Shown here: positions 1-38,026 of the stretch, in pieces
Numbering within the stretch: position 1 is the first letter of the stretch
How the letters are laid out: every line of letters begins with the position of its first letter
Assembly (NCBI GenBank): GCA_903929755.1
Contig: CAIYVZ010000017.1
Location: forward strand, 1-38,026
Direction of reading: 5' to 3'
Length of the DNA stretch: 38,026 bases
Origin: an uncultured Acidobacteriia bacterium
GTDB lineage: Bacteria > Acidobacteriota > Terriglobia > Bryobacterales > Bryobacteraceae
Notes under the pieces: model-generated
Told to the model about the DNA's origin: nothing
What the model saw: only the letters and a program-made list of their open reading frames with translations
The model's database searches: none
Made by a program: the position numbers and the translations under genes

Positions 1-77
1 GCCTCGATCTGACTCAGGCTGCTTACTTCCGTGTCGTTCATGCTGATGATCAATCCCCAGCATCCAACCCCTTCTCC

Positions 78-133
78 TCAGGCTCACCTTGCGTGAGAAT
101 CCGTACCCCCCTTCAGGCTCATCTTGCATGAGA
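78..133. repeat. Pair of short palindromic repeats with a compensatory change
   Basis: Two 21-bp copies, at 78-98 and 113-133, share the consensus TCAGGCTCAyCTTGCrTGAGA and start 35 bp apart. Each carries a 5-bp inverted repeat around the loop CTTGC: CTCAC/GTGAG in the first and CTCAT/ATGAG in the second. The two differences between copies are exactly the paired bases, so the stem is kept. This suggests a folded RNA or DNA element of REP type, or a two-site operator. No function is known to me. Confidence 0.5.
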
Positions 134-172
134 CAAGAGTGTCTGCGCTGGTTGGCGAAAACCGGTGGCAAA

Positions 173-547
173 ATGGGTAACAGCGGAACGGCGGAAGCCA
201 GCGTGACCATCGGCAATCTGCTGGCGTTTGTGGTATGTCTTCCGGTGGCGGGCGGCGAAATTGTCGGCGCTGCGGAACCGAAAAACGCCGCGCTGCTGCT
301 CTATCTGGGTATTTTTCAGATTGGACTGGCGTATGCTCTGGTGGTTCGTTCGGTACGCCGCGTTCCGGCGTTCGAAGCGGCCGCGCTGTTGCTTCTCGAA
401 CCGGTTTTCAATCCGATCTGGGCCTGGCTGGCGCAGGGTGAGAAGCCGACGCCGCTGGTGGTCGCGGGCGGCGCGGCAATTCTGGCCGGAGCGCTGGGAG
501 GCACCGCTGGCCGGAGCGCTCTGCGGCGCGCTGCAGCAGAAGTTTAA
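173..547 (+). pseudogene. C-terminal fragment of an EamA/DMT-family transporter
   Basis: The 124 residues read like the second half of the C-terminal EamA domain of a drug/metabolite transporter. A GNLLAFVVCLP helix is followed by hydrophobic segments with YLGIFQIGLAYALVVRSVRRVP and LLEPVFNPIWAW, a typical ending for the family. Full EamA proteins have about 280-300 residues and ten helices, so most of the protein is missing. The frame stays open back to position 89, but that stretch holds the palindromic repeats and does not read as transporter. No convincing ribosome binding site precedes ATG 173. It is probably a remnant created by a deletion or insertion near position 170. Expression as a mini-protein cannot be excluded. 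Confidence 0.6.
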
Positions 548-548
548 G

Positions 549-854
549 CTATTCGCCTGCGAGCGGATTCGCTGCGGGTGGATTCGCCTCGGGTGCGGCC
601 GGAGGCGGCGTTTTCTCCACTACAATCGTGAACTTCGCCGCCATCGCGGCAATGGCTCCCACGGCTGCAACAACGGGAGCCAGAATCGCTCCCACAGCCG
701 CTACGCTCACCGGAATCTCCACAAACGTGTTGCCGTGTTCGTCCTTAATAATGATCCGGCGGACATTGCCCTCATGGATCAATTCTTTGACCTTTGCTCC
801 CAGCTCATGGCTCAGAACGCGGATCTCTTCAACGATGGAATCGAGCTTCAACAT
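549..854 (-). CDS. DUF4342-like protein with a hydrophobic segment
   Basis: This 101-residue protein begins with a charged helical part (KLDSIVEEIRVLSHELGAKVKELIHEGNVRRI). The strand-forming stretch IIKDEHGNTFVEIPVSV follows, then an Ala/Val-rich membrane-like helix at about residues 52-72 and a Pro/Ala-rich tail. The combination VKELIHEGNVRRI plus EIP matches the DUF4342 family as I know it, in which some members carry an additional UBA-like domain not seen here. AGGAG lies about 9 bases upstream of the ATG. It is the second gene of a two-gene unit: the upstream membrane-protein gene stops one base before this start. The function is unknown. Confidence 0.7.
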   Translation of the reverse strand: MLKLDSIVEEIRVLSHELGAKVKELIHEGNVRRIIIKDEHGNTFVEIPVSVAAVGAILAPVVAAVGAIAAMAAKFTIVVEKTPPPAAPEANPPAANPLAGE

Positions 855-855
855 T

Positions 856-1050
856 TTAGAAAACTCCTCTCAGAACTCGGGCGGGCAGAGTGACGAGAGC
901 CCAGACAGCGGCAAGTACGCCCCCCACCGCAATCCCGACGATGCGGAACGGCAACAACAGCAACCAGACGATTGGGTACAGAACCAACGCTACCAGCGCC
1001 AGCGGCCAGCACAAGAGTAACAGGATGCACCACAGCAGAAACTTGACCAT
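856..1050 (-). CDS. Small two-helix membrane protein
   Basis: This 64-residue protein is almost entirely hydrophobic. One helix spans about residues 4-35 (Leu/Trp-rich), the motif LLPFRIVG follows, and a second helix spans about 37-57 before the basic end LPARVLRGVF. The stop codon is one base upstream of the DUF4342 start, so the two genes are almost certainly co-transcribed and perhaps translationally coupled. No strong Shine-Dalgarno sequence is visible before ATG 1050. I do not recognise a named family. The coupling suggests that the two products act together at the membrane. Confidence 0.55.
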   Translation of the reverse strand: MVKFLLWCILLLLCWPLALVALVLYPIVWLLLLPFRIVGIAVGGVLAAVWALVTLPARVLRGVF

Positions 1051-1144
1051 CGCACCGTTAACTACGCATCCAGGGCGGCAAAAGTTCGCCTGGGCCCCGA
1101 AGTGTTATCCTTTTGTCAATTTCGTCTCCGAAAGGAACACACAG

Positions 1145-3763
1145 ATGACCGGAAAAATCGTCCGATTTGCGCTCGCAGCAGGGGTTTGCACCGCCATGGC
1201 ATTCGCTCAGGATCCCCCCGCGGAGCCGCCGGCAGGTGCCCCGCCCGCCGCTTTGCCTGGTCCGGGACGGGGTGGTGCCGGTGCCACCGCCGACCCTCAG
1301 CCCTACGAACGCGTCATCACGAAAGACGCAAAAACGAAGGCCGGCATCTTTACCGTCCACCAGATTAAGGACAAGTTCTACTTCGAGATGTCGAAGCAAG
1401 AGATGGAGCGTGAGTTCCTTCTGAACGTCACTATCGTCAAAACGGTGGCTGGCGTCGGGTATGGCGGCGACCAGTTGACCGACCACGTGGTGCGCTGGGA
1501 GCTGAACGGCAATAAAGTCCATCTCCGCGACGTGAACTACGCCGTGAAGGCGGATCCGAAAACGCCGATCGCGCTGGCCGTGAAGGCTGCCAACAACAAC
1601 ACGATCCTGATGACGTTTCCCGTAGCCGCGTTTGCGAAAGATGGCTCGCCGGTGATTGATGTAACCCGGCTTTACAGCACCGATGTTCCCGAATTCGGTA
1701 TCCGTCAACACCTGGGTGCAACGGCGATGGATGCCTCGCGATCCTACATTGAACATGTCTCCGCCTTCCCCGAAAATATTGACGGCGAATCCACCCTGAC
1801 CTTCACCCGGGCGCAGGCGCCGGCGGGTCTCGGGGCGGCAGTGCCTCCGGCTGGCCTCGGCGGTGGCCAGATGCGTCCAGGTTCGGCCAGCATCGTGGTC
1901 CACTACAGCATGGTCAAGCTGCCGGAGCAGCCCATGATGCCCCGCTTGTTTGACGAACGCGTGGGGTATTTCACCACCAACGCGATTGACTACAGCAAGG
2001 AAGAACACCGTGCCCCGCGCGTTCGATACATTGCCCGGTGGCGACTGGAGAAAAAAGATCCTGCAGCAGCCGTTTCTGAGCCGGTGAAGCCCATCGTTTA
2101 CTACATTGACGCCGCCACGCCCGTGAAATGGCGCGACTACATGAAGCAGGGTGTGGAGAGCTGGCAGAAGGCCTTTGAGGCTGCCGGTTTCCGCAACGCC
2201 ATCGTCGCAAAGATGGCGCCGACGGCCGCCGAAGACCCCAATTTCAGTGCGGAGGACGTGCGCAATTCCGTGATCCGCTGGATGCCGTCCACAGTGGAGA
2301 ACGCCGTTGGCCCGCACATCTCCGATCCCCGGACCGGCGAAATTCTCAACGCCGACATTCGCTTTTATCACAACATTATGAACCTGCAGCGCGCCTGGTA
2401 TTTCCTGCAGGCCGGACCCCTGGATCCCCGCGCTCAGAAGCTCCCGTTGCCGGATGATCTGATGGGCAAGTTGCTGCAATATGTAGTGGCGCACGAAGTC
2501 GGCCATACGCTGGGCTTTCAGCACAACATGAAGGCCAGTTCCATGTACGAACAGGCCAAGGTTCGGGATAAGGACTGGGTTCACAAGATGGGCCATACGC
2601 CGTCGCTGATGGACTACTCGCGCTTCAACTACGTGGCGCAGCCGGAAGACGGTATTGCCGTGGACGATCTGATCCCCGGGATTGGCCCCTACGACGTTTG
2701 GGCCACTAAGTGGGGTTACTCGCCCATCCCGGCGGCCAAAACTTCGGAAGAAGAAAAGCCGACGCTGAACGCCTGGGCCAAAGAGCAGGACGCCACGCCT
2801 TGGCTTCGTTTTTCCACCGCTGGTTCGGCCGGCGCGGATTTCGGGGAACAAACCGAGGCTGTCGGCGACGCGGACGCCGTCAAATCCAGCGCGCTTGGCC
2901 TGAAAAACCTGCAGCGCGTGGCGAAGATGCTGATGCCCGCCACTACCGCCAAAGAAGGGGAGCCGTACGAGGACCTGGCGGAACTCTATGGCCGGATGCT
3001 GGGGCAGTGGACGCTCGAAATGAACCACGTTGCCTCCATCGTGGGCAGTTTTAGCTCGCAGACCAAGTACGTGGGCCAGCAGGGGCGTGTGTTTACTCCA
3101 ACGCCGAAGGCTCGGCAACAGGCTGCCGTTGCTTTCCTGGCGGAGAACGCCCTTGCAACTCCGAAATGGGCTATCGATCCTGAAATCTCCCGCAGAATTG
3201 AGCCCGTCGGCGTTCTGAACCGGATTCGCAATTCGCAGACCAGTATGCTGAACAGCCTCCTCTCCAGCCCTCGTTTCGCCCGTTTGGTAGAACAGCAGGC
3301 GGTGGACGGCGCGGCCGCCTGGGCGCCTTCCGACTTCCTGGCTACCGTTCGCAAAGACGTGTTTTCCGAACTCGAGAGCGCGCAGGTGAAGGTGGATGCG
3401 TATCGCCGGAATCTGCAGCGGGCGTATCTGGATCTGGCGAATACCAAACTGAACAGCAATACGGCGCTTCCGGCGGGGTTGCCCCCGGAGCTGGCCGCGC
3501 AGTTCGGAAGCAGCGGCGATGAGCGGCCTTTCTACCGCGCCGAGCTGCGCTCCCTGAGCGGCCAGGTGACGGCGGCTTTGGTAAAACCCGCGGATCGCGA
3601 AACGAAGGCCCATCTGGAAGGCGTCCGGGACCAGATTGCCCGCATTCTGGACCCGAAGTTCGCCACCCCCGCCACAGCGGGAGCCGGAGCGATCCGGATC
3701 GGCTTTGACAGTCTGGCCGGCGCCGAAAGCTGCTGGCCGGACTACGTAATCAACCCGTATTGA
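1145..3763 (+). CDS. Secreted zinc-dependent metalloprotease (DUF5117/DUF4953 type)
   Basis: The 872-residue protein starts with a signal peptide (residues 1-21, ending AMAFAQ) followed by a Pro/Ala/Gly-rich linker. The zinc site HEVGHTLGFQHN lies at residues 450-461 (His450, Glu451, His454, His460), the extended HExxHxxGxxH motif of metzincins. A Met-turn-like SLMDYSRFNY follows about 35 residues later. Length and order fit the large zinc-dependent metalloproteases common in Acidobacteriota and Bacteroidota (DUF5117 N-terminal, DUF4953 C-terminal). The frame is open upstream to 890, but ATG 1145 has AAAGGA at proper spacing and begins directly with the signal peptide. The gene stands alone and is followed by a stem-loop. 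The substrate is unknown; a role outside the cytoplasmic membrane is inferred from the signal. Confidence 0.85.
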   Translation: MTGKIVRFALAAGVCTAMAFAQDPPAEPPAGAPPAALPGPGRGGAGATADPQPYERVITKDAKTKAGIFTVHQIKDKFYFEMSKQEMEREFLLNVTIVKTVAGVGYGGDQLTDHVVRWELNGNKVHLRDVNYAVKADPKTPIALAVKAANNNTILMTFPVAAFAKDGSPVIDVTRLYSTDVPEFGIRQHLGATAMDASRSYIEHVSAFPENIDGESTLTFTRAQAPAGLGAAVPPAGLGGGQMRPGSASIVVHYSMVKLPEQPMMPRLFDERVGYFTTNAIDYSKEEHRAPRVRYIARWRLEKKDPAAAVSEPVKPIVYYIDAATPVKWRDYMKQGVESWQKAFEAAGFRNAIVAKMAPTAAEDPNFSAEDVRNSVIRWMPSTVENAVGPHISDPRTGEILNADIRFYHNIMNLQRAWYFLQAGPLDPRAQKLPLPDDLMGKLLQYVVAHEVGHTLGFQHNMKASSMYEQAKVRDKDWVHKMGHTPSLMDYSRFNYVAQPEDGIAVDDLIPGIGPYDVWATKWGYSPIPAAKTSEEEKPTLNAWAKEQDATPWLRFSTAGSAGADFGEQTEAVGDADAVKSSALGLKNLQRVAKMLMPATTAKEGEPYEDLAELYGRMLGQWTLEMNHVASIVGSFSSQTKYVGQQGRVFTPTPKARQQAAVAFLAENALATPKWAIDPEISRRIEPVGVLNRIRNSQTSMLNSLLSSPRFARLVEQQAVDGAAAWAPSDFLATVRKDVFSELESAQVKVDAYRRNLQRAYLDLANTKLNSNTALPAGLPPELAAQFGSSGDERPFYRAELRSLSGQVTAALVKPADRETKAHLEGVRDQIARILDPKFATPATAGAGAIRIGFDSLAGAESCWPDYVINPY

Positions 3764-3771
3764 TAGCTGCG

Positions 3772-3806
3772 GGACAGGGGTGCAGGCAAGTCCTTTACCC
3801 CTGTCC
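3772..3806 (+). terminator. Stem-loop after the metalloprotease gene
   Basis: A perfect 10-bp inverted repeat (GGACAGGGGT at 3772-3781, ACCCCTGTCC at 3797-3806) encloses a 15-base loop, 8 bases after the metalloprotease stop. Only a short TGTT follows instead of a clear U-tract, so termination efficiency is uncertain. Confidence 0.45.
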
Positions 3807-3808
3807 TG

Positions 3809-3836
3809 TTCACGGCTGCAATAAGTACGTTAGACT
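3809..3836 (+). promoter_or_regulatory. Candidate sigma-70 promoter of the tRNA-Arg gene
   Basis: TTCACG (3809-3814) and TAGACT (3831-3836) each match the -35 and -10 consensus at four of six positions and are 16 bases apart. They end 10 bases before the first base of the tRNA. The position is right for a tRNA promoter. This is a reading by eye only. Confidence 0.4.
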
Positions 3837-3846
3837 GGAATCACGT

Positions 3847-3923
3847 GCACCCGTAGCTCAGCTGGATAGAGCGATTGCCTCCGGAGCAATAGGTCGCAGG
3901 TTCGACTCCTGCCGGGTGCACCA
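3847..3923 (+). tRNA. tRNA-Arg (anticodon CCG)
   Basis: The 77-base sequence folds into a full cloverleaf. The acceptor stem is GCACCCG/CGGGTGC with discriminator A and an encoded CCA (3921-3923). The D stem is GCTC/GAGC, the anticodon stem ATTGC/GCAAT with loop CTCCGGA, and the T arm GCAGG-TTCGACT-CCTGC. The anticodon CCG at 3881-3883 reads the arginine codon CGG. No flanking direct repeat or integrase marks it as an attachment site. Confidence 0.97.
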
Positions 3924-3955
3924 ATTAACCTCTCCCCTTCTTTCTCCCCTCGACC

Positions 3956-3971
3956 GCCTGCCTTCGCAGGC
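3956..3971 (+). terminator. Short hairpin downstream of tRNA-Arg
   Basis: GCCTGC (3956-3961) and GCAGGC (3966-3971) form a 6-bp stem around a CTTC loop about 30 bases after the tRNA. The following bases are C/T-rich (CGCTTCCTCTCC) but not a U-run. It may end or trim the tRNA transcript; support is weak. The rest of 3924-4123 shows no gene. Confidence 0.25.
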
Positions 3972-4123
3972 CGCTTCCTCTCCCGGGCTCTTTTCATCTG
4001 AGAGCGGCATTTCGAGTTCATCCCCCCAGTGGATTCCGGTTTTCTTCCCCTACCCGAGACAGGGTCCCCAATTCGATATACAATCAGTGATCGGAAAGAC
4101 CCAATCCGAAAAGGACGTTCCCA

Positions 4124-5863
4124 ATGAAGACCCGTTTCTTCCTCGCCGCCGCTCTCCTCGGTGGCACCCTGCTTGCGCAGGTCACGTACGACCGGCTTCT
4201 CCATGCCGACCGCGAGCCGCAGAACTGGCTCACCTACTCCGGGGGCTACGCGAGCAATCGCTACAGTCCGCTCAACCAGATCAACCGGAGTAACGTCAAA
4301 AACCTCCAGATGAAGTGGGCTTATCACCCGCTCCCCACCATCCATGGCGGCAGCGCTCAGAAGATGGAGAACACGCCGCTGGTAGTGGATGGCGTTCTCT
4401 ACGCGGGTAATGCCATGGAGGTTGTGGCGCTGGACGCCGTGACCGGGCGGCAGTTCTGGCGGGTGCAGCACGAGCTGAGTTCAACGAATTATTACAACGC
4501 CTACGAAGTCAATAAAGGCACCGCGATCTCCGGCGACACGCTCTTCTGGGCCACCCTCGATTGCCACCTCATCGCCATCGACGTCAAAACCGGGCATGTG
4601 AAATGGGACATCGTCATGGCCGATTGGCGCAAGGGATATCAGTACAACGTGGCGCCGCTGGTGGTGCGCAACATGGTGATCCTTGGGCCGGCCACCAACG
4701 AAGCCGGCGCCAACTGCTGGGTCAACGCCTATGATGTCAACACCGGCAAGGAAATCTGGAGGTTCTACACCAACCCCACCTCCGCCGATCAGCCGGAAGC
4801 GAAGACCTGGGCGGGCGACAGCTGGAAGCACGGCGGCAGCCCGATCTGGAACGGCGGCACTTATGACCCGGAGACGAATCTGACCTACTGGGGAACGGGC
4901 AATCCGAATCCAGGCTGGAGCGGCGACGTCCGTTCGCCGGGCGACAACCTCTGGTCGGACTCCGTCATCGCGCTCGACGCTACCACCGGAAAGCTGAAAT
5001 GGTATTTCCAGTTCACCCCCGGCGACGAGTACGACTGGGACGCCACCCAGGTCGCCGTCCTCGCCAACATGGACTGGAAAGGCAAGCCCCGCAAAGTGCT
5101 GATGTGGGCCAATCGCAACGGCTTCTTCTACGTGCTCGACCGCGCCTCGGGCCAGTTCCTGATGGGCAAGAATTTCGTGAAGCAGAACTGGGCAGTCGGC
5201 CTCGACGAGAGTGGACGCCCGGTCAAGGAACCGAGCCACTGGCCGAAACCGATCGGCGGATCCTACACAGAGCCAGGCACGCAGGGCGGCACGAACTGGT
5301 ATCCGCCGTCATTCAGCCCGCGCACGGGCTTGATTTACATCCCGACCTGGGAAAATTCGGGTGCCCAGTCGGCCAAGGGCGATCCGGGTCCGTGGGTGGA
5401 AGGCGAACGCTACACGGGGAATGGCCGCGACAGGGCTCCGGACGGCAGCATCCCGCGGCCTCAATATCGGCAAGCGCACGGACTTCCACCTGTCACGGGG
5501 GGAGGGCGCGCCGCCGCTGGCCGCGGTCGGGGCCCAGGCCGGGCCTCGGCGATGTACAAGACGGAAGCGGAGGGCTATGGCGCCATCCGCGCCATTGACC
5601 CCAAAACCGGCGAGAAGGTGTGGGACTTCAAAATGGTGGACTACACCGAGAGCGGCGTGCTTTCCACGGGCGGGGACCTGGTGTTCGGTGGCGGCCGCGA
5701 CGGCAGCTTCACCGCGCTCGACGCGAAAACCGGCGAGCAGCTCTGGCACGTCTACCTCGATGGCGCCAATGCCAGCGGCCCCATCAGCTACGCCGTCAAC
5801 GGCAAGCAGTACATTATCGGCACCGGCGGCGGGATTATGTATTCGTTCGCCTTGCCGGATTAG
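4124..5863 (+). CDS. PQQ-dependent alcohol dehydrogenase-like quinoprotein, lanthanide-type signature
   Basis: The 579-residue protein has an export signal (residues 1-19) and the eight-blade propeller repeats of methanol/ethanol quinoprotein dehydrogenases (several xxALDAxTGxxxW blades). By comparison with MxaF/XoxF, the metal and PQQ site reads Glu193 (TNEAG), Asn260 (GTGNPNP), catalytic Asp304 and Asp306 in YDWDAT, and Arg331 in ANRNGFF. The second Asp, two residues after the catalytic one, marks lanthanide-dependent enzymes (XoxF, PedH, ExaF); calcium enzymes have Ala, Ser or Thr there. The vicinal Cys-Cys pair near the active site is absent. A low-complexity AAAGRGRGPGRA loop lies near residue 470. 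No pqq genes, xoxG or xoxJ are nearby, so cofactor supply is unproven. Expected reaction: periplasmic oxidation of an alcohol or aldehyde. Confidence 0.85.
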   Translation: MKTRFFLAAALLGGTLLAQVTYDRLLHADREPQNWLTYSGGYASNRYSPLNQINRSNVKNLQMKWAYHPLPTIHGGSAQKMENTPLVVDGVLYAGNAMEVVALDAVTGRQFWRVQHELSSTNYYNAYEVNKGTAISGDTLFWATLDCHLIAIDVKTGHVKWDIVMADWRKGYQYNVAPLVVRNMVILGPATNEAGANCWVNAYDVNTGKEIWRFYTNPTSADQPEAKTWAGDSWKHGGSPIWNGGTYDPETNLTYWGTGNPNPGWSGDVRSPGDNLWSDSVIALDATTGKLKWYFQFTPGDEYDWDATQVAVLANMDWKGKPRKVLMWANRNGFFYVLDRASGQFLMGKNFVKQNWAVGLDESGRPVKEPSHWPKPIGGSYTEPGTQGGTNWYPPSFSPRTGLIYIPTWENSGAQSAKGDPGPWVEGERYTGNGRDRAPDGSIPRPQYRQAHGLPPVTGGGRAAAGRGRGPGRASAMYKTEAEGYGAIRAIDPKTGEKVWDFKMVDYTESGVLSTGGDLVFGGGRDGSFTALDAKTGEQLWHVYLDGANASGPISYAVNGKQYIIGTGGGIMYSFALPD

Positions 5864-5872
5864 CCGATTCTG

Positions 5873-5908
5873 CTCGACGCGCCGGTGGTGCACTATCGGC
5901 GCGTCGAG
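5873..5908 (+). terminator. Perfect 12-bp stem-loop after the quinoprotein gene
   Basis: CTCGACGCGCCG (5873-5884) and CGGCGCGTCGAG (5897-5908) are exact inverted copies with a 12-base loop, starting 9 bases after the stop at 5863. The strong stem and its place argue for a transcription terminator or 3'-end stabiliser, although no U-run follows. Confidence 0.5.
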
Positions 5909-5922
5909 TTCGATGAGAGAAG

Positions 5923-6006
5923 CTACAACCCGAAACAAATAATATTGGGCCCCGCCGCCACCGCTACATACTGATTCCCACCCACAGAAAACGCCATCGC
6001 CGACGC
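5923..6006 (-). pseudogene. Decayed C-terminal tail of a second quinoprotein gene
   Basis: Read on the minus strand this segment gives SAMAFSVGGNQYVAVAAG followed by PNIICFGL and a stop. That is nearly identical to the end of the intact quinoprotein at 6374-8143 (SAMTFSVGGNQYVAVAAG, then the same last eight residues). The DNA match spans about 85 bp at roughly 90% identity (5922-6008 against 6373-6459). Upstream of it the similarity stops and no open quinoprotein frame continues. It is probably a leftover of a tandem duplication or of recombination at this locus. Confidence 0.6.
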
Positions 6007-6150
6007 CGCTCCTGATCCCTGGCTTGGTCAGCGATGGGTCATTCTGAAACATCTTTTTCCCTCGCAATCCAGCTAACCTGAAAGTATCTGCTTAGTGGCT
6101 TGCAGATTGGCAGTTTGCATCACAGGAGCTTTGGACTCCGAAAATGCAAA

Positions 6151-6172
6151 ACCCCGCTGAAGAGAGCGGGGT
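6151..6172 (+). other. Stem-loop ahead of the small peptide gene
   Basis: ACCCCGCT (6151-6158) and AGCGGGGT (6165-6172) form a perfect 8-bp stem with a GAAGAG loop. It lies 36 bases before the small ORF at 6208, in the gap between the two convergent quinoprotein genes (5864-6373). It could be a leader hairpin, an attenuator or the end of an upstream transcript. Nothing further can be assigned. Confidence 0.35.
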
Positions 6173-6207
6173 CTGCAAATCCCACCGGAGTGGAAAGGAG
6201 GGTCTAT

Positions 6208-6288
6208 ATGATTCTTCTGTTACTGATCGTTGTCCTGCTGTTACTCAGGCGACGCCGAACCAGAATTCAGTTCAATCTCGAACTGTAA
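6208..6288 (+). CDS. 26-residue single-pass membrane peptide
   Basis: The short frame encodes 26 residues: a Leu/Ile/Val-only helix of about 12 residues after the start Met, then RRRRTR and a polar end (IQFNLEL). A strong Shine-Dalgarno sequence, AAGGAGG, sits 6 bases before ATG 6208, which is the main reason to believe it is translated. Stem-loops flank it on both sides (6151-6172 and 6299-6328), so it could be a discrete small transcript. The shape, a short hydrophobic helix with a basic stop-transfer segment, is that of small membrane regulators or type I toxin peptides. No family was recognised and no antisense RNA can be shown. Confidence 0.45.
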   Translation: MILLLLIVVLLLLRRRRTRIQFNLEL

Positions 6289-6298
6289 TCTGACCGAA

Positions 6299-6328
6299 GA
6301 GGGCGGGTGGGCAGCCACCCATCCGCTC
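6299..6328. terminator. Stem-loop after the small peptide gene
   Basis: GAGGGCGGGTGGG (6299-6311) pairs with CCACCCATCCGCTC (6315-6328) with a small mismatch and a tight loop. It lies 10 bases after the peptide stop and 45 bases downstream of the convergent quinoprotein stop at 6374, so it could serve either strand. There is no U-run. Confidence 0.4.
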
Positions 6329-6373
6329 TCTCAGTAACGAATATATCACCAAAACGCCGATCCAAGCCAGCCG

Positions 6374-8143
6374 CTACAGCCCGAAACAGATGATATTGGG
6401 TCCCGCCGCCACCGCTACATACTGATTCCCACCCACGGAAAACGTCATGGCCGACGCCTTCATCCGCACGTTGGTCGGGAACTCCCACAACGATTTCCCC
6501 GTCTTCTGGTCCACCGCCGCGAAGCCGCCGTTCGGCCTGCCGTAGAAGATCAAACCGCCGGCCGTCGCCAGCACGCCGGTCCAGGTTTTCGCCCGCGCCG
6601 CGCCCGGCTGCGCCACTTCCCACGCGATTTCCCCAGTCTCGATGTTCAACGCCCGCAGAAATCTCTGGCCGCTCTGGTCCGGATACCCGCCGGGCTTATC
6701 CCCCACGCATTCCTCCAGCGCCATCAGGTAATAAAGCTTCGTCATTGGCGAGAACGCCGTGGCATCCCAGTTGGCCGCGTCGCTCGGGCAACCCTTCGGA
6801 TCCTTCACCACCGGACGCCCATCCGCCCCAATGCTCGTCGCCCAATCCACCCGGCGCAGGAAGGGCTTCGCCAGCAAAATCTTGCCATTCGTCCGGTCAA
6901 ACACATAGAAAAAGCCATTCCGGTCCGCATGCAGCAGCAGTTTCGCGGGTTTCCCTCGATAAACCGTGTCCACCAGAACATTGGGCTCCGTGGCGTCACG
7001 ATCTTTCACATCATGCGGCGTGAACTGGTAATACCATTTCAGGTCCCCGGTCTTCGGATCCAGCGCCAGGACGCAGTTCGTGTACAGATTGTCGCCCGGG
7101 CGGTCGCGGTCGTCGCTGTCCGGCCAGGGGTTACCCGTCGCCCAGTACAGCGTGTCGGTGGATGCATCATACGACCCCGTCAGCCAGCTGGACCCGCCGC
7201 CAGCCACGGGCTCCGGCCCCGTCCACGTTTCAATACCCGGCTCACCTTTCTTCGGAACCGTCCAGCGACGCCACGCCAGGCCACCGTTATCGGGCTTGTA
7301 GGCCGCGATAAAACCGCGAATGCCATGGTCCGCACCCGCTACGCCCACGATCACGGTGTCATGCACGATCAGCGGCGCAATCGTCCCCCCGTACGGCTGC
7401 TTCTGCGTTTCGGGGACCATCGCGGTCTCCCAGACCACCTTGCCCGTGCCCCGGTCCAGACCCAGCAGATGCGCGTTATCGGTAACGAAGAAAACTTTGT
7501 CCCGCAGGATGGCCACGCCGCGATTCGTGCCAAGTTTCGAATCGCCCAGCAGGCCAGGGCTCGCGGGACGAGAGTAGTGCCAGAGCGAGGCCCCGGTCAG
7601 CGCGTCCAGAGCATACACCTGATTTGGACCCGTCACATACAGCACGCCATCCGCCGCGATGGGCGTTGTCTCAATGCCGAAGTACTGAATGGGAAATACC
7701 CACTTCACCTTCAGTGACGCGACGTTCGCCGTGGTGATCTGCTTCAGGGGACTGAACCGGTTCCCCGAGTCATTGCCGTTGTAAGTCGGCCAGTCGCCTG
7801 GTTGCAGCGGCGCAAATGTTGTTTTGCGCGGAGCTTCAACCGGGGGCGGGCTGATGATGGTTTCCACGTTGAGGCGGCGCAGGTGGCGCACCAGGGCAGC
7901 GCGGTCGGCAGTCGGCAGATCGGAAAATGAAGGCATCCCCGCCGCCGGATTCCCGCGCTCCAGATAGGCGCCCAGCTGGTCAGCGGTCTGTTCCACGATT
8001 CGCGGATTCCCCGCCAGCCCCGGGCCCTTGCCGGAGCCGCGGCCATCTTCTCCATGGCACCCGGCGCAGTGGCGGTTAAAAATATCCTGCTGGCCGCTCA
8101 GGGCCAATGGCAGCAGCAGAAGGAGTGTCGCGGAGATTCTCAT
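6374..8143 (-). CDS. Cytochrome c-PQQ quinoprotein dehydrogenase fusion
   Basis: The 589-residue exported protein (signal about 1-17) has an N-terminal cytochrome c domain with heme site CAGCH (Cys26, Cys29, His30) and likely axial Met70 (AAGMPSF). A PQQ-dehydrogenase propeller follows from about residue 115. Known quinohemoprotein alcohol dehydrogenases carry the heme domain at the C-terminus, so the order is reversed. By alignment by eye the active site reads Asp272 (GADHGIRG) where MxaF has Glu, Asn338 (ATGNPWP), Asp381 and Asp383 (KDRDAT) and Arg408 (ADRNGFF). The Asp-x-Asp pair again matches the lanthanide group, but the Glu-to-Asp change makes metal type and activity less certain. The vicinal Cys pair is missing. 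It starts 22 bases after the ThuA gene stop and is likely co-transcribed with it. Confidence 0.85.
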   Translation of the reverse strand: MRISATLLLLLPLALSGQQDIFNRHCAGCHGEDGRGSGKGPGLAGNPRIVEQTADQLGAYLERGNPAAGMPSFSDLPTADRAALVRHLRRLNVETIISPPPVEAPRKTTFAPLQPGDWPTYNGNDSGNRFSPLKQITTANVASLKVKWVFPIQYFGIETTPIAADGVLYVTGPNQVYALDALTGASLWHYSRPASPGLLGDSKLGTNRGVAILRDKVFFVTDNAHLLGLDRGTGKVVWETAMVPETQKQPYGGTIAPLIVHDTVIVGVAGADHGIRGFIAAYKPDNGGLAWRRWTVPKKGEPGIETWTGPEPVAGGGSSWLTGSYDASTDTLYWATGNPWPDSDDRDRPGDNLYTNCVLALDPKTGDLKWYYQFTPHDVKDRDATEPNVLVDTVYRGKPAKLLLHADRNGFFYVFDRTNGKILLAKPFLRRVDWATSIGADGRPVVKDPKGCPSDAANWDATAFSPMTKLYYLMALEECVGDKPGGYPDQSGQRFLRALNIETGEIAWEVAQPGAARAKTWTGVLATAGGLIFYGRPNGGFAAVDQKTGKSLWEFPTNVRMKASAMTFSVGGNQYVAVAAGPNIICFGL

Positions 8144-8165
8144 GTGGGGTTTCCTCGATTATTAC

Positions 8166-9149
8166 TTACCGAATATCGGCAGGAGTCAGACCTTTAACGT
8201 GCGTCCCAAAGCCAAAAGGGTGCGGGCGATAGTCGCCAACCAGGCCAACGTCCAGGCCGGGCTTGATCTGCTTCTCCATGCCCAGCGCCCAGTAAGCGGC
8301 ATTCACCAGCATTCGCCGATTCGCTTCCGTGAGCAGATCCTCCGAAGTTCCCAGCGTCGTGGTGAAAATGCGGGCCGTCCGTCCCGCATTTCCCGTATAG
8401 GTCTTCACCCACGCAATTGGCATCATCGGGTCGTTCGGCGGGCCTGCCACCGGGGCGTCTTTCGGTTCCATTCCGGAAAGCACCTGGCCAAGAACGAGCG
8501 TCCTGCTGTCACCCGGTAAGGGCAGTTTCGCCTCGTAGACGTCCGTCTTGCTCCAGATTTCGCCGGGCCGAATGCCCGTTAGAATCGGATGGCTGGCTTC
8601 TGCCGTATTGATCACGCCGCGCGAACTCTGTTTCCCGTGCTGACCGTGGTGTTTGATCCATGTCTCCCCCAGCACCACCCGCCCGAAGCCGCCATCGGCA
8701 GCATTCCAGGTGTATTTTGCGTAAGTGGGGCTCGTCTTGAGTTGGAAGGCATGTGTCGCCGTCCGAATCCCAACAATCGGTTTGCCGGATTCGATATACG
8801 CGGCCAGGTGTTTCATTTGGTCGTCGGGCAGGTCACGAAAGCGCGTCAGCAGGATGAGCAAATCGGCTGAATCGAGAGCTTCCAGACCGGGTATGTTGGT
8901 CGCTTCCACCGGGTTGATCGTGCCGTCTCTCTTATCGATGGCGAACAGCACTGTACACCGGAAACCGTGGCGGGCGGAGAGGATTTTGGCAAGTTGGGGC
9001 AGCGATTCCTCTGACCGATATTCTTCGTCGCCGCTGATCAGGACAATGTTGCGGCCCTTCGTCTTGCCCTGCGGCGCGAACACCAGAAATGGGTCGGCAG
9101 CGGACAGCGAAGCGGCGAGGAGCACGAAAAATAATAACAACCGGCGCAT
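8166..9149 (-). CDS. Exported ThuA-domain protein
   Basis: The 327-residue protein has a clean signal peptide (MRRLLLFFVLLAASLSA) and then a class I glutamine amidotransferase-like ThuA fold. The strand NIVLISGDEEYRSEESLPQLAKIL is followed by SADLLILLTRFRDLPDDQ, the segment PIVGIRTATHAF at the usual nucleophile-elbow region (here without a Cys), and HPILTGI. ThuA-type domains are tied to trehalose/sugar metabolism and are frequent in secreted proteins of Acidobacteriota and Planctomycetota, usually of unproven activity. It is the first gene of a likely pair with the cytochrome c-quinoprotein gene. The pair hints at carbohydrate or sugar-alcohol oxidation in the periplasm; that is inference. 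Confidence 0.8.
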   Translation of the reverse strand: MRRLLLFFVLLAASLSAADPFLVFAPQGKTKGRNIVLISGDEEYRSEESLPQLAKILSARHGFRCTVLFAIDKRDGTINPVEATNIPGLEALDSADLLILLTRFRDLPDDQMKHLAAYIESGKPIVGIRTATHAFQLKTSPTYAKYTWNAADGGFGRVVLGETWIKHHGQHGKQSSRGVINTAEASHPILTGIRPGEIWSKTDVYEAKLPLPGDSRTLVLGQVLSGMEPKDAPVAGPPNDPMMPIAWVKTYTGNAGRTARIFTTTLGTSEDLLTEANRRMLVNAAYWALGMEKQIKPGLDVGLVGDYRPHPFGFGTHVKGLTPADIR

Positions 9150-9228
9150 AGGGTAAGCTCCTGTTCAGCATACTCCTGACCAAATATTCTCATTCTTATG
9201 GCTTCGTGGCTGCATCTAAAAAACCAGT

Positions 9229-9762
9229 ATGCTGCCACTTCTGCTTCTGGCCGTTTCCATGAATCCACCCAAAACCGTTACCATTGGCGAACCCTTGTCC
9301 GCGCTGAAAGGCGAGTTTCTTACCGGAAAACCAGCCGTCCTGCCCGATGCCGCGAAAGGCAAAGTGGCCCTGCTGGCGCTCGGCTTCACCTACGCTTCAC
9401 GCTTCCCCGTGGAAGCCTGGGTGGGCCGCTTTCGCAAGGATTTCGATCACAACCCAGCCGTTACTTTTTACGAAATTCCGCTGATTGGCGGTATGGCAAG
9501 GATGGGCAAGTGGTTCATCGATAGTGGTATGCGCCGGGGGACGCCGGTGGCGGACCGGGAGAATGTCATCACTGTCTACGGCGGGGTGGATGCCTGGAAG
9601 ACAGCCGTTGACTGCAAGGATCCCAATCAGGCCTGCCTCCTTCTGCTCGACCAGCGGGGCGTAGTCCAGTGGCGATATGCGGGTAAGTTCGATGACAAAA
9701 TGTACGCCGAACTGGCCGAACAGGTTCATCGCCTCACCACCAGGAAATCAGAGAGCAAGTGA
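9229..9762 (+). CDS. Thioredoxin-fold protein without CxxC
   Basis: The 177-residue protein has a short hydrophobic N-terminus (MLPLLLLAVS). It then reads as a redoxin-like fold: KGKVALLALGFTYASRFPVEAWVGRF in the position of the peroxiredoxin/TlpA active-site helix, and near the end LLLLDQRGVVQWRYAGKFD, a typical last strand of thioredoxin-like proteins. The usual Cys-x-x-Cys is absent; the two cysteines (VDCKDPNQAC) lie near residues 126 and 133. The overall pattern resembles ATP10/redoxin-like assembly factors, a weak guess. Start 9229 gives the hydrophobic leader; ATG 9259 is an alternative. The next gene begins 15 bases after the stop, suggesting a two-gene unit. Confidence 0.6.
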   Translation: MLPLLLLAVSMNPPKTVTIGEPLSALKGEFLTGKPAVLPDAAKGKVALLALGFTYASRFPVEAWVGRFRKDFDHNPAVTFYEIPLIGGMARMGKWFIDSGMRRGTPVADRENVITVYGGVDAWKTAVDCKDPNQACLLLLDQRGVVQWRYAGKFDDKMYAELAEQVHRLTTRKSESK

Positions 9763-9777
9763 CAATAGGAGTTGGAA

Positions 9778-10179
9778 ATGACTCCTGAACCCATTGCCGC
9801 CGCCAGTCGCGAACTGCTCAATAACCTCCGGGATCTTCTGCTGGAGCAGCACAAGGTTCTTCTGGACCTGGAAAAGGCGCGGCACGAAGAAGCAAACGGC
9901 CCCATTGGCGGTCCCGGACCGTTCCTGAACCTGGTTCTGGGAGATCCGGGCTTCGCCTGGCTGCGCCAGATCTCTCGCCTCGTCGTGGATATCGACGAAG
10001 CCCTGTCCCGCCGCAGCAAGGCTGGTCAGCCGGACGCGGATGTCCTGCTCCAGAGAGTTCAGGAAACTATGTCCCCGCAAGAAACTGGCACCGACTTCCA
10101 AACCCGTTATTACGCGGCGGTCCAGGAATCTCCCGACGTGGTGATTTTGCAGGTCCGGATCGAACGTCTGCTCGGCTAA
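9778..10179 (+). CDS. Small helical protein of unknown function
   Basis: The protein has 133 residues from ATG 9778, which has AGGAG six bases upstream; an in-frame TTG two codons earlier (9772) is less likely. The N-terminal 35 residues form a charged helix (SRELLNNLRDLLLEQHKVLLDLEKARHEE) reminiscent of coiled-coil or FlgN-like starts. GPIGGPGPFLNLVLGDPGFAWLRQIS and further helices follow. No signal peptide or cysteine is seen. It follows the thioredoxin-fold gene closely and ends 12 bases from the convergent SDR gene. I do not recognise the family. Confidence 0.6.
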   Translation: MTPEPIAAASRELLNNLRDLLLEQHKVLLDLEKARHEEANGPIGGPGPFLNLVLGDPGFAWLRQISRLVVDIDEALSRRSKAGQPDADVLLQRVQETMSPQETGTDFQTRYYAAVQESPDVVILQVRIERLLG

Positions 10180-10191
10180 AGAGCTCAACCT

Positions 10192-11745
10192 TTACCAGTC
10201 GGTTGGCTTGTAGTCCTTCAAAAACTGGCCCCACATATGCTCGCCCGTGTTGATGCCGGAGATAATCGGGTCCAGAATCCGCGCCGCGCCATCCACGATA
10301 TCGAGCGGAGGGTGGAACCGCATCTCCGCCGTCTTCCGTGCCGCAATCTCTGCCGGATCCTCATCCGTAACCCAGCCCGTATCCACCGCATTCATGTGGA
10401 TTCCATCGATCTGGTAATCCGCCGCAGCCGTTCGCGTCATCATGTTCAGCGCCGCTTTCGCCATATTTGTATGCGGATGCCGCGTGGTCTTGCAAAGCCG
10501 GTAGAACTGGCCTTCCACTGCTGAGACGTTCACAATGTGCTTCTCGCGCCCTGGGGTTTTCATCATCAGAGGCTTCAGCCGGGCATCAATAATGTACGGC
10601 GCAATCGCGTTGATCAGCTGAACTTCCAGCAACTCAACCGTGGAAACCTCGTCCATCACCAGACGCCACGAATTCCGGCCCCGCAGATCAATCTGCTGCA
10701 TATCCTGATCGAGCTTGCCCTCAGGGAACAGATGTTTCGCCACCGCATCTTCCGGCAGCAACGCCACTTGCGATAACTCCGCCGCCCTCGCAATGCCTTC
10801 CTGCAATGCCAGCGCCGAAGTGTTTCCCGGCAACGCCTCGCCGCGCAGTTCTTCGTAAGCCCCCAGCAGCTTATGCGTGGTCTCCGGCATCTGCTGCAAG
10901 GCAGTCCGCTCCCCTTCCATCATGTGGGCGTAAAACTCTGGCGGACGCCGCACTGTCTGGCAGGCGTTATTGATAATGAAGTCGAGCCGCGGCAGCGTCG
11001 TCAGCAGGTGGCTGCAAAGAGCCTCCACGCTGGGCGTATGGCGCAGATCCAGACCATAAATCTGCAGCCGGTGCGACCATTCGCCGAAATCCGCTTCCTG
11101 CGCATACCGCTGGGCGGAATCTTTCGGAAAGCGCGTGGTCACAATCAGTGTCGCCCCGGCGCGGAGCAGCTTGATCCCGGTCTGGTAGCCGATCTTGACC
11201 CGGCCACCGGTCAGCAGCGCCACGCGGCCCCGCAAATCCGCCAGTTCGGTCCGTTTCGCGTAGTTGAACTCCGCGCAACTCGGGCACATCTGGTCGTAAA
11301 AGTGGTGGACCACGGTGTAGTGCACTTTGCAGACATAGCAATGGTGCGAGTCCGTGGTTTCGGTGAACTTCTTCTCCGGCTCGGGCTCGTCCAATAGGCG
11401 CGAATCGAACCCCGGCTGCGCCAGGTTATCCGGCAGAAAATAGTTCGGCGTGGTGAACACGGGCTTGCGGCGCAGCGTCCGGATGCCGGTCTCCTGCAGC
11501 ACCGCATCAATCCGCTGGAGCTGCGCCTCCGTCCGTGCCCGCTCGGCAGCCTTCGCCATGCGGCGAAGCTCCTGCTTGTCAGGATTGTGCACCTGCGCTA
11601 CCACACGGTGCAGCCGCTCACGGTCCTCGGAAGACAGCTTGTCCAGCAGATAACGGCCTGTCGCGATGGATTCAAGAACTTCCATGGCGGCCCGAACGCG
11701 CTCGGTAAACGCCTCGTAGGAAGTATCGGTTTCAGTAGGGATCAA
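10192..11745 (-). CDS. SDR-fold oxidoreductase with N-terminal zinc-ribbon region
   Basis: The 517-residue protein is about twice the length of a classical short-chain dehydrogenase. Residues 1-130 are helical and unassigned. Residues 136-157 hold two CxxC pairs (CYVC, Cys136/Cys139; CPSC, Cys154/Cys157), a likely zinc ribbon. A Rossmann SDR domain follows, with TGGRVKIG (179-186) as dinucleotide loop, NNAC (259-262), Ser408 in VSAVEG and Lys430 in MAKAAL. The residue four before Lys430 is Thr426, where classical SDRs have the catalytic Tyr. An insertion of about 100 residues separates NNAC from the Ser strand. It lies six bases downstream of tadA on the same strand. The substrate is unknown; catalysis by the usual Tyr-Lys mechanism looks impaired. 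Confidence 0.75.
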   Translation of the reverse strand: MIPTETDTSYEAFTERVRAAMEVLESIATGRYLLDKLSSEDRERLHRVVAQVHNPDKQELRRMAKAAERARTEAQLQRIDAVLQETGIRTLRRKPVFTTPNYFLPDNLAQPGFDSRLLDEPEPEKKFTETTDSHHCYVCKVHYTVVHHFYDQMCPSCAEFNYAKRTELADLRGRVALLTGGRVKIGYQTGIKLLRAGATLIVTTRFPKDSAQRYAQEADFGEWSHRLQIYGLDLRHTPSVEALCSHLLTTLPRLDFIINNACQTVRRPPEFYAHMMEGERTALQQMPETTHKLLGAYEELRGEALPGNTSALALQEGIARAAELSQVALLPEDAVAKHLFPEGKLDQDMQQIDLRGRNSWRLVMDEVSTVELLEVQLINAIAPYIIDARLKPLMMKTPGREKHIVNVSAVEGQFYRLCKTTRHPHTNMAKAALNMMTRTAAADYQIDGIHMNAVDTGWVTDEDPAEIAARKTAEMRFHPPLDIVDGAARILDPIISGINTGEHMWGQFLKDYKPTDW

Positions 11746-11751
11746 GAACCA

Positions 11752-12258
11752 TTATCGCGTTGTGGGGGTGTTTGCCGCGTCCCGGCGGCTGGACCGATTG
11801 GCAAAAAAGAAGCGCTGCAGCAAGATTGTGGCCTCCGCGCCCAGCACTCCCTCGGTCACTTCCACCCGGTGATTCAGCACCAGCGAATCGGCAATTTGGA
11901 ACTTACTCCGCACCCCGCCGAAGCGCAGATCCCGCGCGCCAAACACCAGCCTTTTCACCCGCGCGGCCACCAGGGCACCTGCGCACATCACGCAGGGCTC
12001 CAGCGTGCAGTAGAGTGTGGCGGTCTCCAGGCGATAGTTTCCCAGCGCCAGCGCACCCTGCCGAAGCGCCATCATTTCCGCATGCGCTGTGGGGTCCAGC
12101 AGCTCAATTGGGGAATTGCGGCCCTGCCCGATCACCTCGCCATCGGCCACCAGAACGCACCCCACCGGCACCTCCCCGGCAGCCTCCGCTTCCTCCGCCA
12201 GCGCCAGCGCCTGCCGCATCCAAACCTCATCGGCGCCAAAATTGTGGTCCATGGCCAT
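11752..12258 (-). CDS. tadA: tRNA-specific adenosine(34) deaminase TadA
   Basis: The 168-residue protein is a cytidine/adenosine deaminase fold with the zinc site HAE (His59, Glu61) and PCVMC (Cys89, Cys92), typical of TadA. TadA converts adenosine 34 to inosine in tRNA-Arg(ACG). Length and the flanking sequences (EVPVGCVLV, GRNSPIELLDPTAHAEM, CTLEPCVMCAGA, VFGARD) fit bacterial TadA. The start may be Met1 or Met3 (12258 or 12252). It forms a two-gene unit with the SDR gene. Its start lies only 11 bases from the divergent gene at 12270, so the two promoters must overlap coding sequence. Confidence 0.95.
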   Translation of the reverse strand: MAMDHNFGADEVWMRQALALAEEAEAAGEVPVGCVLVADGEVIGQGRNSPIELLDPTAHAEMMALRQGALALGNYRLETATLYCTLEPCVMCAGALVAARVKRLVFGARDLRFGGVRSKFQIADSLVLNHRVEVTEGVLGAEATILLQRFFFANRSSRRDAANTPTTR

Positions 12259-12269
12259 AGACTCAATAT

Positions 12270-12758
12270 ATGCGCATTCTCCTGATACTTGCCGCTGCTG
12301 CGGCCATGGCGTGGGCTCAGTCGGCGGCCGGTCTGAAATGGACAGCCCCGAAGGGCTGGGTTTCGAAAGGGGAAGCGCCCATGCGCGCCGCGCAATACAC
12401 CGTTGGTGAGGCCGAATGCGTCGTCTATTTCTTCGGCCCCGGCCAGGGTGGCACTGTGGACGCCAACATCGCCCGCTGGTCCAGCCAGTTCGCCAGCACT
12501 GACGGCAAGCCGGTACCGGCGAAAGTGACGAAATCCACCGTCCACAACCTCCCGGTCACCCGCATGGACATCAGCGGGACTTACACCGCCAGTGGTGGCG
12601 CCGCTATGACCTCACAGGCCCCGAAAACCGGCAGCCGCATGCTGGCCGCCATCGTGGAAGGCCCGGGCGGCAGTCTTTTTATCAAATTCAGTGGCCCCGT
12701 GAAGGCGGTTACCGCGCAGGCCACCGCTTTTGACGCCATGCTCGCGTCCTTTCAATAA
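12270..12758 (+). CDS. Small exported protein of unknown function
   Basis: The 162-residue protein has a clear signal peptide (MRILLILAAAAAMAWAQS). The mature part is rich in beta-type sequence: LKWTAPKGWVS near the start, YTVGEAECVVYFFGPGQGGTVDANIARWSSQF in the middle, and MLAAIVEGPGGSLFIKFSGP before an Ala-rich end. Similar small exported proteins occur in Acidobacteriota and Planctomycetota; I know no function. No Shine-Dalgarno sequence is visible in the 11-base space to tadA, so it may be leaderless. A 7-bp hairpin (12780-12801) follows the stop. Confidence 0.65.
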   Translation: MRILLILAAAAAMAWAQSAAGLKWTAPKGWVSKGEAPMRAAQYTVGEAECVVYFFGPGQGGTVDANIARWSSQFASTDGKPVPAKVTKSTVHNLPVTRMDISGTYTASGGAAMTSQAPKTGSRMLAAIVEGPGGSLFIKFSGPVKAVTAQATAFDAMLASFQ

Positions 12759-12867
12759 ATAAGAGGCCGTGCCATGAAATATTCCCTGATCTCCGGGAAT
12801 AACCTGGCCACCAGTCGCCATGTACACGGCCCTGCGCGAAGTGTTTCGCAAAATCGAAATCTGAAAC

Positions 12868-14073
12868 CTAAAGCGGGCGCACTCTCGAACGCACGAACGA
12901 CCGGTCCAGTTGCGACACTGCTGACACCCCCGACATGCCCATATCGGTAGCCAGTTCCGCCCGCAGCAACTCAATCACCCGCGCCACTCCGCGGTTCCCG
13001 AACGCCGCCAACCCCCACAGATAGGGTCTGCCAATTCCCACCGCCGACGCGCCCAGCGCCAAAGCCTTGAATACATCGGTGCCGCGCCGGAAACCGCCAT
13101 CAATCAGCACCGGAATCTTGCCGCCCGCCGCCTGCACACACTCCGGCAAAGCCTCAATTGTGCCGCCCACCTGATCCATCTGCCGGGCCCCGTGATTCGA
13201 AACCACCACCCCCGACAAGCCATACTTTACGGCCTTCTCCGTGTCCTCGCCCGTCAGCACGCCCTTCACAATCACCGGCATATCCGCCGCTTCATGCAAC
13301 TGCCGCAGCGTATCCCAGGTCGGGGTCGGGAAGCGCAGCACCGGCGGCATTTCCCCGCTCGCCCAAAGAATGTCGTCCGGCTTGTAATCCACTTCTCCGC
13401 CCGCCTTGCGCGGAATACCGTTCAGATTGCACCACGCCCGTACCAGCCCGTTATGCATGCTCCGTTCCCTGTGCGAAACGTGATAGATATCCACCGTGAC
13501 CGAAATACCGGTACAGCCCTTGTCTTTCAGCGAGGCCGCGAAATCGGCCATCTTTTCTTTCGACCGGAACTCCGCCGCAGTGGTGAATTGCCACCAGACC
13601 TTCGGACCTTTACCCGAGCGCAGCACATCGTCAATCCCGCCGCTCGTCACCATCATGGTGTCCTGCGCGCCCGCTGCAATGGCTGTTTCTTTCTCGCCGT
13701 CCTTCATCACACAGTTCTTGCCACCCGTGGGACAAAGGTAAATCGGCTGCGGCAGTTTCTTCCCGAACAGAGTCGTCGAAACATCCACACGGCTTACGTC
13801 GCGATCCAGAAAATGAGGCCGGATGATGAGTTGCTCAAACGCCGCGCGATTGGCTTTCAGCGCCGCTTCATCCTCGGAACCCTCGTCCACGTAATCCCAG
13901 GCGAGAGGGTCCATTTTCGCTTTCGCCAGCTTCGCGAAGTCAAAAACATTCACTGCGTCGTGCAGCGCGTCGGTCGGATCGCTGTGTTTCCGGTCGGCAA
14001 ACATCCGCTCGGAAAACAGCGGCGAGGCCGCAAAAAACTGTGCCAGATTGCGAAGTGCGTTCCGTCGATCCAC
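12868..14073 (-). CDS. FMN-dependent alpha-hydroxyacid oxidase/dehydrogenase
   Basis: The 401-residue protein belongs to the family of lactate 2-monooxygenase, glycolate oxidase and FMN L-lactate dehydrogenase. Visible are the N-terminal FMN segment YLCPTGGKNCVM, VIVKGVLTGEDTEKA with the FMN-binding Lys, VVVSNHGARQMD containing the catalytic His and substrate Arg, and the phosphate-binding end VLIDGGFRRGTDVFKALALGASAVGIGRPYLWGL. The start is uncertain. GTG 14073 begins VDRRNALRNLAQFFAASPLF, which resembles a twin-arginine signal; a TTG a few codons upstream is also possible. Continuation to ATG 14292 would run through the divergent merR gene and is rejected. Expected reaction: oxidation of an L-2-hydroxyacid to the 2-oxoacid. 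Confidence 0.85.
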   Translation of the reverse strand: MDRRNALRNLAQFFAASPLFSERMFADRKHSDPTDALHDAVNVFDFAKLAKAKMDPLAWDYVDEGSEDEAALKANRAAFEQLIIRPHFLDRDVSRVDVSTTLFGKKLPQPIYLCPTGGKNCVMKDGEKETAIAAGAQDTMMVTSGGIDDVLRSGKGPKVWWQFTTAAEFRSKEKMADFAASLKDKGCTGISVTVDIYHVSHRERSMHNGLVRAWCNLNGIPRKAGGEVDYKPDDILWASGEMPPVLRFPTPTWDTLRQLHEAADMPVIVKGVLTGEDTEKAVKYGLSGVVVSNHGARQMDQVGGTIEALPECVQAAGGKIPVLIDGGFRRGTDVFKALALGASAVGIGRPYLWGLAAFGNRGVARVIELLRAELATDMGMSGVSAVSQLDRSFVRSRVRPL

Positions 14074-14125
14074 ATGAAGAGATGTATCACACAAAAGCCC
14101 CTTGCTGCGAGCCCCTCCCCGGATC

Positions 14126-14134
14126 TGGTAGAAT
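14126..14134 (+). promoter_or_regulatory. Candidate extended -10 element of the merR-like gene
   Basis: TGGTAGAAT (14126-14134) fits the extended -10 pattern TGnTATAAT with one mismatch in the hexamer and lies 37 bases before ATG 14171. The site sits in the 97-base gap between the divergent hydroxyacid oxidase and regulator genes. No good -35 was found. Confidence 0.3.
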
Positions 14135-14170
14135 GCAGGAGATCTAAAGGTATTACAGGGGCATTGCGAA

Positions 14171-14677
14171 ATGTTCAAAACAAAAGATGAGATTTCCGTC
14201 GCCACACCCGAGAGCGGTTGCTTCTCGAGTGGAGACGTAGCGCGTATCGCAGGCGTCAGCCTCCGCCAACTCCAGTGGTGGGATGAGCGCAAAGTTGTGT
14301 CCCCCAGTCATCAGGGTCACCGCCGCGTGTATGGGGAAAATCAGGTGGTTGAAGTTTCGGTCATCGCCGAACTCCGCCGCAAAGGTTTCTCGCTGCAGAA
14401 AATTCGCCGCGTCCTCCGCTTCCTGCAAAAGGAAATGGGCAAGCGCCTGGCCGACGCTGTGGGTTCCGAGAGTGAGATCCACCTCATTACCGACGGCAAG
14501 AACATCTACCTGGAAGACGAACCTGGCCGCATCATCGATATTTTCCGCAATGCCGACCAGCCCATGTTCCTCGTCTGCGTTACCGATCAACTGAAGCGTG
14601 CGCAGGAGCCTCTGGGCCGCAAACCCGCCACTTCTGAAGTGACACCGCAGGTTGCCACCCGCAGGCGTGCAGGGTAG
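14171..14677 (+). CDS. MerR-family transcriptional regulator
   Basis: The 168-residue protein has the MerR winged-helix DNA-binding domain at residues 17-85: SSGDVARIAGVSLRQLQWWDERKVVSP, then the wing GHRRVYGENQVVEVSVIAELRRKGFSLQKI. After the linker helix come about 70 residues with beta character (IHLITDGKNIYLEDEPGRIIDIFRN, PMFLVCVTDQL), an unassigned effector domain. There is no cysteine cluster of the metal-sensing MerR type. AGGGG lies about 9 bases upstream of the ATG. The gene is divergent from the hydroxyacid oxidase and is followed after five bases by a small zinc-finger gene, so it may control one or both. Confidence 0.85.
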   Translation: MFKTKDEISVATPESGCFSSGDVARIAGVSLRQLQWWDERKVVSPSHQGHRRVYGENQVVEVSVIAELRRKGFSLQKIRRVLRFLQKEMGKRLADAVGSESEIHLITDGKNIYLEDEPGRIIDIFRNADQPMFLVCVTDQLKRAQEPLGRKPATSEVTPQVATRRRAG

Positions 14678-14682
14678 CTCGT

Positions 14683-14883
14683 ATGGCTGGAGGAAAGTGC
14701 CTGCACTGTAAACAGTCCGGCCAATGCCCGGAATGCTACGGCAGCGGTAAAAACTCTCGTCTGAACGTTCCGGGCGACCTTTGCGAAGCCTGCAAGGGCA
14801 GCGGGAAATGTGTTGTCTGCGGCGGTCGCGAGCCAAAGAACCCCATCACGAAGCTGATGCTCTGGCTTCGCGGCGACGACTAA
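14683..14883 (+). CDS. Eight-cysteine DnaJ-type zinc-finger mini-protein
   Basis: The 66-residue protein consists almost only of the cysteine-rich repeats seen in the central domain of DnaJ. There are four CxxC pairs (Cys6/9, 15/18, 34/37, 43/46), with YGSGK, KGSGK and GG after them, enough for two zinc sites. A short end, ITKLMLWLRGDD, could form an amphipathic helix. There is no J-domain. It starts five bases after the MerR-like gene stop, so co-transcription is very likely. Possible roles are a redox or zinc-dependent partner of the regulator or a small chaperone adaptor. Neither is proven. Confidence 0.75.
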   Translation: MAGGKCLHCKQSGQCPECYGSGKNSRLNVPGDLCEACKGSGKCVVCGGREPKNPITKLMLWLRGDD

Positions 14884-14887
14884 ACGG

Positions 14888-14921
14888 AAAAAGGCCGCGG
14901 CAGCCATCCGGCGCCACGGCC
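14888..14921 (-). terminator. Intrinsic terminator of the cytochrome c gene
   Basis: On the minus strand GGCCGTGGC (14921-14913) pairs with GCCGCGGCC (14901-14893), with one G-U pair and an 11-base loop. TTTTT (14892-14888) follows directly. Stem plus U-run, 27 bases after the cytochrome stop, is a textbook rho-independent terminator. Confidence 0.75.
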
Positions 14922-14948
14922 CTTCAGAAAATCAACAGCAGGGAAAGC

Positions 14949-15275
14949 TTACAGAGTTTTCAGGTAAGCCAGCAGGTTCGCTTTTTCGGGGGCGCTCAGC
15001 ATTTCCTTGTAAGCCGGCATCCCGTTGCCGCCTTCGTCAATCTTGCCGCCCACGGTGGCATCGCTCGGAGCCTTTCCGGTTGATTTCATCTTGGCGGCTT
15101 TGTACAGCCCCTTCAGGCCGGGCCCCATCTTCGCTTCCGTTGAATCCGCGTTGTGACAAACGCCGCACTGCTCGAAAACTTCCTTGCCTTTGGCCGCATC
15201 ACCCTTTTGTGCATAGGCCTGGACGGACCCCGCGATAAGGGCAACAGCGATAGCTAAATATTGAGATTTCTTCAT
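14949..15275 (-). CDS. Small periplasmic class I cytochrome c
   Basis: The 108-residue protein has a signal peptide (residues 1-22, ending QAYAQ), the heme-attachment site CGVCH (Cys37, Cys40, His41), GPGLKGLYKA and a likely axial methionine in GNGMPAY (Met86). The final helix KANLLAYLKTL is typical of small monoheme cytochromes c. It is monocistronic and ends at a clear terminator. The role is periplasmic electron carrier. As an electron acceptor for the quinoproteins 7-10 kb upstream it is possible but not shown. AGAGAGGACACC before the ATG supplies a plausible ribosome binding site. Confidence 0.9.
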   Translation of the reverse strand: MKKSQYLAIAVALIAGSVQAYAQKGDAAKGKEVFEQCGVCHNADSTEAKMGPGLKGLYKAAKMKSTGKAPSDATVGGKIDEGGNGMPAYKEMLSAPEKANLLAYLKTL

Positions 15276-15364
15276 GATAGGTGTCCTCTCCCTGCCTTCA
15301 GTCTACAAGAGTTATCCCCGTTAGTCGAGACCCGATTCACGGCCACAGAGATCCTCCACCGATA

Positions 15365-16108
15365 ATGGTAATTCTCACCGTGTGGAACCTTCGCGCTATC
15401 TTCATCACTGCCCCGGGCATCATCTTCGGTACTATTCTGTTCGGCAGCATCTCGCTCATTTCGTCCCTTTGGGATAAGAGGGGGCATACCCAGCACCGGA
15501 TCGCCCAGGCCTGGGCTCGCTTCCTTGTCAGAGTGGCCTTCGTTGAGGTGCATGTCTCTGGCCTGGAAAAACTGGACCCCGAAGGAAGCTACGTCTTTGC
15601 CTGCAATCACGCCAGCTACTTCGATACGCCGGTTATTCTGTCCGTGATCCCCCACCAGTTTCGTTTTTTTGCCACGGTGGGCCTGTTCTCCATTCCGTTC
15701 ATGGGCTGGCACCTCGCGCGCGCCGGCCATATCCCAGTGGTGCGTGACGATGTCCGCAAGTCGCTGAAATCCATGGGTGCCGGCGCGAAAATGCTGAAGG
15801 AAACAGGTGTCTCGGCCCTTCTGTTCCCCGAAGGCGCGCGCACCGAGCACGACATGAAGCCTTTCAAAGAAGGCGCGGCTTACATCGCCATCAAGGCGCA
15901 GGTTCCCGTGGTCCCCATCGGCCTCCGCTTCACCCGTCGGGCACTTCCCATGCACCACTGGCGCGTGCGTGGCGGCCCCGTGGAACTCCGGATCGGTGAC
16001 CCGATCGAGACCAAAGGCATGACGCTGCAGCAGCGGGGCAAGCTGACGAAGGAAGCGCAGGACATGGTCTCCCTCCTGTCCGATCAGGTTGTGGACGAGT
16101 CCGAATAA
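15365..16108 (+). CDS. plsC: 1-acyl-sn-glycerol-3-phosphate acyltransferase
   Basis: The 247-residue protein carries the PlsC motifs: NHASYFD (HxxxxD; His82, Asp87), then FPEGART (154-160) for glycerol-3-phosphate binding, and later VPVVPIGL. An N-terminal hydrophobic helix (about 8-35) anchors it in the membrane. It transfers an acyl chain to position 2 of lysophosphatidate to make phosphatidate. ATG 15365 begins right at the membrane helix; the frame is open to 15281, but that segment is polar and overlaps the cytochrome c promoter region. The acyl-CoA synthetase gene follows after 14 bases, so the two probably form a lipid operon. Confidence 0.88.
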   Translation: MVILTVWNLRAIFITAPGIIFGTILFGSISLISSLWDKRGHTQHRIAQAWARFLVRVAFVEVHVSGLEKLDPEGSYVFACNHASYFDTPVILSVIPHQFRFFATVGLFSIPFMGWHLARAGHIPVVRDDVRKSLKSMGAGAKMLKETGVSALLFPEGARTEHDMKPFKEGAAYIAIKAQVPVVPIGLRFTRRALPMHHWRVRGGPVELRIGDPIETKGMTLQQRGKLTKEAQDMVSLLSDQVVDESE

Positions 16109-16122
16109 TAGACTGTATCTCA

Positions 16123-17859
16123 ATGGACGCAACTACAGTTCCACAACTCCTCCGCAACGCCGCGGCGGAACATGGCGACCGCGTCGCACTTCGCCAGCCC
16201 TCCGGCAAGAACGTCCAGACGTGGACCTGGAATCAGTATCTGGCCGCCGCTGAAGAAATCGCGGCCGGTTTGCAGGCCCTGGGGCTCGGTAAAAGCGACC
16301 ACGCCGCCATCTGTTCGGAAACCACGGCAGAGTTCTATCTCATCGATCAGGGCATCCTGATGAACGGCTCCGTTTCGGCGGCGCTTTACCCCAGCTATCC
16401 CCCCGATGAACTGGTGGCCACTGTCGCCCGTGCCGACGCGAAGATCCTCTTCGTGGAAAATGCCAAAATGCTGGCCAAGCTGAAGAACGCGCCCGTCAGC
16501 CACATCATCCTGATGGCGGGCACAGCGGAAGGCTATCTGTCGCTGGCCGATCTTCGCACCCATGGCCGCTTTGCCGCCGATGTCGCCCCCGGCGATAACG
16601 CCATCCTCTACCTGACCTCGGGAGCCACCGGCGACCCCAAAATGGTGATGACGACGCACGCTTCCCTGGCCGGTAACGTCAACATGGCTCCCGGCGTCGT
16701 GCCACTCGGGCCTGACGACTGCACCATCGCCTTCCTGCCTTCCGCCCACATTGCCCAGCGCGTCGGCGTGGAACTGCTGCCCATCCGCACCGGCACTATG
16801 GTGTCGTTCGCCGAAAATCTGAACCGCCTGCCAAACGAGATCAAAGCCGTCCGGCCCACCTTCTTCCTGGCCCCGCCCCGCGTCTGGGAGCGCATGTACA
16901 GCAGTATCCGGACCGAGGTTCTGAAAAAATCGCCGCTCGCCCAGAAAGCCTTCTACGGTGCTCTCGGCCTGGGCCTCGCCGCCGCGCGCTACAAGCATGC
17001 GGGAAAGCAGGTGCCGTGGCGCATCGCGGCCCCTCTCCGTCTCGCTAACAGACTAATTTTCAGCAAGATTCGCGAGCGTCTCGGTGGCCGCCTCCGCCTC
17101 GCCGTCTCCGGCGCTGCGCCCCTCGGGGCCGACCTGATGGAGTTCTACGACGCCATTGGCATCCCGCTCATCGAAGCTTTTGGGTTAACGGAAGGCGGTG
17201 TTGCAACCATCAATCCCGTGGACGCTCCCCGCCCCGGCAGCATTGGCAAAGTTCTCCCCGGAGTTGAGTTCTCGGTCTCCGAAGAGGGCGAACTCCTCAT
17301 CAAGAGCCCGGCGCTCTCCAGCGGTTACTACAAGGACCCCGAAGCGACCGCCGAACTCTTCGCAGGTGGCTGGCTCCATACCGGTGATATCGGCACTATA
17401 GACCCCGAAGGCTATATCCACATCACGGGCCGCAGCAAAGAGCTGATCGTGTCTTCCAACGGCAAGAAGATCTTCCCCGCCCGCGTGGAGGCTCAATTCA
17501 AGTTCGAGCCCCTCATCAACCAGATCCTGCTGGCCGGGGACCGCCTGCCGCACCTGGTCGCGCTCATCACCATCCACCCCGCTGTCGCCCAAACCCTGCC
17601 GGACGCGGACGCTGCCAGGCCACCACACGAAGACCCCGCCGTTCAGGCCGAAGTCCAGAAAATTGTGGCCCGCATCAACAAGCAGCTTGCCCCGTTTGAG
17701 CAGGTGAAGCGCTTCCGCCTCCTCCACCGCGAATTCTCCATCGAGCACGGAGAAGTTACCGCCACCATGAAGATCCGCCGCAAACGAGTCATGGAAAACT
17801 TCCGCCCCGAACTCGACGCGCTCTACAATCTGAGCGCGTCGGGCCGGGGTGGGGAATAA
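16123..17859 (+). CDS. Long-chain fatty-acid-CoA ligase (AMP-forming)
   Basis: The 578-residue protein is a full-length adenylate-forming enzyme. The P-loop-like motif LTSGATGDPKMVMTTH lies near residue 165, and VWERMYSSIR, EAFGLTEGGV, GWLHTGDIG and the hinge ITGRSKELIVSSNGKKIFPARVE are present. The C-terminal segment EFSIEHGEVTATMKIRRKRVMENF carries the catalytic Lys region typical of FadD15-like bacterial long-chain acyl-CoA synthetases. It activates fatty acids to acyl-CoA, feeding the acyltransferase encoded 14 bases upstream. It ends four bases before the convergent LTXXQ-like gene. Confidence 0.9.
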   Translation: MDATTVPQLLRNAAAEHGDRVALRQPSGKNVQTWTWNQYLAAAEEIAAGLQALGLGKSDHAAICSETTAEFYLIDQGILMNGSVSAALYPSYPPDELVATVARADAKILFVENAKMLAKLKNAPVSHIILMAGTAEGYLSLADLRTHGRFAADVAPGDNAILYLTSGATGDPKMVMTTHASLAGNVNMAPGVVPLGPDDCTIAFLPSAHIAQRVGVELLPIRTGTMVSFAENLNRLPNEIKAVRPTFFLAPPRVWERMYSSIRTEVLKKSPLAQKAFYGALGLGLAAARYKHAGKQVPWRIAAPLRLANRLIFSKIRERLGGRLRLAVSGAAPLGADLMEFYDAIGIPLIEAFGLTEGGVATINPVDAPRPGSIGKVLPGVEFSVSEEGELLIKSPALSSGYYKDPEATAELFAGGWLHTGDIGTIDPEGYIHITGRSKELIVSSNGKKIFPARVEAQFKFEPLINQILLAGDRLPHLVALITIHPAVAQTLPDADAARPPHEDPAVQAEVQKIVARINKQLAPFEQVKRFRLLHREFSIEHGEVTATMKIRRKRVMENFRPELDALYNLSASGRGGE

Positions 17860-17863
17860 CGGC

Positions 17864-18445
17864 TCAGAACCTGGGGCCGCGTCCACCGGGGCCGCCCGGA
17901 CCGCCAGGCCCCATGCCTTCCGGCGCTGTCACCAGCCCCAGGCCAAGCGCTTCCCGAATCGTTGGCGCCAGCGCAATCACCGCCTGCAGCGTTTTCAGTT
18001 TCGCTTGCTGCGCAGTGGTGAGCGAAGCCGCCGCCTTCACCTGAGCCTCCGTCCCCTTCTGGGTAATCTGCTTGTGCAACGTCTCAAGTGCCAGCGTCGC
18101 CGTGCCAATCGTTGCAGCCGTTGCACTGCCGCTTTGGATCGCCTGCCGCAGAGCCTGCTCCTGCTGGTGCAACTGCTCCGCCAGAGGCTGAATTGCCTGC
18201 ATCGTGGTCTGGCGCAGAGCCTCCAGATTGGCGACGTCCGTATCCGACAGCCCCAGATACTGCTTCGCGTTGTCCACGGTCGGGGCCTGCGCCGGTGCGC
18301 CATTCATCCCAAGGCCATTCCCAGGGCCATTCCCAGGGCCATTCCCAGGAGGCGGTCCGAAGCCGCCGCCGGGGGGCTGCGCGATCGCCAGCGCCGTAGT
18401 CATGGAAGCGATTATCAGAGTCTTGCAGAATGTCGTATAGGTCAT
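17864..18445 (-). CDS. Spy/CpxP-like (LTXXQ) periplasmic protein
   Basis: The 193-residue protein from ATG 18445 (AAGGAG six bases upstream) has a signal peptide ending ALAIAQ and a Gly/Pro/Asn repeat (GNGPGNGPGNGLG). A long helical part follows: YLGLSDTDVANLEALRQTTMQAIQPLAEQLHQQEQALRQAI, then ASLTTAQQAKLKTLQAV, which contains the LTxxQ motif. The tail is Gly/Pro-rich. This is the make-up of periplasmic Spy/CpxP-type proteins, often called heavy-metal sensors or chaperones. It is divergent from a two-component system gene pair, the usual setting in which the regulator controls this gene. Extension to 18613 would cross the shared promoter region and is rejected. Confidence 0.75.
   Translation of the reverse strand: MTYTTFCKTLIIASMTTALAIAQPPGGGFGPPPGNGPGNGPGNGLGMNGAPAQAPTVDNAKQYLGLSDTDVANLEALRQTTMQAIQPLAEQLHQQEQALRQAIQSGSATAATIGTATLALETLHKQITQKGTEAQVKAAASLTTAQQAKLKTLQAVIALAPTIREALGLGLVTAPEGMGPGGPGGPGGRGPRF
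18311..18346. repeat. 12-bp tandem repeat inside the LTXXQ-like gene
   Basis: Three copies of a 12-bp unit (AGGGCCATTCCC, the first with AAGG) lie in frame and encode the Gly-Asn-Gly-Pro repeat just after the signal peptide. In-frame expansion or contraction would change only the linker length. Confidence 0.7.
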
Positions 18446-18513
18446 GATTTGTCTCCTTCGCCGGTTGTTTTCTCCGGTAATTCCATTTACGCGCCGTTTG
18501 CCCATTGGGTGGG

Positions 18514-18577
18514 TTAAATTCAAGCAAAACCAGGGGTTTACACTCTTAACATTCGTTTGCGTGGCGTTAACCTTCGC
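18514..18577. promoter_or_regulatory. TTAAC-box direct repeats between LTXXQ-like and histidine kinase genes
   Basis: TTAACATTCG (18546) and TTAACCTTCG (18567) are direct repeats 21 bp apart, two helical turns. A weaker copy, TTAAATTC, begins at 18514, 32 bp (three turns) before the first. They lie in the 161-bp divergent gap. The phasing fits binding of an OmpR-family dimer such as the regulator encoded at 20178-20864; this is inference. Confidence 0.4.
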
Positions 18578-18606
18578 GCCTGGCTCCAGGCCGCTAATAT
18601 AGAGCC

Positions 18607-20181
18607 ATGCCAATCCGGCGCCAGCGCGGCATTCTCACCGCCACTATCGTGTGCACGGCAGTCCTTTTGCCTGCGCTGGGCATCCTCCAGTTTCGCTGGA
18701 TCGGCGAAGTCGGTCGCGCTGCCCGCCAGCAGATTCACTCAGACCTGGAACGGTCCGCCAACGCCTTCCGCGAGGATTTCGACGAGGAACTGCGCGGCGC
18801 TCTTCAGCCTCCACAGGGTGGTGGTCCCCCTGGCTCGGGGCCTCAATCCCCCTACATCAGCCACGCCTACATCGCCGCCCGCACGCCCGTCGGTTTCGCC
18901 CTCCTCGAATTGGATCGCGAAACCCACGAAATGCGCGGTCTCGACTGGACCCCCAACCTCGACCCCATTCGCGTGGCCCTTGAAGCCGGCGCCCCTCTAC
19001 CTCGTGATCCTTCCATCGCTGTCGAGCAACTCCCCGGTGGCCCTCCTCCCGGCGGTCGCGGCATGTTCGAACCACCACCACCGCGCGCCGGCCCCCGCCC
19101 CCCCACCCGCTGGCGCATCGCCATCCTCGACCTCGATGCCATCCGCCAGCGACTCATTCCCCAGCTCGCAAAGCGCTACTTCGGTGACGGCTCCACCTGG
19201 GCGGTTCGGGTCCTGCGCACCGGCGAAGTCTACTTTCAGTCATCCACCTCCGCCGATTTCATCCACCCCGACCTCGAACTCGAACTCTTGGCCGATCCCG
19301 CCGGAAGAGGCCCGGCCAATCGTGCCGACCTGGGCGTCTGCCTCCTCCAGATCCGCCGCCAGGGAGCCTCTCTCGACGACGTTGTTGCCGCCACGCAGCG
19401 CCGCGACCTGCTCATCAGCTTCTCCGGTCTCGGCCTGCTCGGCGTCAGCAGTGCGTTCCTGATCCTCGCCGCCCGCCGCAGCGAAAAGCTCGCCCAACTC
19501 CGCATGGAATTCGTAGCAGGAATTTCGCATGAACTTCGCACCCCCATCGCCGTGCTTGCCTCCGCCGCCGATAACCTCGCCGATGGCATCGTCTCCCCCG
19601 ATTCCGTGCCGAAGTACGGTGCCCTCATCCGCAAGGAAGCCCGCCGCCTGAGCCGCATGGTGGATGACGTCCTCACCTGGTCCGGGCTGGAGCACCGCTC
19701 GAAGCCGCCAAATCCGCAAACTCTCGCCGTCGCCGACATCGTCGCCCACTCCCTCGCTGCCTGCCGTCTCGAAATCGACCAGGCCGGTTGTGCTGTGGAA
19801 ACCACCATCCCCACCGAGTTGCCCGCTATCTCCGGCGACCCCGCCTGGCTTGAACAGGCCCTCCGCAATCTCATCGGCAATGCCTGCAAATACGGCGCGG
19901 CCGGCAAGTGGCTCGGCGTCAGCGCCTGGCAGGACGCCACCTCTGTCTCTATCTCGGTAGCAGACCGCGGCACCGGTATCGAACGCAAGGACCTCGCCCG
20001 AATTTTCGAACCCTTCTACCGCGCCAAATCCGCCATGGACGCGCAAAAGCCCGGCAGTGGCATCGGCCTCAGCGTGGTGCGCCGCATCGCCGAAGCTCAC
20101 GGCGGAACGGTGGATGTTTCGAGCGCGCCCGGCCAGGGAGCCAACTTCATTCTGCGCCTGCCAAAGGAGACGAAATCGTGA
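18607..20181 (+). CDS. Membrane sensor histidine kinase
   Basis: The 524-residue kinase has one membrane helix near residues 8-28, a periplasmic part of about 235 residues with Pro/Gly-rich loops (GGGPPGSGPQ, LPGGPPPGGRGMFEPPPPR), and a second helix at about 267-289. The HisKA domain carries phospho-acceptor His308 (GISHELRTP). The ATPase domain has NLIGNACKYGA (N box), DRGTGIERKDLARIFEPFYR (G1/F) and GSGIGLSVVRRIAEAHGG (G2). It phosphorylates the response regulator encoded directly downstream, whose GTG start overlaps this stop by four bases. The signal is unknown; the divergent Spy/CpxP-like gene suggests envelope or metal stress. Confidence 0.92.
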   Translation: MPIRRQRGILTATIVCTAVLLPALGILQFRWIGEVGRAARQQIHSDLERSANAFREDFDEELRGALQPPQGGGPPGSGPQSPYISHAYIAARTPVGFALLELDRETHEMRGLDWTPNLDPIRVALEAGAPLPRDPSIAVEQLPGGPPPGGRGMFEPPPPRAGPRPPTRWRIAILDLDAIRQRLIPQLAKRYFGDGSTWAVRVLRTGEVYFQSSTSADFIHPDLELELLADPAGRGPANRADLGVCLLQIRRQGASLDDVVAATQRRDLLISFSGLGLLGVSSAFLILAARRSEKLAQLRMEFVAGISHELRTPIAVLASAADNLADGIVSPDSVPKYGALIRKEARRLSRMVDDVLTWSGLEHRSKPPNPQTLAVADIVAHSLAACRLEIDQAGCAVETTIPTELPAISGDPAWLEQALRNLIGNACKYGAAGKWLGVSAWQDATSVSISVADRGTGIERKDLARIFEPFYRAKSAMDAQKPGSGIGLSVVRRIAEAHGGTVDVSSAPGQGANFILRLPKETKS

Positions 20182-20864
20182 GAAGCATCCTGCTCATCGA
20201 AGACGAAGAGGGGCTCATTCTCACCCTCACGGACCGCCTGAAAAGCGAAGGCTACCACGTGGAATCCGCCACCGATGGCGATACCGGCCTCGCGCGCGGT
20301 CTGGCCGGTGGTTTTGATCTGATCCTCCTCGATATCATGCTCCCCGGCCGCAGTGGTTTTGATGTCTGCCGCCGCCTTCGGCAGGGCGGGATCGCGACGC
20401 CAATCCTCATGCTGACGGCCCGCGGCGCCGTGGTCGATAAGGTGGAAGGTCTGCAAATTGGAGCAGATGACTACATGGCCAAGCCCTTCGAAATGGCCGA
20501 ACTGCTGGCCCGCATCGAGGCCCTGCTCCGCCGCGCCATCGCCTGGGCAAAACCAGCTTCCGACACCTTCCGCTTCGGTGCCGTCACTCTGAATTTCAGC
20601 AAAACCGAAGTCCTGAAAGATGGCCGGCCCGTGGCCCTCTCCGCCCGAGAATTCCAACTGCTCCGCTACCTGATCGAGAACCGGGGCAAGACCCTCTCTC
20701 GCGAAGAACTTCTCGAAAAGGTTTGGGGCTACGATGCCAGCCTGTTCACCCGAACGATCGACGTCCACATGGCCTGGCTGCGCCAGAAACTCGAAGTGAA
20801 TCCCAAAGCCCCCGAGTATCTGCTCACCGTCCGGGGCACCGGCTACAAGTTCGCCGAAGCCTGA
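20178..20864 (+). CDS. OmpR/PhoB-family response regulator
   Basis: The 228-residue protein starts at GTG 20178, inside the kinase stop (GTGA overlap), with AAAGGAG upstream. The receiver domain shows IEDEE near the start, phospho-acceptor Asp52 (LILLDIMLPGRSG), LMLTARG and the conserved Lys in MAKPFE. The C-terminal winged helix carries VALSAREFQLLRYLIENRGKTLSREELLEKVWG and the recognition helix region TIDVHMAWLRQKLE, ending in VRGTGYKFAEA. It is the cognate partner of the kinase upstream. It probably acts on TTAAC-type repeats in the divergent gap at 18446-18606. It ends six bases from the convergent gene at 20871. Confidence 0.93.
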   Translation: MRSILLIEDEEGLILTLTDRLKSEGYHVESATDGDTGLARGLAGGFDLILLDIMLPGRSGFDVCRRLRQGGIATPILMLTARGAVVDKVEGLQIGADDYMAKPFEMAELLARIEALLRRAIAWAKPASDTFRFGAVTLNFSKTEVLKDGRPVALSAREFQLLRYLIENRGKTLSREELLEKVWGYDASLFTRTIDVHMAWLRQKLEVNPKAPEYLLTVRGTGYKFAEA

Positions 20865-20870
20865 CTGGCT

Positions 20871-21383
20871 CTACTGCGAGATGTGCTTGTCGCATTCGGC
20901 AATAGCGGCCAAAGCTTGCTTCATGCGCCGGTCCGATTCTGCGGTAGTCGGTTTCCAGTACTTCCATCGAACCACGTTTTTCTGGAACTGGAGGCGCGCC
21001 CAGCCGTAGTTCTTGTTCTTCGCCAGCATCCGTCCGTACAAATGATCGGTGTCGGACGCCGCTTCCGTCGCTTCAAGCGTGGGGCGGGGAACGCTCAGAA
21101 CCTTCGCCGCCAGCTTTTCGCCCTTCTCCACCAGTTCCCCGGCCTCTTTGCCATTGCCGGCCTTGAACTGTTTTTCCGCCTCCCCATTCGTGGCCACCAG
21201 CTCAGTCACGGCGTCCTGATACCAGGTCGCGCTAACCTGCGGGGCCTTCGGCTTCTTCGGTCGCGGGTAGGAGGTGGTATCGAAGACCGCGTAAGCCAGC
21301 AAAGCCAGTGCCGCCAGAAAGCCCAGCACCATGGGGGTGGCCTCAAAGCTGGGCGTGGCGGGGATACCGAATTTCCGTGACAT
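20871..21383 (-). CDS. Single-pass membrane protein of unknown function
   Basis: The 170-residue protein has a polar N-terminus (MSRKFGIPATPSFEATP), one membrane helix (MVLGFLAALALLAYAVF, about 18-34) and a soluble helical part rich in Lys, Glu and Ala (GEAEKQFKAGNGKEAGELVEKGEKLAAKVL). A second helical pair with YGWARLQFQKNVVRWKYWKP follows. The topology suggests a cytoplasmic N-terminus and an extracytoplasmic helical domain; the soluble part could be TPR-like. No family was recognised. It lies just upstream of nothing on its own strand and is convergent with the response regulator gene. Confidence 0.6.
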   Translation of the reverse strand: MSRKFGIPATPSFEATPMVLGFLAALALLAYAVFDTTSYPRPKKPKAPQVSATWYQDAVTELVATNGEAEKQFKAGNGKEAGELVEKGEKLAAKVLSVPRPTLEATEAASDTDHLYGRMLAKNKNYGWARLQFQKNVVRWKYWKPTTAESDRRMKQALAAIAECDKHISQ

Positions 21384-21422
21384 GGCGCTGGAGCCATTAT
21401 CACTCCTTTGCGCGATCCGGCC

Positions 21423-22679
21423 TCAGTGGCGGTGGACGGTGATGGCCTGGCAGCGGAGTCTCAGGTAGCCCTCGCTGTTCGGGACGGAGTTGTTTAACTC
21501 CAGCGCGTCTTCAATGTAGTCGCAAACCTCAAACTGCTCCATGTCGCCTTCGCTCACTGCCGCCGAAATGAAGTACTTGCCGCTGGCCAGCTCGGGCAGG
21601 GTCAGGTGAAAGTCAACGCTTTCCTCGTCGTCCGCTTCGAGCGCCGCTACCGGGCAATTTTCCCGGGCCGTGTTGGTGCCGAAGATTGTCTCGCCTTTTT
21701 CGTTGCGCACCAGATAGCCCACAATCGGAGATGCCACGGCCGCTGAGGCCCGGAACCGCACCCTCACTACCGCCAGACTCTTCCCCTGCCATTCGGTGAG
21801 TGGACCGCCGTCGCCAGAACTTACTTCAATCCCTGTTACGGAAGCCCGGCCATTGCCGAAACGATGCTTCCCGGCGAATGCGTCCTGCGAGTTCCTCACT
21901 GACGTGTGAACTCTGCTGCCCCGGTCCACCCGGCCTTCGTCTGCATCCCGCTCCATCGCCGAACGAAGGTACTGTCCGATCACTTCATCGGTGGGGCCCA
22001 GCATCCGGACACGGCCACGCTCCAGCCATAAACAGCGCTCGCACAAGGCTTTCACGTCGCTGGTGTCGTGAGAAACGAATAATATCGTCACACCCCGCGC
22101 CCGCAAATCGTGAATCCGACGCATACAGCGCTGCCGAAAAGCGATATCTCCTACCGCAAGCGCTTCATCCACAATCAAGACTTCCGGGTCCACATGTGCC
22201 ACCACCGCAAAAGCGAGGCGCAGCACCATGCCGCTCGAATACGTCCGAATTGGCTGGTCAATGAAGCTGCCGATCTCCGCGAAGCGCTCAATCGTTTCGA
22301 ACTTCGCCGTGGTTTCTTCCTGTGTCAGGCCCAGAATTGACGCGTTGAGAAAGACGTTCTGGCGCCCGGTGAACTCGGGCGAAAACCCTGATCCCAGTTC
22401 CAGCAGTGCAGACAATCGCCCGTTGACTTCCACCTCACCTGACGAAGGCCGCAGTATACCCGCCACAATCTGCAGCAGCGTACTTTTCCCTGAGCCATTC
22501 GTGCCCACAATGCCGAATGCCTCGCCCTTGTTCACCGTGAACGTGACATCAGAAAGCGCGTGAATACCCTGCTCATCGAGTGATCGCGAGCCAGGGTTCA
22601 AAGCCTGGCGAAAGCGCGACCACGGCGAGCCATCCACCGGATACGTCTTCGAAAGCTTCGTCGCGCGAAGGGCAATCAC
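21423..22679 (-). CDS. Wzt-like ABC transporter ATPase for polysaccharide export
   Basis: The 418-residue protein has an ABC ATPase domain with Walker A GTNGSGKST (59-67), signature region TYSSGMVLRLAFA (about 147-158), Walker B VLIVDEAL and the H-loop FVSHDTSDV. The LLELGSGFSPEFTGRQNV stretch is typical of the O-antigen/teichoic-acid exporters Wzt and TagH. The C-terminal ~160 residues (beta-rich, SVDFHLTLPELASGKYFISAAVSEGDMEQFEVCDYIED) fit the Wzt carbohydrate-binding domain that reads the glycan end. It overlaps the upstream methyltransferase gene by four bases. No Wzm permease gene is in the window, although wzm and wzt are normally neighbours. Confidence 0.88.
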   Translation of the reverse strand: MIALRATKLSKTYPVDGSPWSRFRQALNPGSRSLDEQGIHALSDVTFTVNKGEAFGIVGTNGSGKSTLLQIVAGILRPSSGEVEVNGRLSALLELGSGFSPEFTGRQNVFLNASILGLTQEETTAKFETIERFAEIGSFIDQPIRTYSSGMVLRLAFAVVAHVDPEVLIVDEALAVGDIAFRQRCMRRIHDLRARGVTILFVSHDTSDVKALCERCLWLERGRVRMLGPTDEVIGQYLRSAMERDADEGRVDRGSRVHTSVRNSQDAFAGKHRFGNGRASVTGIEVSSGDGGPLTEWQGKSLAVVRVRFRASAAVASPIVGYLVRNEKGETIFGTNTARENCPVAALEADDEESVDFHLTLPELASGKYFISAAVSEGDMEQFEVCDYIEDALELNNSVPNSEGYLRLRCQAITVHRH

Positions 22680-23533
22680 GGCCGTGTCTTATTCGCCCGC
22701 AGAATTACGCGTTCAAACTGGTAGCCTGAGGGCCGAAGTGCCCCTTTGTGGAAGCCCACCTGGTCAACACTGGCGAACCCCAGCTTCTGCAGCATCTGCA
22801 TCAGGCATGAGAGATTCGGATGCCACCAGGCAACTTCGTCATTCGCGGGATCCGAACCACCGATGTAAACCATGGCGGGCGGTTCCTGCGGACCTTCCGG
22901 CAGCACACCAGCGAATACCAGTTCGCCCCGGCAAAGCGGAGCCAGTGCGGCCAGCGCCTTCAGCGGATACAGCGTGTGAATCAGGACATCGCCGATGAAT
23001 ACAAGATCGAAGCCTTCGCGGACACCCGTACGCTCCAGGGTGATGTCGTAGACGGTGGAATAGCAGCGTTCCACACGGGAGCCCAGCTTTTCCCGGCAGT
23101 ACCGGAACGGGCCTTCCAGCAAATACCAGTAGAGGTCGCGTTCCGTGTAGGGCGTACGTTTGAATTCCGGCGAATTGAGCGTTTCCGGGAACATCATGTT
23201 CTCAATCTTTCGCAGGGAACTGTCTACGTCCTGTCCGGGAAACCGGTCCAGATCCCGCAGCGACGGCAGTTCCATCGACACCACGCGGGCTCCGCGACGC
23301 TCAAACTCAAACGCGAAGAAGCCGGTAGCGGAGCCAACATCCAGCACCGTCAGCCCCGACATATCTTCGGGAAAGCCAAATGCCGAGACGGTCTCGCGAT
23401 AGTCGTAAATGCCGGGTGTCACCAGGCCGTTGCCCAGGTTCACCGCGTGATACCAGTAGTAGCGTTCCGCGTCGGCCAGACCATCGGCTTTAGCCGCGGC
23501 GTTGAACTGCTCTTGTTCCTGAAGGAATGTCAT
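22676..23533 (-). CDS. SAM-dependent methyltransferase, CmoB/DUF1698-like
   Basis: The 285-residue class I methyltransferase carries the SAM motif GLTVLDVGSATGFFAFEFERRGA followed by the acidic VVSMELPS. Upstream is YYWYHAVNLGNGLVTPGIYDYRE, a pattern of CmoB-like methyltransferases (WYH...GLVTPG). Later come DLVFIGDVLIHTLYPLKALAAL and a C-terminal helix-strand pair typical of small-molecule methyltransferases. Its start overlaps the upstream methyltransferase stop and its end overlaps the Wzt-like gene, four bases each. The context suggests methylation of a glycan or its precursor, for example a chain-end cap recognised by Wzt. The substrate is not shown. Confidence 0.8.
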   Translation of the reverse strand: MTFLQEQEQFNAAAKADGLADAERYYWYHAVNLGNGLVTPGIYDYRETVSAFGFPEDMSGLTVLDVGSATGFFAFEFERRGARVVSMELPSLRDLDRFPGQDVDSSLRKIENMMFPETLNSPEFKRTPYTERDLYWYLLEGPFRYCREKLGSRVERCYSTVYDITLERTGVREGFDLVFIGDVLIHTLYPLKALAALAPLCRGELVFAGVLPEGPQEPPAMVYIGGSDPANDEVAWWHPNLSCLMQMLQKLGFASVDQVGFHKGALRPSGYQFERVILRANKTRP

Positions 23534-24321
23534 TTATAGGCCGCGCAAACCACGCGCTTTCCTCTGGCATGTTGCTCATAGGCGCCGGGCGCCGGCGTCA
23601 GGATTTCGGCGCGTTTGAAGCCAGCTTGCCGCAGCATGAACATCAGGGCCTTGGGGGAAGGACAGGTCGCCATGGGAGTCACGCCGGTTTCCCGAACCCC
23701 GGCATCAAACTCGCCGCCTTCATCAATCAGCGCGATGATGCCCTGGTACGGTCGCGTCCATTCCTGCGAACCCCACTCGGAGTGCCCTTCCACTTCATCC
23801 ACCACCTGGGTCTCAATCACACACAACTCCCGCGTGACTGCCGACACCTGTCGCAGACACAGCATCGGGTCTTCCACGTGATACAGCAGGCCCAGGAACA
23901 GCGTCAGGTCGTACTGTCGACCCTCATCCGCAGCCAGCGTTTCCACGCGACCCTGCCGGTAGGTCACTGAAGACCCCAGGGCTTCCGCCACGAAGCGCGC
24001 CCGCAGCAGGTTCTCTTCCCGCGCGTCCATGCCTTTGCTCCGGAAGCCGAGCCGTTCCATGGCGAGCGAGTAGTAGCCCTCATGGCACCCGATATCAAGG
24101 CATTCCAGCCCCTCCGCGCGTGAGCCGAAATGGTCTTTCACGGCACGCTCCACCATTTCGAGGCGCGTGTCATGAATCGCGGTAACATGCACCGGAATCT
24201 GCGTGGTTGTCTTCAGGCCGCCACCGAAATCGTGGATGTAAAACCACGGCCTCAGCTCTTCTATCCCGCGGCGGATGCGGTCTTGTTCAGCAATCGTCAC
24301 AATCTTCAGGATAGCCCGCAC
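23530..24321 (-). CDS. SAM-dependent methyltransferase, CmoB/DUF1698-like (second copy)
   Basis: The 263-residue class I methyltransferase has LECLDIGCHEGYYSLAMERLG as SAM loop, GMDAREENLLRARFVAEALG as acidic loop and QYDLTLFLGLLYHVEDPMLCLRQ as post-motif. GLLYHVEDP is a signature shared with DUF1698/CmoB-like enzymes. A central insertion (EVEGHSEWGSQEWTRPYQGIIALIDEGGEFDAG) may shape the substrate pocket. The start is GTG 24321 or a second GTG seven codons later; neither has a good Shine-Dalgarno. It is the first gene of the three-gene methyltransferase-Wzt unit. The gap to the upstream YdiJ-like gene is 28 bases, so read-through from it is possible. Confidence 0.8.
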   Translation of the reverse strand: MRAILKIVTIAEQDRIRRGIEELRPWFYIHDFGGGLKTTTQIPVHVTAIHDTRLEMVERAVKDHFGSRAEGLECLDIGCHEGYYSLAMERLGFRSKGMDAREENLLRARFVAEALGSSVTYRQGRVETLAADEGRQYDLTLFLGLLYHVEDPMLCLRQVSAVTRELCVIETQVVDEVEGHSEWGSQEWTRPYQGIIALIDEGGEFDAGVRETGVTPMATCPSPKALMFMLRQAGFKRAEILTPAPGAYEQHARGKRVVCAAYK

Positions 24322-24349
24322 AGGGCGAAGGCTCCGTTGTGCGGCTGCA

Positions 24350-27181
24350 TCAGTTTAGAAGGTCGCGGATCAGGACGGCCGGATGGACCGCTTTCCTGCT
24401 GCCGAGTTCCAGAACCTGGTGCCTGCAGGACGTTCCGGTAGCCACCAGGACATCGTCCGGACCCATGTTGCGAACGGCAGGCAAGAGCTTGCGCTCCGCG
24501 ATGGTTTTCGAGACCTCGTAGTTGTCTTTCATGTAGCCGAATGAGCCAGCCATGCCGCAGCAGCCAGCGTCCAGATCGTGGATCTTTGCGTTGGGAATCT
24601 TCTGCAGCAGCGACACACTGGCCGACAGCATGTTCATCGACTTTTGGTGGCAATGGCCGTGCAACAGGATCTTCCCCGGCACTTCCCTGAGCTTCAGGTC
24701 GAGCCCTGCAGCGTATTCGTCGAACAGGATGCAGGCCTTCGCCACTTCGCGGGCTTTGGCCTGCATGTCGCCACGGAGCAGCCCAATCGCATCCTCCTTG
24801 ACCGACGAAAGGCAGCTTGGTTCGCAGAACAGGATCTTCTCGCCCCGCGCGGCAATCGGTGCCAGCGCTTCCACAATTTGCTCGGCCTGCGCTCGGGCCT
24901 GTTTCAGCAGGCCCTGTGAAATCAGCGGACGCCCACAGCAACCCGGCCTCACCACGCTTACCGATACTCCGCTCCGCTCCAGAATCTCCACCGCTGCCAT
25001 CCCGATCTCAGGGTCGTAGTGGTTTGTGAACGTGTCGTTGAAGATAGTGACACTTCCACCGCGTTTATCACCCACCTGTTTCTCGAAGGTATCGCCCCGC
25101 CACGTTGGAACATGGCGTCGCGAATCCACGCCCAGCAGCATTTCGTTCACCCACTTCACCACAGGGTTGTTCGCGACCGCATTGGCCAGAGCCGGGAAGC
25201 GGCTCGCCAGTTCGGCGGTTTTATGGACATTGCCCAGCGCGGTTGCCTTCAGGGGTACGCCACGGCGCGAGTAGTAATCGGCCAGGAATTCGCTCTTGAA
25301 GCGTGCAACATCCACGCCTACCGGGCACTCGGCCTTGCAGGCCCGGCATTCCAGACACAGGCTCAGGGCATCATGAACGCCTTCGTCTCCCAGTCCCGAT
25401 TCGCCCATTTTGCCGGTCATGGCCAGACGCAGAACATTGGCCCGGCCACGGGTTGAATCCCGCTCGTCTCTGGTCGCCATAAACGACGGACACATGTTCC
25501 CTGACAGCTTCTTCCGGCACGCGCCGACGCCGCTGCACATCTCCACCGCGCCGGCCATCCCTCCGAACTCAGAGTAATCGAAGAACGTGAACGGGTTCGA
25601 GGTCTTGTAGGCCGCGCCGTACCGCAGATTCGCCGTCATCGGAGGCGCATCCACGATCTTCCCAGGGTTGAAGATTCCCTCCGGATCGAACGTGCGCTTC
25701 ACCTCGCGGAACGCCTCGTAGAGCGTGCTGCCGAACATCTGCTTCATGAACGGACTGCGCACCAGGCCATCGCCGTGCTCGCCTGAGAGCGCGCCACCGA
25801 ACTCCAGCACCAGATCCGCCACGGCGTGGGCGACAGACTCGAACTTCGCCACGCCATCGGCAGTCTTCATGTTGATGACCGGCCGTACATGGAGGCATCC
25901 AACGGAAGCGTGTGCGTAAATGCCCGCCGTGGTCTCGTGCGCCTCGATGATCTGCAGAAACCGTCCAATGAACTCGCTCAGCTTCTCGGGCGCGACTGCG
26001 GTGTCTTCTACAAACGAGATCGACTTCGCATCGCCTCGAGTCGCCATCGAAAGCCCGAGCGCGGCCTCCCGGAGACTCCAGATGCGAGCCTGCGCCGGTA
26101 TGTCGGTTTCGGCGTGATAGTGGTACCCCAGACCCCTGGCCCGCAGATCCGCTTCGAGGGCGGCAAGGCGTGGCGGCAGATCTTCCTTGCGGTCGGCGTA
26201 GAATTCCACGCACAGCATCGACGCCGGATCGCCCACCACAAAGCTGCTGCGGATCTTTTCGAGACCCGCATTCTGCCGAGTATTGTCCATGATGGCCTTG
26301 TCCATCACCTCAATGGCAGAGGGCTTGTGTTTCAGAATCACGGGAGCTGCGGCGAGGGATTGCAGCAGGTCGTCGAACAGAATCGCCATCAGAGCCTTGG
26401 CCTTCGGCAGCGGCACCAGTTTGACTTTGGCTTCCAGCACGATACCCAGCGTGCCTTCCGAGCCCACCATGATCTTCGCCAGATTCACCGGGGCGCTGCT
26501 GTCCACAAAACGGTCCAGGTTGTACCCGCCAACACGGCGCAGGATCTTTGGGTACCGGCGGTCGATCTCTTCGGCGTGTTCTGCCGAAAGCGCAAGCACC
26601 TTTTGGTAACAGCGGGCTTCCAGGGAATCGTCCATCGGAACAGCCGCGCGCGGGATTTCACGGAACTCCACAATACTGCCATCCGAAAGCAGGACGGTTT
26701 GCTCCAGAACATGGTCGATCGTGATGCCGTACAGAACGCTGCGGGCGCCGCTCGAATTGTTGGCCATCATGCCGCCAACCGTCGCACGGCTCGCCGTCGA
26801 GATGTCGGGCGCAAACCGCATCCCCGTCGGAGCCAGTTGCGCGTTCAGTTCATCCAGAACAATGCCCGGCTCCACACGCGCCCAACGCTCTTCCACGTTT
26901 ACTTCGAGCAGCCTGTTGTAGTACTTCGAGGTGTCGATCTGCAGGCCTTCGCCGATCGCCTGGCCCGCTTGCGCCGTGCCGCCACCCCGCATGGTGATGG
27001 AAGTCTGATGCGTTCGGCAGACGTCCAGCGCCTGAATAATGTCTTCCCGGCACTTCGGGATCAGGACGCCCACCGGTTCAATCTGATAAACACTGGCGTC
27101 CGTGGAATACAGGACGCGGGACACCTTGTCGAACCGAACCTCGCCCTGAACGGCCGCCCGCAGGTCTTGTTCGAGGGACAT
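24350..27181 (-). CDS. FAD/Fe-S D-2-hydroxyacid dehydrogenase (YdiJ-like)
   Basis: The 943-residue protein fuses a GlcD-type FAD domain to a GlpC/GlcF-type iron-sulfur module. The FAD part has SITMRGGGTAQAGQAIGEG, ARVEPGIVLDELNAQLAPTG and STASRATVGGMMANNSSGARSVLYG, then ALSGEHGDGLVRSPF. The Fe-S part has CSGVGACRKKLSGNMCPS (near 547) and CLECRACKAECPVGVD (near 607), followed by two cysteine-rich CCG motifs (PGCCGRPLISQG, AGCCGMAGSFGY). This order and length match YdiJ-type D-2-hydroxyglutarate/D-lactate dehydrogenases. Its ATG overlaps the aminotransferase stop by one base (TAATG), so the two are translationally coupled. The product likely oxidises a D-2-hydroxyacid to the 2-oxoacid with electrons going to the respiratory chain. 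Confidence 0.88.
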   Translation of the reverse strand: MSLEQDLRAAVQGEVRFDKVSRVLYSTDASVYQIEPVGVLIPKCREDIIQALDVCRTHQTSITMRGGGTAQAGQAIGEGLQIDTSKYYNRLLEVNVEERWARVEPGIVLDELNAQLAPTGMRFAPDISTASRATVGGMMANNSSGARSVLYGITIDHVLEQTVLLSDGSIVEFREIPRAAVPMDDSLEARCYQKVLALSAEHAEEIDRRYPKILRRVGGYNLDRFVDSSAPVNLAKIMVGSEGTLGIVLEAKVKLVPLPKAKALMAILFDDLLQSLAAAPVILKHKPSAIEVMDKAIMDNTRQNAGLEKIRSSFVVGDPASMLCVEFYADRKEDLPPRLAALEADLRARGLGYHYHAETDIPAQARIWSLREAALGLSMATRGDAKSISFVEDTAVAPEKLSEFIGRFLQIIEAHETTAGIYAHASVGCLHVRPVINMKTADGVAKFESVAHAVADLVLEFGGALSGEHGDGLVRSPFMKQMFGSTLYEAFREVKRTFDPEGIFNPGKIVDAPPMTANLRYGAAYKTSNPFTFFDYSEFGGMAGAVEMCSGVGACRKKLSGNMCPSFMATRDERDSTRGRANVLRLAMTGKMGESGLGDEGVHDALSLCLECRACKAECPVGVDVARFKSEFLADYYSRRGVPLKATALGNVHKTAELASRFPALANAVANNPVVKWVNEMLLGVDSRRHVPTWRGDTFEKQVGDKRGGSVTIFNDTFTNHYDPEIGMAAVEILERSGVSVSVVRPGCCGRPLISQGLLKQARAQAEQIVEALAPIAARGEKILFCEPSCLSSVKEDAIGLLRGDMQAKAREVAKACILFDEYAAGLDLKLREVPGKILLHGHCHQKSMNMLSASVSLLQKIPNAKIHDLDAGCCGMAGSFGYMKDNYEVSKTIAERKLLPAVRNMGPDDVLVATGTSCRHQVLELGSRKAVHPAVLIRDLLN

Positions 27182-28341
27182 TACGCCAGACCTCGCCGCA
27201 GTGCTTCCAAACCCCGATCCAGAACTTCGCCGCCGCTGGCGAACGAGACGCGCAAAGTACCTTCACCGCCTTCGCCGTAGGCCGCGCCATGCACCACCAC
27301 CAAACCCTGTTCCTGCAGCAAACGCCGCCGAACATCATTGGAAGATTGTCCCAAAGCGCGGATATCAGCCATCGCGAAGAATCCGCCTTCGGGGGCCAGT
27401 GCGGCAACCCCAGGAATCCCGTCCAGCGCTGCCAGAACCTTCGCTCGACGGGCGGTGTACTCGGTCCGCATGTCATCCACACAGGCCTGCGAGCCGCTCA
27501 GGGCTTCAGCCGCCGCATCCTGAATGAAGGTCGCCGGACCACGGCTGGATTGCGCCAGCACCATGAACATCCGGTCTATCATGGCCGCCGGACCCGCACA
27601 ATACCCGACGCGCCAGCCCGGCATTGCGTAGGTCTTCGACAGGCTGTTGACGTGGATGTAGCGGTCCTTCAGCGACGGCACGACAGCGGGCGCTGACAGG
27701 TGTTTTGCGCCGCCATAGGTGATCGCTTCATAGATCTCATCGCCGATCAGCCAGACGTTCCGTCGCTCACAAAACTCAGCTACGGCCCGAAACTCATCTG
27801 CCGTTAGGACACTGCCCACCGGATTCCACGGCGTATTCAGGATGAGAACCTTCACCCGAGGTGTCCAGGCGGCTTCCAGCGCTTCCGCCGAGAGGGCGAA
27901 ACGGCCGTTCACGATCTCTGACCGCACCTTTCGCACCACACCACCCAAAAGCAGGACCGGCGACTGGTACGCGTCATAAACCGGGTCCTGCAGCAGGACT
28001 TCATCGCCCTCTTCGAGCAGAGCAGCCAGCGCGGCATAGATGCCGAAGGTGGCACCGGACGTGGCGAGGATCTCGCGTCCCGGGTCATACGTGAGCGCGT
28101 TATCTCGCTGCAGTTTGAGGGCGACTGCGTCGCGAAACACCTTTTCGCCCCGGTTATCGGGATAGCCGGTTCGGCCATTCGCCAGCGCCCGGGTACAGGC
28201 TTCGGAAATGTGCGCTGGAGTCCGGAAATCGGGTTCTCCGCGCATAAGCGAGACAATCTTCTGACCCTGTGCCTGCAGGGCGCGGACTTCGGCGAGAATG
28301 GCGTTGACCGCCGTGGGCTTGAGGGTTGCGATACGATCCAA
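27181..28341 (-). CDS. Class I/II PLP-dependent aminotransferase
   Basis: The 386-residue fold-type I enzyme of the aspartate aminotransferase family shows GEPDF near residue 35, SGATFGIYAAL, LNTPWNPVGSVLT, IGDEIYEAITYGG, and the PLP lysine in NSLSKTYAMPGWRVGY (near 235). It ends with FASGGEVLDRGLEALRRGL. It transfers an amino group between an amino acid and a 2-oxoacid; the exact pair cannot be read. It is the first gene of a coupled pair with the YdiJ-like dehydrogenase, consistent with 2-oxoacid handling. It is divergent from the DSD1-like PLP gene 19 bases away. Confidence 0.88.
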   Translation of the reverse strand: MDRIATLKPTAVNAILAEVRALQAQGQKIVSLMRGEPDFRTPAHISEACTRALANGRTGYPDNRGEKVFRDAVALKLQRDNALTYDPGREILATSGATFGIYAALAALLEEGDEVLLQDPVYDAYQSPVLLLGGVVRKVRSEIVNGRFALSAEALEAAWTPRVKVLILNTPWNPVGSVLTADEFRAVAEFCERRNVWLIGDEIYEAITYGGAKHLSAPAVVPSLKDRYIHVNSLSKTYAMPGWRVGYCAGPAAMIDRMFMVLAQSSRGPATFIQDAAAEALSGSQACVDDMRTEYTARRAKVLAALDGIPGVAALAPEGGFFAMADIRALGQSSNDVRRRLLQEQGLVVVHGAAYGEGGEGTLRVSFASGGEVLDRGLEALRRGLA

Positions 28342-28360
28342 GACAATCCGAGAATATCAG

Positions 28361-29416
28361 TTGGCACTCACAAAACAATCCATCCCCACCCCGGCGCTCG
28401 TTGTCGACCTAGACCTTTTGGAGGCCAACATCGCCCGCGCCGCGTCCGATGCCGCCGCTGCCGGGAAGCAACTTCGGCCCCACATGAAGGCCCACAAATG
28501 CGTCCCGCTGGCCCGCCGGCAGATCGCGGCCGGGGCCTGCGGCATGTGTTGCGCAACCGTTCCAGAAGCTGAACTGCTGGCGAAAGCGGGTATTTCCGGG
28601 CTGCTGCTCACCTCGCCGCTGGCCGATCCCCGCAAGATGGCCCGCGCCGTCGCTACCGGGGCCATGGTGGTGGTTGACCACGTTACTCAGGTCCGCTGGT
28701 ATCAGGAAGCGGCTGCGGAGGCTGGCACGCAGGTTTCCGTCCTCGTCGATCTCGACATTGGCGACCACCGCACCGGTGCGGCGACGCTCGATCAGGCGGT
28801 CGATATCGCCCTCGCCCTCGATCAGGCGAGCCACCTCTGGCTGCGCGGGATCCAGGCCTATTCGGTCAGCGGTTCCCATGGCGCGAACGAAGCAGAACGC
28901 CGCCGGATCTCGGCCGATTGCTTCGCCCAGGCCGTGGCCGTCCGGGATGCCTTCGCGTCGCATGGCCTCCACACCGACATCCTTTCCGGTGGCAGCACCG
29001 GTACGTGGACCGTCGATGTCACGCTCCCCGAAGTGACGGAACTCCAGGCCGGGTCATACCCGCTGATGGACCTGGCGTATCGCAAGATCGATGCCGGGTT
29101 CGCGAACTCGATGACCGTACTGGCCACCGTCATCAGCGCCAACCACGCCGACTTTGTGACCATCGACGCGGGTTTCAAGGCATTTTCCACGGACCGTCCC
29201 TTCGGACCCGAACCAGTCGGCCTGCCCGGGGCGGGGTATCGCTGGGGCGGCGACGAGTTCGGCTATATCGACTCCGCGAAACTCCGCGTGGGCGACCGTG
29301 TGGAACTCCTGCCCCCGCACTGCGACCCGACTGCCAATCTATATGACAGAATTTATGCTTGCCGGGGAAACAACGTAGAAGAAGTCTGGCCCGTTATGGA
29401 GCGTATTCAGCTATGA
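28361..29416 (+). CDS. D-threonine aldolase/D-serine dehydratase-family PLP enzyme
   Basis: The 351-residue protein starts at TTG 28361, which gives LALTKQSIPTPALVVDLDLLEANIARAA, a perfect family N-terminus. The frame is open to 28298, but that would overlap the divergent aminotransferase. It is a fold-type III (alanine racemase-like) enzyme with the PLP lysine motif RPHMKAHK (Lys43), the PLP-phosphate region SGGSTGTW and the C-terminal metal site PPHCDPTANLYD, where His and Asp bind a divalent ion in D-threonine aldolase and DSD1. It cleaves or deaminates D-3-hydroxy amino acids. Its stop overlaps the start of the DUF6282-type gene (ATGA). Confidence 0.85.
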   Translation: MALTKQSIPTPALVVDLDLLEANIARAASDAAAAGKQLRPHMKAHKCVPLARRQIAAGACGMCCATVPEAELLAKAGISGLLLTSPLADPRKMARAVATGAMVVVDHVTQVRWYQEAAAEAGTQVSVLVDLDIGDHRTGAATLDQAVDIALALDQASHLWLRGIQAYSVSGSHGANEAERRRISADCFAQAVAVRDAFASHGLHTDILSGGSTGTWTVDVTLPEVTELQAGSYPLMDLAYRKIDAGFANSMTVLATVISANHADFVTIDAGFKAFSTDRPFGPEPVGLPGAGYRWGGDEFGYIDSAKLRVGDRVELLPPHCDPTANLYDRIYACRGNNVEEVWPVMERIQL

Positions 29417-30285
29417 AGATCGCAGTTGCTTTGCTTGCCGCCCTGCCCGTTTTGGGGCAGTTGAGCGGTGTTGTGGATATCCACGCTCACTCGGGTCCGG
29501 ACAGCGTCGCCCGCTCGATTGATGCCGATGAACTGGTGAAGCTCGCCCAGGCCCGCGGGATGCGAGGGATCGTGCTGAAGAACCACTACGAGCCGACCGC
29601 GTCGCTGGCCTGGATCGTGAAGAAGCAGGCTCCGAATCTGGAGGTCTTCGGCGGTATCGACCTGAATCGTTCGGTTGGGGGTGTCAACCCGGCGGCCATC
29701 GAACGGATGGTGATGGTGGAAGGGGGGCTGGGCCGGGTTGTCTGGCTGCCGACCTTCGATTCCGAGAACCAGGTCCGCTATTCGAAGGAGAACCGGCCCT
29801 TTGTTTCGGTCTCCCGTAACGGCGAACTGCTGCCCGAAACGAAAGCGGTGATTGCGTTGGCGGCGAAGCATCACCTGATGCTGGAGACGGGCCATTCCTC
29901 GGCGCAGGAAGGTCTCATGATCATCCGGGAGGCGAAGCGGCAGGGAGTGGAGAACGTGGTGGTGACGCATGGCCTTATCGCGCCGGTCCAGATGACCATT
30001 GCGCAGATGAAGGAGGCTGCGGATCTGGGAGCCTACATCGAGTTCGTCTACAACGGAACGTTAGGCAAGAAGCCTGAATTCACCATGAAGCAGTATGCGG
30101 AGGCGATGCGACAGGTGGGGCCGAAGCACTGCATTCTGTCGAGCGATTTGGGGCAGGCGAACAACCCCCTGCACCCGGATGGCTGGGTGGCGTACATGGC
30201 GGGGTTGCTGAAGGAAGGTATCTCGCAGGCAGATATCGATCTGATGTCAAAGACCAATCCAGCGCATGCACTGGGGTTGAAGTGA
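29413..30285 (+). CDS. Exported DUF6282 amidohydrolase-like protein
   Basis: The 290-residue protein starts at ATG 29413, overlapping the DSD1-like stop by four bases. It has a short signal (MKIAVALLAALPVLGQ) and then a TIM-barrel amidohydrolase-like start, GVVDIHAHSGPDSVARSIDADELVKLAQARGMRGIVLKNHYEPTA, the pattern of DUF6282. Further metal-site candidates are ETGHSS, VVTHGLIAPVQMT and ILSSDLGQANNPLHPDGW. The reaction is unknown, presumably hydrolysis in the periplasm. The gene is the middle of a tightly coupled three-gene set. Confidence 0.75.
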   Translation: MKIAVALLAALPVLGQLSGVVDIHAHSGPDSVARSIDADELVKLAQARGMRGIVLKNHYEPTASLAWIVKKQAPNLEVFGGIDLNRSVGGVNPAAIERMVMVEGGLGRVVWLPTFDSENQVRYSKENRPFVSVSRNGELLPETKAVIALAAKHHLMLETGHSSAQEGLMIIREAKRQGVENVVVTHGLIAPVQMTIAQMKEAADLGAYIEFVYNGTLGKKPEFTMKQYAEAMRQVGPKHCILSSDLGQANNPLHPDGWVAYMAGLLKEGISQADIDLMSKTNPAHALGLK

Positions 30286-31163
30286 TGGACAGACGTACCT
30301 TCCTCGCTGCCACTTCTGCCGCACTGACTGCTTCTGCCCAGACGCCTCCGCTGACCATCGACTCACACGTCCACGCCTTCAAACACGACCCGGCATTTCC
30401 ATTCGCCGCCGGGGCAAAACCTCCCGCCGAAGACGCTTCCGCAGAGATGCTGCTTGACCTGATGAAGGCCAATGGCGTTGCCCGGACCGTCATCATTCAG
30501 GTGATCCACTATAAGTGGGATAACAGCTACCTGGCCGATGTTCTGAAGCGGTACCCGAAGACGTTCCACGGTGTGGCCCGTGTTAATCCCGAAGACCCGG
30601 CAGCCCCCGACCACCTGAGCAAACTCACGGAGCAGGGCTTCCGCGGTGTCCGCATCAGCCCTTCAGCCAACGCCGACGGCAACTGGATTCAGGGTCCGTT
30701 GATGCCGCCGCTGTGGAAGCGCTGCGCGGAGCTGCAAGTCCCGATGACGGTCCTGACACCCGTTACCCGGATGCCCGACTTAGTGCCACTCATCGAGCGC
30801 AATCCGGAACTAACCGTAGTTATCGACCACATGGCCGATTCGCCGCTGGCCGACCCCGCGAAACTTGACTTACTGCTCGCTTTGCAGCGTTATCCGAAGG
30901 TCTACGTCAAGATCTCGCATATGTGGTCGCTCTCGAAGCAACCGTATCCCTACCCCGACTCCAGGACCCAAGTCAAACGTCTCTTCGACCGTTTCGGAGC
31001 GAAGCGGCTGATGTGGGGTACGGACTGGCCGGTGTCCCTAAAAGAATTGACCTACGCACAAGCCGTCGAACTGTTCCGGAAGCATCTCGACTTCCTGAAC
31101 AGTGACGACCTGGCGCAGGTCCTTGGCAAGACGGTTCAACAGGTCTGGCCTTTCGGCCTGTAA
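30285..31163 (+). CDS. Tat-exported amidohydrolase-2 (TIM-barrel) protein
   Basis: The 292-residue protein starts at ATG 30285, sharing one base with the upstream stop (TGATG). The N-terminus MDRRTFLAATSAALTASAQ is a twin-arginine signal. The Amidohydro_2 motifs are IDSHVHAF (HxH metal pair), GFRGVRISPSANADG, VVIDHMAD and RLMWGTDWPVS (metal Asp). Members hydrolyse lactones or decarboxylate cyclic acids; the substrate here is unknown. It closes the DSD1-DUF6282-amidohydrolase set. Its stop is immediately next to the stop of the convergent amidohydrolase gene, with no bases between. Confidence 0.83.
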   Translation: MDRRTFLAATSAALTASAQTPPLTIDSHVHAFKHDPAFPFAAGAKPPAEDASAEMLLDLMKANGVARTVIIQVIHYKWDNSYLADVLKRYPKTFHGVARVNPEDPAAPDHLSKLTEQGFRGVRISPSANADGNWIQGPLMPPLWKRCAELQVPMTVLTPVTRMPDLVPLIERNPELTVVIDHMADSPLADPAKLDLLLALQRYPKVYVKISHMWSLSKQPYPYPDSRTQVKRLFDRFGAKRLMWGTDWPVSLKELTYAQAVELFRKHLDFLNSDDLAQVLGKTVQQVWPFGL

Positions 31164-32117
31164 CTACAACTTCGGCTGCGACGGGTCGCGGTGAACCCAC
31201 TTATAGGCGGCGAGTGAGTTCTTCCAGAAGTACTTGTTGGCCGCTTCGGCTCCCTTTGCTTCGAAGTAGGCGCGGACGATTTTGAGCTCGACGGGGTACT
31301 CGGCGTATTGGTCGCTGTTGGGCCAGTCGCTGCCGTAGAGGAGGCGATCTTCGCCGAACGTCGCCCACATTTCGTCAATAGTGGCTTTGTAGACGGCCGG
31401 GTTTTCTTCGGTCTTACCGTTGACCTTCTTCACGACACCGGAGACTTTGGCGAAGACCTGTTTGCGCTTGCCCAGTTCGGCGAGATCCATCTGGTATTTG
31501 CGGAGAACCTTCGGGTCGGAGGGGCGTTCCATTCGCGGCAGGTGGTCGAGAACGACGCGGAGGGTCGGGACCTTGTCGGTGAGGCGGACGAGGTCGGCGA
31601 TGAGCTGGGGCGTGGGGTTGGCGGAGTCCATCACGAGATCGGCATCGGCGAGGGCTTTGATGCCGGCGATGAATTCGGGCTTACCGATCATGGCGGTGAA
31701 ATCGCGATCCCAGAGGTTTCCGTAGCGGATGCCACGGAAGATGGGGTTCTTGTGGAGACGGTCGAGTTGCGAGCGGAACTCGGGCTTTTCGGGTTCCAGG
31801 TCGCCGATGTGGCCGACGAGGAACTTCTCTTTCGCGGCGATGTCGAGAACCCACTGGTTGTCATCGAACCAGGGGCTGGCTTCGACTTCAATGGCTCCGA
31901 CGACGCCGAGGGGCTGGGCGATCTTTTTCAGGCGATCGGGCAGCGCGGTCTTGTAGAGGACCGTGTCGGTCTTCGGGGGCCACGGCACGCCCTGTTTGCG
32001 ATTCACATCGAACAGGTGGATGTGGCAATCGATGATCGGGATCTTCATGTCAGCGTTCAGGGCTGCGGCGGCGACACCTGCCGCAGCGGAAGTTTGGAGA
32101 AAAGTTCGTCGGTTCAT
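31164..32117 (-). CDS. Tat-exported amidohydrolase-2 (TIM-barrel) protein
   Basis: The 317-residue protein has a Tat signal (MNRRTFLQTSAAAGVAAAAL) and the Amidohydro_2 features IIDCHIHLFDVN, FRGIRYGNLWDRD, LRVVLDHLPRM and RLLYGSDWPNSDQ. It resembles L-fuconolactonase/L-rhamnono-lactonase-type hydrolases. It differs clearly in sequence from the convergent amidohydrolase at 30285-31163, so the pair is not a recent duplication. Its ATG overlaps the stop of the globin-ankyrin gene by four bases, making it the last gene of the DUF1553 operon. Confidence 0.84.
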   Translation of the reverse strand: MNRRTFLQTSAAAGVAAAALNADMKIPIIDCHIHLFDVNRKQGVPWPPKTDTVLYKTALPDRLKKIAQPLGVVGAIEVEASPWFDDNQWVLDIAAKEKFLVGHIGDLEPEKPEFRSQLDRLHKNPIFRGIRYGNLWDRDFTAMIGKPEFIAGIKALADADLVMDSANPTPQLIADLVRLTDKVPTLRVVLDHLPRMERPSDPKVLRKYQMDLAELGKRKQVFAKVSGVVKKVNGKTEENPAVYKATIDEMWATFGEDRLLYGSDWPNSDQYAEYPVELKIVRAYFEAKGAEAANKYFWKNSLAAYKWVHRDPSQPKL

Positions 32118-33070
32118 TTCAGTCCTTTGTACCAGATGGCAGGTTGGCGGCAGTTACGGGCTCGCATCAGAGGGGTGTCCCCTTTGGTGTCACGGGCGTT
32201 GATATCGGCTCCGCAGGCGAGAAGGGCTTCGGCGATGGCGTTGTGGCCGCGGCGGGCGGCCATGTGAAGCGGGGTGCAGTGTTTGACTCCATCGGCCGCG
32301 TTGGGGTCGGCTCCGGCGTCTACCAGGGCACGGACTACGTCAGGGCCCGTTTCGGAGCCGCATTCGTTGGCCACGCAGTAGAGCGGGGTGTGGTGGCCAG
32401 CTGTTTGTTCGTTGGGGTCGGAGCCGAGGGTCAGCAGGAGATTGACGAAGCGGAGGTCTCCGGCGGCGGCCGCGTTGTGGAGGAGGGTTCGTCCGGCGAA
32501 GCGTTCGCGGATGATTTGTGCATCGGACTGGATGGCTGCGGCGGCGTGGTCGTGCAGTCTGGGGCGGTTGCTGCGGAGCATCAGAGAGAGGATTCCGCAG
32601 CGTACGGAGGCATGGAACAGGTTCAGGTCGGGGTAGTCGGCGAGGGCGATGGCTTCGTCGTCGTTGTTGCTTCGCACGGCTGCGACAAGCGCATCAAGCA
32701 TCGTCTGGGCGGTCCAGCGTTTTGCCAGTTCGGGTGACTTGAGGGGACCGGGTTCCTGGTGGATGAGGTACTTAGAGGTTTGGCGGAAGAAGTCGAGGAG
32801 GTCGGTGTCAGCACAGGCGTTTTGCATGCAGGCCAACCAGGCGGCGCGGTGCTCGGGCGTGAGTTTGAAGCGTGCATGGGACTCGCGCAGGCTGAGCCAC
32901 CAGCGCTTTTGGTCATTGCCGCCCGTATTCAGAAACTGCATGAGGAAAGCGGCGAATTCGTTGATGGCGCAGGTGAAGGTTTTGCCGGGGAAGAGCGGGC
33001 GCAGGACTGGATTGAGCGCAACTCGGGCGTAGAACGCAGTCGAGAGGCGCTGGCAGTCCTGCGGGCTCAT
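32114..33070 (-). CDS. Truncated hemoglobin-ankyrin repeat fusion protein
   Basis: The protein has 318 residues from ATG 33070; the frame is open further upstream but only as a shadow of the DUF1501 gene. Residues 1-90 read as a truncated-hemoglobin-like globin: LSTAFYARVALNPVLRPLFPG (A-B helices), INEFAAFLMQFLNTGG (E helix), and SLRESHARFKLTPEHRAAWLACM with the likely proximal heme ligand His65. Residues 91-190 are helical and unassigned. Ankyrin repeats follow at about 193-225 (GRTLLHNAAAAGDLRFVNLLLTLGSDPN), 228-259 and 265-297 (CTPLHMAARRG), with a fourth cut short after GDTPLMRARNC. No signal peptide, so it is probably cytoplasmic, unlike its exported neighbours. It overlaps both by four bases. 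A heme-based sensing role is possible; heme binding is unproven. Confidence 0.75.
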   Translation of the reverse strand: MSPQDCQRLSTAFYARVALNPVLRPLFPGKTFTCAINEFAAFLMQFLNTGGNDQKRWWLSLRESHARFKLTPEHRAAWLACMQNACADTDLLDFFRQTSKYLIHQEPGPLKSPELAKRWTAQTMLDALVAAVRSNNDDEAIALADYPDLNLFHASVRCGILSLMLRSNRPRLHDHAAAAIQSDAQIIRERFAGRTLLHNAAAAGDLRFVNLLLTLGSDPNEQTAGHHTPLYCVANECGSETGPDVVRALVDAGADPNAADGVKHCTPLHMAARRGHNAIAEALLACGADINARDTKGDTPLMRARNCRQPAIWYKGLK

Positions 33071-34466
33071 GCGAGCAGCTCCGGGATGAGGTTGCCTTTG
33101 ACGTCGGTGAGGCGGTAGTGACGGCCCTGGTACTTGTAGGTGAGGCGTTTGTGGTCGATGCCGAGGCAGTGCATCATGGTGGCGTGGAGGTCGTGGACCT
33201 CGACGGGGTTCTGGGTGATGTTGTAGCTGAAGTCGTCGGTTTCTCCGTAGCTGATGCCGGGTTTGATGCCTCCTCCGGCCATCCAGAGGGAGAAGCAGCG
33301 GGGGTGGTGGTCGCGTCCGTAATTGACGTCGGTGAGGACGCCCTGGGAGTAGACGGTGCGGCCGAATTCCCCTCCCCAGACGACGAGGGTGTCTTTGAGG
33401 AGGCCGCGGCGCTTGAGGTCGATGACGAGGGCGGCGGAGGGCTGGTCGGTCTGCAGGCACTGGCCTCGGACCTCTTTGGGGAGGTTGGAGTGCGCGTCCC
33501 AGCCACGGTGGAAGAGTTGCACGAAGCGGACGCCGCGCTCGGCCATGCGACGGGCGAGGATGCAGTTGGCGGCGTAGGTTCCGGGGGTGCGGGAATCGGG
33601 GCCGTAGAGCTCAAAGGTGGATTCGGGCTCGTTCGACAGGTCAGTTAGTTCGGGGACGGAGTGCTGCATCCGGTAGGCCATTTCGTACTGGCCGATGCGG
33701 GCTTCGATTTCGGGGTCGGGATCGGCGGCGGTGCGGATTTTGTTGAGCTTCGCGAGGTCGTCGAGGAAGTGGCGACGGGCGGAATCTTCGTAGCCTTCGG
33801 GGTTGGAGAGATAGAGGACGGGGTCGGCACCGGAGCGGAATTTGACGCCCTGGTGTTGGGTGGGCATGAAGCCGGAGGACCACTGGCGGTCGGCGAGGGC
33901 CTGGGTGTTGCCGACGCCCTGGGAGACCATGACGACGAAGGCGGGGAGGTCCTTGTTTTCGGTGCCGAGACCCCAGGAGACCCAGGAGCCGATGCTGGGG
34001 CGGCCGGCGAGCTGGAAGCCGGTCTGGAAGAAGGTGACGGCGGGGTCGTGGTTGATGGCGACGGTGGTCATGCTGCGGATGACGCAGATGTCGTCGGCGA
34101 TTTTGGAGGTATGGGGCAGGAGTTCGCTGAGCCACTGGCCGCTTTGGCCGTGTTGGGCGAATTTGAAGATGGAGGGGGCGATGGGGAATTTTGCCTGGAA
34201 GGCGGTCATGCCGGTGAGGCGCTGGCCCTGGCGGATTTCGTCGGGGAGGTCTTTGGCGAACTGGGTTTTGAGGGCGGGTTTGTGGTCGAAGAGGTCGAGC
34301 TGGGAGGGGGCTCCGTGCTGGAAGAGGTAGATGACGCGTTTGGCGGTGGGGGGGAAGTGGGGGAGCGCGCCTGGGGTTTGGTCGTCTGCGAGGAGCGTGG
34401 AGAGGGCGGCGGCTCCGAGGGTCATGGAGGGGAGGCGAAGGAGGTCGCGGCGGGAGAAGGGGCTGG

Positions 34467-34470
<4 letters not shown>
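33067..34470 (-). CDS. Tat-exported DUF1501 protein
   Basis: The protein has 467 residues from ATG 34470; a longer open frame upstream is a shadow of the DUF1553 gene. It begins with a Tat signal (SRRDLLRLPSMTLGAAALSTLL), then RVIYLFQHGAPSQLDLFDHKP and the alkaline-phosphatase/sulfatase-like DUF1501 pattern: VVWGGEFGRTVYSQG, GRDHHPRCFSLWMAGGGIKPG and the end VHDLHATMMHCLGIDHKRLTYKYQGRHYRLTDV. DUF1501 genes regularly sit beside PSCyt1-DUF1549-DUF1553 genes, as here, where the overlap is ATGA. The pair is believed to act outside the cytoplasm, possibly on polysaccharide or sulfated substrates; activity is not established. Confidence 0.9.
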
Positions 34471-37568
<3,098 letters not shown>

Positions 37569-37621
37569 CGTTCTGTATTTTACGGCTTTGTGGGTGGGGC
37601 GTGGGGAGGCTGGGATCGGGT

Positions 37622-37679
37622 GCCGGGAAAACCCGGCAAAACCCGGCGAAATGGGTGGTTTTGGGGTGAAAAACCCGGC
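37622..37679. repeat. AAACCCGGC repeats and hairpin upstream of the DUF1553 gene
   Basis: AAACCCGGC occurs three times (37629-37637, 37639-37647, 37671-37679). GCCGGG at 37622-37627 forms a 6-bp hairpin with the first copy around AAAA. They lie 54-111 bases before ATG 37568 on its 5' side, where a promoter or operator for the four-gene operon is expected. Between here and about 37890 I see no gene; the stretch is part of the 37569-38026 noncoding end. Confidence 0.45.
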
Positions 37680-37891
37680 GAAACGGGGGTGCTGGATTTC
37701 GGGAAGCCATTTGTTTTGAGGCAGATCAGTGGGTTCGTTTCGTAAAAAACACATTTTGCCGGTTTCCAGGGGGTGGGTAAGGCGGTTGGGGCCTGGATTT
37801 TGCATTGCGTTCTTCATCTCGATTGAATTGGAACATGGGGGACGTGCAGGATCTGGCGGGTGGGGATGTAAGTGGTTGATTCTGTGGGTGG

Positions 37892-38026
37892 GGATTCCGA
37901 GGCATGTCGATCAGCATTCCGAAGTGATGTCGATCACGATTCCGAGATGAAGCCGATCAGCATTCCGATCTGATGCCGATCACTTTACGAATGTAGTATC
38001 GGAATGGTGATCGGCATCAGATCGGA
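37892..38026. repeat. 23-bp repeats with inverted copy, probable IS21-type element end
   Basis: Three near-identical 23-bp units of the form GATCASSATTCCGANNTGAWGYC lie head to tail at 37909-37931, 37932-37954 and 37955-37977. A degraded unit precedes them (from about 37892) and a diverged one follows (37978-38000). The last 20 bases of the window (38007-38026) are the exact inverse of 37964-37983. Multiple short direct repeats inside each terminus are a feature of IS21-family elements, and this GATCGGCATCA-type sequence looks familiar from them. No transposase gene is inside the window. Confidence 0.5.

What the first reader, a model, noticed from the sequence alone, without database searches (positions are those of the whole stretch)
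32114..33070. Truncated-hemoglobin domain fused to ankyrin repeats inside a DUF1553/DUF1501 operon
The N-terminal 90 residues show globin helices A-B (FYARVALNPVLRPLF), E and F-G with a candidate proximal His65, followed by three to four ankyrin repeats. Globins are normally stand-alone or fused to kinases, cyclases or reductases; coupling to a protein-interaction solenoid suggests a heme-gas or redox switch that binds a partner. The gene overlaps DUF1501 upstream and an exported amidohydrolase downstream by ATGA on both sides, so a cytoplasmic sensor is tied in stoichiometry to an exported redox/hydrolase set. Together they look like a defined system: cytochrome-DUF1553 protein, DUF1501 protein, globin-ankyrin protein and hydrolase.
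Basis: partly seen in the sequence, partly recalled or inferred. Interest (0 to 1): 0.78.

Follow-up and report, generated by a model that had tools for sequence, protein, structure and literature searches.

The report
Truncated hemoglobin fused to ankyrin repeats
A family of acidobacterial proteins joins a small heme-type globin to an ankyrin "docking" domain with conserved surface residues; the joining is real and shared by many species, but its placement in this operon looks like a local accident.

Summary
Real. The minus-strand gene 33070..32114 (318 aa) encodes a group II truncated hemoglobin domain (about residues 1-105), a helical region and ankyrin repeats (about 191-308). It belongs to a conserved family: 38 fusion loci were examined. 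Proximal His65 and TrpG8 are invariant in all 35 intact sequences; TyrB10 and AlaE7 in 34 of 35. Fused globins separate from 13 stand-alone globins of the same class with full support, and share marks those lack: Cys at E6 (34 of 35) and a rewritten EF/F stretch. Six residues at usually variable repeat positions (N235, R273, R274, R303, N306, C307) are 34-35 of 35. Best reading: a cytoplasmic heme-gas or redox module whose ankyrin groove docks one specific, unidentified partner. Whether it senses or catalyses is open. The claimed "defined system" with DUF1553, DUF1501 and the hydrolase is not supported: the hydrolase lies beside the fusion only here and in one close relative, this genome has about 38 DUF1501 genes, and the one other lineage with DUF1501 directly upstream uses a different copy. 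Novelty: a new domain architecture of a known kind, patchy within one bacterial class of the phylum sampled. Heme, ligand and partner are untested.

The parts
32114..33070 (-). fusion gene: group II truncated hemoglobin plus ankyrin repeats, 318 aa
   Evidence: ORF and translation; Pfam Bac_globin and Ank over cut-off
32756..33070 (-). globin domain, residues 1-105 (helices B, C/CD, E, F, G, H; helix A missing)
   Evidence: phmmer and hmmsearch against PDB; hhalign of the family to stand-alone globins, probability 99.7%
32876..32878 (-). His65 (F8, proximal heme ligand)
   Evidence: 35 of 35 fusions and 13 of 13 stand-alone globins; codon checked
32837..32839 (-). Trp78 (G8)
   Evidence: 35 of 35 fusions; codon checked
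33029..33031 (-). Tyr14 (B10)
   Evidence: 34 of 35 fusions, one His; codon checked
32969..32971 (-). Cys34 (E6), family-specific cysteine next to AlaE7
   Evidence: 34 of 35 fusions; Gly (11) or Ala (2) in 13 stand-alone globins
32501..32755 (-). variable tether and helical region, residues 106-190
   Evidence: length I103-W119 from 8 to 46 residues among 35; helices in the AF2 model, block means of pLDDT 57-87 from residue 121 to 190
32117..32500 (-). ankyrin repeats, residues 191-318, with conserved residues N235, R273, R274, R303, N306, C307
   Evidence: Pfam; ankyrin structures matched from about residue 181-197 on; column counts on 35 sequences
33067..34470 (-). DUF1501 protein with twin-arginine-like start (SRRDLL), upstream, ATGA overlap with the fusion gene; operon neighbour, not a conserved partner
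   Evidence: Pfam PF07394; translation; context test
34467..37817 (-). DUF1553/DUF1549 protein with PSCyt1 and laminin-G-like domain, operon neighbour
   Evidence: Pfam
31164..32117 (-). Amidohydro_2 protein with twin-arginine signal, downstream, ATGA overlap with the fusion gene; operon neighbour
   Evidence: Pfam and NCBIfam

Best explanation
A cytoplasmic group II truncated hemoglobin tethered to an ankyrin-repeat docking domain. Shown here: the two-domain architecture, its conservation as one family, an intact set of heme-pocket residues, and conservation of non-scaffold residues in the repeats. Inferred: the globin binds heme and a small ligand (O2, NO or CO) or changes redox state; the ankyrin groove holds one specific protein partner shared by all carriers; and the heme state either gates that docking (sensor) or is brought to the partner as local O2/NO/redox chemistry (tethered enzyme). 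I lean slightly to gating, because the rewritten, highly conserved stretch lies on the proximal EF/F side (RWW-SL-ESH-RF), which could touch the ankyrin part. The partner is probably encoded elsewhere in the genome, since no neighbour is shared by more than a few loci. Cytoplasmic location rests on the absence of a signal sequence as read by eye.
For: Bac_globin and Ank over Pfam cut-offs in the window protein and in four orthologues. Best solved relatives are truncated hemoglobins: 2bkm at E 2.2e-11 with residues 1-109, 5d1v at 9.6e-30 with the family profile; entries labelled group 1 score far lower. Of the best matches only 5v3t is labelled group II in a search; the group of the others is recalled. 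His F8, Trp G8, Phe42, Phe68 and Met82 are 35 of 35; Tyr B10 and Ala E7 are 34 of 35; CD1 is Phe (33) or Tyr (2). Fused and stand-alone globins separate with 100/100 support. N235, R274, R303 are 35 of 35 and R273, N306, C307 34 of 35, at repeat positions 8, 11 and 12 (that these positions usually vary and face the ligand is recalled). dN/dS between the window and L004 is 0.23 overall, 0.25 globin, 0.42 residues 106-190, 0.13 repeats.
Against: No heme binding, ligand or partner has been shown. The tether varies from 8 to 46 residues, which argues against a rigid signal path and fits simple tethering. The EF/F/FG stretch 55-70 is the best conserved block of the eight compared, but only just (mean majority share 0.82, against 0.80 for the CD block). 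The repeat residues were picked after seeing the counts, and no other ankyrin family was counted as a control. The window protein itself lacks helix A, the glycine motif and 8 residues between helices G and H, so this copy may be weaker than its relatives; its dN/dS is higher than that of its neighbours (DUF1501 0.11, over 391 residues; hydrolase 0.06; the convergent second hydrolase 0.06). The globin model is of low confidence (pLDDT 61) and its best Foldseek E-value is 0.045; Foldseek also uses the amino acids, so it is not independent of the sequence match.
Confidence: 0.5

Rival explanations
1. Tethered heme enzyme: the globin does NO dioxygenase, peroxidase or O2 delivery chemistry and the ankyrin repeats only place it next to a client; ligand state does not control docking.
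For: Tether length varies from 8 to 46 residues; the heme pocket (Tyr B10, Ala E7, Trp G8) matches stand-alone globins of the class, relatives of which are thought to handle O2/NO chemistry (recalled); a stand-alone globin of this type coexists in the window genome (L001), so the fusion has not simply replaced it.
Against: The proximal EF/F stretch is rewritten and conserved in the fused family, more than mere tethering needs.
Confidence: 0.33
2. Defined export-linked system: the cytoplasmic globin-ankyrin protein works with the DUF1553, DUF1501 and hydrolase proteins.
For: Four genes overlap in turn by ATGA; the same order in L004, a second assembly; DUF1553-DUF1501-fusion order also in L046.
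Against: Hydrolase beside the fusion in 2 of 38 loci; DUF1501 within the flanks in 5 of 38, against a rate of about 7.8% per locus with full 7-kb flanks, taken from the window genome (P of 5 or more 0.17; only 20 of 38 loci have at least 6 kb on both sides). The L046 copy is closest to a different DUF1501 of the window genome (78%, contig C22) and only 60% identical to the window copy. The best match of the window DUF1501 in G061 has its DUF1553 but neither fusion nor hydrolase beside it. Two independent upstream adjacencies are nominally unusual (P 0.025, after the fact and with an assumed 5,800 genes).
Confidence: 0.06
3. Decaying gene: a globin remnant that no longer binds heme, kept only as part of an ankyrin protein.
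For: The window copy lacks helix A and part of the G-H stretch and scores lower with Pfam (43 bits) than four relatives (56, 56, 69 and 83 bits).
Against: His F8 35 of 35 and Trp G8 35 of 35; dN/dS 0.25 over the globin part; the four relatives match the profile more completely.
Confidence: 0.08

Closest known systems
Group II (O-type) truncated hemoglobins: Geobacillus 2bkm, YjbI 1ux8, Thermobifida 2bmm, HbO 1ngk, Bacillus 5v3t
   Same: Heme-pocket residues and order of helices; clear sequence relationship. The group label is for 5v3t and recalled for the others
   Different: These are stand-alone; the fused family has Cys at E6, a rewritten EF/F stretch and an ankyrin solenoid; the window copy lacks helix A
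Other truncated-hemoglobin fusions: to protein kinase or nitrate reductase (introduction passage of PMC7082302); Streptomyces avermitilis globin-antibiotic monooxygenase (title in its reference list)
   Same: A 2/2 globin joined to another domain
   Different: Those partners are enzymes; here the partner is a binding solenoid
Allomyces macrogynus truncated globin in a leucine-rich-repeat protein (passage in PMC3287990)
   Same: Truncated globin joined to a protein-interaction solenoid; the nearest precedent found in print
   Different: Fungal, group 1 globin, LRR rather than ankyrin, 1129 aa, one case in the passage seen
Globin-coupled sensors
   Same: Globin in front of an output domain
   Different: They have 3-over-3 globins (abbreviations passage of PMC1457004); this is a 2-over-2 type by sequence

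Membership tests
Group II truncated hemoglobin | Profile match | tested here: met
   Bac_globin 43.4 bits over a cut-off of 21; best PDB matches are truncated hemoglobins of this group (group partly recalled); entries labelled group 1 score far lower
Group II truncated hemoglobin | Proximal His F8 | tested here: met
   35 of 35
Group II truncated hemoglobin | Trp G8 and Tyr B10 (group marks, recalled) | tested here: met
   35 of 35 and 34 of 35
Group II truncated hemoglobin | Helix A and glycine motif before helix B | tested here: not met
   Absent from the window protein and L004 as started at their only nearby ATG; present in orthologues such as L048 and L113. The claim for this copy is therefore: a shortened member of a family in which several relatives meet it
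Group II truncated hemoglobin | 2-over-2 fold | tested here: inconclusive
   Model pLDDT 61; Foldseek ranks 1-19 are hemoglobins of the truncated type, but best E is 0.045
Group II truncated hemoglobin | Binds heme | not testable with these tools
   Needs purified protein
Ankyrin-repeat protein | At least two repeats over the curated cut-off | tested here: met
   Ank 73.2 bits, three stretches; four units in register; Foldseek best match of the full-length model a DARPin chain, E 1e-5
Globin-coupled sensor | 3-over-3 globin | tested here: not met
   Bac_globin (truncated type) is the only globin family matched at E 1 or better
DUF1553-DUF1501-globin-hydrolase system | Genes kept together across carriers | tested here: not met
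   Hydrolase 2 of 38, DUF1501 directly upstream 3 of 38; 31 of 38 have at least 1 kb downstream and 37 of 38 at least 1.2 kb upstream

The most novel reading that the evidence does not exclude
A new class of soluble heme sensor in which a truncated hemoglobin gates a fixed protein-protein contact through an ankyrin groove, with the family-specific Cys at E6 as a thiol (NO or disulfide) co-sensor; output is adaptor-like rather than enzymatic.
Probability: 0.25. Interest if true: 0.7.

Novelty: new variant of a known kind. Interest (0 to 1): 0.47.

Why it matters
Truncated hemoglobins are widespread and their roles are disputed (recalled). A fused form with conserved docking residues gives a direct way to catch what a globin of this group works with: the partner can be fished with the ankyrin half. 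If ligand state changes docking, it would show a truncated globin acting as a signalling module through binding alone.

Tried and rejected
The operon as a system was rejected on context: 38 loci; the 19 best-ranked hydrolase relatives after the window's own, 55-61% identical, have no DUF1501 and no fusion gene within about 1.5 kb; one search listed many more that I did not fetch; different DUF1501 paralogues. No intact "empty site" of this operon was found.

Neighbour families: 37 upstream and 31 downstream ORFs were scanned with Pfam. No family recurs in more than 2 upstream or 4 downstream members. Against this, one cluster of large ORFs (C1) occurs in the flanks of 6 of 27 loci; the two members I scanned are TonB-type outer-membrane barrels, and receptor domains of that kind are also the most frequent downstream hit (4 of 31). 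Such receptors are numerous in these bacteria (recalled), so I do not count it as a partner. Limits: my ORF caller was crude; it miscalled the window's upstream gene, which I replaced by DUF1501 by hand; L004 was left out as near-duplicate; L052 had no upstream ORF; L038 gave two upstream ORFs; L112 downstream was left out for its length; L037, L040, L044, L059 and L111 had no downstream ORF in reach.

Stand-alone globins for comparison: 14 loci were tried, L002 gave no match and was dropped, 13 used; one is from the window genome, the rest from other genomes of the class, taken from the best-ranked hits. A partial match in G223 and one with a stop in G112 were not counted as fusions. In one search I sent the gene upstream of L113 by mistake; one search has the right one.

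Full-length structure prediction with two sequences gave no usable globin part (pLDDT under 50 over residues 1-122). The globin alone was better but still low. A hit in a viral contig (L117) is another kind of protein with a chance DPVLRPLFP stretch and was dropped. A second viral-contig scan and the plasmid search found nothing. Weak NCBIfam matches to T4SS Ank effectors are far under cut-off and fall on the repeats (one starts at residue 101); not followed.

Literature: seven full-text searches on truncated or heme globins with ankyrin or fused domains and a reference search listed no paper on such a fusion; I saw listings. The two papers were searched by term and name truncated hemoglobin and ankyrin only in separate contexts; the one was not opened. 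The review on multidomain truncated hemoglobins (doi 10.1002/iub.1630) is not held, so its contents are unknown to me. Two further searches were on acidobacterial globins and on the DUFs.

Full report
What is there. The gene runs from 33070 to 32114 on the minus strand and encodes 318 residues. Pfam finds Bac_globin at residues 6-91 (43.4 bits, cut-off 21) and ankyrin repeats, best stretch of Ank_2 242-306; ankyrin structures are matched from about residue 181-197 on. Against solved structures, residues 1-109 match truncated hemoglobins best (2bkm, E 2.2e-11; also 5v3t, 1ux8, 2bmm, 1ngk). 5v3t is labelled group II; the group of the others is recalled. The family profile matches at E 9.6e-30 (5d1v) and scores entries labelled group 1 far lower. 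The profile of 24 fused relatives aligns to 13 stand-alone globins of the same class with 99.7% probability over 116 columns.

It is a gene family, not a chance join. A scan of genome contigs with the single sequence gave one near relative, L004, a Bryobacterales metagenome assembly, 85% identical over all 318 residues. In 150 genomes of the same family, 26 (own included) hold a relative, most covering globin and repeats, some in more than one matched piece or cut by a contig end. With the 24-row profile of globin plus helical region (A1), 31 of 200 genomes of the order have a match at E 2.5e-56 or better, all in the window's family; the next match is at 1.7e-25, the level of stand-alone globins. 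In 349 genomes of the class, 18 have the fusion-type match, four of them outside the window's family (G227, G326, G344, G454). In 396 genomes drawn from the phylum only the window genome passed E 1e-30 (at most about 8 candidates of each listed genome were scored there). The samples overlap. So the fusion is an accessory gene, patchy within one class of the phylum sampled; I have not searched other phyla with the profile. That the window is from the Bryobacterales is an inference from L004.

Heme pocket. I collected 38 fusion loci: the window, L004, 25 and 11. Three (L053 broken frame, L055 with a run of N, L059 at a contig end) were dropped from residue counts, leaving 35. His65 (F8) and Trp78 (G8) are 35 of 35, Tyr14 (B10) 34 of 35, Ala35 (E7) 34 of 35, CD1 Phe 33 and Tyr 2. 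Position names were set by alignment to YjbI and recalled numbering. Fused and stand-alone sets separate with 100/100 support (the root is not fixed). Fused globins have Cys34 at E6 in 34 of 35, where the 13 stand-alone globins have Gly or Ala, and a different EF/F stretch (RWWLSLRESHxRF against RGHPRLRMRHAPF).

The window copy is shortened. It begins at helix B, without helix A and its glycine motif, and M82-F95 spans 13 residues in the window and L004 against 20-21 in the other 33. From C307 to the end it has 12 residues, where others have up to 53. Pfam scores four relatives higher (56-83 bits). Selection between the window and L004 is purifying (dN/dS 0.23) but looser than in the neighbours (DUF1501 0.11, hydrolase 0.06, convergent second hydrolase 0.06).

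The repeats. Four units fall in register. Residues that are not part of the generic scaffold but are invariant or nearly so sit at positions 8, 11 and 12 of the units: N235 (35 of 35), R273 (34), R274 (35), R303 (35), N306 (34), C307 (34). In ankyrin proteins these positions commonly face the ligand and vary (recalled; no control family was counted). This points to one conserved partner. The tether between the globin and the next helix varies from 8 to 46 residues.

Fold. A two-sequence AlphaFold model of residues 1-112 shows five helices with pLDDT 61; Foldseek ranks 1-19 in the PDB are hemoglobins of the truncated type, the best at E 0.045 and none at 0.001. This agrees with a globin but is weak on its own; the sequence evidence carries the claim. 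The full-length model was unusable over the globin and found ankyrin proteins for the rest.

The operon. Here DUF1553, DUF1501, the fusion and an amidohydrolase overlap in turn by ATGA, so they are probably translated together. L004 has the same order, which argues against an assembly error. But the order is not a property of the family. Among 38 loci the hydrolase is next to the fusion in 2, DUF1501 directly upstream in 3 (window, L004, L046), and a divergent DUF1553-DUF1501 pair lies a few kilobases downstream in 2 more (L043, L110). Flanks are uneven: 31 loci have at least 1 kb downstream, 37 at least 1.2 kb upstream, 20 at least 6 kb on both sides. The window genome has about 38 DUF1501 genes (40 matches, one gene split in two and one under cut-off). 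A DUF1501 gene within 7 kb is expected for about 7.8% of places, and 5 of 38 is not unusual (P 0.17). Two independent upstream adjacencies would be nominally unusual (P 0.025, after the fact, gene number assumed), but the L046 copy is closest to another DUF1501 of the window genome (contig C22, 78%, against 60% for the window copy), while the window copy's best match in G061 (76%) keeps its DUF1553 and is followed by an ORF that matches neither the fusion nor the hydrolase. Among 37 upstream ORFs no Pfam family occurs in more than 2, and among 31 downstream ORFs in more than 4 (TonB-type receptor domains). Receptor-like large ORFs occur in the flanks of 6 of 27 loci (two of the cluster were scanned), which I put down to their abundance (recalled).

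Mechanism. The most likely reading is a heme module docked by an ankyrin groove to one partner encoded elsewhere. A sensor that gates docking and an enzyme that is merely tethered fit nearly equally: the conserved EF/F stretch favours the first, the variable tether the second. No experiment bears on it.

Novelty. Truncated globins joined to enzymes are in print (passages of PMC7082302), and one joined to leucine-rich repeats is mentioned for the fungus Allomyces (passage of PMC3287990). I found no truncated-globin-ankyrin fusion in the listings, nor the word ankyrin in five globin papers searched by term. The review most likely to list it is not held. I therefore call it a new variant of a known kind.

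Noticed in passing
whole genome of the window (G000): DUF1501 is strongly expanded: about 38 genes here by the Pfam model, and 52-53 matches in G061 and 19 in G022 at E 1e-40 or better with single proteins.
   Followed up: partly
window 30282-31163 (+) and 31164-32117 (-): Two Amidohydro_2 proteins with twin-arginine-like starts lie tail to tail with abutting stop codons (31163/31164), weakly similar to each other (23-25%).
   Followed up: no
window 34467-37817 (-): The DUF1549/DUF1553 protein carries a laminin-G-like (Laminin_G_3) domain in its middle and a PSCyt1 cytochrome domain in front.
   Followed up: no
G000:C97 and G000:C77 (L001, L002): The same genome has two further Bac_globin genes; one looks like an ordinary stand-alone globin close to the 12 others compared, the other did not match the globin queries used.
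   Followed up: partly
L113 (G454), L111 (G326), L114 (G344), L112 (G227): The fusion occurs in other families of the class, and the globin of L113 forms a clade with L111 and L114 of another family, nested among fusions of the window's family, which suggests transfer between families.
   Followed up: partly
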